Origin: an uncultured Hungatella sp.
GTDB lineage: Bacteria; Bacillota; Clostridia; Lachnospirales; Lachnospiraceae
Length of the DNA: 62,386 nucleotides
Direction of reading: 5' to 3'
Assembly (NCBI GenBank): GCA_947089145.1
Contig: CAMUJH010000024.1
Coordinates: 1 to 62,386, forward strand
Part shown: positions 1-62,386 of the stretch, in pieces
Position numbering within the stretch: position 1 is the first letter of the stretch
Layout of the letters: every line of letters begins with the position of its first letter
Notes under the pieces: generated by a model
Told to the model about the DNA's origin: nothing
Databases searched by the model: none
The model's input: only the letters and a program-made list of their open reading frames with translations
Program-made: the position numbers and the translations under genes

Positions 1-143
1 CCTCCGTGCCGTTATAAAACGTCACCAGCTTCGGCACCGGGAGGGTTATAAGCTTACAGGCTCAGCGTCCACTCCTTCCTGCCCTTTTTTCCGAACAGGA
101 AGGTGAACAGGCGGTCCTTGTGTTCCCTGTTTACTGCTGCCAT
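1..143 (-). pseudogene. Rpn/PD-(D/E)XK nuclease-family transposase, decayed 5' part
   Basis: An ATG at 143 behind AGGAAAGGAG opens a frame that begins MAAVNREHKDRLF and stops after 29 codons at 54-56. This start resembles the N-terminus of the Rpn/YhgA-like 'PD-(D/E)XK nuclease family transposase' proteins abundant in Lachnospiraceae. Past the stop, a different frame (49 down to 1) reads ITLPVPKLVTFYNGTE, which resembles a later segment of the same family. The simplest reading is an internal deletion plus frameshift. The rest lies outside the window. The family assignment comes from recalled motifs, not a search. Confidence 0.6.
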
Positions 144-203
144 CTTTAAGCATTCACTCCTTTCCTGGATCACCGGGCCATCCGGATCGATTCCGATACC
201 AAC

Positions 204-232
204 ATTATACTCAAGCAGTGGCCAAAAAACAA
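204..232 (-). promoter_or_regulatory. Putative sigma-A promoter of the Rpn remnant
   Basis: On the minus strand TTGTTT (227-232) and TATAAT (204-209) are separated by 17 bp, about 60 bp upstream of the ATG at 143. The -10 is perfect and the -35 weak. It would drive only a dead gene. Confidence 0.45.
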
Positions 233-362
233 TACCTGCCTTTTAATTCCTGCCAAATCGTGAATACCGCCTTGGCCAATGCCCCTGTCTTGCCACAGAA
301 CATTGATCCCAAAGAAAATGAATTACCCCACTGCAAGCTGCGTGGAATTGAACCCGGAGAGA

Positions 363-1025
363 TTAAAATTTCAATTCCCGTATATTCTTAAGCGTCTCCC
401 CATAAGGCCTCCCCTTGCCGAACAGTAGCGTGGTTCCCAGCACAAACCCCTTTACCCCCTTGGGGGCGTATTCCAGAATCTTGTCTGCGCCGCAGGCCCC
501 GTCCCAATAGATTTCAAAGTCCATGTCCTCCTTAATGGACAGAAGCTTGGTAAGCTTTTTCCCCACATAGGGCAGGTACATCTGCCCTGCGTTTCCCGGG
601 TTTACAGACATCACCAGCACCTTTTTCACGATCCGCAGCATCTCCAGCACCGTCTCTACCGATGTCCCTGGATTAATTGCGATGCCGGGGATCATCCCGG
701 CATTAATCACCTTCTGCAAAGTGGTGGACGGATGGTACTCCGCCTCAGGGTGAATGTATACGGTATCGCCTTTCCTCAGATTCCCCAGAAACAGATCCAC
801 GCAGTTATTGGGATGCTCGATCATCAGATGGACATCCAGCGGCTTGGACGAGGCGGAAGCTATGTAGCGCATATCGTTTAACGACATGGCAAAATTCGGC
901 ACATACCGTCCGTCCATGATATCAATATGGAAAGAATCGATCCCTCCCTCATCCAGTTCCCTTACCTCTTTCTCCAGGTTGCCGTAATTGGCGCACATCA
1001 TGGAGGCCGTTAACTCAAATTGCAT
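363..1025 (-). CDS. Ribulose-phosphate 3-epimerase-like TIM-barrel protein
   Basis: This 220-residue protein belongs to the ribulose-phosphate 3-epimerase family, which interconverts xylulose-5-P and ribulose-5-P in the cytoplasm. The four metal/catalytic positions are visible: H33 and D35 in the HIDIMDG motif, H66 in DVHLM, and D175 in YWDGACG, along with the phosphate-binding SVNPGNAGQ loop. The D175 motif differs from the usual VDGG, so a specialised substrate is possible. The ATG at 1025 is preferred because GAGGAAAGAGGTG precedes it; a GTG at 1073 overlapping the upstream stop would add 16 residues. It is the last gene of the glycan operon, next to a HAD phosphatase and near a sugar-phosphate isomerase, so it probably feeds a cluster-specific sugar rather than central metabolism. 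Confidence 0.82.
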   Translation of the reverse strand: MQFELTASMMCANYGNLEKEVRELDEGGIDSFHIDIMDGRYVPNFAMSLNDMRYIASASSKPLDVHLMIEHPNNCVDLFLGNLRKGDTVYIHPEAEYHPSTTLQKVINAGMIPGIAINPGTSVETVLEMLRIVKKVLVMSVNPGNAGQMYLPYVGKKLTKLLSIKEDMDFEIYWDGACGADKILEYAPKGVKGFVLGTTLLFGKGRPYGETLKNIRELKF

Positions 1026-1069
1026 ATTCAGCACCTCTTTCCTCATCCTTTCGCATTGGTCAAGAACTT

Positions 1070-1441
1070 TCACTTTTCTCTTATAATCTCCGGAAGAGAA
1101 AAATGATCTCTGTCCAGATTCAGTGCCACTGCCATATCCAGGCCGGAAGGTTTCCGGTCATTGACCAGTATCCGCTCCCCCATGGGCATGTCAAATAAAA
1201 TCCGGTCAAATCTTATGCCATGGCTTTCTAAAAACGCCAAGGTTTTTTCCCTGTAATATTCCTGCCTGGAAGTCAGGATGATCACCTGGTCTTCTTTTGG
1301 CAGTTTGTCCAAATATTCTTTTACGCCTTCCAGCAGGGTATCTTCCCCGTGGCTTTTATAGCCGTTATGTTTCACCAATGTCCCGTCCAAGTCGAAAATC
1401 CAGGTCTTTGGAAGCGTTGACAGCGTCAATACCTGCTCCAT
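1070..1441 (-). CDS. HAD-superfamily phosphatase of a sugar-nucleotide pathway
   Basis: A 123-residue capless HAD hydrolase. Motif I is FDLDGTL with D17 and D19, motif II is ILTSR, and the acidic C-terminal motif is LVNDRKP. Such small HAD proteins in capsule clusters dephosphorylate sugar phosphates or bisphosphates. The ATG at 1441 sits behind GGGGAGGG and overlaps the 3' end of the upstream glycosyltransferase by 16 bp, which suggests translational coupling. By analogy with GmhB in heptose activation, it may remove a 5-phosphate from a pentose 1,5-bisphosphate; the substrate is inferred only from the neighbours. Confidence 0.75.
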   Translation of the reverse strand: MEQVLTLSTLPKTWIFDLDGTLVKHNGYKSHGEDTLLEGVKEYLDKLPKEDQVIILTSRQEYYREKTLAFLESHGIRFDRILFDMPMGERILVNDRKPSGLDMAVALNLDRDHFSLPEIIREK

Positions 1442-2667
1442 TGGAATCCCTCCCCAATCATAATATTTTCCCAGCCTTCCAGCCAGTATATCTCCATGGC
1501 TTTCCATTGGGTATCACAGTACTGGTAATCCGGATACAAGGCGACTTTCCGGCAGCAGGCGTCCCGAATCACGTCACAGAGCCCGCTGCGGATGCCGATA
1601 AATGTCCCCGCCCGTTCCACTGCTGACCGCATCTCCTCAATAGGCGGGGAAATAGGGCATGTATTTGGCAGAGGCTTCTCGTCCCCCGCAACGTTGGTAT
1701 AGCAGTCATATCCCCGATCCAGATAATCTTTCACAATCCGCTCCCACACCTCCGCTTCCAGCGCCGTCACGGATTTGGCATAAGGCGAAAAAATTACAGA
1801 CCTTCCCCGCTTCATTTCTTTCAGCCTGCCATATGGCTTCAAAAATACCGGAGAGAATGGTTTCGTCCAAGGAGGAAGCCCGAATATCCCGCAGCAATAG
1901 ATTTTCTCCAACGGAATGCATTTCATGTAAAGCGCTTTTGAAAGATTTACCGCATAGGGCCTGTCCTGATGGGGGATAAAAATATCCGGCTCATCAAAAA
2001 ACAGCGCCGCCTGAACGGCTTCATCCATCTCCCTCTGGGCAAACACCTCTACCGGATAATCAGAAAAAATCCTGACAACCTGGCCGCAGGCCGCCCCAAC
2101 CACCGCTATCACGCATTGGGCGGCCTTCCTCTTCTGTATAAAATGGGGAAGATATGACATGGTAAAATAGATATCGCCTAAGGCGGAAAAGGGACATAGG
2201 AAAATAAAGCGGTCAGGATATGCCTCCCTTAGGCACAGCAGGGTGAGTCTCCCCCGCTCCGCCCGCCTATGCTTTCGAAGCATTGTCTCCGGGGACAGGG
2301 AATATTCTGCGTAAGTGTTGTAGTCAACCAGTTTCTCCACCCGCCCGCTGTATCCCAGGCGTTTCAGCTGGTCAGCCATGGCGGCGTAAGCCCTTGCTGC
2401 TATGCACACAATCGTATTTTCCTGATGTCTTTCTTCCCGAACCGTCTCCGGTGAAACAATCCTGATCTTTCGGTAATGCTTTCCCTGCTTCGCCTCATTG
2501 TTATCTAAAATCGCTTCAACAGGAAACCCTCGATCCAAAAGCAGATCTGCCAATTCCTCTGTTGCATTGCAATGTCCAAACAGGTATATTCTTCTATTCT
2601 GGACGACTCCTGTCCGGATCAGCCCATCCAGACAGGAAACCATCTCCTCATAATGCAGCTTATCCAC
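1426..2667 (-). CDS. GT9-like glycosyltransferase with N-terminal Rossmann-like module
   Basis: A 413-residue two-part protein. Residues ~23-120 form a small nucleotide-binding-like module (IYLFGHCNATEELADLL, then AILDNN). Residues ~150-413 resemble GT-B enzymes of the heptosyltransferase (GT9) group, with LCPFSALGDIYF near the start of the domain and GIRSGLCD near its end. It is paralogous to the protein at 4710-6065, which has the same layout. The start is a GTG with a weak ribosome binding site, so the first few residues are uncertain. It is probably a cytoplasmic transferase that uses a sugar activated by the adjacent pathway; donor and acceptor are unknown. Confidence 0.65.
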   Translation of the reverse strand: MDKLHYEEMVSCLDGLIRTGVVQNRRIYLFGHCNATEELADLLLDRGFPVEAILDNNEAKQGKHYRKIRIVSPETVREERHQENTIVCIAARAYAAMADQLKRLGYSGRVEKLVDYNTYAEYSLSPETMLRKHRRAERGRLTLLCLREAYPDRFIFLCPFSALGDIYFTMSYLPHFIQKRKAAQCVIAVVGAACGQVVRIFSDYPVEVFAQREMDEAVQAALFFDEPDIFIPHQDRPYAVNLSKALYMKCIPLEKIYCCGIFGLPPWTKPFSPVFLKPYGRLKEMKRGRSVIFSPYAKSVTALEAEVWERIVKDYLDRGYDCYTNVAGDEKPLPNTCPISPPIEEMRSAVERAGTFIGIRSGLCDVIRDACCRKVALYPDYQYCDTQWKAMEIYWLEGWENIMIGEGFQWSRY

Positions 2668-2695
2668 CCTTTACTACCATCCCGCCTCTGTTAAT

Positions 2696-3070
2696 TCAAT
2701 GAAAAAGTGCGCAGATCGCTTCTTCCTTTGTAAGAATTCCAGCATCCACAAAATTCAGTATCCCTCCAAAGCTTTCCTCCTGCGAAAGTAATTGAAACCG
2801 ATCTGAAAATTCATACATAAAATAAAGTTCCCTTAACTGCCTTACGGTTTGGTGCGGCAGCTTCCGGCAGGAAAAACGCTTTCCTTCTGCAAGATTTTCA
2901 TCAGACAAAACCAATATTTTTTTCCTACAGTTTTCCAGTTTATCAGAATCGCCAAACTGTATGAAAAGATCAAGATATTCCTGACTCACAGCAGGAATAA
3001 GAAATATCCTGTCATAGTATTCCAAATCTTTTTCCAGTTCCTCCAGCAGCACATCATGATATCCAGCCAT
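2696..3070 (-). CDS. Hypothetical protein of the glycan cluster
   Basis: A 124-residue acidic, probably helical protein of a family I do not recognise. GGGAGG lies just before the ATG. There is no signal peptide or membrane segment. It sits in line with the flanking transferases (15 bp after one stop, 28 bp before the next start), so it is very probably cotranscribed and cytoplasmic. It could be a partner of the preceding glycosyltransferase, but nothing in the sequence proves this. Confidence 0.6.
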   Translation of the reverse strand: MAGYHDVLLEELEKDLEYYDRIFLIPAVSQEYLDLFIQFGDSDKLENCRKKILVLSDENLAEGKRFSCRKLPHQTVRQLRELYFMYEFSDRFQLLSQEESFGGILNFVDAGILTKEEAICALFH

Positions 3071-3085
3071 AAGCCTCCCGATTCC

Positions 3086-4738
3086 CTATGAAATAACTTC
3101 TTTTTTCTTTCTGTCATAAACACATTGACTGATTTTTACTGCCATCCTTTGATAATAGCCGCAGTTATAGTAAACCGGCTTGCATCCAAAAGAAAAATCC
3201 CCGTGGGTAAATGCCAATTCTGCAAACTCCGAAGCATCTGCTATGACGGCATCCGGCAGGCACTCTGACAGCTGCCTGTAGCACCATTCCAATTCCCGGT
3301 TTTGTTCCCGGATGGCATCCGCCTGCGGATACTCTTCTGATCTGTCATAATATACGCTGTGGCGTTCACATAAAAAATTTTTAACAATAATGATGGGACG
3401 GCCAGACTGTTTTAATTTATCCGCAAAATGCGGAACATACCTTTTAAACAGCCTTCTTCTCTCTTCACACAGAAAAGGGAGCCTGGCATATCTGTTTAAT
3501 TCCCGCAGGTGAAGTTCCTGTAAAAATTCCGAATCCGTAATATAGCAGCCCTCACGGATCTCCACTAAATCATAAATTTCATCCAGCAGATCAATGACAA
3601 TGTAATCCGCCTTCTGCAGATTCGCGCTGCGGCAAAATGTTTTATTTACATCCTGCTCCACACATCTTTTCCGATATGCATTTTTAAACCCGGCGGAACA
3701 ACCAGACAATGTTTCCCCCGCCCCGTCGCACATCAGGCTGATAATGCTGCTGTACCCATAATCCTCTTTTAAGAAATCCTCATCCAGCAGCATGGCATGG
3801 AGGATCACCCTCAAATTATAGCTTCCTGCTAAAACACAGCTTTTCTCCTGCAGTTCAAGATCCAGATATTTAGAAAACCATTGGTTCAGGCAGCCTTTAA
3901 ACTCGGAAAAAAAATCTGCATATTGGTTTTTTACTTCCAACGGCACATTAAGATCGCTCCGCTTTTTCAGGCGGAACAAAATATCCTTAAAAATGTGAAA
4001 GGACACCTCATATAACTGCATCCAGCACGCTTCAAAATGTCCGTCCCTTTGAAAGCTCTTATTTAATTCGTCAACGCTTTGGCGCACCTCAAAATAGTGG
4101 TCATAACTTGTAGACAAATTTCCTTCCCGCATATAGCGGTAATTATAAAGCGGAATGTCCAAAAAACAGATCCTGTCAGCCCTGGCATACAGCTGCGCAT
4201 TGAACACCAGATCCTCACAGATACGGTTGCTCATGGCAATATCCCCACGTTTCACCAGTTCTGCGGAAAACATCTTATTACACAAGAGCGGCATTAAGTG
4301 CCCCAGGGGCTCTGCACTCTCTTTCATGCTCACCGCCTGTGCAGTCTTATATTCCAGCGGCCACTCTGTATTCTCTTTCCCTGCGTACCGGTACGAAAAG
4401 ACGCAGATATCAGCACCCTGTTCTGAAATGCGGCTTCTCACCTGCCAAACCAATCCCGTATCCAAATAATCATCCGAGTCAACGAACAAAACATATTTCC
4501 CTGCCGCCAGCCGGATTCCCAGGTTCCTTGTAATGCCCTGGCCTTCATTCCGTTTTTCAATATACCGGATTCTGGAATCAAGCCTTTCCCATTTCCTGCA
4601 TATTTCCCCAGAATGATCCGTAGAGCCATCATTGATCATAATAATTTCCAAATTCCGGTATGTCTGGTTTACAACAGATTGGATACATTCTTCCAGATAA
4701 GCTTCCGTATTATATACCGGGATAATTACTGACACCAT
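3086..4738 (-). CDS. GT2 glycosyltransferase with C-terminal DUF6270-like domain
   Basis: A 550-residue fusion. Residues ~1-230 are a GT-A family 2 transferase, with VSVIIPVYN, NDGSTD and the metal-binding DSDDYLD motif. The last ~200 residues (from DYIVIDLLDEIYDL onward) resemble DUF6270, an uncharacterised domain seen in surface-polysaccharide clusters. The ATG at 4738 is chosen for its GGAGGAG site; an upstream in-frame ATG at 4777 would add 13 residues that are poor for this family. It overlaps the preceding gene by 29 bp. The role is sugar transfer to a growing glycan, perhaps with a modification step by the C-terminal domain; the substrate is unknown. Confidence 0.75.
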   Translation of the reverse strand: MVSVIIPVYNTEAYLEECIQSVVNQTYRNLEIIMINDGSTDHSGEICRKWERLDSRIRYIEKRNEGQGITRNLGIRLAAGKYVLFVDSDDYLDTGLVWQVRSRISEQGADICVFSYRYAGKENTEWPLEYKTAQAVSMKESAEPLGHLMPLLCNKMFSAELVKRGDIAMSNRICEDLVFNAQLYARADRICFLDIPLYNYRYMREGNLSTSYDHYFEVRQSVDELNKSFQRDGHFEACWMQLYEVSFHIFKDILFRLKKRSDLNVPLEVKNQYADFFSEFKGCLNQWFSKYLDLELQEKSCVLAGSYNLRVILHAMLLDEDFLKEDYGYSSIISLMCDGAGETLSGCSAGFKNAYRKRCVEQDVNKTFCRSANLQKADYIVIDLLDEIYDLVEIREGCYITDSEFLQELHLRELNRYARLPFLCEERRRLFKRYVPHFADKLKQSGRPIIIVKNFLCERHSVYYDRSEEYPQADAIREQNRELEWCYRQLSECLPDAVIADASEFAELAFTHGDFSFGCKPVYYNCGYYQRMAVKISQCVYDRKKKEVIS

Positions 4739-6065
4739 AAGGCTCCTCCAGGATCTCTTTTTGCTGAACAGCTTCAATGATCTTCTGTTTCAAAACATCT
4801 TCGTCTTTCTTTTCATAGACAAATTCCACGGCATCCGGGTTTAACCCCATTTTTTTCAAGCTGAAATACTCGTATCTGGCAGCGTTGAAGCCGCTTTCAT
4901 ACAGAATAACCATTTTACATTTGGCCTGGCTGACAATATCACATAAACCGCTTCTCAGCGCAACAAATCCCCCGGCATACTCCAGCACCTGAACCGCTTC
5001 CTCATAGGGAAACCAGATTGGCACCGTTCCGGGAACAGGCCGCTCCGCATCCCCGCTGCAGTTTGTCGCCACGGTCCATCCCTTTTTCACCAAATCCGCC
5101 GCAATCTCCGCCCAGGCCTCGATTCCCATCTCCGGCACAAAGGAACCGGCATACGGAGCCATAATCACGGTTCTATGAGGTTTTAACCCCAGCCTTTTAA
5201 ACAGAGCTTCCGCATACCCGCTTTGCCCGTTTATTTCAATCCGTTTCTTTTCCGTTCCACAAGGCAAATCAAAAACGTCATATAAAAACATTTCATTGAA
5301 CGTGATCTGCGGGTACTCGTCCGCGTATAAATACCGCTTGGTCCGCCAGCCCCAATACAGCAATGGCTTCACCAGCATTTTCCTGCTTCCGAGAAACTCC
5401 CACGCTTTCAGCAGCTTTTCCATCTCATCCTTTGATACCCGTTCAATCTGCCCAACGCCAAACAGCAGCGCTGTTTTCCTGCAGCTTTCCGCTGACACTG
5501 CCATGACATACGGCCCGGGCTGTTCCTTCTTCAAAAATGCGTCCAGATATACGCATGCCATATAAATATCCCCCGTCCCGGGATAGGGGCATAAGAACAG
5601 CCAGCGATTTTGCGGATAACTTTGCTGAATCCGCAGATAAATCCTGTATCCTTCCTCTGCGTCCGCAAAGCGCTCCTGCAAAATTTCCAGGGAGTCGTCA
5701 TCCTTCCTTCGGCTTTCTGTTACCGGAATATGGAGCATACTGCCGCACCCAAGGGCATGCAGCTGCTCTTCCATCTCCCGGTAATATTTCGAGCATATGA
5801 TCACAGCCGCATCCCCGTCCTGTTCCTGAAAATACGATTCCGGCAAATAAACCGGAACTCCCAGACAGGTTCCCCCTGCTTTTTTCTTATTATTATCCAA
5901 TATGGCCTTAAGCCGGACACCATTCTCAAGCAGCACGTCCCGGATATCTCTTGTATAAATGGTACACCCGAAAATCAGGACATCTTTTTCTGTAAAGTAT
6001 CCTCCCTGGATACTTCTTTCGATTTCTTCTTTAATTAACCGCCTGTCTTCTTCTAATGCTAACAT
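4710..6065 (-). CDS. GT9-like glycosyltransferase with N-terminal Rossmann-like module (second paralogue)
   Basis: A 451-residue protein with the same two-part plan as the gene at 1426-2667. An N-terminal module (residues ~27-120; VLIFGCTIYTRDI, AILDNN, AVIICSKYYREM) is followed by a GT-B-like region with LCPYPGTGDIYMA and ALRSGLCDIV. The start is clear: GGAAGAG ahead of the ATG. Two such paralogues in one operon suggest two successive linkages using related donors. The GT9 resemblance is by motif only, so another GT-B family remains possible. Confidence 0.65.
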   Translation of the reverse strand: MLALEEDRRLIKEEIERSIQGGYFTEKDVLIFGCTIYTRDIRDVLLENGVRLKAILDNNKKKAGGTCLGVPVYLPESYFQEQDGDAAVIICSKYYREMEEQLHALGCGSMLHIPVTESRRKDDDSLEILQERFADAEEGYRIYLRIQQSYPQNRWLFLCPYPGTGDIYMACVYLDAFLKKEQPGPYVMAVSAESCRKTALLFGVGQIERVSKDEMEKLLKAWEFLGSRKMLVKPLLYWGWRTKRYLYADEYPQITFNEMFLYDVFDLPCGTEKKRIEINGQSGYAEALFKRLGLKPHRTVIMAPYAGSFVPEMGIEAWAEIAADLVKKGWTVATNCSGDAERPVPGTVPIWFPYEEAVQVLEYAGGFVALRSGLCDIVSQAKCKMVILYESGFNAARYEYFSLKKMGLNPDAVEFVYEKKDEDVLKQKIIEAVQQKEILEEPYGVSNYPGI

Positions 6066-6077
6066 TGCTCTTCCATC

Positions 6078-6512
6078 CTACACATATAAGGCGTTCTTCA
6101 CATAGTCTTCAAGAGTAATCCCCGCCTTCCCGATGATATGCGGATTTCCATATGGCTCCTCCAAAGAAATGACCACCACTGACGGATGAAACTGAACCAG
6201 CCTGTAATAATCCAATAAGCCGTTTAAACGCTCCCTGTCCGTCTTTGCCAGGCAAACCGCACTGTCCGCCATGACTGACTCCGCCTGTTTTAGTACTGCG
6301 TCCTGATCCGTCGCAATCACCGCCTTATTCAGGTATTTTTTCTTTAAATACCATGGCAGCAGCTTCACTGCCGTCTGATTTAGCTCGCTGTCCAATGCCG
6401 GGAATACAAAGATGCCCGTCTTCTCATTTATGGGGAACTGCCTTTTTAAGGCTATCCAGTACTCCCGTCCCCCCACGGCTCCCTGGTATTCTTCTGACAA
6501 TTCAAAATCCAT
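6078..6512 (-). CDS. Hypothetical protein between the sugar isomerase and a GT9-like transferase
   Basis: About 144 residues beginning MDFELSEEYQ; family not recognised. The ATG at 6512 is chosen because GGAG lies 9 bp upstream. In-frame ATGs at 6527, 6542 and 6608 exist, the last overlapping the upstream isomerase gene by 56 bp. The sequence contains FVFPALDSELNQT and a segment, KAVIATDQD, that suggests an alpha/beta nucleotide-binding-like fold. No membrane or export signal is seen. It is retained in tight operon order, so it is probably functional in the glycan pathway. Confidence 0.55.
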   Translation of the reverse strand: MDFELSEEYQGAVGGREYWIALKRQFPINEKTGIFVFPALDSELNQTAVKLLPWYLKKKYLNKAVIATDQDAVLKQAESVMADSAVCLAKTDRERLNGLLDYYRLVQFHPSVVVISLEEPYGNPHIIGKAGITLEDYVKNALYV

Positions 6513-6552
6513 TCTCTTCTGCTCCATTGACGTACCAGCCATTTCCGGTTTC

Positions 6553-7131
6553 TTAGGCCAGCACCTTGCCAATATGTCCGCCGGGATGGTTGCGCTTAAA
6601 CTGCCCAAGCCCTACTTCCATCTTCTCGGCAACCATCATCGCCAGCCCCTGCAATACAATTAAATTTATAGTGGTAGAATTATTGGGCATAATGTTCCAT
6701 AAATCCCCCTCATGGTTTAAGTCCAGCACGATGCTGTTTGGGATCTCTTTGGCAAGTATGCTTTCCCGCTGAAAGGTCAGCAGCCACATAGCGATGTCCC
6801 GTTCCTTTAAAAACTTTGCCAGGTATACGGATTCCCAGGTTTCTCCGCTCTTCGTCAGGAGAATCACCATGTCGCCGTCTTTTACCACTCCCATGTCGCC
6901 ATGTACCGCTGAGTTTGTATGTAAAAAGCAGGCATCCAGCCCCATTGAAACCATGGAGCCCACAAACTTGTCACAGATAGGCACATTTTTCCCCAAACCG
7001 GTTACAATAATTTTGCGGCCCGACCGCAGGACTTCCACCGCTTCATCCACAAGGCGTTCAAATTCTCTTTCATTCAGCGAGTGAATGGAATGGTCAAATT
7101 CTTCTAACTGTTTCTCAAAATACCGAATCAT
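6553..7131 (-). CDS. Arabinose-5-phosphate isomerase-like SIS-domain protein (KdsD/GutQ type, no CBS domains)
   Basis: This 192-residue single SIS domain matches the sugar-isomerase core of KdsD/KpsF/GutQ, which interconverts ribulose-5-P and arabinose-5-P. Hallmarks are TGLGKN with K48, AVHGDMG (77-79 HGD), LLTKSGE (95-97) and NHPGGHIGKVL at the end. The C-terminal CBS pair of classical enzymes is missing. The ATG overlaps the stop of the upstream nucleotidyltransferase-kinase (ATGA), so the two are coupled. No KDO-8-P synthase or CMP-KDO synthetase is seen, so KDO is unlikely as the product. With the epimerase, kinase and HAD protein it suggests a pentose-activation route. Confidence 0.78.
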   Translation of the reverse strand: MIRYFEKQLEEFDHSIHSLNEREFERLVDEAVEVLRSGRKIIVTGLGKNVPICDKFVGSMVSMGLDACFLHTNSAVHGDMGVVKDGDMVILLTKSGETWESVYLAKFLKERDIAMWLLTFQRESILAKEIPNSIVLDLNHEGDLWNIMPNNSTTINLIVLQGLAMMVAEKMEVGLGQFKRNHPGGHIGKVLA

Positions 7132-8633
7132 AGCACATCCTCCAAGTAATACAATCCATTATAGAAAGCCCCGCAAACCGAATCATAATCCTGCCACGCA
7201 TAAGTCGTCAGGGAAAGCCAGATCACGGCATGGAGAAGTTTTATCTCATGCTCCTTTGCCCCTGTCAGTTCAAAAAAATCACGCTCCATATCTTCCCAAT
7301 GGTTGGAGGCGATTTGAAGGGAAATGCCCTTCTCCCCTATTTCCAGGCGGAAATTCTTAAGGTTAAACTGATCATAATTCCCGGCAATGGAGTAGTAAAG
7401 CTTTGCCCAGTCATAGCGGATGTCACCATAAAGCTCCGTATGCCCGAAATACCCCCTGGGATCAATCAATACCGGAGAGCCGTCCTCCCGAAGCATCAGA
7501 TTCGAGAATGTACAGTCGCCATGGATGAAATGGAACTTTTTACATTCCAGCCTATCCAGGCAGCGTTCCAGCTCCCTTTTGTGGTAATAGACATTCCTGC
7601 ACCTTTTGCCATTTACCAGGATCTCCCTCTCATTGGCAAAAGGCACCAGATCACGGATCTTGGAAAGCCTGTCCATGGTCTTTTTGTAATAAGCCTCCTT
7701 CATGCTGAAGGAATCCCCAGGGATCTGCCCTGCCCCGTGGAGAAGATGCAGGGCGCCGATAACTTTGGAGAGAATCTCCTTTTTCTCATCATAGGGAAGA
7801 TCATATTCATAAATATTCTTTCCTCTTATGACTTCCATCTCAAGAGGGGCATACCCATATATTTCAGGCAGGATCGGCAGCTTAAGCTGCCGCGCCTTCT
7901 CATACCATGCCCATTCCCTTTTTGCCAGCCTTTCCCCCTGGCTGTCCGCAGGCTCCTTGACCAGCACATTTCCTTTTATGTATATGCGGTTAAAGGGCCT
8001 GCATTTTTCCTTATGCAGCTTCTCATACTCTTCCAAAAGGCCAAACTCTTTCGTGCCTGCAAGGCTAAGTTCCTGAAACCGCACCCCGTTCTCCTGCAGC
8101 CAGCCCACGAATTCTCCCTCTGCCGGGACGTCCTCTATTTTCTTTTTATCCGTAAAAAGGAAAAAGCCGGCTACCCCATGGCACGAGGAAGCTTCCTCAA
8201 AAAAACGTCCCTCCCGGTAGCTCCATCTGCAGGGGAACGTGGCAGATATGCCGATGTAATCCTCTGCTACCCCGATGCATTCTTCATACTCTGCCGGCAG
8301 ACAAAATTCCTTTGGAAGGATCAGGTCTGACCAGATCAGCATAAACGGGCTGTTTTCAGGAAGCAGTCTCAGTGCCTGCCCGATTCCTGCGCAGGTGCCT
8401 GTCCCCTCTGCGTCAACAACCTGGAAGATCACTTCTGCAAATGCGGATAAATATTCCCGCAATACTTCCCTTTGGTAATCTGCAATAATAATAAATTTTT
8501 TATCCGGATACTTTCGGAACAGATAAAACAGCATTGGAAGATTTTCCACCGGAACCAATGCTTTCGGCTTATTATGGGTTAAATATCCCAATCGGCTGCC
8601 TTTTCCCCCGGCTTGTACAATTATGTATTCCAC
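7128..8633 (-). CDS. Bifunctional sugar nucleotidyltransferase-APH-type kinase fusion
   Basis: A 501-residue fusion. Residues 1-~225 are an NTP-transferase domain (VQAGGKGSRLG, then KPKALVPV, and IWSDL as the metal-binding acidic motif). Residues ~235-501 are an aminoglycoside/choline-kinase-like phosphotransferase with HGDCTFSNL (catalytic Asp and Asn) and LIDPRG (Mg-binding Asp). The start is GTG with GGGAG 7 bp upstream. The order kinase + nucleotidyltransferase + SIS isomerase + HAD phosphatase copies the chemistry of GmhA-HddA-GmhB-HddC heptose activation. A LicA/LicC-like choline route is an alternative, because the same two domains occur there. Confidence 0.75.
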   Translation of the reverse strand: MEYIIVQAGGKGSRLGYLTHNKPKALVPVENLPMLFYLFRKYPDKKFIIIADYQREVLREYLSAFAEVIFQVVDAEGTGTCAGIGQALRLLPENSPFMLIWSDLILPKEFCLPAEYEECIGVAEDYIGISATFPCRWSYREGRFFEEASSCHGVAGFFLFTDKKKIEDVPAEGEFVGWLQENGVRFQELSLAGTKEFGLLEEYEKLHKEKCRPFNRIYIKGNVLVKEPADSQGERLAKREWAWYEKARQLKLPILPEIYGYAPLEMEVIRGKNIYEYDLPYDEKKEILSKVIGALHLLHGAGQIPGDSFSMKEAYYKKTMDRLSKIRDLVPFANEREILVNGKRCRNVYYHKRELERCLDRLECKKFHFIHGDCTFSNLMLREDGSPVLIDPRGYFGHTELYGDIRYDWAKLYYSIAGNYDQFNLKNFRLEIGEKGISLQIASNHWEDMERDFFELTGAKEHEIKLLHAVIWLSLTTYAWQDYDSVCGAFYNGLYYLEDVL

Positions 8634-8675
8634 AGATCTTCTCCCTCTTATTTTCTTAATCGAGTACTCTAATCT

Positions 8676-10019
8676 TCAATCAGGGCCAACCTGGCTCAGG
8701 AAAAAATCATAATCCCGGCATGTGATAATACTATTATGAGCAATCCCCAAACCCAGCAGCTGTTTTTCCATTTCCTCATAGTGGTTTACATTTGCCACAA
8801 TGTAAACCCCATCGAAAAAACGGGCAGCCGCACATTCCGGAGACAGGACGGGAACTCCCCTGTCCGTCTTACCCCAGAACTCTTGTTTATTATCCATATA
8901 GGCAGCAACCGTCCCCCCTGTATTTTCTATATACAGCCGGACCAGCTTTCCCATATTCCCGTTACCGAAAATAATAACGCTTCTTCCACAAGCCTGTTTC
9001 AATAACTGTTTCGTCCTTAAGGTAATCTCCTCATTTCCTCTCAGATATTCTTTCAGGCAATCTTCCGAATGCATTACTCTATCAACGATCTCCCGCTCCA
9101 TATGCATTAATTTATTTCCCTGGAACTCTCCTGAATCCATATCCCCATATAGCTCTGTAAACAGCAAATGAGCATATTCTGTCTTTTGGTTCTCTGGCAG
9201 CCTGCTGTAAAACCACGCAAGCCCGCCGATCTTCCAGCAAAAATAATATTCCTTGCACAATGCAAATATTTTTTCCCTTTCCAGACGTTTCTTAAGTTCC
9301 CGATATTCCTCCATAAGCGTTGTCATTTTCTGCGGCGCGTTCACAGAGGAATTAGGATTATCCCAGCGATAACAGTAATACGCTTCCTTCTGCACCATCA
9401 CCCGGTCTGCCTGGAACAGACTTAAAAACGCAAACGACGTATCCTGATAAGCCGCTCCCCTGGTTTCATTCATAAAAATATGATGTTCCAATAAAAACTC
9501 CCGCCGGTAGATGCCGCTCCAATACGATATGACTCCCATTTTCAGCATATAGTCATGATCCCTTGGGCATATAACCTGGTTATAGAAAGAATGATCCTCT
9601 AAAATGTTGAAGGGGAGAATCACCTTTCTTTCACCGGCACCGCAAAAGCGGTTAAAATTCGCCTTCAGAATATCCAGCCGGCTCTCTTTTGCAGTTTTAT
9701 ATTGGTTTTCATACATATCGGGCAGTATGTAATCATCCGATTCGCAGATCCCGATGTATTCTCCTTTTGCTTCCCTTAAGCCTGTATTAAACTGCATGCC
9801 TACGCTTGGCTTTGTATGAAATACCCTGATTCTGGAATCTAAACCTCTCATTTCATCTATGATTTCCAATGTCCCGTCCGTACTTCCGCCGTCAATGATA
9901 AGGATCTCTATTTCCTTTAAGGTCTGGTTCATGACGCTGCGGATACATTCTTCAATATGGCAGATGCCATTTTTTACGTAGATCAACACAGAAACCTTTA
10001 TAGTTTCCATATCATCCAT
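8676..10019 (-). CDS. GT2 glycosyltransferase with C-terminal Rossmann-like module
   Basis: A 447-residue protein. Residues ~6-240 are a family 2 GT-A domain (VSVLIYVKNG, DGGSTDGT, CESDDYI). Residues ~345-440 carry the recurrent module (VIIFGNGNMGKLV, YMDNKQEFWG, VYIVANVNHYEEM). GGAAGTGAGG precedes the ATG. It is clearly paralogous to the protein at 13549-14958 over both parts, so duplication of the whole two-domain gene is likely. It probably adds a sugar to the cluster glycan in the cytoplasm; donor unknown. Confidence 0.8.
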   Translation of the reverse strand: MDDMETIKVSVLIYVKNGICHIEECIRSVMNQTLKEIEILIIDGGSTDGTLEIIDEMRGLDSRIRVFHTKPSVGMQFNTGLREAKGEYIGICESDDYILPDMYENQYKTAKESRLDILKANFNRFCGAGERKVILPFNILEDHSFYNQVICPRDHDYMLKMGVISYWSGIYRREFLLEHHIFMNETRGAAYQDTSFAFLSLFQADRVMVQKEAYYCYRWDNPNSSVNAPQKMTTLMEEYRELKKRLEREKIFALCKEYYFCWKIGGLAWFYSRLPENQKTEYAHLLFTELYGDMDSGEFQGNKLMHMEREIVDRVMHSEDCLKEYLRGNEEITLRTKQLLKQACGRSVIIFGNGNMGKLVRLYIENTGGTVAAYMDNKQEFWGKTDRGVPVLSPECAAARFFDGVYIVANVNHYEEMEKQLLGLGIAHNSIITCRDYDFFLSQVGPD

Positions 10020-10041
10020 TGCCTCACTTCCTTTCCGATCC

Positions 10042-10977
10042 TCATAAGTATTCCTTTATCATAAAATCAGCAGTTTTTTTAATCCCCTCTTGTAGAGACA
10101 CAGGGTTTAATTTTCCAAAATGTCTTTCATATTTTGAAATATCAAGATAATTTACGGGGACATCTACGGGCCTTCCCCGGATATGCCTGACTTTCAGCTC
10201 TATATCCAGCGTTTCCTCAATTGTCTTCAGCAGCTGGTTAATACTGGTTCCCACTCCTCTGCCCACATTATACAATCTTTCATCTCCCTCACTGTTCCCA
10301 ATATTTATAATTGCCTTTATGGCATCGTCAATATAAATATAGTCCCTGACAACAGTGCCGTCGCCATAGACAAAGATTTCTTCCTTTTTCAAAGCTTTAT
10401 ATGTAAAAGTTGTTACTGCTCCTAATATGCCATCGGGTCTTTGGTATGGCCCAAAGGGGTTCGAAAGCCGTATGATGCGATAATCCAGCCCGTACATATA
10501 CTGGTACAAATACAGCAGTTTTTCATTCATTACCTTCTGCACGCCATAGGAATTAATCGGATTTGTCTCCATGCCTTCTTTTAAGGGACATGGATGCTCC
10601 ATCCCATATACGGTTCCTCCGGATGAAAGAAAAATCACCCGCTTCACGCCGCATCTTACACATGCCTCCAATAATCTGGAAGTTAATTCAACATTATCCC
10701 TGATTTCTTCAGAAATAAGGTGGTTCGACGTGGTCGGTACTGTTGTGCTAATCAGATGATAGACCACATCCTGTCCTCTGAGCAATTCGTCGAAGCCTGT
10801 TGCCATGGAAAGGCTCATCTGCTTTCTGTTAATTCGAACCGCTTTTGATATATGGATTCTGTCTAAGGCGTCCCGATCCTTATCCACTAATGTAAGCGTA
10901 TTCTCATGAAAGCTTCCCATTCTGACTGCCAAATTTGTTCCGATAAATCCAGCTGCCCCGAGTATCACAATTTTCAT
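10042..10977 (-). CDS. NAD-dependent epimerase/dehydratase (extended SDR, UDP-glucose 4-epimerase-like)
   Basis: A 311-residue extended short-chain dehydrogenase/reductase acting on nucleotide sugars. GAAGFIG at residues 7-13 binds NAD, S118-S119 and the SYGVQK motif (Y144, K148) form the active site, and RDYIYIDDA is the typical substrate-side motif. The ATG at 10977 is chosen since AGGA lies 9 bp upstream, whereas the in-frame ATG at 10986 leaves no spacing. It most likely epimerises C4 of a UDP-hexose, though GDP- or dTDP-sugars cannot be excluded. Confidence 0.8.
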   Translation of the reverse strand: MKIVILGAAGFIGTNLAVRMGSFHENTLTLVDKDRDALDRIHISKAVRINRKQMSLSMATGFDELLRGQDVVYHLISTTVPTTSNHLISEEIRDNVELTSRLLEACVRCGVKRVIFLSSGGTVYGMEHPCPLKEGMETNPINSYGVQKVMNEKLLYLYQYMYGLDYRIIRLSNPFGPYQRPDGILGAVTTFTYKALKKEEIFVYGDGTVVRDYIYIDDAIKAIINIGNSEGDERLYNVGRGVGTSINQLLKTIEETLDIELKVRHIRGRPVDVPVNYLDISKYERHFGKLNPVSLQEGIKKTADFMIKEYL

Positions 10978-10989
10978 ATAAATCATTCC

Positions 10990-12351
10990 TTAATTTGTAT
11001 TTCCGGTATTTACGTCATACCAGACAATCTTATCCGGGGCAATCCCTTTGCATACCAGTTCTTCTCTTATTTCTCCCGCCGTATCTTTCTCTAAAACAGC
11101 GATAAAAATAAAATCAAACTCTAACTGACAAATTTCTTCCGGCGGCTTTACTTTAACAGCTTCCTCTGTGATCTTCTTATAGTTCCTATCTGCAGCGGCC
11201 ACAAGATGAATATTTTTTGAATTCAAAATCTGATGACAAAAGTCCCGTCCAATCTCTCCATATCCATAAATCACTAATCCGGCACCTTGGGGAAATATTT
11301 CCTCTGGAAAATACCACCTTTTTCTCTCTATTAAGCGGGAAAGATTATCTGCGCAGGCATTAAGCTCCGCTATATGCCTTACTAAATACTCTTCCTCTGT
11401 CAGCCGCATCACTTTTTGTATGTTCTCATAAACAATTTCATTGTAATAAAGCTTGTCCGAATATCCTGGCAGTCCTAATTGAGGAATCCCTTCTGATTTC
11501 GCATACTGATAGTATTCATGAAAATAGCTTGTGCCGCTCATGTCGTATAGGTTCCATACAATATAGTCAGCCGCCCTGTTAAGAAAGCTCTTCTCTGTCT
11601 GTCGGAACAGTTTTCGCGTCTTTAAAGCCTTGTGCTCCCCGCTCAGCATTTCAAACCCGCATCTCCACCAACGATGCCTTGTGTTTTCTATAGAATTGGG
11701 AACGTTTGTTCTGTGGGTCACCAAGATCTCATCAATCACTGCGATGCGCCGTGCTTCCGCAAACGCCAGATCAACAAACAATTCATCATTCGCCACCCTG
11801 GTATCCTGAAAATAAAGACGCTTCTTTTGAATAAAGTCCCGGCAATACAGCTTATCCCAAGGCCATCCGGAAGTAAGCTGAAAAATATAGTCTGGTATTT
11901 CCTTCCATGAAAAAAAATCTTCAGACGGTATAACCGCCTTATTTAAAGCTCCCTTTAGAGGGCAAAGCTTCCCTTTCTTTTCATCGAAGCCCTGGCTGTC
12001 GCATATTACAATGTCAGCATCGGTATCCTCTGCCCTTCCCACCATTTTTTCAATCATTTGAGCATCAAAAAAATCATCTGCATCCAGGAATATAATGTAT
12101 TTGCCTTTTGAAGCCTCTAATCCCCTGTTCCTTGCAGCCCCCGCAAACCTGCGCTCCTGCTCCAGCAATTTTATCCTGCTGTCCCACTTCATATAAGCGC
12201 AGATCATATCCCTGCTATGATCATTCGATCCGTCATCTACACATACAATCTCAAGGTTCCTATAAGACTGCCCTGCAATGCTGTCCATACACTCAGATAA
12301 ATATTTTTCTGCATTATATACAGGTACCACAACAGAAACTAATGGTTTCAT
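10990..12351 (-). CDS. GT2 glycosyltransferase with C-terminal Rossmann-like module
   Basis: A 453-residue protein that begins MKPLVSVVVPVYN. The GT-A domain shows VDDGSNDHS and LDADDFFD (metal-binding). The last ~95 residues are the recurrent module (LVIYGYGEIGRDF, AAADRN, FIFIAVLEKD). The ATG at 12351 has AAGGGA upstream; an in-frame ATG at 12366, forming an ATGA overlap with the previous stop, is also possible. Cytoplasmic, no membrane segment. It acts in glycan elongation; the specificity cannot be read from sequence. Confidence 0.8.
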   Translation of the reverse strand: MKPLVSVVVPVYNAEKYLSECMDSIAGQSYRNLEIVCVDDGSNDHSRDMICAYMKWDSRIKLLEQERRFAGAARNRGLEASKGKYIIFLDADDFFDAQMIEKMVGRAEDTDADIVICDSQGFDEKKGKLCPLKGALNKAVIPSEDFFSWKEIPDYIFQLTSGWPWDKLYCRDFIQKKRLYFQDTRVANDELFVDLAFAEARRIAVIDEILVTHRTNVPNSIENTRHRWWRCGFEMLSGEHKALKTRKLFRQTEKSFLNRAADYIVWNLYDMSGTSYFHEYYQYAKSEGIPQLGLPGYSDKLYYNEIVYENIQKVMRLTEEEYLVRHIAELNACADNLSRLIERKRWYFPEEIFPQGAGLVIYGYGEIGRDFCHQILNSKNIHLVAAADRNYKKITEEAVKVKPPEEICQLEFDFIFIAVLEKDTAGEIREELVCKGIAPDKIVWYDVNTGNTN

Positions 12352-12362
12352 CTGTTTTCCCT

Positions 12363-13586
12363 TCATGTTTTCTCAATTTTATACTGCGACCAGACAAGTT
12401 TCTCTTCTGGAATCCCCAAACCTATAAGGTCTTTCCATGCATGCCCCGCTATCTGCTTATCCTCAATCGCAATGATCGCATACTGATACTCTGCGCTCTT
12501 TTCCAGAAGCGTGCAGGGAGGCTCTATGACTTTGCCATATTGAAATCTTCCGTGATTTTTATCTGCCCAAATTACAACCTCTGCGTAATTGGTGATTTGC
12601 ATTTGCTTATAAAAAGCTTTTCCGACCTGCCCCGCCCCATAGATTGCGATTTTGCTTCTGGGCACAATACTGGAATATGGAAATGGAAATGTCGTGCAGC
12701 TGTCATATATTTCTTTTTCTTTTCTCACATCCACAATGGATTTCCATGCAGCCCTTCTGGCTATGCCAGCCTTCTCCGCTAAATCCCAGAACGTATCCGC
12801 CATCGGAAAATCCGGATGGGTCCATGGCTTTATTTTCCCGGTAAAATGTATGATATATGGCTCTTGTGCCGTATTTTTATAAGCCTTTCGGTATTCCTCA
12901 TACATAGTCTCCATTTTCCACAGATACTGCCATTGAAAATTCCACCGGTCATCTAATAGTTTGCATTGTTCATACAAGACTATGTTCAATGCGTCATTAT
13001 CAGCATAGATCAGTTTCCGTTTGTCTCTTTTGTAATCTTCAGAAAGTAAATCAAGGCATTTTTCTCTCACATAATTTTCTTCAAAAACTTTAGTATTTAG
13101 GAGCATAACGCCGGAATTAAAAGTTTTTGTACAGTCAAGATTTCCGATCTTCCTGTCATGCCGATCCAGATATGCGCACGGGACATCCCTTACCACTCCA
13201 ACAGCATATTCCTCTAAATCACTGTCAAATAATTCCGAAATGTCATGTAAAACGCAGAGATCCGAATCAAGATAAAGAATTTTTTCATACTCAGGAAATG
13301 CCAAAGGAATAAACATTCGATAATATGTCTGTACCGGGAAATGCGCCGTTCGCTGTAACTCTGCATGTTTTACTATATCAAAGATATCCACGCACCTTAC
13401 GGTTACATGTTGTCCTGACAGGCTCTCTAGTAAATCTATATCCTCCTGAGCCAAATCCGTTATCATTATGTATATGTGATAAATATTCCTTTTGTCTGAC
13501 ACATTAATAATAGAGAATAGGGAAATATAGCAGTTTAGGACATAAGCGCTATCTGTTGTTGTCACAATTGGTATTATCTTTTCCAT
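12363..13586 (-). CDS. GT8 glycosyltransferase with C-terminal Rossmann-like module
   Basis: A 407-residue protein starting MEKIIPIVTTTDSAY, typical of family 8 retaining transferases (UDP-glucose or UDP-galactose donors). ILYLDSDLCVL contains the DxD metal site, and FNSGVMLLN and IHFTGKIKPW are family hallmarks. Residues ~310-400 carry the recurrent module (IAIYGAGQVGKAF, IWADKN, YAIIAIEDKQ). The ATG at 13586 has AGGAGGAG upstream and overlaps the preceding gene by 38 bp. It is probably a glucosyl- or galactosyltransferase of the cluster. Confidence 0.82.
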   Translation of the reverse strand: MEKIIPIVTTTDSAYVLNCYISLFSIINVSDKRNIYHIYIMITDLAQEDIDLLESLSGQHVTVRCVDIFDIVKHAELQRTAHFPVQTYYRMFIPLAFPEYEKILYLDSDLCVLHDISELFDSDLEEYAVGVVRDVPCAYLDRHDRKIGNLDCTKTFNSGVMLLNTKVFEENYVREKCLDLLSEDYKRDKRKLIYADNDALNIVLYEQCKLLDDRWNFQWQYLWKMETMYEEYRKAYKNTAQEPYIIHFTGKIKPWTHPDFPMADTFWDLAEKAGIARRAAWKSIVDVRKEKEIYDSCTTFPFPYSSIVPRSKIAIYGAGQVGKAFYKQMQITNYAEVVIWADKNHGRFQYGKVIEPPCTLLEKSAEYQYAIIAIEDKQIAGHAWKDLIGLGIPEEKLVWSQYKIEKT

Positions 13587-14958
13587 CCCTTTTCTCCTCC
13601 TGCAAACTGAATTCCAGGGCATTATGAGGATCTATCTCGATCGCTCTGCAAATATTTTGTAATTTTATTCCCATGGCAATAAGCTGATCATAAATTTCTT
13701 TCCAATAATTAACGTTTGCAACAATAAAGAGAACATCATCCTTAAGGACGCCGTCCGGCGGCATAATTTCCAATCCCATTATGTTCTTATGCCATAAAGA
13801 AGAATCGTTATCGCAGAAACATATGACTCCCTCATAATCATTCTTCTTCAGCAATCCATAGCATGAAGTTCCCCGCTCCCCCGCCCCAAAAATCACTGCC
13901 TTTTTGTACTTCTTTACATATTTAAAAAAAACACTTGTATTCTTCTTTCGTATCTTCTCCATTTCCCTCTCATAGGAGTCAAAAATGTCATGATCGTCCA
14001 GAAGCAATGCCAGTTCGATGGAAGCGTTTAAATTCCCATATGCCAATTCCTCATAACTTAAATCTTTATAAAACCTCTTTAATATCCGTTTAAATTTTTC
14101 AACACCGGCCTTAGTCTCCTCTGTGGCCTCCTCCCACTCTGGCAGCCGTCTATAGAACCCGCAGAACAAACTTAAAAAGCGGCTGAAAATTACCGTCTGT
14201 ATTCTCTTATCCGCTAGTCTTCTTTCAGTCAGGAATTGATACATATATTCATATTCCTGCACAATAAACAGCAAGCTCCTCTGATCGTATGCAGAGGAAT
14301 TTATATTATCCCTCCGATATCTGTTGGCATCTTCATGAACGTACATAATTCTGTCTGCCAGCAGAAAGGTCTGTAAAATAAAGCCCACATCTTGAAACGC
14401 CGCCTTGGGAGTTTCATTTAGCCTTATGTCATTCGCCTGAATAAACCGCCGGTTATATATCCCGTTCCACATATTTATATCACGGTACAAAATATCCGGA
14501 TGATCAGCCGGACGGATGATCTCCCCGTACAACTTTCTTTTTGGAGAATCCAAAATGCGGTAATTAAGAAAAAGCCTGTCCCCCCTGCCGCCAATAAACA
14601 TATCAAAATCTGATTTTATAAAATCGAGAATATTGCCCTTTGCCAGCTCATACAGCCGCTCATACATTGCAGGAGCTACATAGTCATCCGCTTCACAGAA
14701 TCCTACGTACTCGCCAGAAGATGCCTGGATTCCTAAATTCGTCTGATATCCCATGCTCTTTTTATCTGAATGGAGAAGCTTGATTCTGTCATCACCTCTT
14801 TCATAATCTCTCAGCACTTCCAGCGTCCCGTCTGTTGAGCCTGCGTCAACGATAATGATCTCTATCTCCTTTAAGGTCTGAGAAATAACGCTGTCTATGC
14901 ATTCCGCAATGTATTTCACTCCGTTAAATACAGGGATAACAACTGATACCTTTTTCAT
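13549..14958 (-). CDS. GT2 glycosyltransferase with C-terminal Rossmann-like module (paralogue of 8676-10019)
   Basis: A 469-residue protein. The GT-A domain has VSVVIPVFNG, DAGSTDGT and CEADDYV. The C-terminal module starts near residue 352 (AVIFGAGERGTSCY, FCDNDSS, VLFIVANVNYWKEI) and is followed by a polar tail rich in Lys, Asp and Asn. The shared wording SQTLKEIEI and FIVANVNY with the 8676 protein shows recent common ancestry. GGAG lies 10 bp before the ATG. Role: sugar transfer, donor unknown. Confidence 0.8.
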   Translation of the reverse strand: MKKVSVVIPVFNGVKYIAECIDSVISQTLKEIEIIIVDAGSTDGTLEVLRDYERGDDRIKLLHSDKKSMGYQTNLGIQASSGEYVGFCEADDYVAPAMYERLYELAKGNILDFIKSDFDMFIGGRGDRLFLNYRILDSPKRKLYGEIIRPADHPDILYRDINMWNGIYNRRFIQANDIRLNETPKAAFQDVGFILQTFLLADRIMYVHEDANRYRRDNINSSAYDQRSLLFIVQEYEYMYQFLTERRLADKRIQTVIFSRFLSLFCGFYRRLPEWEEATEETKAGVEKFKRILKRFYKDLSYEELAYGNLNASIELALLLDDHDIFDSYEREMEKIRKKNTSVFFKYVKKYKKAVIFGAGERGTSCYGLLKKNDYEGVICFCDNDSSLWHKNIMGLEIMPPDGVLKDDVLFIVANVNYWKEIYDQLIAMGIKLQNICRAIEIDPHNALEFSLQEEKRDGKDNTNCDNNR

Positions 14959-15011
14959 TTATCATTTTCTCCAATGCTTTTTCCTTATTGGCATCCTTAA
15001 ATCTGCGGCCC

Positions 15012-15491
15012 TCAAATCTCATATAAAATGTCCTCCAGGGAGACAATGGGGCAGCTTACTTTTTCACCTAAGTCTTCCTCTATCTCATCAAAAAATTTAA
15101 TGGGGGTAACGACGATGGCATCAACGTTCTCCAGTGCGTCGTCCTTTGTCACCATTTCAAACTCCGCACAAATGGAATCTGCCCTTTGGTCAATACCGTA
15201 TTTCACTTTAATGCCGGTTCCCTCCAATTCGTCTGCAAGGGCCTCTCCCGCATAGCTCATCCCATAGATAGCTATTTCGTGATATCCCTTTTCCTCAAAA
15301 TACGCGGAAAGGTTCTTTCCCTCCTGTTTTACCTTTACCCACTGCCGCATCATTAAAAACAAGGCCAAATGCTTGTCCGATAATTCCTGCAGGCTGTCAG
15401 CTTTTATCTTCATCCGCCTTCTGCTTTCCAAAGTCCCCACTGCCAGTGCACCTGCCAGCAATGATAAAACTCCAATGCCCTTATTTTTCAT
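15012..15491 (-). CDS. Stand-alone Rossmann-like module with N-terminal hydrophobic segment
   Basis: A 159-residue protein with a short hydrophobic N-terminus (residues ~5-20, GVLSLLAGALAVGTL) followed by a basic, helical linker. The same nucleotide-binding-like module found on neighbouring transferases comes next (residues ~72-155; IAIYGMSYAGEAL, YGIDQR, DAIVVTPIKF). It is the only copy without an enzyme domain and the only one with a possible membrane anchor. It might tether or sense, but no function is established. Confidence 0.6.
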   Translation of the reverse strand: MKNKGIGVLSLLAGALAVGTLESRRRMKIKADSLQELSDKHLALFLMMRQWVKVKQEGKNLSAYFEEKGYHEIAIYGMSYAGEALADELEGTGIKVKYGIDQRADSICAEFEMVTKDDALENVDAIVVTPIKFFDEIEEDLGEKVSCPIVSLEDILYEI

Positions 15492-15495
15492 TTTC

Positions 15496-16524
15496 TTATC
15501 TTCCCTTCCTATTTAGTATGGCAAACAATTTTCTGGCAATCTGTTCCTCGGAGTGACAAAGCCGCATGTGATTCAACGCCCGCTCCCCCATCCTTCTGTT
15601 TTCCGCTTTGCCACCGCAATATGCCGTTTTCATCGCCCCGCTCAAATCCTCTTTATACATATATAAAAATTTTTCTTTTGCAAAATCCCTGGCCATGCAG
15701 ATATCGGGGGCTATAACCGTCCTTGCATTAGAAAATGACTGGATCATAACCCCGGAGTTCATACTGGTCTTATCCTGATACGGCAGGACTACCACATCTG
15801 ATATCCCGATAAGCCCATCCAAGACTTCATCCGGCAAGTACCGCATGTCCAAAATAATGTGACGATCCCCTTGGCATAAATCTCTGATTTGTTTTGCATA
15901 TCTCCGGTTTACCGGATTTCCAGCTATGATTAGTTTAGCGTCAGCTGCCCCTAACCTCTTAAACGCCTCTATCCCCGCTTCAATATTCTTATAGGGCCTG
16001 ATAAGTCCGAATATAAGAAAGACAAAATCCTTGTCGGAAATCCCGTATTTGCCTCGGACATTATCTAAATCAATGGCATCAGCCCGGCTTTTGTACATAA
16101 TGTGCGGAATATAGGCGGCCTTCCTGCAGTTCTTTTTATAATTAGGAATATATTTTTTACTGTTTCTCGAAAGCAGGCAGATGGTATCCGACATGTTGGA
16201 CAGCCAAAGCATATTATTCAATGCCTTGTGTTCCCCAATCATGTCATGGGGCATTTTGTTGTGGAAAAACCAAATAATCCGTGCGCCAGACAACTTGTAT
16301 AGAAATAGTTGAAGTTTCATCCTTCCATCCAGGTATTCCTCCACCCAATTTAAGATAACCGCCTTTGTGCGAAGCATCTCAAAAATATGGGCGGGTTCGG
16401 CAAGGCTTCCCTTTACAACATACTTTCTTTTCAGCACCGCTGCAGTATTCGCCAAGATCCCATTTGTAAATTTATTGCTTTCTGAATACGGTATATAGAT
16501 TATCTGGTTGCGATCCCATATCAT
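15496..16524 (-). CDS. GT4-type glycosyltransferase
   Basis: A 342-residue GT-B enzyme. The C-terminal half shows VFLIFGLIRPYKNIEAGI, KLIIAGNP and VVLPYQDKTSMNSGV, the usual donor-site arrangement in family 4. AGGAAAATATA precedes the ATG. It starts after an 89-bp gap from the next gene upstream, the longest gap within this part of the cluster. Membrane-associated or soluble in the cytoplasm; donor unknown. Confidence 0.78.
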   Translation of the reverse strand: MIWDRNQIIYIPYSESNKFTNGILANTAAVLKRKYVVKGSLAEPAHIFEMLRTKAVILNWVEEYLDGRMKLQLFLYKLSGARIIWFFHNKMPHDMIGEHKALNNMLWLSNMSDTICLLSRNSKKYIPNYKKNCRKAAYIPHIMYKSRADAIDLDNVRGKYGISDKDFVFLIFGLIRPYKNIEAGIEAFKRLGAADAKLIIAGNPVNRRYAKQIRDLCQGDRHIILDMRYLPDEVLDGLIGISDVVVLPYQDKTSMNSGVMIQSFSNARTVIAPDICMARDFAKEKFLYMYKEDLSGAMKTAYCGGKAENRRMGERALNHMRLCHSEEQIARKLFAILNRKGR

Positions 16525-16572
16525 TATATTTTCCTTTCATACTAAAACCGTTTTAACTGTTTTCTCCGGGCT

Positions 16573-16614
16573 AGAGCGTGTTTGAAAATTCATTCCAGTG
16601 AATAAAGCACTCGC
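16573..16614. repeat. Short imperfect palindromic element with AGAGCGTGTTTGAAA motif
   Basis: The 89-bp gap holds an imperfect inverted repeat: AGCG...CGCT outer arms and ATTCA/TGAAT inner arms around CTGG. Its first 15 bases (16573-16587) recur exactly, inverted, at 59403-59417, and nearly so at 31532-31546. It may be a dispersed extragenic palindrome or a weak attenuator in the operon. Confidence 0.35.
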
Positions 16615-17708
16615 TATTTCCGCAGCGCTGTACTAGCAGTATCACTTTTCCCATAACTCCATTGTAAATCGTCAAAAACAATACCCGCATTTAATTGATT
16701 CATAAATCTCTGCAATCTTTTTTTGCACCTTTCCATCTGATACCCTTCCAATTTATTTGCAATAGTAATGTCTCCTTCTTCATAAGATCTGATCAGTTCC
16801 GGGATGTCAGACAGTGTATTATACCCCAGTCCCCGTATCTTGTTTTGCTCCAACAGCCTTTTCGGCGCAATAGGGACCGCCCCTAAAAAAATCCCCTCCA
16901 GCAGCACTCCGCTTGTCCTGCCATCATAGCATTTCATATCATATGGCAAAACCACGTATTTATATTCAGACAAATATTCCATATAGATGTCATAAGGCAA
17001 ATTTTTATTCTCAATCTTTATATTTTCCGTTTGAAGGCCCCTTATTCTTGTATAAGTTTCTCTGCTCTGAAATTTCCCTGCAATTAAAACGGGAATATCC
17101 GTTTTCCTCATAACCCGCACAAAACCCTCTATATCTTTGCTCCCCCGGATTTCTCCCAGGCAAATGCACCCATTTTTTTCGATTTCTTTACGGTATTTCA
17201 ATATCTGATCAGTTATAAAATAATCCGGCAGTCTAATATATGGAACCTTCGGTTTATATGTATAATTCGTTACAATACATCCGTCTAGATTGTTCAGCCC
17301 TTTTCTTACTAAAAATCTCCGGAAAGGTTTGTCACTTAAATGATTTCGAATATACGAGTTCCAATTCTCATAGGTAACTGCTACTATTTTCCGTTTTCCT
17401 TTAAACAGCGCAATCCCCCACAGCAGCGCTTCTAATGTATAGGTATAAACTAAGACGTCGCCTTTTGCCAAAATTAATGATGCAAAATAATTACATATCA
17501 TCTTAAAATTTTCATTTTTAGTTCCAGGATATCTGGAGCAAGGCAAGGCCCTCCCCTTGCCTTGCAGTTTTGCAATGTAAGCTTTTCCTGCCAAAATCTC
17601 GATATCACCTTCAAACAGCTCTGGAAGCTCCTTTAGTACTTTTAAGCCATGCCCAATGGGTTCTCCCCTATCATCGAGTATACTTCCCGTATCTACTAAG
17701 CTTATCAT
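16614..17708 (-). CDS. GT-B glycosyltransferase (GT4-like)
   Basis: A 364-residue protein with the tail half of a GT-B enzyme: CICLGEIRGSKDIEGF, VLIAGKF, YVVLPYDMKCYDGRTSGVLLEGI, which matches the donor-binding region of family-4-like transferases. AGAGG lies upstream of the ATG at a long spacing. Base composition begins to drop here towards the AT-rich right half of the cluster. Donor and acceptor are unknown. Confidence 0.7.
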   Translation of the reverse strand: MISLVDTGSILDDRGEPIGHGLKVLKELPELFEGDIEILAGKAYIAKLQGKGRALPCSRYPGTKNENFKMICNYFASLILAKGDVLVYTYTLEALLWGIALFKGKRKIVAVTYENWNSYIRNHLSDKPFRRFLVRKGLNNLDGCIVTNYTYKPKVPYIRLPDYFITDQILKYRKEIEKNGCICLGEIRGSKDIEGFVRVMRKTDIPVLIAGKFQSRETYTRIRGLQTENIKIENKNLPYDIYMEYLSEYKYVVLPYDMKCYDGRTSGVLLEGIFLGAVPIAPKRLLEQNKIRGLGYNTLSDIPELIRSYEEGDITIANKLEGYQMERCKKRLQRFMNQLNAGIVFDDLQWSYGKSDTASTALRK

Positions 17709-17729
17709 ATATGTTGCTACCTCTCTTCA

Positions 17730-18842
17730 TTACCCTGTCAAACAATTATAAAATTTTTCTATAATATCACATATGTATTTTACATCATCTTCTAAAAGTC
17801 CAGGATAACTTGGCATATTGATTCCGCTCCATCCAAGTTTTTCTGCAATTGGAATTCTCTGATATTTTTTTGAGTACATGGGCATTGTATGTACTGGATA
17901 AAATGACGGCCTTGTTTCTATTCCGTTTTCCTTCAGATAATTTCTTAACGGTTCTCTTAGATCAGAGTTTTTAAGAATAATTGTGCACATCCAAAATGTA
18001 TTTTTTATGCCGTCCTGTCCATCCAATCCAATAAGCAACTGGCATGGCAGCCCCTTTAAAAATTGTTGATACCATTTAGCTATTGTTCTTTTCTTTTCTA
18101 TAATTTCTTCAACTATTTCCAACTGAGCGACCCCTAGTGCTGCGCAAATATTTGTCATTCTAAAATTATATCCGATTATATCATGCCAATACTCCCGGTA
18201 CATTGCCAACCCCTGCCCCCTTAATGAAGCCGCACGCAATGCAATAGTTTTATCGTCGGTTACCAGCATTCCTCCCTCTCCAGTAGTAATGGTTTTATTT
18301 CCAAAAAAGCTAAAACATCCAATATCACCAAAACCGCCAACCTTTTTATTTGCAAAATTTGTTCCTATCGCTTCCGCACAGTCCTCAATTAAAAATAGCC
18401 CATTTACGTGTGCAATATCAACAATCTCTTCCATATCACATGGATGTCCATAAAGATGTGTTACTATTATAGCTTTTGTCTTGTTTGTAATCTTCTTCCT
18501 TATTTCTTCCGGATCTATTTGCCAGGTTTTTTCTATAGAATCTACAAATACAGGAACCGCCCCCACATAGTGAACCGGGTTGACCGTTGCAATATAAGTT
18601 AAACTTGGTACTATAACTTCATCTCCTTCACCTATCCCTAATGTTAATAATGCTAAATGAAGCGCTACGGTTCCATTTGTAACTGACACTCCGTATGTAG
18701 TTCCTATATAGTCAGAAAACTTTTCCTCAAACATTCTTACATATTTTCCCTTTGAGGATATCCATTTGCTTTCCAGGCAATCCTCAACATATTCTTTTTC
18801 CCTTCCGCTAAAAAACGGCTCATACACAGGTATTTTTTTCAT
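17730..18842 (-). CDS. PLP-dependent sugar aminotransferase (DegT/DnrJ/EryC1, perosamine-synthase-like)
   Basis: A 370-residue fold-type I aminotransferase. K183 in FSFFGNKTITTGEGG is the PLP Schiff-base lysine and D154 in IEDCAEA pairs with the cofactor ring nitrogen. The wording IPVYEPFFSGREKEYV, WISSKGKYV and GHPCDME is close to what I recall for GDP-perosamine synthases (RfbE/Per), which aminate GDP-4-keto-6-deoxymannose. No matching 4,6-dehydratase lies in the window. The ATG at 18842 has GAGGA 6 bp upstream. The N-acylating fusion enzyme directly upstream is its natural partner for making an N-acyl amino sugar. Confidence 0.82.
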   Translation of the reverse strand: MKKIPVYEPFFSGREKEYVEDCLESKWISSKGKYVRMFEEKFSDYIGTTYGVSVTNGTVALHLALLTLGIGEGDEVIVPSLTYIATVNPVHYVGAVPVFVDSIEKTWQIDPEEIRKKITNKTKAIIVTHLYGHPCDMEEIVDIAHVNGLFLIEDCAEAIGTNFANKKVGGFGDIGCFSFFGNKTITTGEGGMLVTDDKTIALRAASLRGQGLAMYREYWHDIIGYNFRMTNICAALGVAQLEIVEEIIEKKRTIAKWYQQFLKGLPCQLLIGLDGQDGIKNTFWMCTIILKNSDLREPLRNYLKENGIETRPSFYPVHTMPMYSKKYQRIPIAEKLGWSGINMPSYPGLLEDDVKYICDIIEKFYNCLTG

Positions 18843-18854
18843 TATCATTCCTCG

Positions 18855-20177
18855 TTAGCTAACTTTTCGTACAGGTACTCCCACATATGTTCCCGCCACT
18901 GCTATGTCCTCTTTTACAACCGCTCCTGCGCCTAATATCACATTATCACAAATATTTATATTATCTACAACAATGCTGCCTGCACCGCAAAACACTCCGT
19001 TTCCTATTTTTGCCCGCCCGCATATTGTCACATTAGGGCAAATATTAACATGATCTCCAATGATTGCCCCATGTTCAATTATGCTTGCCGTATTAATAAT
19101 TGTATTCTCTCCAATATATGCTTCAGGGCCTATATAAACATTGGATGCGACAAAAGTACCATCTCCCACAATAGCACTGATGCTTATCCTGGCATGTATT
19201 GAAATAATAGAAATAGGTTTTCCCTTCCCTCTGCCTTTTATAGCATCAAACAGTTTTTTGCGTTTCTGGTTATCTCCTATTGCAACAATGTATTTTCCAC
19301 TTCCCTGCATCGCATGCAGCCTTGTTACTTTGCATCCCATTACAATTTCATTATCCTGTGCATTTTCATCGACCAGTACTATTTTTATGGATTTATTAGT
19401 TTCATAAATAGTATTAATAAGACTCCGCGCATGACCCCCACACCCGAATATTGTTACTCCCCCATCTTCATTTAATTCTCTGACAGTCTTTCTTTCCCGC
19501 TCTTGATATTTTGCTGCAGGATAAGGAGGATTGCACATTGCTCTTATAGGTCTTTCCTTCATAGATTCTTCCATTAAATCAGTTATTACACCATCTAAAG
19601 GACATCCTCTTTTATATAGTATGCTTTTCTCATTTTGTGGAATCCCTGTATATTTATTTAGAACCAGCTCCACTGCTTTCATAAAATCCTTCATACTTTC
19701 AAACATGACACGACTGTATAATGTCAGCTGCGTATCAAAATCCTCGATTACTACTTCTCTCTGTAATATAATATTTCCAATATCACATCCGACATTAATA
19801 TAAAGGTAAGTAAATCCACACTTTTTTTCTCCATCTGTCATTGCGCATGTCAAACTGCCGCATCCGCAATATTTAGGCGGCAATGATGGATGCAAACTAA
19901 AAATTTTACCATCCGCTGCATTAATAATATCTTGGCCTATTATATATCTATAATATATAATGCAGATTATATTCGGTATAAATGGAATATTATCTATAGT
20001 AATTTTATCAAGGGTATATTTTATATTTCTCTTTACACAAAGCCTTTCTAAATCAGCTATATAATTATCCGATTTATGAGTATACACATATACTTCATAT
20101 CCATCTTCTAATAATAATTCCAGCGCTTTACATCCCGCCCAATGATATCCACACAAAATTGCCCTTTTATTATTCAT
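18855..20177 (-). CDS. Sugar N-formyltransferase-like / PglD-NeuD-like acetyltransferase fusion
   Basis: A 440-residue fusion. Residues 1-~215 resemble Formyl_trans domains (ILCGYHWAGCKAL, FSLHPSLPPKYCG, GCDIGNIILQ). Residues ~236-310 are a PglD-type N-terminal nucleotide-sugar-binding domain (VTIFGCGGHARSL), and ~310-440 a left-handed beta-helix of hexapeptide repeats, with His in EHGAIIGDH as the expected acetyltransferase base. In the formyltransferase part H96 and D132 are present, but the normally invariant Asn two residues before the His is S94. It therefore may be inactive or altered, leaving acetylation as the main activity. It is adjacent to the aminotransferase, so a 4-amino-4,6-dideoxy sugar is the likely substrate. 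Confidence 0.75.
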   Translation of the reverse strand: MNNKRAILCGYHWAGCKALELLLEDGYEVYVYTHKSDNYIADLERLCVKRNIKYTLDKITIDNIPFIPNIICIIYYRYIIGQDIINAADGKIFSLHPSLPPKYCGCGSLTCAMTDGEKKCGFTYLYINVGCDIGNIILQREVVIEDFDTQLTLYSRVMFESMKDFMKAVELVLNKYTGIPQNEKSILYKRGCPLDGVITDLMEESMKERPIRAMCNPPYPAAKYQERERKTVRELNEDGGVTIFGCGGHARSLINTIYETNKSIKIVLVDENAQDNEIVMGCKVTRLHAMQGSGKYIVAIGDNQKRKKLFDAIKGRGKGKPISIISIHARISISAIVGDGTFVASNVYIGPEAYIGENTIINTASIIEHGAIIGDHVNICPNVTICGRAKIGNGVFCGAGSIVVDNINICDNVILGAGAVVKEDIAVAGTYVGVPVRKVS

Positions 20178-21369
20178 TCATTATTTCCCCATTTATAACC
20201 GTATCAATAATAAAATATAGTTCTTTTGCAAATTCGCTTAAATTTCTATTCCTTTTTTTCATTAACACAGTATTGCTTGCTTTTTTATAAGGATTATTAA
20301 TCATCTCTATCATTTTTTGATTCAGTTTTTCCGGTGAATCGGCCTTAAAATAGCGTATTCTTCTGCTTTTAGGCAACTCTTTATTAATCTCTATGTCAGA
20401 AATTATACACGGAATCTGCATGGCAATTGCATCGTATACCGACCCGCCTCCAGGTCCTCCCTCAAACTGCGTCGGTTGAATTACTGCAATAGAATTTCTC
20501 ATGATACATAATTGATCCCTTTTGGGAATTAACCCTAAAAACAAAATATTATTTTTGCACTCTAATTTCTCTACCTCCTGCAACATTCTTTCAATATATG
20601 TTTTGCTCCTGTAATCTTCCATTTTTCCTGTGCAAACCAGAAAGACATCTTTGTACCCCGCTTGATATACTTTTTCAAATGCATGGAAGGCTAACAGATG
20701 GTTTTTATGCATCCAGAATTGATTCGAGATCAAAAAATATCTTTTAGGAATATTATATTTCTTTTGCATATGATGTATATTATTTTTTCTTTCAATATGC
20801 CATTTCGAGGCTATTGGAAGACATGGCAGCACAAATACTTTCGCCGGATATGGCGAATAGTTTCTCTCTAAACTATTTTTAACATGTTGTGAGTTTACAA
20901 TGATATATTTGAAACTATTTAATATTTTTTTATATTTTTCATCTCTCATTTTAATTACTTTAGGAGAAAAGAAATTTTTCAAATACCTATGCTGTAAGTC
21001 TGCAATATATCCAATAGCTAAAGTATTGCTAAAATTCATCCAGCTATAAACAGGAAAGATAATATCTATTTTATATTTTTCTGTTAAATCAGGAAGACTT
21101 GCTTTATTGTAAAAAATCACTTTACCGTTTCGTAGTTCCCGCTTAATATGAAATCCTAAAATGCATTTTTCAATGAAATCGGACTTTTCTTTTATGCTGC
21201 ATATTACCGGAATAAAGCAATATATGTTGACCCTTCGTTCTCTATACAAGCGCCGATAACCTAAAACCCGCAGCAAAGTCATACAAAAATCAATCCCCCC
21301 CTGCCATCCGCAAAATCCCTCAAAGGAAACCCCTATTCTAAAGTCTTCTTTACTTTCAAAAGTCTCCAC
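20170..21369 (-). CDS. GT4 glycosyltransferase
   Basis: A 399-residue GT-B protein. YFLISNQFWMHKNHLLAFHAF, VFLVCTGKMEDYRS, NILFLGLIPKRDQL and QPTQFEGGPGGGSVYDAIAM match the family 4 donor domain. The start is GTG, supported by AGGGG 7 bp upstream, and overlaps the gene before it by 14 bp; its own stop overlaps the fusion enzyme start by 8 bp. The coding sequence is strongly AT-rich, with many AAT and TTT codons. Mannosyl- or rhamnosyl-type specificity is common in such proteins but is not determinable here. Confidence 0.8.
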   Translation of the reverse strand: METFESKEDFRIGVSFEGFCGWQGGIDFCMTLLRVLGYRRLYRERRVNIYCFIPVICSIKEKSDFIEKCILGFHIKRELRNGKVIFYNKASLPDLTEKYKIDIIFPVYSWMNFSNTLAIGYIADLQHRYLKNFFSPKVIKMRDEKYKKILNSFKYIIVNSQHVKNSLERNYSPYPAKVFVLPCLPIASKWHIERKNNIHHMQKKYNIPKRYFLISNQFWMHKNHLLAFHAFEKVYQAGYKDVFLVCTGKMEDYRSKTYIERMLQEVEKLECKNNILFLGLIPKRDQLCIMRNSIAVIQPTQFEGGPGGGSVYDAIAMQIPCIISDIEINKELPKSRRIRYFKADSPEKLNQKMIEMINNPYKKASNTVLMKKRNRNLSEFAKELYFIIDTVINGEIMNE

Positions 21370-22294
21370 TTCTATTCCCCTCGTATCTTTTCATATATTC
21401 ATGATAGAATTGACATTCTCCAATCTTTTTTATATTCCTTGTCTGCAAGTCAAGTAATTCCATATCTTTAATTAATTTTAATCCCATCATATAGCTTAAA
21501 TGTGTTAAGTTACCATTTTCACCTCTTGATTCTTTATACTGAGGGATTTTATAGGCATCTTCTACCTGAATTTCTTTTAAATTATGCATTATATCATTTC
21601 TTACAAAAAAGGCGTTTGTCCCAGCAGAATTAATACATACAAATTTGTAACCTTTTTTCTCTGCTAAATATACTATGGCCGATAACGATGCTCCATAATA
21701 CAAGTTGCTATAATGCGCATCTGTTCTAAAAAAGTCCTCCTTATATGGAATTACCAATCTTTCATACTTTCCAAAATATGGATTAACTTCACATATTACT
21801 ATTCTTGGCTGAACGCAATTTATAGCATCCCATACATAAAAATCATTTCCATCAATATCAATGCTTAAGAGTCCGATGTCTCCTTTCATACCATGAAATG
21901 TCAGTAAATCATTTATATTCTTTTTCGTGATAAATGCACTTACTGCTCTAATGCCATATTTCCAATATAAGTTGCAGTTCTTTATATAGTTAATATTATC
22001 TTTTGATGAATCCAGTACTAATCCTTCCCAACTATCATGCATCAAAAGAAATTTAGTATTGCTTTCTTCATAGTTCTGAACACCAAATTCTATAAACTTT
22101 TTATTCTCTATAGGTATGTTTTGAATTAAATACTGAATTAAGCCATCCTCATTCCATTGCGAGAACACCTGAAAACCAAATTCTGCAAAATTTTCTATCA
22201 TAAAGTCCTTATTTACGTTTATGATTTTTTTTAAATCCGTTTGTATACAACCAGCTTGAAAACGATCTTGTTCTCTATCGTATGCATATCCCAT
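21356..22294 (-). CDS. FkbM-related SAM-dependent methyltransferase-like protein
   Basis: A 312-residue protein with FSQWNEDGLIQYL, KFIEFGVQNYEESNT and LLSIDIDGNDFYVWDAI. This pattern belongs to a methyltransferase-like family found next to glycosyltransferases; the FIEFGV stretch is the SAM-binding motif I region. The ATG at 22294 has AGGA 8 bp upstream and is preferred over an in-frame TTG two codons earlier. It may methylate a sugar or be a structural relative without activity; I cannot decide. Confidence 0.6.
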   Translation of the reverse strand: MGYAYDREQDRFQAGCIQTDLKKIINVNKDFMIENFAEFGFQVFSQWNEDGLIQYLIQNIPIENKKFIEFGVQNYEESNTKFLLMHDSWEGLVLDSSKDNINYIKNCNLYWKYGIRAVSAFITKKNINDLLTFHGMKGDIGLLSIDIDGNDFYVWDAINCVQPRIVICEVNPYFGKYERLVIPYKEDFFRTDAHYSNLYYGASLSAIVYLAEKKGYKFVCINSAGTNAFFVRNDIMHNLKEIQVEDAYKIPQYKESRGENGNLTHLSYMMGLKLIKDMELLDLQTRNIKKIGECQFYHEYMKRYEGNRSGDF

Positions 22295-22306
22295 ACACAA
22301 ATCCTT

Positions 22307-23473
22307 TCAATTTAAAGTTACTAATTTTTTCCAACCCTTTTCACTAATCGTTCCTATATTTTGTGACAATATATTGTATTTTATCTCTAATTCATAAGCT
22401 ACCCTTTGGCATTCACATTTATCCTGAATCGTAATTCCTATCTTGCAATCAGCATAATTAATAATCCCAGAAGGCCTTATTATCCTTTTACCTGCATAAT
22501 ATCCGCTTTTTGTTTGATCTATAAATGCTTCAATGTAATAATTTTCGCATATATACTTCTCAATGTGCCTGAAATATGTTCCAAGCCCATATATCAAGAT
22601 ATGTTCTTTCCGCAAATCAAGATTGTTTACTGTATATCCACCAAACCATTTCAAAAACAGTTCGCTTGCTTTACTATACATTATCGTTTTCTGTGGTAAG
22701 AAAAAATCTGTTTTTTCTTCGTGTCTTATAGCGACATCGTACTGATTTGTTGTTCCACAGTGTACTCCGGTTCCATCCATTCCTATATTTTGTATATATG
22801 ACTGGTATGGTACAACGTTTAATCCCATACGGTCAATAATGTGTAATGCCCAGTAAACAGCCCAAGAATCATTTTTCCCCAATAGCCTATCATTAAGCAT
22901 TGTCTCTAAATCATTTCCCCACATTGCTAAATAAACGGATTTCCTTTTATCCTGTCTGATTCTATTCAGCACATCATCATCAGGCCAAAAGTTTTCCCAT
23001 CTGTCTTTCCACGTCCCCCACCCCCATGAAGAACCTCTTCCGATAAAATATATATCTGAACAGTCTTTATTTAGCTGAACTGGATAACCATATCCTGTCA
23101 CAGAATATATATTATAATTATTTTCATATTGCTCTAAACATCGTCTCATAAAGCTTACAAAATTAGATGCAGGCACACAATCATCTTCAAGAATAATTAA
23201 TGCATCTTCCCTTTTAAAAACTTCAGAAATTCCTTCCATAATAGACTGAGCAATCCCTTTATTGATAGTAGAAAGACGGTATTCAACCCTACACCAGTCA
23301 ATCTCTCTGATCACTCTTTTTGTCTGCTCCCAGCCTTCCTGATGCTCCTTCCTTTTCAGTCCATCCTGAAAAATATATATATTCCGAATATTTTCATTTT
23401 TCTTTAATCCCTCTAATACTTTGGATAAATGGTTAGGACGATTATATGCAAACACTACTATTCCTATTTTCAT
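22307..23473 (-). CDS. GT-A glycosyltransferase (GT2/GNT-I-like) with C-terminal Rossmann-like module
   Basis: A 388-residue protein. IGIVVFAYNRPNHLSKVL, IFQDGL, LIILEDDCVPA (metal-binding EDD) and GRGSSWGWGTWKDRW are typical of a GT-A group often annotated as 'sugar transferase'. Residues ~285-388 hold the recurrent module (ILIYGLGTYFRHI, AFIDQTKSGYYAG). The motif GYGYP and the W-rich turn suggest acceptor contacts. Start supported by AGAAGAG. Specificity unknown. Confidence 0.72.
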   Translation of the reverse strand: MKIGIVVFAYNRPNHLSKVLEGLKKNENIRNIYIFQDGLKRKEHQEGWEQTKRVIREIDWCRVEYRLSTINKGIAQSIMEGISEVFKREDALIILEDDCVPASNFVSFMRRCLEQYENNYNIYSVTGYGYPVQLNKDCSDIYFIGRGSSWGWGTWKDRWENFWPDDDVLNRIRQDKRKSVYLAMWGNDLETMLNDRLLGKNDSWAVYWALHIIDRMGLNVVPYQSYIQNIGMDGTGVHCGTTNQYDVAIRHEEKTDFFLPQKTIMYSKASELFLKWFGGYTVNNLDLRKEHILIYGLGTYFRHIEKYICENYYIEAFIDQTKSGYYAGKRIIRPSGIINYADCKIGITIQDKCECQRVAYELEIKYNILSQNIGTISEKGWKKLVTLN

Positions 23474-23509
23474 AATAACTCTTCTCTACCTTTTTCTAAT
23501 TTGAATACT

Positions 23510-24400
23510 CTATACCTCTATTTTTTTCCAATCCTTTTCATATAAATAAAATGGAATATTCTTATCAGAATACCATTGTGCAGGTGCTGCAACTACTTTA
23601 TTTTTGTTTTGGCATAACCTCTGTGCCCACCAAGAAAACGTACTATTGGATAGAATAAAATGTTTACATAAGCTCATTTTTATTAAACATTCATTTATAT
23701 TCTTCTCTTCTTCAAATATTACTGGATATTCAAAGGAAAATCCGGTTTTTACGACAGCCATATCATCTGAAAAAATGTGGAAAACCGGGTTTTCCACTAT
23801 ACTTGCAATATATTTCATTGCCCTGTAATAGTAATCCTTTGAGCAGACCTCAAAGAAACTGTTATCTACATAATCTCCTAACCGAATATGCACACACACA
23901 TGCTCTCCAAATTCAACGTTTCTTTTCCACATTTCAAATTGCGGACTCTTCCATTTTAAATCAATTGTTTTTATACATTTTATAAAACGATTACGTTGAA
24001 AAAAACCATATATATAAATATTTTTCTTCTTAAGTAAAGAAGCAGGTATCGGCGCATCCTCAAAGTGACCAACATGTATATAAATGCCCAAACGGTTTAA
24101 AAAAAGTTGAAATATTCTGTCAAAAAACGATATTCTACTATCCTTTATCCCGTACCTTCTATACAGTTGAATAATTGTCTTTGCAACCCGATATTCGACT
24201 ATTTTTTTCTCTGTCTCTGTAGCTATATGCATATTAGGTAACAAGAATCTATGTAATCCACATTTTCTATCTTTTGACGTTTTGCAAATATCCGTGTCAA
24301 TTATAATGCTATCATTGTTTCGTAATTCTGATAATGTCCTAGCCGCTGCATATTGAAATATTTGATTTCCTAATCCTCCCTCCAGAAATAAGACAACCAT
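23510..24400 (-). CDS. GT11 alpha-1,2-fucosyltransferase-like enzyme
   Basis: A 296-residue member of glycosyltransferase family 11. Hallmarks are GGLGNQIFQYAAA at residues 8-20, HIRLGDYV (GDP-fucose-binding HxRxGD) and SNSTFSWWAQ. Bacterial GT11 enzymes move fucose from GDP-fucose to galactose C2, and some move other sugars. No GDP-fucose synthesis genes (gmd, fcl) lie in the window, so the donor would come from elsewhere. AGGAGAAAG precedes the ATG. The result could be a host-like blood-group-type epitope. Confidence 0.85.
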   Translation of the reverse strand: MVVLFLEGGLGNQIFQYAAARTLSELRNNDSIIIDTDICKTSKDRKCGLHRFLLPNMHIATETEKKIVEYRVAKTIIQLYRRYGIKDSRISFFDRIFQLFLNRLGIYIHVGHFEDAPIPASLLKKKNIYIYGFFQRNRFIKCIKTIDLKWKSPQFEMWKRNVEFGEHVCVHIRLGDYVDNSFFEVCSKDYYYRAMKYIASIVENPVFHIFSDDMAVVKTGFSFEYPVIFEEEKNINECLIKMSLCKHFILSNSTFSWWAQRLCQNKNKVVAAPAQWYSDKNIPFYLYEKDWKKIEV

Positions 24401-24434
24401 CCATCTTTCTCCTAACCTTTTTTGAATATTTTAC

Positions 24435-25517
24435 CTATAAAAATTTATCTATATATTTTTGGAAATGAAACAGTCCATAGCATACGGCACGTGCTTCTGA
24501 AAAGTTATCCCAGCTATGGATGTCCGCATTATATTCCATTTCACCATTATATACCGTGGAAAATTCAACAAGTCTCATACCTGGAAATGCCTTTATAATA
24601 GTCTCAGCATAAAAAACTCTGCACCCATTGAACTCCAAATGATCTTGTCCTATAGGCACAGAAATATATACATGCCCCCCCGTCCTTACCTTTTTACCAA
24701 TTGTTTCAAACGCTTTAAAACACGCTTCTGGATCAATAGGATCTCCATATCTGCCTAATCCAAAATGTTCCAAAGAACAAAGTGCGGATATACTCTCGAT
24801 GCTGTTATTTTCAATTTCATTCAGATTAGTCGCATCAGAATTCACAAACTGCAAGCCTTCCACCTGTTTATCTAAAGGGCGCACATCAATCAATGTTACA
24901 TCTTGTCCAAATGACAGCAAATGAGCAATAAATCCATCTATCCTTGATCCAATATCGTAATGCATTTGCACTTTATTTTTATATATTAAGCGCGCCGCCC
25001 ATAAATCCTGCCAAAAATAGTTATGTATGCTCCCTGCATGTGTATATTTATCATAATATAAAAAGTCTTTATATTCTTCTTTATATCGAAATTCTTCCCT
25101 TGTATTCATTAAGTTATATGTTTTCAAGTCTTTCAAAATAAAGTCAAACTCTTCATTATTTTTATATCCTTCTATGTCAATTAGATATTTCTCTGGAATT
25201 ACAGTCCATAATCTTCTTAAATTATCATTCATATTAAAATAACTATTTTGGGGCAAATGCAAAAAACATAGTTTATCATCCGTTATTCCATTCCGTTTTG
25301 CATATGCATATATTTCATCCGCATATAAAGAAGAAGTTACTATAATATAATCCCATGAATACTTTTCTATTTCTTCAATCATAAAAACCGGCTTATCATA
25401 AAAGAAATCCTGACTTTTAACCGACTGCAAAAAACCTATTAGTTCGCCTTTGAATTCCTTTCTGAACTTTAAAAGTTTCTTTGTCTCTTCTCCTATTCCC
25501 CAAATAAAATATTTCAT
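24435..25517 (-). CDS. Rossmann-like module fused to DUF268 methyltransferase-like domain
   Basis: A 360-residue protein. Residues 1-~90 are the recurrent module (YFIWGIGEETKKLL, FLQSVKSQDFF, DYIIVTSSLYADE). The C-terminal half from WQDLWAARLI through HYDIGSRIDGFIAHL, ALCSLEHFGLGRYGDPIDP and GGHVYISVPIG matches DUF268, a class I methyltransferase-like domain. GAGGAAG is upstream of the ATG. A modification of the glycan or its lipid/protein carrier is plausible; no reaction is established. Confidence 0.7.
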   Translation of the reverse strand: MKYFIWGIGEETKKLLKFRKEFKGELIGFLQSVKSQDFFYDKPVFMIEEIEKYSWDYIIVTSSLYADEIYAYAKRNGITDDKLCFLHLPQNSYFNMNDNLRRLWTVIPEKYLIDIEGYKNNEEFDFILKDLKTYNLMNTREEFRYKEEYKDFLYYDKYTHAGSIHNYFWQDLWAARLIYKNKVQMHYDIGSRIDGFIAHLLSFGQDVTLIDVRPLDKQVEGLQFVNSDATNLNEIENNSIESISALCSLEHFGLGRYGDPIDPEACFKAFETIGKKVRTGGHVYISVPIGQDHLEFNGCRVFYAETIIKAFPGMRLVEFSTVYNGEMEYNADIHSWDNFSEARAVCYGLFHFQKYIDKFL

Positions 25518-25540
25518 TTTTTCTTCCTCTTTATTGATAT

Positions 25541-26725
25541 CTATTTATCTGAAAGCATTCCGAATATATTATTTTCAACTGTTCCCGAAAGCACACTATT
25601 TTCAATCGTATTCTGTTTTACTATGTATTTTATATACTCATCTAATGCATCTTTATAATCTTCACTGAGTATATCAGCCATTCCATTATATAATCCATGA
25701 ATCAAACGGTAAGTGGCAGAAATCCTTTTTTGTCTTTCAACAAAATAGTCTTTTGGTATTTTAATACTTTCACAATCAAATTTCCCATTGCTTTCACTAT
25801 ATGTATACAATTTTCTCGATTGAAAAGAAAATAGATATAACATATCATTACTTTTATAATGGCGCAAACAACTATCATTATTCAAAGTATAATTATTATA
25901 TTCTAATATTTCGTTTTTATCGCTATCAATGCCATACACTTTATTATTCCCTGAAAGTAATATGATGATTTTATGGTCAAAATAAATAATTGCGTTAAAG
26001 ACAGGTTCTGATGAACTTGTACAGATATTGTTCTTAATTTCTTTATATTTTCCCAATCTCTCATTCCACCTTACAAATGAGCCGGTTCGTCTAGGCAAAA
26101 GCCAGAATTCCTGTCCGTCGTAACATATATCAGAAAAACTGCATTTTTTACTACCAACCTCTTTAAAAACCTGCTGTTTCTTTTCTAAATCAAAGATAAG
26201 TACAGCATTGCCTACACATAATGGTATATAAATTTTTTTATCTATAAGTAAAGATTTCCGAAAAAAAGATTTCTCATCAAAACGAATAAATCTCTTTATA
26301 TCCTGCATCCAGCTGTCATAATAAGCCATCCTCTCAGTTTCGCAGTCATATTCGACAATCGCTGGATATGTACTAGGAATCATATATATTTTATTCTCAT
26401 ATTTATGAGCTGATAAAAACTTGACATAGTGATTATCTTCACTCTTCTCTTTATAGGATTTAAACGTTATCTTCCTATAATCTTTTGTTTCCAGATTTAT
26501 TTTATACATAGATGTTGCGGTAAATGGTATCAAATACACAATATTATCTTCTAATATTATACTCCCAAAAAGCCTTCCCTTTGGCTCCTCCTCTAATATC
26601 TCGCATATTAATATTGTTTCTTCTGTTGAAAAGTCATAATAGTAAAATCCATTTGATTTAATGTCTGTAAACCACAGTCTATTATGATAAACAATAAAAT
26701 TTTCAAAGATTACTTCTGCATCCAT
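25541..26725 (-). CDS. Cytoplasmic beta-propeller-like protein of unknown function
   Basis: A 394-residue protein with about six or seven repeats of a blade-like pattern: an aromatic/hydrophobic strand, a short turn with D or N, then a second strand (for example NRLWFTDIKSNGFYYYDF, DNIVYLIPFTATSMYKI, NKIYMIPSTYPAIVEYD, KKIYIPLCVGNAVLIFD). No signal peptide or membrane segment. A helical tail of ~60 residues follows the propeller. Such folds usually bind proteins or glycans; in a cluster of transferases it could be a scaffold. The ribosome binding site is weak (GGGATG). Confidence 0.6.
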   Translation of the reverse strand: MDAEVIFENFIVYHNRLWFTDIKSNGFYYYDFSTEETILICEILEEEPKGRLFGSIILEDNIVYLIPFTATSMYKINLETKDYRKITFKSYKEKSEDNHYVKFLSAHKYENKIYMIPSTYPAIVEYDCETERMAYYDSWMQDIKRFIRFDEKSFFRKSLLIDKKIYIPLCVGNAVLIFDLEKKQQVFKEVGSKKCSFSDICYDGQEFWLLPRRTGSFVRWNERLGKYKEIKNNICTSSSEPVFNAIIYFDHKIIILLSGNNKVYGIDSDKNEILEYNNYTLNNDSCLRHYKSNDMLYLFSFQSRKLYTYSESNGKFDCESIKIPKDYFVERQKRISATYRLIHGLYNGMADILSEDYKDALDEYIKYIVKQNTIENSVLSGTVENNIFGMLSDK

Positions 26726-26731
26726 AATTAT

Positions 26732-27811
26732 CTACATCCCTATTTTACCCCAATTTTTTAATTCAATTTCATGACGATCTTCTATATTAGGATAATCTAT
26801 ATTCAATGGGCAATTATATATTGTTGGCTTAAATGTATATTGTTCTCTGTTTGCATATGTGACTTCCAAAAGATTGGGTATCAATATGTCAGCCGCTTTT
26901 CCAACTTCCCCATTGTTATTAGCATGAATCCAGACCACCTGATGTGTTTCGTTTAATTTTTCTAATGCAGATATAACTTTTTTACTATTATTTATATCTG
27001 TCAAATCATGTAATTCGAAAGAAATCTGCAAAAATTGCTTTAATACATCTGAAGATATGGAATTAATAAATTCCCATTCTGATCCCTCAACGTCCATTTT
27101 TAATATAAGATTTTTGTTATGCATATGTCCATTTCTATATAAAATAGTAGGTAGCGACAATAAGTTTTCCTTGATATCATCACTTCCTGAAATACCTACT
27201 TTATTAAAATTTAATCTATGATAATTTTGTGGCAATCTCTCAATTGTATGATCGTAACAATAGACGTTTATACCGCAATCAGCTATCCACCTATCCCACG
27301 AGATTTCCCAGCCTATTCCAAAGCTATACGCAATATAATCATGTCTAAAATCATTAAGCATAATATATCCACCATCATGATTTTTTCCAACTCGGATTAA
27401 TTCATAATCTATAGCCTTTTGAACCTGAAGCAATTCCTTTATACGTTTAAAGTACTCTGGCTTATCCGGGTGTTGACTAATTCTATACGTCTCCAATATG
27501 TTTTTCACTTTAGCCTTTATCTTTTTTTCCCTCAGTTCCTCATACAATCTTCTATTTAATGCATTGTCAGTAGTACATATAATAATTGAGATATCTGATC
27601 TGTCTATTTTCAGAAAACATTTAAGATCTATAATCTGGTTATTATATTTTGCCAGATTATTATCAATTAAAATAAATTCCTTGATTCCATATCTATTAAC
27701 AAGAATATCTTTTGCCTGCAAGCCAACTTTTCCCAGAGGATAAATTGCTATTCTCTGTTTTCTCTCGATTTCTATTCTTATCAAATTATCCAATTTAGAA
27801 TAATAATCCAT
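26732..27811 (-). CDS. Rossmann-like module fused to FkbM-family methyltransferase; first gene of the glycan operon
   Basis: A 359-residue protein. Residues ~18-115 carry the recurrent module (IAIYPLGKVGLQA, ILIDNN, SIIICTTDN). The rest is FkbM-like: YSFGIGWEISWDRWIADCG, CYDHTIERLP, and LILKMDVEGSEWEFI, the typical motif. FkbM enzymes O-methylate sugars or polyketides with SAM. AAGGAG precedes the ATG. As the first gene after the putative promoter at 27893-27922, it is where transcription of the glycan cluster begins. Confidence 0.75.
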   Translation of the reverse strand: MDYYSKLDNLIRIEIERKQRIAIYPLGKVGLQAKDILVNRYGIKEFILIDNNLAKYNNQIIDLKCFLKIDRSDISIIICTTDNALNRRLYEELREKKIKAKVKNILETYRISQHPDKPEYFKRIKELLQVQKAIDYELIRVGKNHDGGYIMLNDFRHDYIAYSFGIGWEISWDRWIADCGINVYCYDHTIERLPQNYHRLNFNKVGISGSDDIKENLLSLPTILYRNGHMHNKNLILKMDVEGSEWEFINSISSDVLKQFLQISFELHDLTDINNSKKVISALEKLNETHQVVWIHANNNGEVGKAADILIPNLLEVTYANREQYTFKPTIYNCPLNIDYPNIEDRHEIELKNWGKIGM

Positions 27812-27892
27812 TGTAAACTCCTTTACTTGAAGATTTTTAATTTAGAATATTAGTTAAAAAAGTTAGCTGTATGGGATCTAATATCTGTCCTA

Positions 27893-27922
27893 AATATAAT
27901 TAGCATATTTTTGTTTTTCCAA
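27893..27922 (-). promoter_or_regulatory. Putative sigma-A promoter of the glycan operon
   Basis: On the minus strand TTGGAA (27917-27922) and TATATT (27893-27898) are 18 bp apart, about 80 bp upstream of the first ATG of the cluster. It is the only good promoter pair I see between the TnpB-like gene and the operon. It would be a natural site for a repressor. Confidence 0.45.
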
Positions 27923-27928
27923 ACTTTT

Positions 27929-28484
27929 CTTCCGGGGCTGCAGGAAGCGCTTTTGTGACAGAGTTATTTGCCTCTGTCATGGTTTTATTAGGCTTAAGGT
28001 ATCTTCTTTTCTGCACTGCCTCACGCCTGCCCCTCCTGTTCCATGATTTTTTATCATACGAATTAGCCGGACATTTCTGTCTGGGAGTTTGGTTTCTCCC
28101 TTCGCTCCGTGTTCGCTTCAAGCAGGCCACGGTCCTGGCATATCGGAAAGCCGCTGAAAGCAGCTTAGGTAATGCCGTTGGGATATCTCCATGAAAAGGC
28201 GCCGCACAAGCTTTAAAGGCTCAAGAGCCTCAAAGACAGATTGGCACTGCCGCCCGCCATGCAGGCATCTCCCGCCCGCCATGATTCCTTTGCTGCATGC
28301 ATCTTTCGGAACATAGTATTCTCTCGGGATACATGCTGGTTGAACAGATGATCTCTCCCATCCTTTCCTCATGGCATTCTATGTTTTACATCCATCCCTG
28401 CGATCCGTATCCGGTAAAACCTTCCTCCAAATACTCCATATCTGCTTTCGCATTTATAGAGCCTGGAATGAGTTCATTCCCAGG
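27929..28484 (-). other. Hairpin-dense noncoding stretch between TnpB-like gene and glycan operon
   Basis: No convincing gene lies in this stretch. It holds many short stems: CTTCC/GGAAG at 27929-27947, TGACAGAG/CTCTGTCA at 27956-27979, GGGAG/CTCCC at 28083-28100, an interrupted AAGC-GCT stem at 28148-28167, GGCTC/GAGCC with flanking CTTT/AAAG at 28211-28235, GTTTTAC/GTAAAAC at 28383-28420 and a 9-bp stem at 28462-28484. A 12-bp direct repeat CCGCCCGCCATG occurs at 28250 and 28272. The stretch may hold the guide RNA of the TnpB-like protein, the decayed right end of its parent transposon, and an operon leader. Confidence 0.45.
28383..28484 (-). ncRNA. Candidate guide RNA (omega-RNA-like) scaffold downstream of TnpB-like gene
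   Basis: TnpB proteins use an omega RNA transcribed from the 3' end of their gene and the sequence just beyond it. Two stems lie 165-270 bp past the stop codon: CCTGGGAATG pairing with CATTCCAGG (one bulge, loop AACT on the minus strand) and GTTTTAC pairing with GTAAAAC. This is the expected place for a scaffold, but no family model was run, and the guide boundary cannot be seen. Confidence 0.3.
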
Positions 28485-28648
28485 GTGTATGAGTCCACCT
28501 TATTTTCTTAATAGCCCCTCAAAATCTCTAAGCCATATTTCAGCGGCCTTTTCATATTCCGATTTTGCGGATCTCCCCATCTTTACGGAAAATGCAAATG
28601 AAAGCCGCCATTCTCCGGCAAAAGATTCCGATAGGCCGTCTTATCTGG

Positions 28649-30001
28649 TCATTTACCTGATTCCTTATACTTCTTCTCAATATTCCTAGCCCCATTAAAG
28701 GCAATGGCGCTCTGAAAGCCACAGCTTTCACAAACAAACCCTTCCTCCAGCCGCTTTCCCTCTGCCCCGCAAACGGAACAGACACTCCCGGTCCCCTTAG
28801 AGTTAATCTCCACCAATTCGATACCGTTTTCCTGACACTTCTGCGCCAGCCGTTTTCTCACATATCCCTGGGGTCCTTCGGCAACTTTCCGGTTTGACAC
28901 TTTATACTTAAGCTTTGCTCTGTCAATAGTAATCGGTTTCGTGATAACGATCTTCCCCGGCTTTTCTGTTTCCAGCATCCGGTTAAGCTCGGCATTAATA
29001 TAGGATTCTATCCTTGCCTGCTCCCGCTTTTTTTGCCGGTCATATTTTTCGATGCCTAGATTATTGGCCTTAATCGCATCTGCCTTTTTTTCATCTCCCA
29101 GAGCAAGGCTCTCCTGGTATCTGGCCTGTACCTTGCGCCGCTGCCTGTTTTTCTCCATCAGCCGATAAGATTTTGCCGCTGACAGCTTTCCTGCCTCTTC
29201 GCCATAAATATTTCCAGATGACAAGGTACACATATGCTCGTAGCCCAAATGGATATACAATGTATTCTGATAATCCTCATGTTTCTGTCCCTTGACCTCC
29301 GTGGGAATAGCAATTACAGCAAATCCGGTTTTGATGCAGATCCGAATCTGCCTGGTGCTGGTTTTCTCATCTTTCAGGGGCAGTTTCACTCTCCTTCTGG
29401 GCACTCTGGATACCAGATAAAGACTGTGATCTTTATAAGAATATCCTGCCGGCGACACACAGAAGCTGTCACTGTTTCCCGCCACAGGTTTCACCTGATA
29501 TCTCCTGGTAAGCCTTCGGAGAAGATTGTTCAGGCGGTTTACATGATCCGCATCCATGCCAAGCCCCGCTGCCTTTTCCGGCATAGGGTACGCTTCTCCC
29601 TTTAAAATGGCTGCGTACACGGCATCCAGCTTCAGAACCGTGCGCAGATACATGCGGTCGTCGCTGCTTAAGTTCTCATTGGCAGTGAGCAACGTCCGAA
29701 TCTTGTTTTTCAGGACCCCCCAAGTGCCTTTGATGTCGCTGACGGCATCTCTCACTGCCAGTTCATAATAAACCGATGGCAGCTTCAGCTGCTCCCGCAG
29801 TCCACAGTGGCGCATCTCTGTCATAATGTCATAAATGGAAGCAAGCCTCCCAAGGCCTCCAGGGCCGGAATACCTTTCATACACATTTCCTTTTACCTTG
29901 GCATAATCCGCAGCAATCCCCTTCAAAAATTTTAAAGTTTCCTGGGGAAGAACCTCTGTATGCTGCCATATGGTTTTGGTAATCACTCTGTTTTTCTCCA
30001 T
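28649..30001 (-). CDS. Nuclease-dead TnpB-family protein (TldR-like candidate)
   Basis: A 450-residue IS200/IS605 OrfB/TnpB relative with an uninterrupted frame. The RuvC-I motif, normally GIDLG, reads YIHLGYEHMCTLSSG (Asp to H251). RuvC-II, normally IVxED, reads IVITKP (Glu to T354). RuvC-III, normally RDVNAARNI, reads IAFNGARNI (Asp to A434). All three catalytic acids are gone, yet the zinc ribbon is intact (C408, C411, C424, C427) and the long basic helical region remains. No TnpA transposase is adjacent. Loss of all catalytic residues in an otherwise intact frame fits the known TldR class of RNA-guided, DNA-binding repressors. It lies 837 bp upstream of, and in line with, the glycan operon. 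The ribosome binding site is weak (AAAAAG). Confidence 0.75.
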   Translation of the reverse strand: MEKNRVITKTIWQHTEVLPQETLKFLKGIAADYAKVKGNVYERYSGPGGLGRLASIYDIMTEMRHCGLREQLKLPSVYYELAVRDAVSDIKGTWGVLKNKIRTLLTANENLSSDDRMYLRTVLKLDAVYAAILKGEAYPMPEKAAGLGMDADHVNRLNNLLRRLTRRYQVKPVAGNSDSFCVSPAGYSYKDHSLYLVSRVPRRRVKLPLKDEKTSTRQIRICIKTGFAVIAIPTEVKGQKHEDYQNTLYIHLGYEHMCTLSSGNIYGEEAGKLSAAKSYRLMEKNRQRRKVQARYQESLALGDEKKADAIKANNLGIEKYDRQKKREQARIESYINAELNRMLETEKPGKIVITKPITIDRAKLKYKVSNRKVAEGPQGYVRKRLAQKCQENGIELVEINSKGTGSVCSVCGAEGKRLEEGFVCESCGFQSAIAFNGARNIEKKYKESGK

Positions 30002-30114
30002 ATCTTTTTCATGTAATTCAGCTATAAAAATACGTTTTTTATCCCGATGAACGGCCTATATGCGACATTTCACGGTATTTCGCCTGTTTGCTGCGGCCTA
30101 GAGAAGCAAAATTA

Positions 30115-30162
30115 AAAATATGTGAAAGATAGCCATTGCCAAAAGGTATAGGTTTTGGCAAT
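30115..30162 (-). promoter_or_regulatory. Promoter with overlapping palindromic operator upstream of TnpB-like gene
   Basis: A perfect 10-bp inverted repeat, ATTGCCAAAA (30135-30144) and TTTTGGCAAT (30153-30162), surrounds the 8-bp centre GGTATAGG. On the minus strand its last bases supply a -35 TTGGCA (30137-30142), with TATTTT (30115-30120) 16 bp downstream, about 115 bp before the TnpB-like start. A binding protein at the palindrome would block this promoter. It could instead be a transposon-end hairpin. Confidence 0.4.
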
Positions 30163-30265
30163 AGAAAATGCTGGGTAAAATTCCATAAGAAAAATGGTTA
30201 AGAATATTGATTTATTGACGATAATATATTAAAATATGTAAGAATTTATAGCTTTGAAAAAGTGA

Positions 30266-30288
30266 CCAAAACCTATACATTTTGGCAA
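30266..30288 (+). promoter_or_regulatory. Second, inverted copy of the TTGCCAAAA palindrome
   Basis: CCAAAA (30266-30271) and TTTTGG (30280-30285) flank CCTATACA and are followed by CAA. Read on the minus strand it repeats the element at 30135-30162 with a few changes. The two copies point towards each other across about 100 bp of very AT-rich DNA. The remaining sequence from 30002 to 30301 shows no gene. Confidence 0.4.
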
Positions 30289-30301
30289 CTTAAATTATAT
30301 G

Positions 30302-30539
30302 CTAAAATGGGGCTGCCACACTATGAATTGTGCGGCAGCCCTTTCCAGTAATGAAATACTCCCGGATCTCGAAATCCTCCGGCATGTTTCCTATGGTTCC
30401 CTATGGCCTTGTCTGCCGCGTCTTCGATTCCCATGGAGTTCTGATTCTCCCGGATCTGGCTTACCAGCCATGCATATTCCTTTAACGGCCTGCAAAAAGA
30501 CAGCAGACTCTCGTTCTCCCCATAGTTGATGTTAACCAT
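30302..30539 (-). pseudogene. Rpn/PD-(D/E)XK nuclease-family transposase, C-terminal fragment with frameshift
   Basis: From 30539 the frame reads MVNINYGENESLLSFCRPLKEY and ADKAIG, a well-known C-terminal stretch of the Lachnospiraceae Rpn-type proteins. It then shifts frame: MPEDFEIREYF continues in the next frame until a stop at 30302-30304. The catalytic N-terminal domain is absent. It is the second remnant of this family in the window, and both lie outside the ends of the glycan operon on the same strand. Confidence 0.65.
30310..30341 (-). terminator. Rho-independent terminator-like hairpin
   Basis: GGGCTGCC and GGCAGCCC form an 8-bp stem continued by CAC/GTG after one mismatch, around TATGAATT. 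On the minus strand CATTTTAG follows. It would end transcripts from the DUF134-NifX gene and isolate the TnpB-like region. Confidence 0.6.
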
Positions 30540-30558
30540 GCGCCCGGCTTAACAGTAA

Positions 30559-31350
30559 TTACTGACATCTGCCCCCATGGCCTGCGCAGCCGTGCCCGTT
30601 TTCCCCGCAGTGATGTCCTTCTCCATGATGATGCCCCTCTCCATGATGATCGCAGCGGACATCAGGATTAAACGAAAGGGTGCCTGCAAGAAGCTCATTC
30701 ACCGCTTCATCTGCGCTTCCAGACACGCCGCCGTAAAGACGGATTCCCGCTTCTGCCAGCGCCATCTGTGCGCCTGCTCCAATCCCCCCGCAGATCAGCG
30801 TATCCACGTTCCATGCAGAAAGCAGCCCTGCCAGCGCCCCATGGCCGCTGCCTTGGGTATCCATTACCTGTGCGCCTGTAACCTTTCCATCCTCAATCTC
30901 ATAAACCTTAAACTGCTCCGTATGTCCAAAATGCTGGAATACGTTTCCATTCTCAAAAGTAACTGCAATCTTCATCATTCTCTCTTCCTTTCTTTTCCTG
31001 GCAGTTTCTGCCGCATATTCTGCCCTGCTGCATGTTTTTCCGCAGCATGTTTTGGCAGAGCCGTCACAAAGCGTATAGTTTCCGCCGGAAATACACAGTG
31101 TTTTTCCATTGACAATACAGTCCGCAATCTTTGTCCGGGCTCTTTCATACATTTCTGTCACCGTAGTGCGGGAAATTCCCATCTGCCTGGCACACTGTTC
31201 ATGAGTTTTTTTTTCATAATCAATCAAACGGACTGCCTCAAACTCATCCACAGTCAGCAGAACCTGCTCCCCGCCTTTCACGCCGCAAGGGGCAAAACTG
31301 TCATACTGCGGTTCGAAACAGATTCTCCGGCACCGGATCGGCCTCGCCAT
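30559..31350 (-). CDS. DUF134-NifX/NifB-type fusion with His/Cys-rich tail
   Basis: A 263-residue fusion. The N-terminal part (MARPIRCRRICFEPQ, then EQCARQMGISRTTVTEMYERARTKIAD) is a DUF134 domain with a helix-turn-helix, and contains several Cys. The central part from MKIAVTFENGNVFQHFGH to ADEAVNELLAG is a dinitrogenase iron-molybdenum-cofactor/NifX-like domain that binds Fe-S or metal clusters. The last ~30 residues repeat HHGEGHH and add Cys, a metal-binding tail. The ATG at 31350 has GGAGGTGG upstream. It probably senses or carries a metal cluster; it is divergent from the Fe-S/thioredoxin operon. Confidence 0.78.
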   Translation of the reverse strand: MARPIRCRRICFEPQYDSFAPCGVKGGEQVLLTVDEFEAVRLIDYEKKTHEQCARQMGISRTTVTEMYERARTKIADCIVNGKTLCISGGNYTLCDGSAKTCCGKTCSRAEYAAETARKRKEERMMKIAVTFENGNVFQHFGHTEQFKVYEIEDGKVTGAQVMDTQGSGHGALAGLLSAWNVDTLICGGIGAGAQMALAEAGIRLYGGVSGSADEAVNELLAGTLSFNPDVRCDHHGEGHHHGEGHHCGENGHGCAGHGGRCQ

Positions 31351-31384
31351 ACATCCACCTCCATTTCCGACATATGACGATAAC

Positions 31385-31413
31385 ATAATACCACAAAAGC
31401 ATGTAAAGTTCAA
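31385..31413 (-). promoter_or_regulatory. Sigma-A promoter of the DUF134-NifX gene
   Basis: On the minus strand TTGAAC (31408-31413) and TATTAT (31385-31390) are 17 bp apart, 35 bp upstream of the ATG. Confidence 0.65.
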
Positions 31414-31490
31414 GATCTTATGAAATCTATTCATAATCAATTTATCCGCAATCTCTTGCACTGCCCAGTTTCTCCCTCCTCGTACCTTCT

Positions 31491-31531
31491 GTGACTTCAT
31501 CACCGAATAAAAAATCTTTACCCTATATACT
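31491..31531 (+). promoter_or_regulatory. Crp/Fnr-like site and -10 element of the ferredoxin operon
   Basis: GTGACTTCATCAC (31491-31503) has GTGA/TCAC half-sites like those bound by Crp/Fnr proteins. TATACT (31526-31531) is a good -10, but there is no -35 match. The palindrome centre would fall near -41 from the expected start, the classic class II activator position. A Crp/Fnr gene lies at the other end of this operon. Confidence 0.4.
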
Positions 31532-31572
31532 AGAACGTGTCTGAAAATAAAAAATCAAAAGGAGTTTTTATT

Positions 31573-31770
31573 ATGGCCAAAAGAAAAGCGGTTGTCAGTA
31601 TCAGGGAATGCGTGGCCTGCGGATGCTGCATAAAAGTATGTCCAAGAAGTGCAATCTCCATCCCAAAAGGCATCCATGCCTCCATTGATAAAGAATTATG
31701 TGTGGGATGCGGAAAATGCGTGAAAGAATGCCCGGCCAGCATTATCTCATTGGAAGAGGCAGTTGGGTGA
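31573..31770 (+). CDS. 2[4Fe-4S] ferredoxin-type protein
   Basis: A 65-residue protein with two CxxCxxCxxxCP clusters (CVACGCCIKVCPRSA and CVGCGKCVKECPASI), typical of bacterial 2[4Fe-4S] ferredoxins. AAGGAG lies 7 bp before the ATG. It is the first gene of a plus-strand group with a membrane Fe-S protein and thioredoxin, so it probably passes electrons within a small redox system. The electron donor is not visible in the window. Confidence 0.88.
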   Translation: MAKRKAVVSIRECVACGCCIKVCPRSAISIPKGIHASIDKELCVGCGKCVKECPASIISLEEAVG

Positions 31771-31818
31771 GGACAATTTTTTCATGTGATGTCTGCGTTT
31801 GGAAAGGAATGGTGAAAA

Positions 31819-32433
31819 ATGAAACGAAAAAAGAACTGGTATGATTACCTTTGGATCGCTTCCCTTACTTATCTGATTCTGGGATTCTTCAATATCCTTT
31901 TTGCATGGCTGGGACTCTTATGCTTTTTTATCCCCCTGTTCATAGCCATTGTAAAAGGCAATAAGGCTTACTGCAACAAATATTGCGGCAGAGGGCAGCT
32001 GTTTTCCCTTCTAGGCGGCAGATTCGGACTGTCCCGCAAAAAAGATATTCCCAAATGGATGAAATCCAGCTATTTCCGATACGGCTTCTTGATTTTTTTC
32101 TTCGCAATGTTCTTCCTTATGCTGTGGAATACCTGGCTGGTTTTTGCCGGAGCCAGAAATCTGCGCACTGTAGTAACGCTTCTGTGGACATTTAAGCTTC
32201 CATGGCACTGGGCCTACCATGGCACTCTGTTTTCCGACGGCGCCGCACAATTTGCCTTTGGTTTCTACAGCGTAATGCTTACCTCCACCATACTGGGTTT
32301 TCTCACTATGGTTTTGTTTAAGCCCCGCTCCTGGTGTGTTTACTGCCCCATGGGCACCATGACCCAGCTGATATGCAAAGCAAAAAATGTAACTGCGTCA
32401 CCGAAACAACAGCCGGAAAATGATACACTGTAA
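31819..32433 (+). CDS. NapH/CcoG-like membrane protein with two Cys clusters
   Basis: A 204-residue membrane protein with about four hydrophobic segments (residues ~12-45, ~88-110, ~150-170 visible). Cytoplasmic Cys motifs are YCNKYCGRGQ and WCVYCPMGT. Both are short versions of the 4Fe-4S-binding motifs in NapH/CcoG-type electron carriers. GGAAAGGAATGG precedes the ATG. It may connect ferredoxin or thioredoxin to the membrane quinone pool or to an unknown acceptor. Confidence 0.75.
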   Translation: MKRKKNWYDYLWIASLTYLILGFFNILFAWLGLLCFFIPLFIAIVKGNKAYCNKYCGRGQLFSLLGGRFGLSRKKDIPKWMKSSYFRYGFLIFFFAMFFLMLWNTWLVFAGARNLRTVVTLLWTFKLPWHWAYHGTLFSDGAAQFAFGFYSVMLTSTILGFLTMVLFKPRSWCVYCPMGTMTQLICKAKNVTASPKQQPENDTL

Positions 32434-32470
32434 TCAGTTAAAACAATCAAAAGAAAGGCAGGTAATAATT

Positions 32471-32779
32471 ATGTCAGTACTTATTGTAAACAAAAATAAC
32501 TTTGATTCTGTTAAAACCAGCAGCAAACCCGTACTTTTGGATTTCTATGCCGACTGGTGCGGCCCCTGCCGTATGGTATCTCCCATCGTGGAGGAAATCG
32601 CAGAGGAAAATCCCCAATACCTTATAGGCAAGATCAACGTGGACAAAGAGCCTGAGCTGGCCCAGAAATTCAACGTCTTAAGCATCCCCACCCTGGCAGT
32701 GATCAAAAACGGAAAGGTTATAAGCCAGTCAGCAGGCGCAAGGCCCAAAGCAGAAATTCTTGCCATGTTAAATGGTTAA
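32471..32779 (+). CDS. trxA: Thioredoxin
   Basis: A 102-residue thioredoxin with the WCGPC active site (C30, C33), FYADWCGPC context, the cis-Pro loop SIPTLAVIKNG, and no signal peptide, so it is cytoplasmic. It reduces protein disulfides. The ATG at 32471 follows AGGCAGG. Its last 12 bp overlap the convergent Crp/Fnr gene. It is a third thiol/Fe-S component in one operon with ferredoxin and the NapH-like protein; it may be dedicated rather than the housekeeping copy. Confidence 0.9.
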   Translation: MSVLIVNKNNFDSVKTSSKPVLLDFYADWCGPCRMVSPIVEEIAEENPQYLIGKINVDKEPELAQKFNVLSIPTLAVIKNGKVISQSAGARPKAEILAMLNG

Positions 32780-33442
32780 TTTTCGGAGACGCTTTTTATC
32801 CAGGATTGTGACGCCGCCTCTTGCCGCCTCCACAATCCCCTCGCTGGCAAAATATTTCAGCATTCTGGACACCACTTCACGGGCAGATCCCATATACCGG
32901 GCAATCTGCCCGTGTGTCAATGCAATGGTATCTGAGCCGGTCCGCGCAGCTTCATCGGAAAGGAAAATTGCCAGCCGTTTATCCATGCTCATAAACAGAA
33001 TCTGCTGCATCACCCACATGACATCTGAAAAACGGCTGACTGCAGTTTCCAGCGCAAAGATCCGGATATCTGGATTCCGCTCTGATACCGCCGCAAAAGC
33101 GGGCCCGCTGATCACGCAGCACTGGCTGTCCTCCTCTGCGTCTACAAACACGTCAAACGTAATGGCAGACAGCACGCAGGAGGCGGACAGCATGCACAGA
33201 TCTCCCTTATGCAGGCGGTAAAGCGTAATATCCTTTCCTTCATCCGACATGATGTAAAGCCTGAGACTTCCGGATCGCACAAGGATCACTCCGGAACATT
33301 CACTGCTGTCATGAATATTCTTTCCTTTAGAATAAGTGACACCATAGGAATTCTGACAGATGTATTCCCTGTCAGTATCTGATATCTTCTCCCAAAAGGG
33401 AAAGACTTCTCTGTAAATAGATTCAAACTTCATTCCGCACAT
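32768..33442 (-). CDS. Crp/Fnr-family transcription regulator
   Basis: A 224-residue regulator. Residues ~20-130 are a cNMP-binding-like beta barrel (VILVRSGSLRLYIMSDEGKDITLYRLHKGDLCML) and the C-terminus is a winged helix-turn-helix (LTHGQIARYMGSAREVVSRMLKYF). Cys residues in the sensor part could carry a redox cofactor, but no FNR-type Cys cluster is evident. The ATG at 33442 follows GGGAG; an ATG three codons later is possible. It converges with the thioredoxin gene and probably controls this redox operon. Confidence 0.85.
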   Translation of the reverse strand: MCGMKFESIYREVFPFWEKISDTDREYICQNSYGVTYSKGKNIHDSSECSGVILVRSGSLRLYIMSDEGKDITLYRLHKGDLCMLSASCVLSAITFDVFVDAEEDSQCCVISGPAFAAVSERNPDIRIFALETAVSRFSDVMWVMQQILFMSMDKRLAIFLSDEAARTGSDTIALTHGQIARYMGSAREVVSRMLKYFASEGIVEAARGGVTILDKKRLRKLTI

Positions 33443-33626
33443 TGTTCTCCCGCCTTTCTTGTTATGCTCCCCGCAAGCATTCCTGGCTTGCCCTCTGAAA
33501 TACCGCTGTTTTTGGAGTTCACAAAAATATATTGAACAAAGAGTCTGGCCGGCCGGGCTCGCGCGCCGGAGCGCAGGCAGCTGCGGCGGCAGCCACTTTC
33601 CCTTACGCATATACCGAAGTTTTTTG

Positions 33627-33652
33627 TTTCATAGGACGCGCACCCTATGAAA
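33627..33652. repeat. 9-bp perfect inverted repeat upstream of the Crp/Fnr gene
   Basis: TTTCATAGG (33627-33635) and CCTATGAAA (33644-33652) flank ACGCGCAC. It lies between the terminator of the RNHCP gene and the Crp/Fnr gene. It may be a second terminator stem, an operator, or a dispersed palindrome. Confidence 0.4.
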
Positions 33653-33654
33653 TC

Positions 33655-33681
33655 AAAAAAGCATCTGCCAAAAGCAGATGC
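33655..33681 (-). terminator. Rho-independent terminator of the RNHCP gene
   Basis: GCATCTGC and GCAGATGC form an 8-bp stem with a 5-nt loop; on the minus strand it is followed by TTTTTT, 10 bp beyond the stop codon. Confidence 0.85.
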
Positions 33682-33691
33682 CTCTGTTTCT

Positions 33692-34117
33692 TTATCGAAT
33701 TACTCCCTCACCGCCCATAAGAGCCGTCAGTTCTTCGATCCGTTCTAATGGAAACGGCGGCTGGCACAAGGGCTTCATGGCAATGGACATCAGTTTCATC
33801 GGATTATCGTCTGCCGCCACGCGATTGGACGACAGGCTGCCGCATCTGCGGCACCGGTGGATCATGGCCCATTCACCGTTTTTCCTTACCCATACGGCAA
33901 CCGGCTCCATAATCCCTCCGCAGTCAGAGGCCCTGTCGCCAGGCTCAATATCTACATGAAGGCTGCTTAAGCAATTGGGGCAGTGGTTGCGGTGATCAGT
34001 TCCGGCACCGTGGGGAGCCACCATCCTTCCGCAGACCTTGCAGGTAAAGATCTCATTACAGGCATGAGTTTTATAATAATTCTTTTCGTATTTTTTCTGT
34101 TTATTTTCACGGTTCAT
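33692..34117 (-). CDS. RNHCP-domain zinc-ribbon-like protein
   Basis: A 141-residue protein with the RNHCP signature (DHRNHCPNCL) and further CxxC pairs (CKVCG at 26-30, CRRCG), so one or two zinc ribbons are likely. The family has no established function. GGAGG is upstream of the ATG. It has its own promoter (34276-34304), a leader of about 150 nt with a strong stem, and its own terminator, so it is a single-gene unit. Confidence 0.8.
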   Translation of the reverse strand: MNRENKQKKYEKNYYKTHACNEIFTCKVCGRMVAPHGAGTDHRNHCPNCLSSLHVDIEPGDRASDCGGIMEPVAVWVRKNGEWAMIHRCRRCGSLSSNRVAADDNPMKLMSIAMKPLCQPPFPLERIEELTALMGGEGVIR

Positions 34118-34155
34118 GGTTTTTTCCTCCTAAAGGTCTTTGTTCTCAGCCTTTT

Positions 34156-34190
34156 GGGAGGTTTGCCGGATTATTGTACGCAAGCCTCCC
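34156..34190 (-). other. Stem in the long leader of the RNHCP gene
   Basis: GGGAGGTTTGC (34156-34166) and GCAAGCCTCCC (34180-34190) pair over 11 bp with one wobble, loop 13 nt. No run of T follows on the minus strand, so it is not a plain terminator. It occupies the 5' untranslated region. Confidence 0.45.
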
Positions 34191-34275
34191 GGCTTGATAC
34201 AATGGCACATCCGTTGTTCTTCAAACAGCATTCTCCTTCCTGTCATTCGTTTCCCGGCTTCATGCCGGTTATTTA

Positions 34276-34304
34276 AGTATAGCAGGAAATATCCGTTTTT
34301 TCAA
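34276..34304 (-). promoter_or_regulatory. Sigma-A promoter of the RNHCP gene
   Basis: On the minus strand TTGAAA (34299-34304) and TATACT (34276-34281) are 17 bp apart. CAGGAAATA/TATTTCCTG arms at 34283-34317 overlap it and may also help end the spoIVA transcript. Confidence 0.65.
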
Positions 34305-34340
34305 TCATTATTTCCTGAACAAAAACACAATATCCTTGCT

Positions 34341-35816
34341 CTAGATTATAATACAGATCATCCCGCCCTTGCTGTCATTTATAATTTTCTGCAATGTATC
34401 CTGCAGTTTCATCTGGCAGTCCTCGGTAAGCTGTGACACTTTCGCCTGTATTCCGTCCTCCACGATCTGTTCAATGGACTTGCCGAAAATATTCGTATTC
34501 CAGATCCCTTCGTCGCTGTTCCTGGCATTCTGCTTAATATAGGCAATCAGATCTTCCGCCTGCTGCTGGCTTCCCACAATAGGCGCGATCTCTGTCTCAA
34601 TGTGAGCCTTTATCATATTAATGGACGGCGCCTCTGCGCGCATTTTCACCCCGTACTTATTGCCGTGGCGGATAACCTGGGGCTCATCCAGAATGATCTC
34701 CGACTTTTCAGGCGTTACCACCCCATAGCCCCGAAGACGCACCTGGGTAATGGCATTCTGCACCTTCTCATATTCCTGCTTCATCCTGGCCAGGCTGCGC
34801 AGCTGCTGCATCAGCTGATACTCCCCGCTAATGGGAATCCCGACATAATCGCTTAAAATGTCATAATAATAGTGATCATCCACATTAACATCCACTGCCA
34901 CAGTTCCGTCAGACAGATCCATGCGGTCCGCCTTCATTCCCCGCACCACATCTGTCACGACCTCGGACAAAGCTCTCGTCACGTCTTTCATCTGATTTAC
35001 CTTGCCCATAAGATCCTTTACTGCCTGTATCACCCCGGCTTTCAGCCAGTGATCCGACGGCAGTATTTCCAGCCATTTGGGGATCTTAAAGTTCAGCTGA
35101 GTTACCGGAAATTCCTTTAGTACCACTTCCAAAATATGTAATATATCGTCCTTTTTAAGCTGCTCGCAGTTTACCGGAAGCACTGAAACCCCATATTTGC
35201 TGTTCAGTTCCGCTGCCAGCTGCCTTGTATCGTCAGAAAAGGGCTTAACCGAGTTAAGGAGCATGACAAAAGGTTTACCCAGTTCTTTCAGCTCGCTGAC
35301 CGTTCTGTCCTCCGCCGGAATGTAGGAAGGACGCTTAATATCCCCGATTGTCCCATCTGTAGTCACCACGATCCCTATGGTGGAATGATCCGTAATTACT
35401 TTTCTGGTTCCAATCTCAGCAGCCTTGGTAAAGGGAATCTGATAGTCGTACCACGGCGTCTTCACCAGCCGCTCACTGTCATTTTCAATATGCCCGGCAG
35501 CCCCATCGATCATAAAGCCCACGCAGTCAATCAGCCGAACCTGAACGTCTATCCCGTCTCCAAGGGCCACCTCGGCCGCTTCCTTCGGAATAAACTTAGG
35601 TTCCGTAGTCATAATGGTCTTTCCCGCTGCGCTCTGCGGCAGTTCATCCCTGGCCTGGGTCCTGGTGTGCTCATCATCCATCTCAGGAAGCACCATAAGC
35701 TCCATGAACCGCTTAATGAACGTGGACTTTCCAGTCCGCACCGGGCCTACCACTCCCAGGTAAATTTCACCTCCGGTTCTCGCCTTAATATCTTTGTATA
35801 CAGAAAACTGCTCCAT
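34341..35816 (-). CDS. spoIVA: Stage IV sporulation protein A, spore-coat morphogenetic ATPase
   Basis: A 491-residue SpoIVA of the usual length. Residues 24-31 (GPVRTGKS) are the Walker A motif of its ATPase domain, and LIDCVGFMIDGA carries the switch/Walker B region. The C-terminus ends in hydrophobic ICIII, as in other SpoIVA proteins that need their last residues for forespore targeting. It polymerises on the outer forespore membrane and forms the base of the spore coat. A sigma-E-like promoter lies upstream. It marks the organism as an endospore former. Confidence 0.96.
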   Translation of the reverse strand: MEQFSVYKDIKARTGGEIYLGVVGPVRTGKSTFIKRFMELMVLPEMDDEHTRTQARDELPQSAAGKTIMTTEPKFIPKEAAEVALGDGIDVQVRLIDCVGFMIDGAAGHIENDSERLVKTPWYDYQIPFTKAAEIGTRKVITDHSTIGIVVTTDGTIGDIKRPSYIPAEDRTVSELKELGKPFVMLLNSVKPFSDDTRQLAAELNSKYGVSVLPVNCEQLKKDDILHILEVVLKEFPVTQLNFKIPKWLEILPSDHWLKAGVIQAVKDLMGKVNQMKDVTRALSEVVTDVVRGMKADRMDLSDGTVAVDVNVDDHYYYDILSDYVGIPISGEYQLMQQLRSLARMKQEYEKVQNAITQVRLRGYGVVTPEKSEIILDEPQVIRHGNKYGVKMRAEAPSINMIKAHIETEIAPIVGSQQQAEDLIAYIKQNARNSDEGIWNTNIFGKSIEQIVEDGIQAKVSQLTEDCQMKLQDTLQKIINDSKGGMICIII

Positions 35817-35842
35817 AAATATACCCCCTTGCTGTGCTTCTA

Positions 35843-35872
35843 AAGTATATGCAAGGGGGTAGGAAGTTATGC
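35843..35872 (-). promoter_or_regulatory. Sigma-E-like promoter of spoIVA with an inverted repeat
   Basis: On the minus strand GCATAACT (35865-35872) and CATATACTT (35843-35851), 13 bp apart, fit the sigma-E pattern (ATA at -35, CATA-type -10). TACCCCCTTGC and GCAAGGGGGTA arms (35851-35861 and 35822-35832) span the promoter and the ribosome binding site. The upstream arm overlaps the -10, so it should not be transcribed. Confidence 0.6.
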
Positions 35873-35903
35873 AGCCTAACCCTAAGTTAAGGTCAATTCC
35901 TTA

Positions 35904-36266
35904 TTAGATTGCCTTATGGCCTGAGCTGAAATGCAATGACTTTTCTTTTTTCCTGGAATTGATTTTTAAAAACACTTTTCCCTGTTCAAGATATAAATCT
36001 TTCTGTTCGTCAGATAGAGCATGGAAAATCTGAAGAATCTTTTCATCGCGGTAGTCAAAAACCTGCTCCTGGCGGTAATTAAGCAAAAAATCAATGGAAA
36101 CATGAAAATAGGCGGCGATTTTTTTTAAGGTATCAAAATCAGGTTCTCTGTTGTTGCGAACATAATTTCCTACAGCGCTGGCAGAAATATTTAAGTCTTT
36201 TGCAAATTGTTTTTGAGATAGATCACGTTCTTCTAATAGTTCCCGCAGGATATCTCCAAATATCAA
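35904..36266 (-). CDS. XRE-family helix-turn-helix regulator
   Basis: About 120 residues. IFGDILRELLEERDLSQKQFAKDLNISASAVGNYVRNNREPDFDTLKKIAAYF is a full Cro/CI-type HTH domain near the N-terminus; the tail is polar and ends in basic residues. A TTG at 36266 is taken as the start because the domain begins right there; an ATG at 36353 would add 29 unlikely residues and run over the palindrome of the divergent promoter. It is divergent from the surface-protein gene and is its probable regulator. Confidence 0.75.
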   Translation of the reverse strand: MIFGDILRELLEERDLSQKQFAKDLNISASAVGNYVRNNREPDFDTLKKIAAYFHVSIDFLLNYRQEQVFDYRDEKILQIFHALSDEQKDLYLEQGKVFLKINSRKKEKSLHFSSGHKAI

Positions 36267-36342
36267 GCAATCACATCCATTCGTAATATTGTAGATTTTA
36301 TAATACAGATAGGATGTGCAAACATCGAAATAAACAACAAAT

Positions 36343-36375
36343 TGAATTGACACAATTCATATTGAATGATATATT
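36343..36375 (+). promoter_or_regulatory. Promoter of the surface-protein gene with palindromic operator on the -35
   Basis: TTGACA (36347-36352) and TATATT (36370-36375) are 17 bp apart. A perfect palindrome, TGAATTG-ACA-CAATTCA (36343-36359), covers the -35. Its size suits an XRE dimer, and the XRE gene is next door. AAGGGGG precedes the start codon at 36420. Confidence 0.7.
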
Positions 36376-36419
36376 TTAAATATATTTCCATATATACAAA
36401 AACCAAGGGGGTATGACAA

Positions 36420-39400
36420 ATGAAAAAATGGAAAAAGCGACTAGCGCAGGGACTACTTGTATCGATGATAGGAAGCAGGATTTTGGGAAATGATATCACG
36501 ATACGGGCGGCCTGGCAGCCGGAAGGGAACGACTGGTACTATTACCAGAAAGATGGAACAAAATTTACAGGATGGCTTACTTTGGCACCAGAGGAGTGGT
36601 ACTATTTAGCTGCTGATGGAAAGATGGTCACAGGATGGTATCAGGATACGGATGGTTCCTGGTATTATCTGACACCAAAAAGCCAGGGAGTGGAAGGCCA
36701 AATGAAATCAGGATGGTATTTAGCAGAAGATGGAGCCTGGTATTTTTTAGACACTCGACATGAAGGCTCCTTTGGGCGCGCTTTGACCAACGGATGGCAA
36801 TGGATTGATGGTTATTGCTATTATTTCCACGAAAACGGGGTGATGCACTCCGCAGGAACCACGCCTGACGGCTATATGGTCAACTCTTTGGGACAATGGA
36901 CGGAAAATGGTGTTGCTCAGTATATTTCAGGAAAAGGAATCCTGACGAAAAAGGCTGAAAGCACTCCCAGAGCATCCTCAAGCCGGCTTGGCAGTTCCGG
37001 CTCTTCCGGCAATCCTGGTATTTCCCAGGAAGGATCTGGCAGTAAACCAGCAGGTTATCGGGTGTATGAGGAATCCAATGTCACAGTATTTCCAACAAAA
37101 GACAGTGTAAAAGCATTTGCCAATAAAACAGAACAAGATAAAGAAGAATTGAAAAAACTTGCCAATAGCGTGGCGGATTACTGGACAGATGCTTCTAACC
37201 CGGAAATTATATCCCAATCACAGGGAGAAACCCAGTTTCAGTCGGTTCAGCAGTTACACCTGGTTGTAGAAGAGACAAGTCCTTTATATGAATTAATACA
37301 GGCAGGAAATATTGTAGAAAATGATGTGGTAATGATTCCATCCTGCGAATACTTTCCTACCGGTCTGAGTGTCGTGTATGAGGGCAACGATGACGATTAT
37401 AAAGGGCAGCATCTGCAGAATTACGATGCGACCAGATACCAGGTAATCCATGTGGCGGAGGCTTCATTCGAAGATATTTTCCCAGAAAAAGCACAGTATC
37501 ATGCAGGCGGCGTAAATTCATCTAAGCCTGTGGAATTTATCTGGCTTCCGTCGGTTTTCCGGGAACAAGTACAGACGCAGATGCTGTGGGAGCCGACGGC
37601 GTCAGGTTTGAAACCGGAAAACGCCTCTGATATGGAGGTTTGGGGAACCGCAACACCCTCTGTAGCAGAAAGAAGCCTGGATTGGGGAACCGCAACTCCT
37701 TCTGTAGCAGAAAGAAGCCTGGGTTGGGGAACCGCAACTCCTTCTGTAGCAGAAAGAAGCCTGGAAAATGGCGAAGATACGGTATTCTATAGCCGTAGCA
37801 GTAAAACCCTGGCAGATTCACTTTCGTTTAGCAAAGAAAATGGCAGTACCGGAGCGAATCTGCTACTCAAGGCAGACAATATTGTTCTTTACGATGGAGA
37901 CGGGGATTATCTTACAAAAGATGACCAGATTGTCATGAACGGAAAAATCGGTCTGGAGAATGTGAATCCAAAATTTGGGTTTATATGGGAGCCGGGCTTG
38001 TCCAGCATGATGCCCCAGCAGTTAAAGGCCGTGGTAGATTATGATCAGGTTATACAGTTAAAGGTTTCCTGTAATGATTCCGTAAACATGGACGAATTTA
38101 TGAAGGCAATCCGCCAAGCAGTTGACATGCCCGAAAACCGACAAAGCCTTTTAGGAATAGAACTGCAGGGAGTTGACTGGAACAAAACAGTCGTGCTTGC
38201 CAGCGTGGGCGTCAATATTGGAATGAACCGAGTGGAATACAGAATGAAAGATATAAAATATAGTACTCAAAGCGTTTTTACGAGATGTCAGCCTATGGTC
38301 GTGTTTATGGTACTTATGGACTATGATGGAAATATATCCGTTAAAACGGCGTTTACCACAGAATACCGGGACAAATGCAAAAGCGGGATCAATGTTCAGA
38401 AGAAGGGATTTTCCGGCTCTCTGGGTACCCAGTCTGAAAACAGAGGAGATTTTAACGCTGAACTTGCAGGGTACGATATCAACATGTTTAACCGGCATGA
38501 CAGTAACCTGTCCGTAAGCCTTAAGACCGAAGGCGCTGCAGATCTGGATACCAGTATCGGAATAGGAGCAGGGTTTATGTGCTTTGGCATTATGCCAGCT
38601 ATGGTGAAAGGAAGCATAGGGCTCAAAAGCAACTTTAGCGGTTCAGGAGCGGTTTTGGGAAGTAAAAACAGCGGCATAAGCTGGACAGCAAACGGGGAGG
38701 CTTCCATACGAGCTTATCTAAAGGCTAAAGCATTGGTAAAATTAAAAGTAAAGGCTAAATATTTAATGCATGGTGAAAAAGGCTTTGAACGGGAGTTTGA
38801 TTTGGCAGACCTTACCCTTTTGGAAGGCCAATGGAAAGGAACCACAGAATTGCCAGAATCCCCTGCAGAACTTACATATGATAATTCATATAAGAAATAT
38901 TATAATTATACCCAGGAACAGTTGGAAAAGGAGTTCCACAAGTATGAGTTTGACAGTCATGAAAATCATACAGCTTCTGGAAAGGAAATATATCGCACTA
39001 TTGTGTACTATGATGGAAATGGGCAGATTCCTGTAAAAGATTACGGAACCTGGAAGGAAGTAGATTACGAACATATAGATCCATCTAATAATATTCTCAT
39101 TGAACTTACCAGAACAGACCAGCTTAAAGATGATGGCCAGCGGATTGAAGGACAATACGATTTTAACAACAAGCTTATTATAGTAAAGCTGAAAAATGTA
39201 ATACATGGCATTACCGACAAAACCTTATTGAAAGATCTGCAGAAATTTGGTAATTTATTTTTATCCGGTCAGGGGAGCAATACATATTTAATTGATCTAG
39301 AGAATCTCTTTTATACCTGGGGGCTTTTTAATGGAAATATGCATGATCTGGAACTGTTTAAGCCAGAGTTCTTAAAAGGAATCAATATAGCCGAATTACA

Positions 39401-39536
39401 GCAGATTATGGGAGAATATACCGCAGATGGTATGGACGCCGAGACTGAGGAAGAACTATGCAGTCGTTTATTAGATCGCTTATTGGATAAAACGCTGAAT
39501 AAGGAAGCGTATGTGGTGGTATTGAAGCATAATTAA
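36420..39536 (+). CDS. Large surface protein with choline-binding (CW) repeats
   Basis: A 1038-residue protein. A basic N-terminus with a short hydrophobic stretch (residues ~9-23) suggests export. Residues ~32-165 carry about six cell-wall-binding repeats (NDWYYYQKDGTKFTGW, EEWYYLAADGKMVTGW, GSWYYLTP, GAWYFLD, GYCYYFHENG), which bind choline or similar wall decorations. A Ser/Gly-rich linker follows (~180-210). The remaining ~820 residues match nothing I recognise and include three tandem 14-residue repeats and several Gly/Ser-rich beta-like blocks. Strong promoter, XRE operator and terminator make it a single regulated unit. Confidence 0.75.
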   Translation: MKKWKKRLAQGLLVSMIGSRILGNDITIRAAWQPEGNDWYYYQKDGTKFTGWLTLAPEEWYYLAADGKMVTGWYQDTDGSWYYLTPKSQGVEGQMKSGWYLAEDGAWYFLDTRHEGSFGRALTNGWQWIDGYCYYFHENGVMHSAGTTPDGYMVNSLGQWTENGVAQYISGKGILTKKAESTPRASSSRLGSSGSSGNPGISQEGSGSKPAGYRVYEESNVTVFPTKDSVKAFANKTEQDKEELKKLANSVADYWTDASNPEIISQSQGETQFQSVQQLHLVVEETSPLYELIQAGNIVENDVVMIPSCEYFPTGLSVVYEGNDDDYKGQHLQNYDATRYQVIHVAEASFEDIFPEKAQYHAGGVNSSKPVEFIWLPSVFREQVQTQMLWEPTASGLKPENASDMEVWGTATPSVAERSLDWGTATPSVAERSLGWGTATPSVAERSLENGEDTVFYSRSSKTLADSLSFSKENGSTGANLLLKADNIVLYDGDGDYLTKDDQIVMNGKIGLENVNPKFGFIWEPGLSSMMPQQLKAVVDYDQVIQLKVSCNDSVNMDEFMKAIRQAVDMPENRQSLLGIELQGVDWNKTVVLASVGVNIGMNRVEYRMKDIKYSTQSVFTRCQPMVVFMVLMDYDGNISVKTAFTTEYRDKCKSGINVQKKGFSGSLGTQSENRGDFNAELAGYDINMFNRHDSNLSVSLKTEGAADLDTSIGIGAGFMCFGIMPAMVKGSIGLKSNFSGSGAVLGSKNSGISWTANGEASIRAYLKAKALVKLKVKAKYLMHGEKGFEREFDLADLTLLEGQWKGTTELPESPAELTYDNSYKKYYNYTQEQLEKEFHKYEFDSHENHTASGKEIYRTIVYYDGNGQIPVKDYGTWKEVDYEHIDPSNNILIELTRTDQLKDDGQRIEGQYDFNNKLIIVKLKNVIHGITDKTLLKDLQKFGNLFLSGQGSNTYLIDLENLFYTWGLFNGNMHDLELFKPEFLKGINIAELQQIMGEYTADGMDAETEEELCSRLLDRLLDKTLNKEAYVVVLKHN
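37641..37766 (+). repeat. Three 42-bp tandem repeats inside the surface-protein gene
   Basis: Units start at 37641, 37683 and 37725 and encode WGTATPSVAERSL plus one variable residue. Units two and three are nearly identical at DNA level and unit one differs by a few bases. The 42-bp length keeps the frame, so copy number could change without breaking the protein. Confidence 0.9.
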
Positions 39537-39573
39537 AAAAGGTCAGTCATTTTATTTACCGCAGTTTAAAAAC

Positions 39574-39617
39574 AAAAAGAGAAGAACTCTCTAAGTATGA
39601 GGGGTTCTTCTCTTTTT
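39574..39617. terminator. Bidirectional terminator between surface protein and YkuD gene
   Basis: AAAAAGAGAAGAAC (39574-39587) and GTTCTTCTCTTTTT (39604-39617) form a 14-bp stem with flanking A and T runs; it serves the two convergent genes. Confidence 0.9.
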
Positions 39618-39657
39618 CCCCTTTGTCTGGATAAAGCCGACAGCTTTCCTTTCTTCC

Positions 39658-40443
39658 TTACGCTCCAAAATCACCGTCCGGCGACAATCCGTCATTCACT
39701 CCGTAAGACTCATAGATCAGGGAAAACGTGCCCTTCGGCGCCTGGGCAATGTAACATGCCCCATCGCCGTAGGAACCGTAAAGCCGCATAACCGTTTCCA
39801 TATGCTCTTTGGGAATAGCCACGCATCCGCCGGTGCTGACGGCTTCAGGCACCCGGCAGTGAAGAAACAGCGCGCTGCCCTTTTTTTCAACTGCCTTGGG
39901 ATTAAAACCGGCGTCCAGAACATAATCATAGTATCCCTGGTAAGCCGAGGTTCCCACATGTTCTCCCGCTTCGGCGGCGTCATCTACCAGCTTATTCAAA
40001 GCATCAGACCAGACATGGCTTTCCTTTACCTTAATATAATTATCCGGAAATCCTTCTAAAGCCTCCCCCTGTCCAAAAGGGGTGTTCATCTGAAATACGC
40101 CTATGGGGGTAGTCTTATCCCCCTCCACCCGGTTGCTGCTCATGCCGTTTTTCCCCAGGATTCCCGGCGTTTCCAGCCTTTTCTCCCATCCGCTATCTGT
40201 CTTTTCATAGGCATACACCTGGCAGCTGCTGTCACCGGTTCCTTCCACTACCACCAAAACCCTGGCCTCCAAAGGAAGCACAAATTCCTCTGTTTGAAAA
40301 GACTCCCTGGGCATCCCGGGCCCTGTCTGGTTCACCGCCCCCATGGCAGTCATGGTTCCCAGGCCAAAGATCCCAAAGGCCAGAACCGCTGCCGTCCTGG
40401 CAAAATATCTTCTTTTCCCTGCCCTAATCCAGATGTTTCTCAT
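39658..40443 (-). CDS. L,D-transpeptidase (YkuD family)
   Basis: A 261-residue secreted or membrane-anchored protein. A basic start and one hydrophobic segment (residues ~17-35, TAAVLAFGIFGLGTMTAMGA) lead to a YkuD domain. The catalytic block is ALFLHCRVPEAVSTGGCVAIP, with the His and the nucleophile Cys in the SxGGC context. Such enzymes make 3-3 peptidoglycan crosslinks or trim related bonds. The domain is at the C-terminus, with TPIGVFQM as the other family motif. GGAGG lies 11 bp before the ATG at 40443. Confidence 0.82.
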   Translation of the reverse strand: MRNIWIRAGKRRYFARTAAVLAFGIFGLGTMTAMGAVNQTGPGMPRESFQTEEFVLPLEARVLVVVEGTGDSSCQVYAYEKTDSGWEKRLETPGILGKNGMSSNRVEGDKTTPIGVFQMNTPFGQGEALEGFPDNYIKVKESHVWSDALNKLVDDAAEAGEHVGTSAYQGYYDYVLDAGFNPKAVEKKGSALFLHCRVPEAVSTGGCVAIPKEHMETVMRLYGSYGDGACYIAQAPKGTFSLIYESYGVNDGLSPDGDFGA

Positions 40444-40489
40444 ATGTATGGCAACCTCCGTTCCGCCGTCCCCGGCCTTCAAATGCAAA

Positions 40490-40530
40490 TCTCCCCCAAA
40501 GCGCTGCTCCTTTCACACTGCCGGGGGAGA
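40490..40530 (-). terminator. Weak terminator-like stem after livF
   Basis: TCTCCCCC (40490-40497) and GGGGGAGA (40523-40530) pair over 8 bp around a 25-nt loop; on the minus strand TTTGCATTTG follows, so termination would be partial. Confidence 0.45.
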
Positions 40531-40563
40531 TGCCTTGCTGCTGTTTCAAAAGCACCCATAGCC

Positions 40564-41274
40564 TTATTCGCTTAGATAAGCCTTCTTTACCGAATCGTCA
40601 TTCATCAGTTTTTTCGCATCCCCGGAAAGCACGATCTTTCCGGTTTCCAGCACATACGCCTTGTGGGCAATGGACAAAGCCTTCTTTGCGTTCTGCTCTA
40701 CCAGGAGCACCGTTGTGCCGCTGTCATTGATCTCCTTTATAATATCGAAAATCTCATTGACGTAAATAGGCGAAAGCCCCATAGACGGCTCATCCATAAC
40801 GATCAGCTTGGGATGGGACATCAGTGCCCGTCCCATGGCAAGCATCTGCTGCTCCCCGCCGCTTAAGGTTCCCGCCGCCTGGTTCTTCCTCTCTTCCAGC
40901 CTGGGAAAACGGGTATAGATGCTCTTCAGCGTCTCCTCCACTTCCCCTTTGTCTTTCCTGGTATACGCCCCCAGCTTCAGGTTCTGCAGCACAGTCAGCT
41001 GGGCAAACACCCTGCGGCCCTCCGGCACATGGGCCATGCCCATGGATACCAGCTTGTGGCTGGCAATTCTGGTAATATCGTTTCCTTCATATACGATCTT
41101 TCCTGCCTTGGCCGGAATCAGTCCCGTGATGGTCTGCAGGGTAGTGGTCTTCCCCGCGCCGTTTGCCCCGATAAGGGCAATAATTTCTCCCTGGTTCACT
41201 TCAAAAGAGATTCCCTTAATGGCCTGGATGACGCCATAATAGACTTCCAGATCCTTAACCTCCAGTATTGCCAT
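40564..41274 (-). CDS. livF: Branched-chain amino acid ABC transporter ATPase LivF
   Basis: A 236-residue ABC ATPase. Walker A is GANGAGKTT, the signature is LSGGEQQ, Walker B is LIVMDEPSMGLSP, and the His switch region is LVEQNAKKAL. The small size and wording EVYYGVIQAIKGISFEV are typical of LivF. It pairs with LivG to power uptake of Leu, Ile and Val. Last gene of the liv operon, 14 bp after livG, with GGAGGAG upstream. Confidence 0.93.
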   Translation of the reverse strand: MAILEVKDLEVYYGVIQAIKGISFEVNQGEIIALIGANGAGKTTTLQTITGLIPAKAGKIVYEGNDITRIASHKLVSMGMAHVPEGRRVFAQLTVLQNLKLGAYTRKDKGEVEETLKSIYTRFPRLEERKNQAAGTLSGGEQQMLAMGRALMSHPKLIVMDEPSMGLSPIYVNEIFDIIKEINDSGTTVLLVEQNAKKALSIAHKAYVLETGKIVLSGDAKKLMNDDSVKKAYLSE

Positions 41275-41288
41275 AACGTCCTCTCCTC

Positions 41289-42053
41289 CTACTCTCCAAG
41301 ATACGCCGTAATGACCCGCTTGTCATTAAGCACGTTTGATGTCTCCCCCTGAGTCAGCACCTGGCCGAAATTCAGCACTGTCAGCTTCTCGCAGATGCCG
41401 GAAACCAGTTTCATGTCATGCTCGATGAGCAGGATCGTCATGTCAAATTTCTCCCGCACAAAGCGGATAGTCTCCATCAGCTCCGCTGTCTCATTGGGGT
41501 TCATGCCTGCCGCAGGCTCATCCAGAAGCAAAAGCTTTGGATCTGTAGCCAGCGCCCTGGCAATCTCCAGTTTTCTCTGCTTGCCGTAAGGCAGGTTGGA
41601 AGCCTTGTAATCGTGCTCCCCGTCCAGGTCAAACACCTTCAGAAGCTCCATGGCCCGGTCATTCATCTCCCGCTCCACCCTGTAATACCTGGGAAGCCGG
41701 AAAATCCCCTCCAGGGTAGAGTAAGTGTGGTGATTGTGAAGCCCCGCCTTTACATTGTCCAGAACGCTTAACTCCTTAAACAGCCGGATATTCTGAAACG
41801 TCCTGGCGATTCCGTCCTGGTTGATCTCAATGGTCTTTCTTCCTGTAATATTTTTCCCGTCCAGACAGATAGAACCCATATCCGGCTTATACACCCCAGT
41901 CAGCAGGTTAAACACCGTGGTCTTCCCTGCCCCGTTGGGGCCGATAAGCCCATACAGCTCCCCCTTCTCGATGGTGACATTAAAATTGTCCACTGCCTTC
42001 AGGCCTCCAAAGGAAATGCCAAGGTTCTTTACATCCAACATCGCCATGTTCAT
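41289..42053 (-). CDS. livG: Branched-chain amino acid ABC transporter ATPase LivG
   Basis: A ~254-residue ABC ATPase with GPNGAGKTT, LPYGKQRKLEIARAL in place of the usual signature (typical of LivG), LLLDEPAAGMNP and IEHDMKLV. LivG and LivF form a heterodimer on LivH-LivM. The start lies on the livM stop: an ATG at 42053 is 4 bp after AAGGAGG, and another ATG at 42047 is equally possible. Translational coupling to livM is clear. Confidence 0.93.
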   Translation of the reverse strand: MNMAMLDVKNLGISFGGLKAVDNFNVTIEKGELYGLIGPNGAGKTTVFNLLTGVYKPDMGSICLDGKNITGRKTIEINQDGIARTFQNIRLFKELSVLDNVKAGLHNHHTYSTLEGIFRLPRYYRVEREMNDRAMELLKVFDLDGEHDYKASNLPYGKQRKLEIARALATDPKLLLLDEPAAGMNPNETAELMETIRFVREKFDMTILLIEHDMKLVSGICEKLTVLNFGQVLTQGETSNVLNDKRVITAYLGE

Positions 42054-43120
42054 CAAGCCTCCTTCGCAGCAGATTTTTTATGCCTGAATCTGTCCATCAT
42101 GATGCTGCGCATCTCAATGGCCTTTGGGCTGGAATTAAACAGCATCATCACAATAAGCACAATGGCATAGATCAGCATGCGGTAATCATTAAGCCCTCTG
42201 AGAAGCTCCGGAAGCGCCGTAAGAATAATAGCTGCAATCACCGAGCCCCGGATATTGCCCAGGCCTCCCAGAACCACAAACACCAGGATCATAATGGACT
42301 TATTGTATCCGAAGTTTGCCGACGTGGCAGCCAAAGTAGCCAGGCTGTGGGCATACAGGACGCCTGCCATTCCTGCCAGGGCAGCGGAAATAGAGAATGC
42401 CATTAACTTATACTTGGTAATATTGATTCCAATAGATTCAGCCGCAATGCGGTTGTCGCGAATGGACATAATGGCCCGGCCGGCCCGTGAGTGAATCAAA
42501 TTCAAAACCACTGCCAGAGTCAGCAGAAGCAGCAGGATTCCAATGGTAAAGGTTGCCGCCCTCGGAGTCCCTGTAATCCCCTGCGCTCCCTTGACAATCA
42601 CCTCTCCCCCGTCTTCCAGGCCCAGGGACATGCTGTCCTTAATGGAAAAATGGAATCCTCTGGAATCCTTTCCTATAAACATAACATTGATCAGATTCTT
42701 TATAATCTCCCCAAATGCCAACGTGACAATGGCAAGATAGTCTCCCTTCAGCCTGAGAACCGGAATCCCGATGAGAATGCCGAACACTCCCGCCACAGCC
42801 GCCCCTACAATCAGGGCGAAGAAAAACCTTACCCCCACGCTGGGGATAGCCGCCTCCATGCACCTGGTAAAAAATGCCCCTGTAAAAGCTCCCACGCACA
42901 TAAATCCCGCATGGCCCAGGCTCAGTTCTCCCAGGATTCCCACCGTCAGGTTCAAAGACACTGCCAGGATGGCATAGATGCACAGAGGAACCAAAAGTCC
43001 TTTCATAAGGCTGGACACATGGCCTCCCGCAGACAGTATCTGGATCACTGCCCAGAAAAGGATAACCATGGCGTATGTAATGCCGTTTTGAATCAGTATT
43101 TTATTCTTCTTCGCCTTCAT
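42053..43120 (-). CDS. livM: Branched-chain amino acid ABC transporter permease LivM
   Basis: A 355-residue polytopic membrane protein with about nine to ten hydrophobic segments. GELSLGHAGFMCVGAFTGA and AIVTLAFGEIIKNL are LivM family motifs near the ATPase-contact loop. It forms the translocation channel with LivH. The ATG at 43120 has AGGTG upstream and follows the livH stop by a few bases; an in-frame GTG at 43129 is an alternative start. Confidence 0.92.
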   Translation of the reverse strand: MKAKKNKILIQNGITYAMVILFWAVIQILSAGGHVSSLMKGLLVPLCIYAILAVSLNLTVGILGELSLGHAGFMCVGAFTGAFFTRCMEAAIPSVGVRFFFALIVGAAVAGVFGILIGIPVLRLKGDYLAIVTLAFGEIIKNLINVMFIGKDSRGFHFSIKDSMSLGLEDGGEVIVKGAQGITGTPRAATFTIGILLLLLTLAVVLNLIHSRAGRAIMSIRDNRIAAESIGINITKYKLMAFSISAALAGMAGVLYAHSLATLAATSANFGYNKSIMILVFVVLGGLGNIRGSVIAAIILTALPELLRGLNDYRMLIYAIVLIVMMLFNSSPKAIEMRSIMMDRFRHKKSAAKEA

Positions 43121-43129
43121 CACACACAC

Positions 43130-44011
43130 CTACACTTTCTCATTGATTTTTTTGCCCAAAATACCCGTAGGACGCACCAGCAGAATGATAATCAGCATGG
43201 AGAACACAATCGCATCAGAAAGCTGGGATGAAATATACGCTTTTGACAGATTCTCCACCACTCCGAGAATAATCCCTCCTATGAGAGCTCCCGGAATGGA
43301 GCCGATGCCTCCGAACACCGCTGCCACAAAGGCCTTGATTCCCGGCATGGAACCTGTATAGGGAGTCAAAGACGGATAGGTGGAACAAAGCAGCGCTCCT
43401 GCAATCGCCGCCAGGGCGGAACCGATGGCAAAGGTAATGGCTATGGTCTTGTTTACATTAATTCCCATCAAGGTAGCTGCCCCCTTATCCTCTGATACCG
43501 CCAGCATGGCCTGCCCCACCTTTGTCTTATTGATAAAAGCCGTCAGCCCCGCCATAATCACGATGCACACGATAATAGTCACAATGGTTTCGCCGGATAT
43601 GGACAGCCGGCCGCCTGCCAGCTTCAGGCCCGGTACGGTAACAACAGACGTAAACTGCCGGGCATTGGAGCCAAAGATCAGCAGTGCCAGGTTCTGCAGC
43701 AGATAGCTGACGCCTATGGCCGTTATGAGAACCGCCAGGGAGGAAGCCCCCCTTAAGGGACGGTAAGCCACAAACTCAATAGTAACGCCCAGGACCGTAC
43801 ACACTATCACCGCCGTCAGAATCCCCACCATAGGCGCCATGCCCAGTGTACTGACCACAGTGAAAATGGCAAAGCCTCCTACCATAATAATATCTCCGTG
43901 AGCAAAATTCAGCATCCTGGCAATCCCGTATACCATGGTGTACCCAAGGGCAATAATGGCATAAATGCTGCCCAGGCTGATTCCGCTGATTAAGTAAGAA
44001 AGAAAACTCAT
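43130..44011 (-). CDS. livH: Branched-chain amino acid ABC transporter permease LivH
   Basis: A 293-residue membrane permease with about eight hydrophobic segments. ISLGSIYAIIALGYTMVYGIARMLNFAHGDIIM at the N-terminus is the LivH hallmark. Partner of LivM. GAAGGGGTGG precedes the ATG. A ~260-bp gap with two strong stems separates it from livJ, which probably lowers expression relative to the binding protein. Confidence 0.93.
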   Translation of the reverse strand: MSFLSYLISGISLGSIYAIIALGYTMVYGIARMLNFAHGDIIMVGGFAIFTVVSTLGMAPMVGILTAVIVCTVLGVTIEFVAYRPLRGASSLAVLITAIGVSYLLQNLALLIFGSNARQFTSVVTVPGLKLAGGRLSISGETIVTIIVCIVIMAGLTAFINKTKVGQAMLAVSEDKGAATLMGINVNKTIAITFAIGSALAAIAGALLCSTYPSLTPYTGSMPGIKAFVAAVFGGIGSIPGALIGGIILGVVENLSKAYISSQLSDAIVFSMLIIILLVRPTGILGKKINEKV

Positions 44012-44125
44012 GAATCCACCCCTTCATTCGGTTAAAATAGAAAACAATATTATGTCGAATTATATCATAGGTGGAATCGATGCGCAAGACAAACATTCCG
44101 GCCCATTGGCAGCCTCCACCCACAT

Positions 44126-44167
44126 GGCTGCTGTTTCCTGGTGCCTATAAAACAGCAGCCCGGCACC
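44126..44167 (-). other. Possible H-type pseudoknot upstream of livH
   Basis: GGCTGCTGTTT (44126-44136) and AAACAGCAGCC (44150-44160) form an 11-bp stem. The loop contains GGTGCC (44140-44145), which can pair with GGCACC (44162-44167) just outside the stem. The stem and the loop-to-flank pairing together give a pseudoknot. It lies about 115-155 nt before the livH start. Confidence 0.5.
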
Positions 44168-44217
44168 GTTTTAAACAGTAATAGAATTGCATTGGCAGCG
44201 CCTGTACATGCTATAAG

Positions 44218-44250
44218 GAAGAAGGGCCGTCACAATGACAGCCCCTCTTC
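44218..44250 (-). other. Stable intercistronic stem after livJ
   Basis: GAAGAAGGGCCGTCA (44218-44232) and TGACAGCCCCTCTTC (44236-44250) form 15 bp with two wobbles and a 3-nt loop. No run of T follows in the minus direction. It sits 22 bp after the livJ stop; it may stabilise the livJ message or limit read-through. Confidence 0.6.
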
Positions 44251-44271
44251 GGATTGGTCTTTAGCAGCTTG

Positions 44272-45468
44272 TTACTGCATCTCATACACGCCGTTTACGA
44301 TCTTAACAGCCTTAGGAGCCTTATCCGGCTCGCCTGCCGCATTCCAGGTCATGCCTGCACCGGTCAGTCCGTCGATGGTAATCTCTGTCATGGCAGTCTT
44401 AAAAGCGTCACACACTGCAGAAAAGTCTGCGTCAGCCGCAATTCCTGATTTCTCCATTGCCGCCTTAATGGCATAAACCGCATCATAGGAATCCGCTGCA
44501 AACTGGTTAGGCTCAATTCCGTATGCCGCAACATAAGCCTCTGTAAATGACTTGCTGCTTTCCTCCGTCGTGGAGAAAGGAGTCAGAAGCATCAGCCCCT
44601 CAGCCAGGGAAGTGTCAAAGTTCTCAACAGTCAGAATACCGTCCATGCCGTCGCAGCCAAAGAAGATAGGAGCAAAATCCTTATCGCTTGCCTGCTTTAA
44701 GATTACAGAAGCCTCCTGGTAGTAAATAGGCAGGAATACCAGCTCCGCGCCGGATTCTTTTGCCTTGTCCAGCTGTACGGAAAAGTCTGTGGCATTGTCA
44801 GCGGTAAACGCCTCGTCAGCCACGATCTCCAGCCCCTGGTTCGCCGCCTCCTTTACAAATGCCTCGCGGATGCCGGAAGAATAGGTTGTGGAGCTGTCGT
44901 AAATAACCGCTATTTTAGTTGCCAGCTTATTCTCGCCGATATATACCGCAGAAGCGGTTCCCTGATCCGGGTCAGCAAAGCAGACACGGAATACGTTCTC
45001 CGGAGCCACGCACTCTACTGCGGAACCGGATGGAGTGATCTGGAACATATTGTCATTGGAAGTCTCCGCCGCCACTGCGATGCAGGGGTCAGAAGTGGTG
45101 GAGCCTACAATAGCCTGAGCGCCCCAGTCCTTCAAAGTATTGTATGCGTTCACGGATTTCTGAGGATCATGCTCGTCGTCCTGAGCATTCATCTCCAGCA
45201 TAATGCCGTTTGCGCCGCCTGCGGCATTGATCTCCTTCACTGCCAGGTCAGCGCCGTTCTGTACTGCGATGCCGTATGCGGCAGCCGGCCCGGTTAAGGG
45301 GCCGATGACGCCGATCTTAAATGCGCCCTCTGCCGTACTGCCCTCGCCTGCCGCGGCAGTCTCTGTCTTGCCTGCCGCCGTGGTGGCGTCGCCGCCGTTT
45401 CCGGAGCCGCAGGCAGTTAAAGAAGCGACCATGGCTGCCGTTAAGCCTAATGTAATCAGTTTTTTCAT
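44272..45468 (-). CDS. livJ: Branched-chain amino acid-binding lipoprotein LivJ/LivK
   Basis: A 398-residue periplasmic-binding-fold lipoprotein. The signal peptide ends in a lipobox LTAC with C20 as the lipidated residue, followed by a Gly/Thr/Ala-rich linker. GVIGPLTGPAAAYGI, AQDDEHDPQKSVNAY, and VGSTTSDPC are type I binding-protein motifs. It captures Leu/Ile/Val or related amino acids outside the cell for LivHMGF. AGGAGGAG precedes the ATG; a strong promoter lies upstream. Confidence 0.92.
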   Translation of the reverse strand: MKKLITLGLTAAMVASLTACGSGNGGDATTAAGKTETAAAGEGSTAEGAFKIGVIGPLTGPAAAYGIAVQNGADLAVKEINAAGGANGIMLEMNAQDDEHDPQKSVNAYNTLKDWGAQAIVGSTTSDPCIAVAAETSNDNMFQITPSGSAVECVAPENVFRVCFADPDQGTASAVYIGENKLATKIAVIYDSSTTYSSGIREAFVKEAANQGLEIVADEAFTADNATDFSVQLDKAKESGAELVFLPIYYQEASVILKQASDKDFAPIFFGCDGMDGILTVENFDTSLAEGLMLLTPFSTTEESSKSFTEAYVAAYGIEPNQFAADSYDAVYAIKAAMEKSGIAADADFSAVCDAFKTAMTEITIDGLTGAGMTWNAAGEPDKAPKAVKIVNGVYEMQ

Positions 45469-45503
45469 AATGTTCTCCTCCTCAAAATTATGCAGACATT
45501 TTG

Positions 45504-45547
45504 TGTAAAACTTTTTACATTATAGCTTCAACATTTTCACTTGTCAA
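45504..45547 (-). promoter_or_regulatory. Promoter of the liv operon with palindrome at the start site
   Basis: On the minus strand TTGACA (45542-45547) and TATAAT (45519-45524) are 17 bp apart, both consensus. A perfect palindrome TGTAAAA-CT-TTTTACA (45504-45519) lies right after the -10, over the expected start. It is 16 bp, two longer than a CcpA cre site. An amino acid or carbon regulator could block here. Confidence 0.7.
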
Positions 45548-45629
45548 CACTTTTACTTTGCCGCTTCCTCCTTTTGCCATGGTAAAGCTATACAGAAAAG
45601 TTATAGTTGGTATAACCTTGCAGGGCCCA

Positions 45630-46652
45630 TTACCCCTGAGCCTGTTCTCCCCACAGCTCTGCATCCGTCTCGCTGGTCTTATCCCTCATCATCAGCTCCT
45701 GTACGCCCAAAGCCGGGTCTTTGCCGCAAAACAGCACCAGATTGACCTGCTCCACAATGGGCATGGGCACCTGGTATTTCTCTGCCAGCTTCCATGCGGC
45801 TTTGGCCGAATACACGCCCTCCACCACCATATTGACCTCTCTCATGGCCTCCTCCATGGTATATCCCTGGCCAATCAGAATCCCGGCCCGCCGGTTGCGG
45901 CTGTGCATGCTGGCGCAGGTAACAATCAAATCCCCGATGCCTGATAACCCGCTGAACGTCTCAAACTTACCGCCCATCTTCATTCCCAGACGCCCAATCT
46001 CCCGGATTCCTCTGGTAATCAGCGCCGCCTTGGTATTGTCTCCGTATTCCAGCCCGTCTGCAATTCCCGCCGCCAGGGCAATGACATTTTTCAGGGCTCC
46101 CCCAAGCTCAATCCCCAGCACGTCTGGGCTGATGTACACCCGGAAAGCAGGGCTCATAAACAGATTCTGAATCTTCTGGGCCTGCTCCTTTGACACGGCT
46201 CCTGCCACGCAGGTGGTGGGAACTCCCCGGCTCACTTCCTCCGCATGGCTCGGCCCTGACAAAACCGTCACCTGAGCCTGGGGAATTTCCTCTTCAATCA
46301 CCTGTGACAGGGTCATAAGCGTAGATTCCTCAATCCCTTTGGCCACATTGACAATTACCTGGCCCTTTCTGCAAAAGGGAGACATAAGCCTGGCCGTTGA
46401 CCTGACGTAGATGGAAGGCACAGCCAGTACCACCGCTTCCTTGTCCGCCATGGCTGTTTCCATGGAAGCCGTAAACGCCATGTCCCCAGGCAGCTTTACC
46501 CCTGGAAGGTTCTTATGTTCCCGGTTTTTGGCAAGGTCTTTTGCGTCCTCCTCAAAAGCTGACCACAGCGTCACCTGATGCCCGTTTCTATAAAGCAGAA
46601 GACCCAGGGCTGTCCCCCAGGTTCCTGCACCGATAATCCCTATTTTCGCCAT
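45630..46652 (-). CDS. gpsA: Glycerol-3-phosphate dehydrogenase [NAD(P)+]
   Basis: A 340-residue GpsA. GIIGAGTWGTALG binds NAD(P), and GALKNVIALAAGIADGLEYGDNTKAALITRG contains the catalytic Lys and substrate motifs. It reduces dihydroxyacetone phosphate to sn-glycerol-3-phosphate, the backbone of phospholipids. It directly follows plsY, the enzyme that acylates its product. AGGAGGAG precedes the ATG. Confidence 0.95.
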   Translation of the reverse strand: MAKIGIIGAGTWGTALGLLLYRNGHQVTLWSAFEEDAKDLAKNREHKNLPGVKLPGDMAFTASMETAMADKEAVVLAVPSIYVRSTARLMSPFCRKGQVIVNVAKGIEESTLMTLSQVIEEEIPQAQVTVLSGPSHAEEVSRGVPTTCVAGAVSKEQAQKIQNLFMSPAFRVYISPDVLGIELGGALKNVIALAAGIADGLEYGDNTKAALITRGIREIGRLGMKMGGKFETFSGLSGIGDLIVTCASMHSRNRRAGILIGQGYTMEEAMREVNMVVEGVYSAKAAWKLAEKYQVPMPIVEQVNLVLFCGKDPALGVQELMMRDKTSETDAELWGEQAQG

Positions 46653-46660
46653 AGCTCCTC

Positions 46661-47296
46661 CTACTTCTTCTTTACCCCGATCTTATTTTCCGTCCCGGAA
46701 AACAGCCTTTTCAAATTGGCCCTGTGCCGCAAAAACGCCAGCGCCGAAATGAGGGCTGACACCCCGTAGAACTCGGGCAGAAGGCTTGTCCTCACTCCGT
46801 ACTCCCCCATCATGCCGAACACCACCATCCAGGCCAGGAAAATGCTTACCACCACCAGGGAACCGAGAGACACATATCTGGTTACTGCCACAATCACCGC
46901 AAACACAATCAGGCAGACGAGAGTCAGCCTCCAGTCTATGGAAACCAGAAGCCCCGCCGTGCAGGCAATCCCCTTCCCCCCGTTAAAATGCATATAAAAC
47001 GGATAATTGTGCCCAAGAATCGCCCCGAAGGCCGCATACAGCACCAAAAGCCCCACCATATCCGGCTGCCCGCCGTACAAAAGCCTGGCTGCCAGACAGG
47101 CGAACACCGTTTTAAAACAGTCTCCCAGAAAAACGATGGCTCCCGCCTTCACGCCCATGACCCGCAGCACATTGGTGCTGCCTGAGTTGCCGCTTCCCTC
47201 TTTCTTAATATCCACATTATGGGCTTTGCTGTACAGGTATCCTGTCTGAAACAGCCCAAAGCAATACCCAATCACCAGACAAACTAATCGTTCCAT
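46661..47296 (-). CDS. plsY: Glycerol-3-phosphate acyltransferase PlsY
   Basis: A 211-residue membrane enzyme with about five hydrophobic segments. Conserved PlsY motifs are GSGNSGSTNVLRVMG, LGDCFKT and GHNYPFYMHFNGGKGIA. It moves the acyl group of acyl-phosphate to glycerol-3-phosphate. The ATG at 47296 is preferred because AGGGTG is 9 bp upstream; a GTG two codons earlier is possible. Cotranscribed with der and gpsA. Confidence 0.95.
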   Translation of the reverse strand: MERLVCLVIGYCFGLFQTGYLYSKAHNVDIKKEGSGNSGSTNVLRVMGVKAGAIVFLGDCFKTVFACLAARLLYGGQPDMVGLLVLYAAFGAILGHNYPFYMHFNGGKGIACTAGLLVSIDWRLTLVCLIVFAVIVAVTRYVSLGSLVVVSIFLAWMVVFGMMGEYGVRTSLLPEFYGVSALISALAFLRHRANLKRLFSGTENKIGVKKK

Positions 47297-47307
47297 ACTC
47301 ACGCACC

Positions 47308-48636
47308 CTATGCATCCTTTCCGGACCGCTCCCTGATAATAAATTTAAGAGCCGTTCCTCTGAACCCAAACGCTTCCCTTATTCTGTTTTCCAGATACCT
47401 GGTATAAGAAAAATGCATCAGTTTCTTATCATTGACAAAAATCACAAATGTGGGAGGCTTTACTGCCACCTGGGTAATATAGTATAGCCGCAGCCTTTTT
47501 CCCTTGTCTGACGGAGGCTGCTGCAGAGCCACCGCCTCGGTCATGATCTCGTTGAGCACCCCTGTGGAAACCCTCATATTCTGATTCTGCCTTACCATGT
47601 CAATGGTGCTAAACAGCTTCTCAAGCCGCTGCCCTGTCAGCGCCGAAATAAAAATAATCTCCGCATACGTCATAAAAGACAGGGTGTTGCGGATCTTTTT
47701 GGTAAACTCATTCATGGTCTTGTCATTCTTCTCGATGGCATCCCACTTATTTACGGCGATGATCACGCCTTTCCCCCGCTCATGGGCGATCCCCGCAATC
47801 TTGGCGTCCTGCTCTGTGACCCCCTCCACTGCGTCAATGACCAGCACCACCACGTCGGCCCGCTCCACTGCCGTCACGGCCCGGATAATGCTGTACCGCT
47901 CCAGGTCCTCTTTAATCTTGTTCTTTCTGCGGAGGCCGGCCGTATCAATAAACACGTATTCTGTCCCGTTGTGGATGACCTGCGTGTCCACTGCATCCCT
48001 GGTAGTTCCTGCGATGTCCGACACAATCACCCGGTTCTCCCCGGTCAGCTTATTGATTATGGAAGATTTTCCCACATTGGGCTTCCCCACAATGGCGATT
48101 CTGGGGCGGTCATCCTCCTCTTCCTTGAGATGCTGGGAGCCGAAATGGCGGCTGACCTCGTCCAGCATGTCGCCGATCCCCAGCCTTGACGCAGCTGACA
48201 CGGCCACCGGCTCGCCGATTCCCAGATTGTAAAATTCGTACACGTCATTGCCGAACTTCTGGAAGCTGTCCACTTTGTTGGCCACCAGAATCACCGGCTT
48301 CTTGGACTTGCGCAGCATGTCCGCCACCCGGAAGTCCGCGTCCACCAGCCCCTGGCGCACGTCCACCATAAAAATAATCACATCCGCCGTGGCAATGGCG
48401 ATCTCCGCCTGTTCCCGCATCTGGGCCAGAATAATGTCGTCTGTGTCCGGCTCAATGCCGCCTGTGTCGATCAGCGTGAAATTCATATCCAGCCAGGTAC
48501 AGTCTGCATAGATCCTGTCTCTGGTAACTCCCGGCGTGTCCTTCACAATGGATATGGTTTCCCCGGCAACAGCATTAAACAATGCGGACTTTCCCACATT
48601 GGGGCGGCCCACGATGGCAACAATCGGTTTACTCAT
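47308..48636 (-). CDS. der: Ribosome-assembly GTPase Der (EngA)
   Basis: A 442-residue protein with two consecutive GTPase domains. Domain 1 has GRPNVGKSALFN, DTPGVTRD, and NKVD; domain 2 has GKPNVGKSSIIN, DIAGTTRD and NKWD. A KH-like C-terminal domain follows. Der is needed for 50S ribosome maturation. AAGGAG precedes the ATG. Confidence 0.97.
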   Translation of the reverse strand: MSKPIVAIVGRPNVGKSALFNAVAGETISIVKDTPGVTRDRIYADCTWLDMNFTLIDTGGIEPDTDDIILAQMREQAEIAIATADVIIFMVDVRQGLVDADFRVADMLRKSKKPVILVANKVDSFQKFGNDVYEFYNLGIGEPVAVSAASRLGIGDMLDEVSRHFGSQHLKEEEDDRPRIAIVGKPNVGKSSIINKLTGENRVIVSDIAGTTRDAVDTQVIHNGTEYVFIDTAGLRRKNKIKEDLERYSIIRAVTAVERADVVVLVIDAVEGVTEQDAKIAGIAHERGKGVIIAVNKWDAIEKNDKTMNEFTKKIRNTLSFMTYAEIIFISALTGQRLEKLFSTIDMVRQNQNMRVSTGVLNEIMTEAVALQQPPSDKGKRLRLYYITQVAVKPPTFVIFVNDKKLMHFSYTRYLENRIREAFGFRGTALKFIIRERSGKDA

Positions 48637-48668
48637 ATATTATCTCCTTTTCCCCGGTTTATAACCGT

Positions 48669-50051
48669 TCAAGTGCACAGCTCTGCATCAGTTATGTCTC
48701 CCGGCTCATATTCCCCGTGCCGGCACGCATCCTCTTCTTCCCCTCCAAGTCCCAAAACCGCATCCACAAAATCGTATCCGCTTGATTTTACAATATCCAC
48801 CGGCACTTGTAAAGCGTTTTTTACCTCTTCCCTGGTAACATCATCCAAAAATACCTCTTCCCCGCTGCGGAACATGCACGCCGGCAGAAGCAGCCGTTTC
48901 CCCAAGTCCTGGCCCTTAAGCTGTCTGATTAGGTCCTGCCCGGTTATCAGGCCGCTGACCGTAATCTGCTCCCCGAAAAATTCATTTTTAACAGGGTACA
49001 GATGCACTGTAATCCCCGGAAATTTCGCCCGAATCTCCTCCACATACTTTTTCAGGTAATCGTAGGCCAAAAGCCCAGTAGCGATGGAAAGTTCGTCCTG
49101 TCTGCCGTCCCCCTCCATGTCTTTCAGCGCGCTGTGGACTTCCTCTGTCATAAGCCGGATCATGCCTACCCCGTTTTCCAGCTGAATATATCCGTCATAT
49201 CTGTCTGCCTCAGGCATGCTGCGCCCGGCCAGAATATAGAACTCGTCGCTGGCGTGGATGAAGTGGGTTTTGTATTTCCTGTAAAGCTTTCTCTGCCATT
49301 TCTCCACTGTGTCAATGGTGCGCACAGCATCCTCCCTGGTAATAGGCTCCAGAGGGTACAGCCCCTTGCGGAACTTGGAAAGCCCCACCGGGACCACGGA
49401 CACGCTCTCCATGTAAGGAAGGTAGCCGCTTAAATCCCGGATGGTCCTTTCCAACTCCTCCCCGTCGTTAATGCCTCTGCACATGACGATCTGCCCGTTC
49501 ATAGGCGTCCCCGCCTCATAAAGCCTGTCAATCTTTTTCAGCGCCTCCCCGGCAAACCGGTTGTTCAGCATCCTGCAGCGCAGAGCCGGGTTGGTAGTGT
49601 GAACAGAGATATTAATAGGCGACAGCTTAAACCGGATGATCCGGTCAATATCCTTGTCCGACATGTTGGTAAGGGTCACATAATTCCCCTGGAGAAAAGA
49701 AAGCCTGGAGTCATCATCCTTAAAGTACAGCGTATCCCGCATTCCCTTCGGCATCTGGTCAATAAAGCAAAATATGCATTTGTTCCTGCAGGAGCGGTAC
49801 TGGCTCATTAGCCCGTTTTCAAACGTAAGACCCAGATCCTCATACTGGTTTTCGATCTCCAGTTCCCATTGTTCCCCATCCTGCTTCTCCACCAGAGCCA
49901 CTATGGACTGGCTTCCTATATAATACTCGTAGTCAAATATATCTTCCAATTCATGGCCGTCAATGGTAAGCAGCCGATCTCCCGGCTCCAGCCCCAGCTC
50001 ATCTCCTATGGAGCCGGGGTCCACGGATTTAATCAGATGTCCTCTTTTCAT
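48669..50051 (-). CDS. DUF512 protein: PDZ-like and radical-SAM-like
   Basis: A 460-residue protein. Residues ~5-60 resemble a PDZ domain (IKSVDPGSIGDELGLEPGDRLLTIDG). C88, C92 and C95 form CxxxCxxC in CRNKCIFCF, the [4Fe-4S]/SAM motif. The C-terminal part is DUF512, ending in a LFLDD-like FLDDVTREEV region. Conserved directly upstream of der in Clostridia, but the reaction is unknown. First gene of the der-plsY-gpsA operon, with its own promoter. Confidence 0.88.
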   Translation of the reverse strand: MKRGHLIKSVDPGSIGDELGLEPGDRLLTIDGHELEDIFDYEYYIGSQSIVALVEKQDGEQWELEIENQYEDLGLTFENGLMSQYRSCRNKCIFCFIDQMPKGMRDTLYFKDDDSRLSFLQGNYVTLTNMSDKDIDRIIRFKLSPINISVHTTNPALRCRMLNNRFAGEALKKIDRLYEAGTPMNGQIVMCRGINDGEELERTIRDLSGYLPYMESVSVVPVGLSKFRKGLYPLEPITREDAVRTIDTVEKWQRKLYRKYKTHFIHASDEFYILAGRSMPEADRYDGYIQLENGVGMIRLMTEEVHSALKDMEGDGRQDELSIATGLLAYDYLKKYVEEIRAKFPGITVHLYPVKNEFFGEQITVSGLITGQDLIRQLKGQDLGKRLLLPACMFRSGEEVFLDDVTREEVKNALQVPVDIVKSSGYDFVDAVLGLGGEEEDACRHGEYEPGDITDAELCT

Positions 50052-50084
50052 GACCTGCCTGTTTCCTTTCTCTTCCTTATATTA

Positions 50085-50113
50085 ATGATAACAAGATTTG
50101 TATCTTTTGTAAA
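50085..50113 (-). promoter_or_regulatory. Sigma-A promoter of the DUF512-der-plsY-gpsA operon
   Basis: On the minus strand TTTACA (50108-50113) and TATCAT (50085-50090), 17 bp apart, 34 bp upstream of the ATG. Confidence 0.6.
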
Positions 50114-50130
50114 GGAAACTGTTTTTTTTC

Positions 50131-50196
50131 CAGTACTTTTGTGGGAAACATTGACTGGATTTACCCTGCAATGGTATAATTTGTCCAAAAAGTACT
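50131..50196 (+). promoter_or_regulatory. Strong promoter of the prs-like gene flanked by a 10-bp inverted repeat
   Basis: TTGACT (50151-50156) and TATAAT (50175-50180) are 18 bp apart. CAGTACTTTT (50131-50140) and AAAAGTACTG (50187-50196) are perfect inverted copies placed just outside the promoter on both sides. The spacing between arm centres is 56 bp, which could suit two dimers or a looped operator. Confidence 0.7.
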
Positions 50197-50240
50197 GTAC
50201 ACATTTCTGACATTTCCACAAATATGGAGGAATTATCCCT

Positions 50241-51455
50241 ATGTCAAACAATTATCTGTTCAAAGACTCACTTCCTGTAGCCCCCTTAAAACTGGCCGCT
50301 TTAGAAGGATGCAAGGATTTTGCTTCCCTGGTCAATGACCATATTGTGTCATTCCGCAGACACGACCTGGAAGAATTGAAGCGCAGGAAGGCTGATTTGA
50401 ATTACCGCGGGTATGATGTAGACTCCTATCTTCTTAACATGAGCTGCCCCCGCTTCGGTTCCGGCGAGGCCAAGGCGGTTATGGGAGAATCCGTGCGCGG
50501 AACAGACATTTTCGCCATGGTCGATGTGACCAACCACAGCCTTACCTACAAGATGTTCGGGAATGTAAACCACATGTCGCCGGACGATCATTTCCAGGAT
50601 CTGAAACGCATCATCGGCGCAACCGCCGGCACTGCCCACCGGGTGAACGTGGTCATGCCTTTTCTGTACGAAAGCAGGCAGCACAAGAAAGCCCACCGGG
50701 AATCTTTAGACTGCGCCATGGCTTTAGAAGAGCTTGTGGCCATGGGAGCCAAAAACATTATTACCTTTGACGCCCACGATCCCAGAGTCCAGAACGCCAT
50801 TCCCCTTCACTGCTTTGACAACTTTATGCCCACTTACCAGTTTGTCAAGACTCTTTTCGGCCACACCAAAGACCTGCTGATTGACAAAGAGCATTTCATG
50901 GTCATCAGCCCAGACGAGGGCGCCATGAGCCGAGCCGTTTATCTGGCCAACAATTTAAGCGTTGACATGGGGATGTTCTATAAGCGCCGTGACTATTCCA
51001 GAATCGAAAACGGACGCAATCCCATTGTGGCCCATGAATTTTTAGGTTCCTCCGTGGAGGGCAAAACCGTGCTGATCATTGACGACATGATATCCTCCGG
51101 GGAGAGCATGCTGGATACCGCCAGGGAATTAAAGGATCGGAAGGCCGATAAAGTCATTATCTGCTGCACCTTCGGCCTGTTCACCAACGGCCTGGAAAAA
51201 TTTGACGAATTTTATGAGAAAGAGTATATTGACTCTGTGATCACCACCAATCTCATATACCAGACGCCGGAGCTTTTATCCCGCCCCTGGTACGCCGCTG
51301 CTGACTTAAGCAAATTCCTGGCAGCGATTATCAATGCCCTGAATCATGACGTCTCCATTGAAAGAAGCTTATCGCCCACTCAAAAGCTTCAGAAGCTGAT
51401 TCAGAGTTACCGCTCCGCAGAAAAAAAACTGAAAGACTGGGAGGAAGAAATGTGA
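50241..51455 (+). CDS. prs: Ribose-phosphate pyrophosphokinase (PRPP synthetase), long form
   Basis: A 404-residue protein of the PRPP synthetase family, which makes PRPP from ribose-5-P and ATP. TFDAHDPRVQNAIP and VLIIDDMISSGESMLDTA (PRPP-binding loop) are clear, and the N-terminal half shows LLNMSCPRFGSGEAK in place of the usual start. It is longer than the ~315-residue housekeeping enzyme and is a divergent form seen in Clostridia. GGAGG precedes the ATG. Strong promoter with flanking inverted repeats. Confidence 0.82.
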   Translation: MSNNYLFKDSLPVAPLKLAALEGCKDFASLVNDHIVSFRRHDLEELKRRKADLNYRGYDVDSYLLNMSCPRFGSGEAKAVMGESVRGTDIFAMVDVTNHSLTYKMFGNVNHMSPDDHFQDLKRIIGATAGTAHRVNVVMPFLYESRQHKKAHRESLDCAMALEELVAMGAKNIITFDAHDPRVQNAIPLHCFDNFMPTYQFVKTLFGHTKDLLIDKEHFMVISPDEGAMSRAVYLANNLSVDMGMFYKRRDYSRIENGRNPIVAHEFLGSSVEGKTVLIIDDMISSGESMLDTARELKDRKADKVIICCTFGLFTNGLEKFDEFYEKEYIDSVITTNLIYQTPELLSRPWYAAADLSKFLAAIINALNHDVSIERSLSPTQKLQKLIQSYRSAEKKLKDWEEEM

Positions 51456-51588
51456 CGCAGCAGATTAAGATCGGCTGCAGCCTGACGATATTCTAATATA
51501 TGTTTTCGTGTGCAATCCGCCAATCTGCTATTCTGCCCCAGGCGCAGGAGAGTTTCGGCAGTATGTGCATGTGGAAAGGGGAATTTAT

Positions 51589-52524
51589 ATGGGAATTATG
51601 ATGGTCACTTCTCTAAACTCCTATGCAAAAAATATGGAGATGAAAATGAGATGGCACCAAAGGCAGGAGGAAAACGATTACGCCCCGGATAACTCCGGCT
51701 CTGTTGATGAAACCTTCCAAAAGCAGGTGGATGAAATACGCTACCCCAAAGATGATCGCTCCTATACCATGGAAGCCGATATTGAAGCAAAACTCACTGC
51801 CGGAAAAAAACTTAACGGCCAGGAACTGCAGTATTTAAAAGCCCATGACCCTGCCGCCTTCCAGACAGCCAAGATCATTGAGCGGGAGCGGGCTTCCTTC
51901 GAAAAAGAACTGGAATCCTGTACCACCAAGGAGCAGGTGGAACAGCTGAAGAATGATCACATTGCAGCCGCCGTTAAACGGCTCAATGCCATCCGGGACA
52001 ATAAAAGCCTTTCCGCCGAGAAAAAGCGGGATCTGATCAGGATGGAGCACTACAGGGCCGCTTCCCTGGATGACGCCATGTACGAGTTCACCAAAAGCCC
52101 ATTCTACAAGAATCTTCCTGAGGAGGCAAAAGGCCAGGGGGATACGGAGGAAGACAAACAGGCCGGCCTGGGCCAAAGCCTCCAGTCCGTTGAAGCCAGC
52201 AGGGCCGGCCTGGACAAGATGGCTGAAGATGCCGCCCAATACGATCCGGCGCTTAGTGAGGCGGATATGGAGAAAAAGGCGCCCCTGCCGGCACAATCCC
52301 CAGAAGACGCCCAGGAAGAGAGGACTATTTTAAAAGCTGTTTTAGATGAGGAGGCCAGGTGGGCCAGAGAGGAAGAAGAAAACAGCACCAAGCCTCAAAA
52401 AGAGGATGGTGCCCATGCTTTAAATCTCCAGTTGACAAACCAGGCCAGAAATGCTTATCTTGCCGCTCAGTCCGATTCTGACTCTGTCCCTGCAGACACT
52501 TCCAGGATTGATATCAGAAGGTAA
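51589..52524 (+). CDS. Hypothetical coiled-coil-rich protein
   Basis: A 311-residue, charged, mostly helical protein with no recognised family. It starts MGIMMVTSLNSYAKNM after AAGGGG; an ATG at 51508 would add a poor 27-residue extension. Long Glu/Lys/Ala-rich stretches (residues ~60-160 and ~230-280) suggest coiled coils. No signal peptide. Similar proteins are common in Lachnospiraceae, where their role is unknown. It is convergent with pgeF. Confidence 0.6.
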   Translation: MGIMMVTSLNSYAKNMEMKMRWHQRQEENDYAPDNSGSVDETFQKQVDEIRYPKDDRSYTMEADIEAKLTAGKKLNGQELQYLKAHDPAAFQTAKIIERERASFEKELESCTTKEQVEQLKNDHIAAAVKRLNAIRDNKSLSAEKKRDLIRMEHYRAASLDDAMYEFTKSPFYKNLPEEAKGQGDTEEDKQAGLGQSLQSVEASRAGLDKMAEDAAQYDPALSEADMEKKAPLPAQSPEDAQEERTILKAVLDEEARWAREEEENSTKPQKEDGAHALNLQLTNQARNAYLAAQSDSDSVPADTSRIDIRR

Positions 52525-52543
52525 AACAGGATAAAATCAAATC

Positions 52544-53419
52544 TTATTTTTGCCGGGGCGGCTCTGCCAGGCATAAGAACGCCGCCAGATTCCCCCGCTC
52601 CTCCCCTGCAAACCGATGGGAAAACAGATGCTGGGGATTACATCTGGTACAGATATCCGTAATCTGGATATGCTCCGGCAAAACTCCTGCCTCTTTCAGG
52701 ACAATCTCATTGCTTTTCCACAGATCCAGCTGAAATTTTCCATTGTCCTTTTTATAAAACAGCGTTTCCCAGTGCTGCCTGTCAAACTCTTTTTGGAATT
52801 CCAGAGCCACTTCCTCCCCAACTTCAAAACAGTCCCGGCAAATGCTGGGGCCTACGCAGGCAAGCACGTCCCTTGGCCTGGTTCCAAAAGCCTCTCCCAT
52901 GGCATCCAAAGTCTTTTTTCCCATGCGCTTTACGGTTCCCCGCCACCCGGAATGGCTCAGTCCAATGGCCTTATGTATTGGGTCTAAAAAGAACAGAGGG
53001 ACACAGTCCGCAAAAAAGGTAACCAGGGTAATCCCCGGCACATCGGTGATCAGGCCGTCCACGTCCCGGTAATCCCGTTCTCTTACAAGCCCTTTCCCGG
53101 CATCTTCCTCAGTGACCTTTCTTACATTGACGGTGTGGGTCTGGTATGCCAGAACCATCCGCCCCATGTCCACATCCAGGGCCTCTGCCATGCGGCGGTA
53201 ATTTTCCCTTACATGGTCCGGGTTGTCTCCTCTGGTAAAGCTAAGGTTCATCCCGGCATACTTCCCCTGGCTGACCCCGCCGATTCTGGTCGCAAACCCG
53301 TGAGATACCAGGCCGTCCCTTTCCAGCAGGGGAAATGTCAGATAATGGACGCCGTTTTTTTCCACGTCTTTTACAACCGGGGCATTCTGCCCCCTTTTCC
53401 GAATCCAGTCTATTTTCAT
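52544..53419 (-). CDS. pgeF: Multicopper polyphenol oxidase-like / purine nucleoside phosphorylase PgeF
   Basis: A 291-residue YfiH/PgeF family protein. YQTHTVNV, FFADCVPLFF, LSHSGWRGT and GPSICRDCFEV carry the conserved His and Cys residues that bind a metal. Members cleave purine nucleosides or remove misplaced muropeptide amino acids, and older names call them laccases. GGGAG lies upstream of the ATG. Last gene of the ffh-led operon. Confidence 0.88.
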   Translation of the reverse strand: MKIDWIRKRGQNAPVVKDVEKNGVHYLTFPLLERDGLVSHGFATRIGGVSQGKYAGMNLSFTRGDNPDHVRENYRRMAEALDVDMGRMVLAYQTHTVNVRKVTEEDAGKGLVRERDYRDVDGLITDVPGITLVTFFADCVPLFFLDPIHKAIGLSHSGWRGTVKRMGKKTLDAMGEAFGTRPRDVLACVGPSICRDCFEVGEEVALEFQKEFDRQHWETLFYKKDNGKFQLDLWKSNEIVLKEAGVLPEHIQITDICTRCNPQHLFSHRFAGEERGNLAAFLCLAEPPRQK

Positions 53420-53455
53420 ATGCGGCTTCTCCCTCTTTCCCAGTGCACCCGGGAA

Positions 53456-54004
53456 CTATTCCATGTCTTCATTAAGTTTCACAAAATGGATATGGTCTTC
53501 CCAGACGCCGTTAATTTTCAGGTATTTTCTGGCGACTCCCTCCCTGACAAATCCGCATTTCTCAGCAACCCTGATGGAAGCTTTGTTTCTGGGCATAATA
53601 TTTCCCTCTATGCGGTGAAGCCCCAGGCTGGAAAATGCAAACATGACCACTTGGCTGACTGCCTCTGTCATAAGCCCCTGTCTCTGAAAATCCTCATCAA
53701 TCTGGCACCCAATAAAGCAGGAGCAAAAAGGCCCCATAACCACATTGCTTAACCCTACGAACCCGATAATCAGTTTTTCCTGCTCCTTCGGGGAAATGTA
53801 AAAGCGGTATCCTTTCTGTTCCTCCCACTCCTGCGCCTGGCGCAGCAGCGCATCACTCTGGAACGGAACCGTATAGTACTTCTCCTCCCTGACAGGCTCA
53901 AATTCCTCCATAAATTTCCTGTTCCTGCAAAAATATTCAGTAACCCGATCCGCATCCCCGCTGTCAGGCGACAGCAAGTACAGTCTGTCTGTTTCCAGTC
54001 TCAT
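53456..54004 (-). CDS. GNAT-family N-acetyltransferase (RimJ-like)
   Basis: A 182-residue GNAT protein. LIIGFVGLSNVVMG, IGCQIDEDFQRQGLMTEAVSQVVMFAF (acetyl-CoA-binding R/QxxGxx/A) and NKASIRVAEKCGFVREG are the usual motifs of the RimJ/RimL group, which acetylates amino groups of ribosomal proteins or small molecules. AGGAGG precedes the ATG. Confidence 0.85.
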   Translation of the reverse strand: MRLETDRLYLLSPDSGDADRVTEYFCRNRKFMEEFEPVREEKYYTVPFQSDALLRQAQEWEEQKGYRFYISPKEQEKLIIGFVGLSNVVMGPFCSCFIGCQIDEDFQRQGLMTEAVSQVVMFAFSSLGLHRIEGNIMPRNKASIRVAEKCGFVREGVARKYLKINGVWEDHIHFVKLNEDME

Positions 54005-54021
54005 GGCCTTCCTCCTTCTAT

Positions 54022-54375
54022 TTAAAATGCATCCCTGAAAAGCGAAATATCATCGCCTGCAATGCTGACCACATCAAATCTGCAGGGAGTCTCCTCACCA
54101 TATCCGTGGCGGTACAGGTAATAGGACGCCGTATGACGGATTCTCTGCTGCTTCTGCCTGGAAACCGCCTCCTCAGGATATCCGCTTTTTAAATTCTTCC
54201 GGTATTTTACCTCCACAAAGGCCAGATACCTTCCCTCCATGGCAATGATGTCGATCTCTCCAAGGCGGTCCCTGTAATTCCTTTCCAAGATCTCGTATCC
54301 CTGACGTTTCAAATAGGCTGCTGCCAATTCCTCGTAATGGCTGCCTGTCTTTCGCTTATTCTGAGGCTGAGGCAC
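54022..54375 (-). CDS. YraN/UPF0102 endonuclease-like protein
   Basis: A 117-residue protein with a PD-(D/E)XK-like pattern: GEIDIIAMEG, then FVEVKYRK. It belongs to the UPF0102 (YraN) family found next to rnhB. The start is GTG with GGAG 7 bp upstream and overlaps rnhB by 20 bp. Its role is not settled; a Holliday-junction resolvase-like fold is proposed for the family. Confidence 0.85.
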   Translation of the reverse strand: MPQPQNKRKTGSHYEELAAAYLKRQGYEILERNYRDRLGEIDIIAMEGRYLAFVEVKYRKNLKSGYPEEAVSRQKQQRIRHTASYYLYRHGYGEETPCRFDVVSIAGDDISLFRDAF

Positions 54376-55033
54376 CTTTCTTCTCCTCCAGATGAAAATT
54401 TTTCAAAAATGTCCGCCTGTGAATAGGACATGGCCCATATTCATGGAGGGCGGCTATATGGGCGGCCGTTCCGTACCCCTTGTGTTTTCCGAATCCGTAC
54501 TGGGGGTACATTCCGTCATATTCCGCCATCATCCGATCCCTGGTCACCTTGGCAAGAATGCTGGCAGCGGCAATGGACACGCTTTTTGCATCCCCCTTCA
54601 CGATAGGCACCTGTTTTCTATCAATGCCGGGAATAACCACTGCATCATTGAGAAAAATATCCGGCACAATCCCCAGTTTATCCGCTGCCTGCCTCATGGC
54701 CTCGTAGGTAGCCTGCAGAATATTAATCTCGTCAATACGCCCCGGCGATGCCATGCCCACTCCGTAGGCTGCGGCCTTCTCCAGGATCTCCTCATAAAGC
54801 ATTTCCCTTTTCTTTTCGGAAAGCTTTTTGGAATCATTCAGGTATAAGATGCGGCAGTCTTTTGGAAGAACCACTGCGGCGGCCACCACCGGCCCTGCAA
54901 GAGGCCCTCTTCCTGCCTCGTCTATGCCGCAGATACAAGAAAACCCGTCATAGGCCCGCTCATACTCTCTCATCGCCTCCAGACGGGCCAGTTCCCTTTC
55001 CAGCTTTTCCCCTGTTAAAGGCTTTATCCCCAT
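54356..55033 (-). CDS. rnhB: Ribonuclease HII
   Basis: A 225-residue RNase HII. GIDEAGRGPLAGPVVAAAVVL carries the first catalytic Asp-Glu pair, and SIAAASILAKVTRDRMM and YGFGKHKGYGTAAH are further hallmarks. It removes ribonucleotides from RNA-DNA hybrids. The ATG at 55033 follows AGGAGG. Conserved position between rbgA and yraN. Confidence 0.96.
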   Translation of the reverse strand: MGIKPLTGEKLERELARLEAMREYERAYDGFSCICGIDEAGRGPLAGPVVAAAVVLPKDCRILYLNDSKKLSEKKREMLYEEILEKAAAYGVGMASPGRIDEINILQATYEAMRQAADKLGIVPDIFLNDAVVIPGIDRKQVPIVKGDAKSVSIAAASILAKVTRDRMMAEYDGMYPQYGFGKHKGYGTAAHIAALHEYGPCPIHRRTFLKNFHLEEKKGASASE

Positions 55034-55121
55034 GCAAATCCTCCTGCTCTTCCCTGTACATATGTGCTGCTGTTTCATCTGGTTACGTGTTTCCTGTTTT
55101 ATACTATTATGATGGTTATCA

Positions 55122-56024
55122 TCATATCCCCGGCAGTTGCGCCGGCGGAAATTCCAGGGTAATCCTTCCCAGTTTTCCGCTTCTGAAATCGTCCAGCATA
55201 AGATCTGCCGCTTTTTTCCAGTCGTACTGGCCGCCTTTCATCAGGCACCCCCGCACCTTTGCCACCTCTTCCAGGATTCTGGCGGCCTCCTGCGGTGAAG
55301 CTTTTATGCTGTCCCGCTCTTCGCCCCCTCCAGTTCCCGCATCCACTCCGTACCGCTCTTTCAGAACATCCGGATACCTGGTTTCCAACAGCCCGATAAG
55401 TTCCAGGGCCAGCTGCTGCCTGTCCAGTATCTGGTCATTAATGGAACCGATAAGCGCCAGGTGCACGCCTACTTCCTGGCTCTCAAACCTGGGCCACAGT
55501 ATCCCCGGGGTATCCAGAAGCTCCAGGCTTTTGTTCAGGCGTATCCACTGATTTCCCTTGGTAACTCCCGGCTTATTCCCGGTCTTTGCACATGCCTTGC
55601 CGGCGTAGGAATTAATAAACGTAGATTTCCCCACATTGGGAATCCCCACCACCATGGCCCGCACCGGCCGGTTCACAATCCCTCTCTTTCTGTCCCGCTC
55701 TATCTTCTCCTTGCATGCCTCCAAAACGGCAGCCTGAATCTGCTTTAATCCCGCCCTGCTTCTGGAATCCAGATCTACCGCCTCCATGCCCTGGTTCTTA
55801 AGCCATCTGATCCAGGCTTCATTGCCACCCGGGCTGGCCAGATCCGCCTTGTTGAGGAGAACCAGCCTGGCCTTCTGCCTTCCCAGCTCATCAATGTCCG
55901 GATTTCTGCTGGAAACGGGCACCCTGGCATCCACCAGCTCGATAATCAGGTCGATCAGCTTCATATCTTCTTTCATAGCACGCCTGGCCTTGGTCATATG
56001 GCCGGGATACCACTGTATATTCAT
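55122..56024 (-). CDS. rbgA: Ribosome biogenesis GTPase RbgA (YlqF)
   Basis: A 300-residue circularly permuted GTPase. Motif order NKAD (G4), then GIPNVGKSTFIN (G1), then DTPGI (G3), as expected for YlqF. It starts MNIQWYPGHMTKA and contributes to late 50S assembly. The ATG at 56024 follows ACAGGAG. Direct neighbour of lepB and rnhB. Confidence 0.96.
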   Translation of the reverse strand: MNIQWYPGHMTKARRAMKEDMKLIDLIIELVDARVPVSSRNPDIDELGRQKARLVLLNKADLASPGGNEAWIRWLKNQGMEAVDLDSRSRAGLKQIQAAVLEACKEKIERDRKRGIVNRPVRAMVVGIPNVGKSTFINSYAGKACAKTGNKPGVTKGNQWIRLNKSLELLDTPGILWPRFESQEVGVHLALIGSINDQILDRQQLALELIGLLETRYPDVLKERYGVDAGTGGGEERDSIKASPQEAARILEEVAKVRGCLMKGGQYDWKKAADLMLDDFRSGKLGRITLEFPPAQLPGI

Positions 56025-56044
56025 AAAAATGCTCCTGTTCTGTC

Positions 56045-56590
56045 CTATTCTATTAATCCTATATCTAAAAGCGGCATCAAGCGCAGCCATATTCTTCCCT
56101 GAATCTGATTTCTTTTAACATTTCCGATATTTGCAAAACGGCTGTCCTCGCTTCCTTCCCTGTTGTCGCCCAAAAGGAAATACTCATCCTCCCCAAGGGT
56201 AACCGGATTCTCCGCAAGCCCTGGAAGAACCGCCGTATCCAGCCCTTCTTCCGCTTCCAGCTTCTCTCCGTCTATATACACAATGCTGTCTATGATCTGG
56301 ACCACCTCCCCTGGCAGCCCAATCACCCTCTTTATATTAGACTTATGGTCCTCTCTCTCAAATACAACCACGTCGAATCGCCCAGGCTTTCCAAAATCAT
56401 AAGCAAGCCTGTCCATCAAAACCACATCCTCGCCCTGAAGCAAAGGCGCCATAGACTGTCCTGCAACCTTTATCTGGGTGCCGAATCCGTATGCCACAAA
56501 CCAGGCCAGGGAGATAACCACCACAATATCCACTATCCACTTAATCGCCCTTCTCAAAGGGGTTGTCTCTTCCACCTGATAAAATTCCAA
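56045..56590 (-). CDS. lepB: Signal peptidase I
   Basis: A 181-residue type I signal peptidase with one N-terminal membrane segment (residues ~17-36). The catalytic Ser is S46 in AGQSMAPLL and the general-base Lys is K87 in NIKRVIGLPG; YFLLGDNRE is the third conserved block. It cleaves signal peptides of exported proteins. The start is TTG with AGGTG 5 bp upstream. Confidence 0.96.
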   Translation of the reverse strand: MEFYQVEETTPLRRAIKWIVDIVVVISLAWFVAYGFGTQIKVAGQSMAPLLQGEDVVLMDRLAYDFGKPGRFDVVVFEREDHKSNIKRVIGLPGEVVQIIDSIVYIDGEKLEAEEGLDTAVLPGLAENPVTLGEDEYFLLGDNREGSEDSRFANIGNVKRNQIQGRIWLRLMPLLDIGLIE

Positions 56591-56645
56591 ACTTACACCT
56601 GCCTGTCATAGAACCCCAGCCATTCTTTCAGAGCAGCTTCGTCTG

Positions 56646-56679
56646 AAAAGAAAAGGACAATAAATATGCTTTATTGTCC
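56646..56679 (-). terminator. Rho-independent terminator after rplS
   Basis: GGACAATAAA (56655-56664) and TTTATTGTCC (56670-56679) form a perfect 10-bp stem with a 5-nt loop; on the minus strand TTTTCTTTTC follows. Confidence 0.85.
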
Positions 56680-56700
56680 CTGGGCTGCATCTGAAATAAA

Positions 56701-57048
56701 TTACTTTACCAACTCTTTTACCTTGGCTGCTTTTCCTACTCTGTCTCTTAAGTAGTACAGTTTCGCTCTTCTTACCTTGCCTCTTCTCACTACCTGAATG
56801 TCATCAACAAACGGGGAGTGTACCGGCCATGTCTTCTCAACGCCGATTCCGTTGGAATTCTTCCTTACGGTAAAGGTTTCTCTTGCGCCGCCGTTCTGTC
56901 TCTTGATCACCGTACCCTCAAAAACCTGAATTCTCTCGCGGTTGCCCTCTTTGATCTTGTTGAATACCTTTACAGTGTCGCCTACATGGAACTCCGGCAC
57001 AGATGCCTTCAGCTGAGTTGCTTCGATGCTTTTAATAATCTCGTTCAC
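56701..57048 (-). CDS. rplS: 50S ribosomal protein L19
   Basis: A 115-residue L19 ([44 protein letters not shown]). It sits at the 30S-50S interface. Start is GTG with AGGAGG 7 bp upstream. A terminator follows, so lepB and the genes beyond may have their own promoter or depend on read-through. Confidence 0.97.
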
Positions 57049-57132
57049 TTTGGAACCTCCTTAAAATATGTTTGATGTTCTTAATACCCGCATTTCGGTA
57101 GCAGAGGACCATCTCTTATTTCAAAAACCAAT

Positions 57133-57903
57133 TTATTCTACCATACTATTTTCAGGCGCGCAAGCACTTTCTCGGGAAATTAAAAGCCGTTCCAAATACT
57201 CCCTCTCTTTTTTTGTCAGGTTTGCATCCTTTAAAAGATCCGGCCTTCTCTCCAGAGTCCTCTTTATGGACTCCTGCCGCCTCCAGGTTTCAATATTCTT
57301 GTGATGGCCTGACAAAAGAACCTCCGGAACCCGCATTCCTTCATAGACTTCCGGTCTGGTATACTGAGGGTATTCCAGGAGATTGTCATGAAACGACTCG
57401 ATCTCAGCAGACTCGTCATTATTCAGAACCCCGGGAACCAGCCTGGCAATACAGTCAACCATCACCATGGCAGGCAGTTCCCCGCCAGTCAGCACATAGT
57501 CTCCTATGGACAGATAATCCGTCACAATCAGGGAAAGGGCCCTCTCGTCAATGCCTTCATAGTGGCCGCACAGAAACACCAGATCTTCTTCCATGGCCAG
57601 CTCCCGGGCTATGGACTGGTTAAATACTTTTCCCTGGGGCGTCATGTACAGCACCCTGGGACGTTTCCCCAGATCTCTGCACAATGCCTCATAGCAGCCG
57701 CACACCGGCCCGGGCTGCATCACCATTCCGGCGCCGCCGCCGTAAGGCGCATCATCTACATGCCGGTGCTTATCCGCAGAGTAATCCCGTATATTAACGG
57801 CATGGATGTTTATAAGTCCCTTCTCCGCCGCTCTCCCTATGATGCTGGTATTCAGCCCCTGAAGCACCATTTCAGGAAACAGAGTAAGAATGTGGTAATT
57901 CAT
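57133..57903 (-). CDS. trmD: tRNA (guanine-N1)-methyltransferase TrmD
   Basis: A 256-residue SPOUT-class methyltransferase that modifies G37 of tRNA. DDAPYGGGAGMVMQPGP, YMTPQGKVF and LCGHYEGIDER, SIGDYVLTGGELPAMVM are its conserved blocks. The family's knot sits in the last of these. AAAGGAC precedes the ATG. Confidence 0.97.
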   Translation of the reverse strand: MNYHILTLFPEMVLQGLNTSIIGRAAEKGLINIHAVNIRDYSADKHRHVDDAPYGGGAGMVMQPGPVCGCYEALCRDLGKRPRVLYMTPQGKVFNQSIARELAMEEDLVFLCGHYEGIDERALSLIVTDYLSIGDYVLTGGELPAMVMVDCIARLVPGVLNNDESAEIESFHDNLLEYPQYTRPEVYEGMRVPEVLLSGHHKNIETWRRQESIKRTLERRPDLLKDANLTKKEREYLERLLISRESACAPENSMVE

Positions 57904-58022
57904 GGTCTGTCCTTTCCGCAGCCTGTTCCCCTGTTAAGGCCGCATCTGTCTCTGCCAGTACGAGTGCTGGCAGTCCGCCCGGCTGCATGCTGAAAAATAA
58001 CTCCTGCCCGCCGAAAAAAGTT

Positions 58023-58535
58023 CTACAAGTCAAGCAGCCCCTCTAAAACATGGGCCAGGACTTTCCCGTTTTCCAGATCCACATTTAATATGCACTGCTT
58101 AATGGCCGGCAAAAGCACCTTCCTCCCGTTTTCCATGGTCACCTCATACACATCATTGGCCCCTGTCTGGATCACGTCGGTCAGGGTTCCCAGATGCTCC
58201 CCCTGGTCTGTCTCGACACTCAGCCCAATAAGATCTACAATAAAATTTTCATCAGGCCCCAGCTTTACAGCCTTGTCCCTGGTAACAAGAAGATCCTTTC
58301 CCTTGTAGATCTCAATGTCATCTATGGTATCATAGCCTTTAAATTTCAGGATAACCATATTTTTAAAGAACTTAACCTGGGCAATCTCCATAGTCTTAAG
58401 CTCTCTCCCTGTATCCAAAAGCACTTCTTTCAATTTCTTAAACCGTGCGGCATCATCTGTAGTGGGAAACACCTTTACCTCCCCACGGACTCCATGGGTG
58501 GAGGTGATGACGCCTACCCTCAACGTGTCTTCCAT
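58023..58535 (-). CDS. rimM: 16S rRNA processing protein RimM
   Basis: A 170-residue RimM with the N-terminal GVITSTHGVRGEVKVFPTTDD motif and a PRC-barrel-type C-terminus (ENFIVDLIGLSVET). It assists 30S maturation and binds S19. AAAGGGAAG precedes the ATG. Upstream of trmD as usual. Confidence 0.95.
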   Translation of the reverse strand: MEDTLRVGVITSTHGVRGEVKVFPTTDDAARFKKLKEVLLDTGRELKTMEIAQVKFFKNMVILKFKGYDTIDDIEIYKGKDLLVTRDKAVKLGPDENFIVDLIGLSVETDQGEHLGTLTDVIQTGANDVYEVTMENGRKVLLPAIKQCILNVDLENGKVLAHVLEGLLDL

Positions 58536-58733
58536 TTACGTCTTCCCTTTTCCAATAATGTACTCTCGGAGTCTCTCTGTACCTGATTTTGTGAGATGAT
58601 TTTTTTGTCAGATATGCATAAATCTATGAGGCGCACGTGGAACGTACGTTGATTAAATTTAGGTGCATATGACGGAAAATCAGCGGCAAAGGCAGGTGCA
58701 GGAGAGATTCCGAGAGTACATAATACTGATAGT

Positions 58734-58778
58734 GAGAAATAAGACCGTCTTCCCATAAGGGCGGCGGTCTTATTTCTC
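58734..58778 (-). terminator. Terminator-like stem directly after khpA
   Basis: GAGAAATAAGACCG (58734-58747) and CGGTCTTATTTCTC (58765-58778) form a perfect 14-bp stem that abuts the khpA stop. The T-rich side arm (CTTATTTCTC on the minus strand) suggests partial termination before rimM. The 200 bp between here and rimM hold no gene that I can support. Confidence 0.7.
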
Positions 58779-59006
58779 CTATTGGATCTCTACAACTACT
58801 TTTTTCTCTTCCTTCGAGGCTGCTGCCTTGACAACAGAACGAATAGCTTTGGCGATTCTGCCCTGTTTTCCAATAACCTTCCCCATGTCGGAGGGGGCCA
58901 CTTTCAGTTCCAGAATGGTCTCGCCGTTTTTCTCCGTCTCCGTCACGGTAACTTCTTCGGGATGTTCCACAAGGGCTTTTGCCATTACCTCAACTAATTC
59001 TTTCAT
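58779..59006 (-). CDS. khpA: KH-domain RNA-binding protein KhpA
   Basis: A 75-residue single KH domain (VAPSDMGKVIGKQGRIAKAIRSVVKAAA, with the GKxG loop). It binds RNA and works with KhpB in Gram-positives. The ATG at 59006 has AGGTG 6 bp upstream; an in-frame GTG at 59015 is possible. Between rpsP and rimM as usual. Confidence 0.93.
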   Translation of the reverse strand: MKELVEVMAKALVEHPEEVTVTETEKNGETILELKVAPSDMGKVIGKQGRIAKAIRSVVKAAASKEEKKVVVEIQ

Positions 59007-59021
59007 ATCCCTCACCTCAGG

Positions 59022-59264
59022 TTACTGGATACCAGCAATCTTCAAAAGCTTTCCAACAGTCTCAGTAGGCTGTGCGCCTGTGGACAGCCACTTTTTCGCT
59101 TTCTCCTCGTTGAACTTAATAACGCTGGGTTCCTGGTTGGGATCGTAGTAACCAACCTCTTCAATGAACTTGCCGTCTCTGGGAGATCTGGAATCTGCAA
59201 CAACAACTCTATAGAAAGGTGCTTTCTTATGTCCCATTCTTCTTAATCTCATCTTTACTGCCAT
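59022..59264 (-). CDS. rpsP: 30S ribosomal protein S16
   Basis: An 80-residue S16 ([42 protein letters not shown]). Start supported by GAGGAGGTG. Follows ffh by 177 bp. Confidence 0.97.
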
Positions 59265-59441
59265 GTCTTTCTCACCTCCTCATACCATGGTATATCTGCT
59301 GCTTCTTTATAGACAAAAGCAAAAGTCCCCTGTTTTTGTCCGCCGGATGTCAGTGAACAAAAAACTGCAAAATGCGTCGTGTATCCATGCCTCGGAAACA
59401 TGTTTCAAACACGCTCTGGTTCCCTGCTTTGCTAACAAATC

Positions 59442-60797
59442 TTAAAAGGGCATCTTAAGCTTTCCAAACATGCCGCCCAGTCCGCCTCTTCGTTTTCCGC
59501 CCATCATTCCGGGAAGCTGCTTCATCATTTTTTTCATCTGGTCAAACTGCTTCACAATCCGGTTCACTTCCTGAATCCCCACCCCGGCGCCTTTGGCAAT
59601 GCGCTGCTTCCTGGAAGGGTTTAAAATAGAAGGATTGGCCCTCTCTTCCTTGGTCATGGAAAGAATAATGGCTTCCACCCGATCCATGGCGGAATCATCA
59701 ATATCCATGCCGCCTTTTACCTGGGGCATCCCCGGCATCATGCTCATGATGCTGGCCATGCCGCCCATTTTCTTAATCTGATTCATCTGATCCAGGAAAT
59801 CATTAAAATCAAACTCTGCCTTCTTCAGCTTCTGAGTCAGCTCCCTGGCCTTCTCCTCGTCTACTTCCATCTCGGCTTTTTCAATAAGGGAAAGAATATC
59901 CCCCATGCCCAAAATCCTGGAAGCCATGCGGTCGGGATAAAACTGTTCCAGATCGGAAAGCTTCTCTCCCATGCCGATGTACAGAATCGGCTTCCCGGTA
60001 ACCGCCTTAATGGACAAGGCTGCACCGCCCCTGGTATCGCCGTCTAACTTAGTCAGGATAACTCCGTCGATTCCGATCTTTTGTTCAAAGCTCTCCGCCA
60101 CATTAACCGCATCCTGCCCGGTCATGGCGTCTACAATCAGAAGCGTCTGGTGAACCTCCAGGGCTTCCTTAATCCTGGCAAGCTCTTCCATCATGCCCTC
60201 GTCGATATGGAGGCGTCCTGCCGTATCCAGGATAACCACGTTGTACCCGTTTTTCTGGGCATGTTCAACTGCTGCCTTGGCAATATTCACCGGGTCCTGA
60301 TGATCCCCCATGGAAAATACGGGAACTCCCTGCTTGTCACCATTGATCTGCAGCTGCTGAATGGCCGCCGGACGGTACACGTCACAGGCTGCCAGAAGCG
60401 GCTTCCTCCCTTTAGACTTAAGCTTTCCCGCAATTTTGGCCGTGGTGGTAGTCTTGCCGGCGCCCTGAAGTCCCGCCATCATAATAACCGTGATCTCGCT
60501 TCCCGGCTTTAAGGCGATCTCCGTGGTTTCGGAACCCATAAGGCTGATAAGTTCCTCATGGACGATCTTAATCACCATCTGCCCCGGCGTCAGGCTGTTA
60601 AGCACATCCTGCCCGATGGCCCGTCCCTGTACGGAACTGATGAACTGCTTCACTACCTTGAAGCTTACATCCGCCTCCAGCAGAGCCATCTTCACTTCTT
60701 TTAATGCGGCTTTCACGTCCGCTTCGCTTAAGCGTCCCTTGCCCCGCAGATTTTTAAATACATTCTGTAGTTTATCCGATAAGCTCTCAAAGGCCAT
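59442..60797 (-). CDS. ffh: Signal recognition particle protein Ffh
   Basis: A 451-residue SRP54. The NG domain has GLQGAGKTTTTAKIA, DTAGRL and TKLDGDTRGGAALS; the C-terminal M domain is Met-rich (MMPGMPQ, MKKMMKQLPGMMGG). It targets membrane proteins to the translocon. The ATG at 60797 is chosen for its MAFESLSDKL start; AGGAGGG lies about 12 bp upstream, longer than usual. First gene of the conserved operon. Confidence 0.97.
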   Translation of the reverse strand: MAFESLSDKLQNVFKNLRGKGRLSEADVKAALKEVKMALLEADVSFKVVKQFISSVQGRAIGQDVLNSLTPGQMVIKIVHEELISLMGSETTEIALKPGSEITVIMMAGLQGAGKTTTTAKIAGKLKSKGRKPLLAACDVYRPAAIQQLQINGDKQGVPVFSMGDHQDPVNIAKAAVEHAQKNGYNVVILDTAGRLHIDEGMMEELARIKEALEVHQTLLIVDAMTGQDAVNVAESFEQKIGIDGVILTKLDGDTRGGAALSIKAVTGKPILYIGMGEKLSDLEQFYPDRMASRILGMGDILSLIEKAEMEVDEEKARELTQKLKKAEFDFNDFLDQMNQIKKMGGMASIMSMMPGMPQVKGGMDIDDSAMDRVEAIILSMTKEERANPSILNPSRKQRIAKGAGVGIQEVNRIVKQFDQMKKMMKQLPGMMGGKRRGGLGGMFGKLKMPF

Positions 60798-60828
60798 AGT
60801 GTTAAGTATCCCTCCTGTCACCTTTGCC

Positions 60829-60857
60829 ATCATACACGAAAAAGGCCGGAGTGTCAA
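60829..60857 (-). promoter_or_regulatory. Sigma-A promoter of the ffh operon
   Basis: On the minus strand TTGACA (60852-60857) and TATGAT (60829-60834) are 17 bp apart, 32 bp upstream of the ffh start. Confidence 0.8.
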
Positions 60858-60869
60858 GTGTTTTTTCTT

Positions 60870-60887
60870 TACGAACTTTCGTTCGTA
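60870..60887. promoter_or_regulatory. LexA/SOS-box-like palindrome
   Basis: TACGAAC (60870-60876) and GTTCGTA (60881-60887) flank TTTC, giving CGAAC-N4-GTTCG, the Gram-positive LexA (DinR) consensus form. It lies 13 bp upstream of the ffh -35 and 108 bp past the integrase stop. Confidence 0.5.
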
Positions 60888-60994
60888 TTGTTTCATCCTG
60901 TGTTATCTGCGTTTATTTCAATACTGTTGCCTGATAAGGTACTTTTATTATGGTCTGTCTTTTTCCGTCTTTCTTCTCAAATTTGTCACAGCCA

Positions 60995-62215
60995 TTATGA
61001 TATTCTAACCATCTGCGCCACCGCCTCCTGCTCTTTCTTTTTATCCTCTGTCAGATGTGTATATGTGTCCAATGTCACAGATGTGGAAGCGTGTCCAAGA
61101 TTCTGGCTCACAATCTTCACATCAGCTCCTGCAGAATAGGCAAGGCTTGTGTAAGTGTGTCGGACCATGTGTGGACAAAAATTCTCAATCTTTTCTGTAT
61201 TGTTTTCCTCTGCGTCCTTGTTGTACCGCTCCACAATCCTTTTTATCAGTTCCCGAAAACCTGGCTCATTCCATACATTCCCGTATGTATTCACAAACAG
61301 AAAGCCTGATACATATCTCCGAATATTTCCGGAATCATCCACATAAGGCAATTTTACAGAAGAGGAAACGCTCTGCATTTTCAGCTTCAGGAGCGTTTTT
61401 CTCACTACACTATTCATTGCAACACTACGGATAGACGTTTTACTTTTAGGAGAAGCTACTGCCATAGTAAAGCCATAATCTTCTTTTCTATACCGATTTA
61501 CTGTTTTATTGATGGTTATGGTATTCTCTTTTAAATTCACGTCATCCCACGTCAGAGCCGCCATTTCTCCGATTCTCATACCCAAATTAAACAGGACAAC
61601 AAAGGCCGGGTAACTGTATGAATACCGCTCGCTGTTCTTTACATAGCCCATAAACAAATCAATCTGCTGCTGTTCTATAGCCGTTCGCTTCTTACTTTCT
61701 GTCTGTGGAACCTGTAAATTTTTTGCAGGATTTTTGATAATAATATCATCATCTAAGGCACACTCAAAGACAATGTTTAGACAGCTTTTCAGATTGGACA
61801 TAGTAGAATGTTTCTTGCCATCCTGAACCATTTCGTTAATGATCCTCTGGCAATCTGCCTTTGTGATCTTCGCAATCTGCTTTTTTCCGATTGTATTTTT
61901 AATGTATGTATTGTAATATGACTTATAATTCGTGCAAGTCGTGGCTTTCCTGCCGCTCTTTGCAAATGTTTCCAACCAAAAATCAAAATAAGAGTTTAAC
62001 GTCATTCTAGCATTTCTGGTATTCAACTTATTGCCCCGGTCAATCCTGCACAGCAGATCATTTTCCTGTCTGCGCAATTCTACCAAATCAGAAGCGGTAA
62101 TTGTGATACGCTCACCATCAATCATCTTTCGGAACATATAGCGTTTATTTTTGGTGTCATAGTATTCACCTGTCTTAAGGTTCCGACCTCGGCTATCCTT
62201 TCGCTTTTCAGCCAT
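60995..62215 (-). CDS. Tyrosine recombinase/integrase of an integrated element
   Basis: A 406-residue phage/ICE-type integrase. An N-terminal arm-binding region (~1-70) and SAM-like core-binding domain (~75-170) lead to the catalytic domain with Arg in LGMRIGE, H349 and R352 in HMVRHTY, H375 in LGHAS and the nucleophile Y385 in DTYTHL. All are intact. The ATG at 62215 follows AGGCGG. It points towards ffh, so the element end and its att site should lie between 60798 and 60994. Confidence 0.92.
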   Translation of the reverse strand: MAEKRKDSRGRNLKTGEYYDTKNKRYMFRKMIDGERITITASDLVELRRQENDLLCRIDRGNKLNTRNARMTLNSYFDFWLETFAKSGRKATTCTNYKSYYNTYIKNTIGKKQIAKITKADCQRIINEMVQDGKKHSTMSNLKSCLNIVFECALDDDIIIKNPAKNLQVPQTESKKRTAIEQQQIDLFMGYVKNSERYSYSYPAFVVLFNLGMRIGEMAALTWDDVNLKENTITINKTVNRYRKEDYGFTMAVASPKSKTSIRSVAMNSVVRKTLLKLKMQSVSSSVKLPYVDDSGNIRRYVSGFLFVNTYGNVWNEPGFRELIKRIVERYNKDAEENNTEKIENFCPHMVRHTYTSLAYSAGADVKIVSQNLGHASTSVTLDTYTHLTEDKKKEQEAVAQMVRIS

Positions 62216-62281
62216 GCCGCACCGCCTTTCTATAAATGCCGGGGGGCAGCAGGATGCCATGTCCGCCTGCCGCCTGTCCGG

Positions 62282-62386
62282 TCATGCCTTCTTTATCTGG
62301 TTTCTTATTCCCGCAGCTTCCGGACACCTTGTCAGGTTTCCGGCTCCGTCCACGACAATCACCGACTCAAACTTTCCATGCTCCAG
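62282..62386 (-). CDS. Partial gene upstream of the integrase, unknown function
   Basis: The last 34 codons of a protein that runs off the right edge. It ends FESVIVVDGAGNLTRCPEAAGIRNQIKKA with a stop at 62282. The position just before an integrase suggests an excisionase-like or small element gene, but the sequence matches nothing I recognise. Confidence 0.4.
   Translation of the reverse strand: MEHGKFESVIVVDGAGNLTRCPEAAGIRNQIKKA

What the first reader, a model, noticed from the sequence alone, without database searches (positions are those of the whole stretch)
28649..30001. TnpB with all three RuvC acids lost, next to a surface-glycan operon
Seen: RuvC-I Asp is H251, RuvC-II Glu is T354, RuvC-III Asp is A434, while the 450-codon frame and the zinc ribbon (C408, C411, C424, C427) are intact. 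Known: TldR proteins are nuclease-dead TnpB homologues that use guide RNAs to repress promoters near their gene. Inference: this is a TldR-like regulator whose target may be the glycan operon promoter 0.75 kb downstream, which would give RNA-guided control of surface glycan. I do not recall a TldR linked to such a cluster.
Basis: partly seen in the sequence, partly recalled or inferred. Interest (0 to 1): 0.88.

Follow-up and report, generated by a model that had tools for sequence, protein, structure and literature searches.

The report
RNA-guided phase-variable glycan switch
A gut bacterium carries a disarmed RNA-guided DNA-cutting protein beside a flippable promoter, and the small RNA encoded next to it matches a gene used by sibling surface-sugar operons, so the cell may use an RNA guide to decide which sugar coat it shows.

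Summary
The 450-codon frame at 28649-30001(-) is a TnpB homologue with H251, T354 and A434 in place of the RuvC acids and four zinc cysteines intact. None of 37 aligned family members (window included) has the acids; two matches from another family keep D/E/D.

The gene belongs to a Lachnospiraceae clade found before surface-glycan operons. Directly downstream lies a structured RNA not matched in Rfam (window 28047-28187(-); 22 of 28 pairs change on both sides). It ends in a 13-14 nt guide. The window's guide matches codons for NPYDN, and the sister clade's guides codons for VYIPYF, in one gene family (cgt, glycerophosphotransferase-like by a marginal Pfam match) that often heads these operons. 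The best guide position in same-genome cgt genes is the predicted site in 62 of 90 pairs (shuffled 11 of 2700); 13 of 40 guides lack a paired seed. In its own genome the window's guide matches three cgt genes at other loci.

Upstream lies an inverted-repeat segment that occurs in both orientations among paralogues.

Best reading: a TldR-type repressor, phase-varied by DNA inversion, acting on cgt genes in trans. Binding, repression and exclusion are inferred.

The parts
28649..30001 (-). nuclease-dead TnpB homologue (TldR-like), 450 aa; RuvC positions H251, T354, A434; zinc ribbon C408/C411/C424/C427
28047..28187 (-). guide-RNA-like structured RNA directly downstream of the gene (scaffold about 28064-28187)
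   Evidence: conserved in clade A; found by covariance model R1, built without clade A, 27.8 bits, E 4.8e-5; pair counts; no Rfam match. The whole-genome search at E 0.01 did not list it.
28051..28063 (-). 13-nt guide ATTCGTATGATAA, matching the NPYDN codons of cgt genes at C7, C34 (one U-G wobble) and C36 (two wobbles) of the same genome
30136..30158 (.). inverted repeat arm nearer the gene
   Evidence: 23 nt, 96% complementary; extended arm
30159..30265 (.). putative invertible promoter segment; its best promoter-like site (+ strand, 30207-30235) faces away from the gene
   Evidence: homologous segment in the opposite orientation at locus L054 of the same genome; promoter scan, which also lists an equal-scoring site facing the gene at 30142-30115, across the repeat arm
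30266..30288 (.). inverted repeat arm farther from the gene
27928..28024 (-). broken stub of the 5' end of the locus's own cgt gene (about 97 nt, not in one open frame)
   Evidence: blastn to L006, alignment to L087, sequence and frames
21356..27811 (-). surface-glycan operon on the same strand: FkbM-like methyltransferase, unknown 394 aa, DUF268 protein, GT11, GT2, unknown 314 aa

Best explanation
The gene encodes a TldR-type protein: a TnpB that lost its nuclease but kept RNA-guided DNA binding. Its guide RNA lies directly 3' of the gene and ends in a 13-nt guide. An upstream promoter segment, flipped by a site-specific recombinase, decides whether protein and RNA are made. When made, the complex binds DNA inside the reading frame of cgt, a glycerophosphotransferase-like gene that often heads sibling surface-glycan operons, and blocks transcription. 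In the window the own cgt is gone, so the predicted targets are cgt genes at three other loci (contigs C7, C34, C36). Shown here: dead active site, purifying selection, covarying RNA, guide-target matches far above shuffled guides, switch segments in both orientations. Inferred: RNA binding, DNA binding, direction of effect (repression), and that inversion drives expression.
For: No acids in 37 aligned members while 36 of 36 keep the zinc ribbon; matches from another family have D/E/D; dN/dS 0.092. RNA: 94.4% of cells paired against 34-45% when slid, 22 of 28 pairs with two-sided change (alignment fitted to the model). R1 finds it at 36 of 37 loci, 20 of which built the model and 16 did not. 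In two searches of 397 genomes of the family, the 17 with the RNA are all among the 18 with the protein. Guide: best 14-nt position falls on the predicted site in 62 of 90 guide-gene pairs (clade B 56 of 78, clade A 6 of 12), shuffled 11 of 2700, reversed 0 of 90. Own genome: ATYCRTATGATAA has 7 exact hits in 4.46 Mb = the guide, three cgt genes, three others; backwards control 1. ATATRCCTTAYTWT has 4 hits = two guides, two cgt genes at the predicted site; control 2, so here only the place, not the number, speaks. Two clades with proteins 34-35% identical match two different motifs of one gene family. Differences between guide and site favour the RNA-DNA wobble direction, 125 to 31, with 132 transversions. 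The guide has the sense of cgt mRNA, so it can pair with template DNA but not with the mRNA. Switch: 17 of 40 loci examined have repeats 85-125 nt apart; homologous segments occur in both orientations, e.g. L147/L148 93% over 87 nt, L054/window 91% over 66 nt. cgt found in 22 of 22 genomes searched, of 23 known to hold the protein or fragments (G366 was not given; no control genomes without the protein were searched).
Against: 13 of 40 guides tested (of 42 held; L074 and L151 untested) have no fully paired 6-nt seed in any same-genome cgt examined: all four of G307, three of G136, and L058, L064, L071, L081, L076, L007. Clade A alone is 6 of 12. Pairs are not phylogenetically independent, and the wobble excess may partly reflect AT-rich guides against GC-richer genes. 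Guides without a cgt in cis are as conserved as those with one, including L066 beside flagellin. The cgt label rests on a marginal Pfam match (24.0 bits, cut-off 22.1, L007); only 2 of 86 downstream proteins match that family at E 1e-4. No TAM could be defined. No recombinase gene next to the window's repeats, and which orientation is ON is a guess from weak promoter scores. AlphaFold model unusable (pLDDT 39). No expression or binding data.
Confidence: 0.7

Rival explanations
1. Autogenous feedback: the complex mainly binds the cgt gene of its own operon, about 700 nt downstream of the RNA, and dampens that operon rather than excluding siblings.
For: The site lies in the own cgt in many loci; self match better than any other cgt examined for 5 of 18 guides.
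Against: A cgt elsewhere matches better for 12 of 18 guides, one tie (not significant by a sign test, and the best of several others is favoured by number). The window, and six loci headed by a 175-180 aa protein, have no cgt as first gene. L238's guide matches its own cgt site poorly.
Confidence: 0.3
2. The RNA is a cis-acting leader (antiterminator or attenuator) of the glycan operon and the dead TnpB is merely its RNA-binding partner; no DNA is targeted.
For: RNA lies between switch and operon; in G307 three operons keep repeat and RNA with no dead TnpB in the fetched DNA.
Against: Does not explain why the 3' tail equals codons of cgt, at different motifs in two clades, nor why the RNA and its tail are kept at a locus with CsrA and flagellin (L066). 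RNA and protein co-occur genome by genome.
Confidence: 0.15
3. Decaying transposon passenger: a TnpB that lost its nuclease and hitch-hikes with glycan loci.
For: Fragments or truncated copies at several places (G085, G395:C52, G391:C10, G307:C75 and L149, L150, L152). TnpB family origin.
Against: dN/dS 0.092, 35 of 37 members full-length and open, the same losses throughout a clade, repeated order with RNA and operon.
Confidence: 0.05
4. RNA-guided activation or anti-silencing rather than repression of cgt operons.
For: Not excluded by sequence; activating dead Cas12f relatives are known (recalled).
Against: Sites lie hundreds of nt inside a reading frame; csrA-associated TldRs with targets inside flagellin frames are described as putative repressors (PMC13418256 section 11).
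Confidence: 0.08

Closest known systems
csrA-associated TldRs of Oscillibacter/Flavonifractor (PMC13418256; sections 11 and 33 and passages read)
   Same: Host-encoded nuclease-dead TnpB; gRNA downstream; targets inside a reading frame; several loci per genome with predicted cross-targeting; recombinase and about 120-bp promoter inversion upstream. One locus of the present family (L066) carries CsrA and flagellin.
   Different: Target family is a surface-glycan gene, not flagellin; recombinases within 1.5 kb are tyrosine type in 13 loci and Resolvase type in one, L086; operons are glycan operons; guide tested by sequence only. Sequence kinship to the published proteins was not tested (sequences not held).
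fliC-TldR of Enterobacter prophages (PMC13418256, abstract and passages)
   Same: Dead RuvC, adjacent gRNA, short guide (6 nt reported to suffice).
   Different: Phage-encoded and aimed at a promoter region; ours lies in bacterial genomes, with one possible prophage copy (L238).
TnpB of IS200/IS605 and IS607 elements
   Same: Homologous C-terminal region, zinc ribbon, RNA 3' of the gene.
   Different: All three acids lost; P0001 stays below the NCBIfam TnpB cut-off (54 against 100), intact L235 passes it (109.8).
Bacteroides capsule promoter inversion (search listing only; mechanism recalled)
   Same: Invertible promoters in front of several surface-polysaccharide operons.
   Different: There, cross-silencing uses protein inhibitors (recalled); here an RNA guide is proposed.

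Membership tests
TldR (TnpB-like nuclease-dead repressor) | TnpB homology with inactivated RuvC | tested here: met
TldR (TnpB-like nuclease-dead repressor) | guide RNA encoded directly next to the gene | tested here: met
   structured, covarying RNA at 36 of 37 loci; that the protein binds it is inferred
TldR (TnpB-like nuclease-dead repressor) | guide matches a host target gene linked to the locus | tested here: met
   62 of 90 pairs against 11 of 2700 shuffled; 13 of 40 guides without a paired seed
TldR (TnpB-like nuclease-dead repressor) | RNA-guided DNA binding and transcriptional repression | not testable with these tools
   needs ChIP-seq and reporter assays
TldR (TnpB-like nuclease-dead repressor) | uncoupled from transposon ends and TnpA | tested here: inconclusive
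   no TnpA noticed among the neighbours printed and none among the window neighbours scanned; no TnpA profile search over the loci and no search for transposon ends was made
csrA-associated TldR clade | csrA and flagellin within 3 kb | tested here: not met
   neither among the window genes scanned with Pfam on either side; small unlisted frames not scanned. L066 has both; the other loci were not scanned for CsrA
csrA-associated TldR clade | hin-type recombinase and promoter inversion upstream | tested here: inconclusive
   inversion segment present; no recombinase near the window gene
active TnpB nuclease | RuvC D/E/D | tested here: not met
   H/T/A
Cas12f | CRISPR array and effector-level similarity | tested here: inconclusive
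   NCBIfam Cas12f2 17.7 bits against cut-off 450; only two-copy repeat families in 27000-31000; no wider array search

The most novel reading that the evidence does not exclude
RNA-guided allelic exclusion of the cell surface: each phase-variable glycan operon, once its promoter flips ON, makes a dead TnpB and a guide, often with U or G at codon wobble positions, that silences the cgt gene of sibling operons, so that a DNA inversion at one locus is propagated as an RNA signal to the others; a possibly phage-borne cassette (L238), whose guide fits its own cgt poorly, may use the same trick to impose its own surface on the host.
Probability: 0.4. Interest if true: 0.93.

Novelty: new variant of a known kind. 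Interest (0 to 1): 0.8.

Why it matters
If true, it adds surface glycan to the short list of processes under natural RNA-guided transcription control. It joins two layers of surface variation, promoter inversion and guide RNA, in gut Lachnospiraceae, and offers a testable answer to how such bacteria might show one glycan at a time. The guide-codon match also suggests a way to read targets of dead TnpBs from sequence.

Tried and rejected
Guide including the scaffold end: patterns of 17-18 nt with up to 3 mismatches gave, apart from the RNAs themselves, only control-level hits in the own genome; the guide proper starts a few bases later. Guide pairing with the recombinase repeats: shared letters looked suggestive but did not follow the repeats of other loci (by eye). 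Tail-like repeats within 130 nt behind the RNA: four loci only, L146, L148, L057, L065. Cross-matches of a 60-nt tail within a genome: no longer than those to other genomes. First guide test (31 of 69) was faulty because gene fragments included the RNA itself; replaced. Rfam: no match to the RNA at gathering in four loci, nothing of note at E up to 5 in two stretches. Structure: AlphaFold on five rows gave pLDDT 39, not used, no fold search. GGAGCG-type motif behind 10 other TnpBs: in one only, not pursued. Phage and plasmid records: no match at E 1e-15 for P0001 in phages or P0003 in phages and plasmids. Papers: TnpB with capsule, phase variation and guide RNA, none; TldR with capsular polysaccharide, none; TnpB with glycerophosphotransferase, one listing, not opened; further listings. 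Wiegand 2024 and the PNAS 2023 TnpB survey are not held. Absence from print is claimed only for these searches.

Rows dropped before counts: of 39 profile hits, two were left out of the 37 (second piece of L076; L008, the same contig as L075). L006 and L087 are the same contig; L087 was used. Eleven guide-gene pairs without a recognisable site were left out of the 90. Two of 42 guides were not tested (L074, L151).

Full report
What is in the window. The frame at 28649-30001 on the minus strand encodes 450 aa without a stop. It matches the Cas12f1-like/TnpB zinc-ribbon family over its cut-off and the guided TnpB model below its cut-off. Aligned with ten other Lachnospiraceae TnpBs (nine with all three acids), H251, T354 and A434 fall on D (10 of 10), E (10 of 10) and D (9 of 10). 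The zinc cysteines are in place.

It is a family, not one decayed gene. The own genome holds four more relatives, 34-35% identical to the window's protein, without the acids. A profile found matches in 18 of 397 genomes of the same family, the single protein in 6 of 26 of the genus, and the profile in 4 of 391 of the class, two of which had already been found. Of 37 aligned members, window included, none has an acid at the first two positions and none of the 36 that reach the third (A19 S13 H4 Y1; P22 V7 A5 T3; K27 A4 R4 S1); all 36 keep the four cysteines. The two class matches from another family, L235 and L236, have all three acids, so the loss seems to belong to this clade. The 37 form one side of a branch with support 100/99 against the ten other TnpBs (the tool warns that long branches meet). 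The five window-like proteins form clade A, the other 32 clade B. Window against L087: dN/dS 0.092. Thirty-five of the 37 are full-length open frames; L076 carries a TGA and L078 is cut by its contig end, and fragments lie at several further places.

The neighbourhood. In 35 of 37 loci some same-strand gene of at least 130 aa lies downstream in the fetched DNA; the first such gene falls in one blastp cluster, cgt, in 18 of 35 and is a 175-180 aa protein with a hydrophobic N-terminal stretch in 6 of 35. The name of cgt is tentative: one member scores 24.0 bits against a cut-off of 22.1 for Pfam Glyphos_transf, and 2 of 86 downstream proteins match that family at E 1e-4. Those 86, a chosen part of the 176 listed, show nucleotide-sugar, epimerase, LicD, cytidylyltransferase and pyruvyltransferase families. 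In the window the operon holds DUF268, GT11, GT2 and a sub-threshold FkbM-like gene, but its own cgt is reduced to a broken stub of about 97 nt. An intact cgt, 79% identical to that of clade A locus L007, sits at C33, and its homology to the window starts near the guide.

The RNA. Behind the gene lies a conserved non-coding stretch. Twenty clade-B copies fold into a consensus with 28 pairs, 20 with two-sided changes. The covariance model from these finds the RNA at 36 of 37 loci: the 20, and 16 not used to build it, including all five of clade A (window 27.8 bits, E 4.8e-5). In a whole-genome search at E 0.01 only the four clade-B copies of the own genome were listed. On the model-fitted alignment 94.4% of cells pair, against 34-45% when partners are slid, and 22 of 28 pairs change on both sides. 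Rfam gives no match to it. Of 397 genomes, 17 hold the RNA and all 17 are among the 18 with the protein. In G307 three operons carry repeats and RNA with no dead TnpB in the fetched DNA, while an intact dead TnpB stands elsewhere without an RNA found beside it.

The guide. The RNA's 3' end varies little within a clade and differs between clades. In clade B it is ATAT-N-CCTTATTTT, the codon stretch for the VYIPYF motif of cgt; in clade A it is ATTC-N-TATGATA, the stretch for NPYDN; the variable base is a codon wobble position in each. Test: for 40 of 42 guides and each cgt examined in the same genome (90 pairs with a recognisable site, 11 without), the best of all 14-nt positions on both strands was the predicted site in 62 of 90 (clade B 56 of 78, clade A 6 of 12); shuffled guides 11 of 2700, reversed 0 of 90. 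Over the whole own genome the window's guide pattern has seven exact places: itself, three cgt genes, and three others (at the start of a dehydrogenase-like frame, in an unknown frame, and between genes), control 1. The clade-B pattern has four: two guides and two cgt genes, control 2. Differences between guide and site go 125 to 31 in the direction that RNA-DNA wobble tolerates, beside 132 transversions (not independent, and base composition may add to it). Because the guide has the sense of the cgt message, it can pair with template DNA and not with the mRNA.

Against it: 13 of 40 guides have no fully paired 6-nt seed in the cgt genes examined, among them all four of G307 and three of G136. 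Whether a guide prefers siblings to its own cgt is open: 12 of 18 better elsewhere, 5 better at home, 1 tie. cgt was found in 22 of 22 genomes searched, but genomes without the protein were not searched for it.

The switch. The window has 23-nt inverted repeats at 30136-30158 and 30266-30288. Of 40 loci examined, 17 have such repeats 85-125 nt apart, and the segments between them are homologous and occur in both orientations: L147 against L148 in one genome (93% over 87 nt), and in the own genome L054 against L055, L056 and the window. In the window the best promoter-like site inside the segment faces away from the gene, which would be an OFF state; the scores are low, and a site of equal score across the near repeat arm faces the gene, so this is tentative. 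A recombinase gene lies within 1.5 kb upstream in 14 of 37 loci, 34 of which have that much DNA held, but not in the window's.

How it probably works. When the segment faces the gene, one transcript gives the dead TnpB and its RNA. The complex then binds cgt reading frames at sibling loci and blocks them. Sequence supports the pieces up to the guide-target match; binding and repression are inferred from known TldRs. PMC13418256 (sections 11 and 33 and passages read) reports TldRs whose guides hit flagellin reading frames, with recombinase and promoter inversion upstream, four loci in one genome with predicted cross-targeting, and reduced motility with guides as short as 6 nt. One locus here, L066, carries CsrA and flagellin beside the dead TnpB, which ties the families together by neighbourhood; sequence kinship to the published proteins was not tested.

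The observation and the TldR reading stand. The proposed target at 27893-27922 does not. Novelty: new variant of a known kind, with a new target class and an RNA that Rfam does not hold.

Noticed in passing
L238:7075-14177 (viral contig): Resolvase-family recombinase, dead TnpB, RNA (98.8 bits), cgt and two further genes next to endolysin-like and tail-fibre-like frames (named by eye): possibly a prophage-borne surface cassette whose guide fits its own cgt poorly.
   Followed up: partly
L066:9756-15112: Tyrosine recombinase, CsrA, flagellin, dead TnpB and RNA in a row: the csrA-TldR arrangement in this family, yet with the glycan-type guide.
   Followed up: partly
L146, L147, L148 (one genome, G307): Three operons with inverted repeats and RNA but no dead TnpB in the fetched DNA; their guides do not match well the single cgt found there.
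   Followed up: partly
L221:6478-7833 (own genome C33): Intact cgt of the window's type away from any dead TnpB, beside a TatC-like frame (by eye); homology to the window begins near the guide.
   Followed up: partly
L149, L150, L152: Dead-TnpB copies truncated or internally deleted while the RNA next to them scores 101-120 bits.
   Followed up: partly
six loci: L058, L059, L062, L064, L072, L081: A 175-180 aa protein with a hydrophobic N-terminal stretch takes the place of cgt as first gene after the RNA; one was scanned without a match over a Pfam cut-off.
   Followed up: no
window 30321-30539 and L055:12606-13130: Similar remnant and gene upstream of two dead-TnpB loci of the same genome (by eye); no Pfam match for either.
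   Followed up: partly
L009:5492-5654(-): Clostridiales-1 sRNA (Rfam RF01699, 142 bits) about 2.3 kb upstream of a dead-TnpB gene.
   Followed up: no
L054, 454-481 and 365-392 nt upstream of the gene: A second 27-nt inverted repeat (93%, 62-nt spacer) beyond the promoter switch.
   Followed up: no
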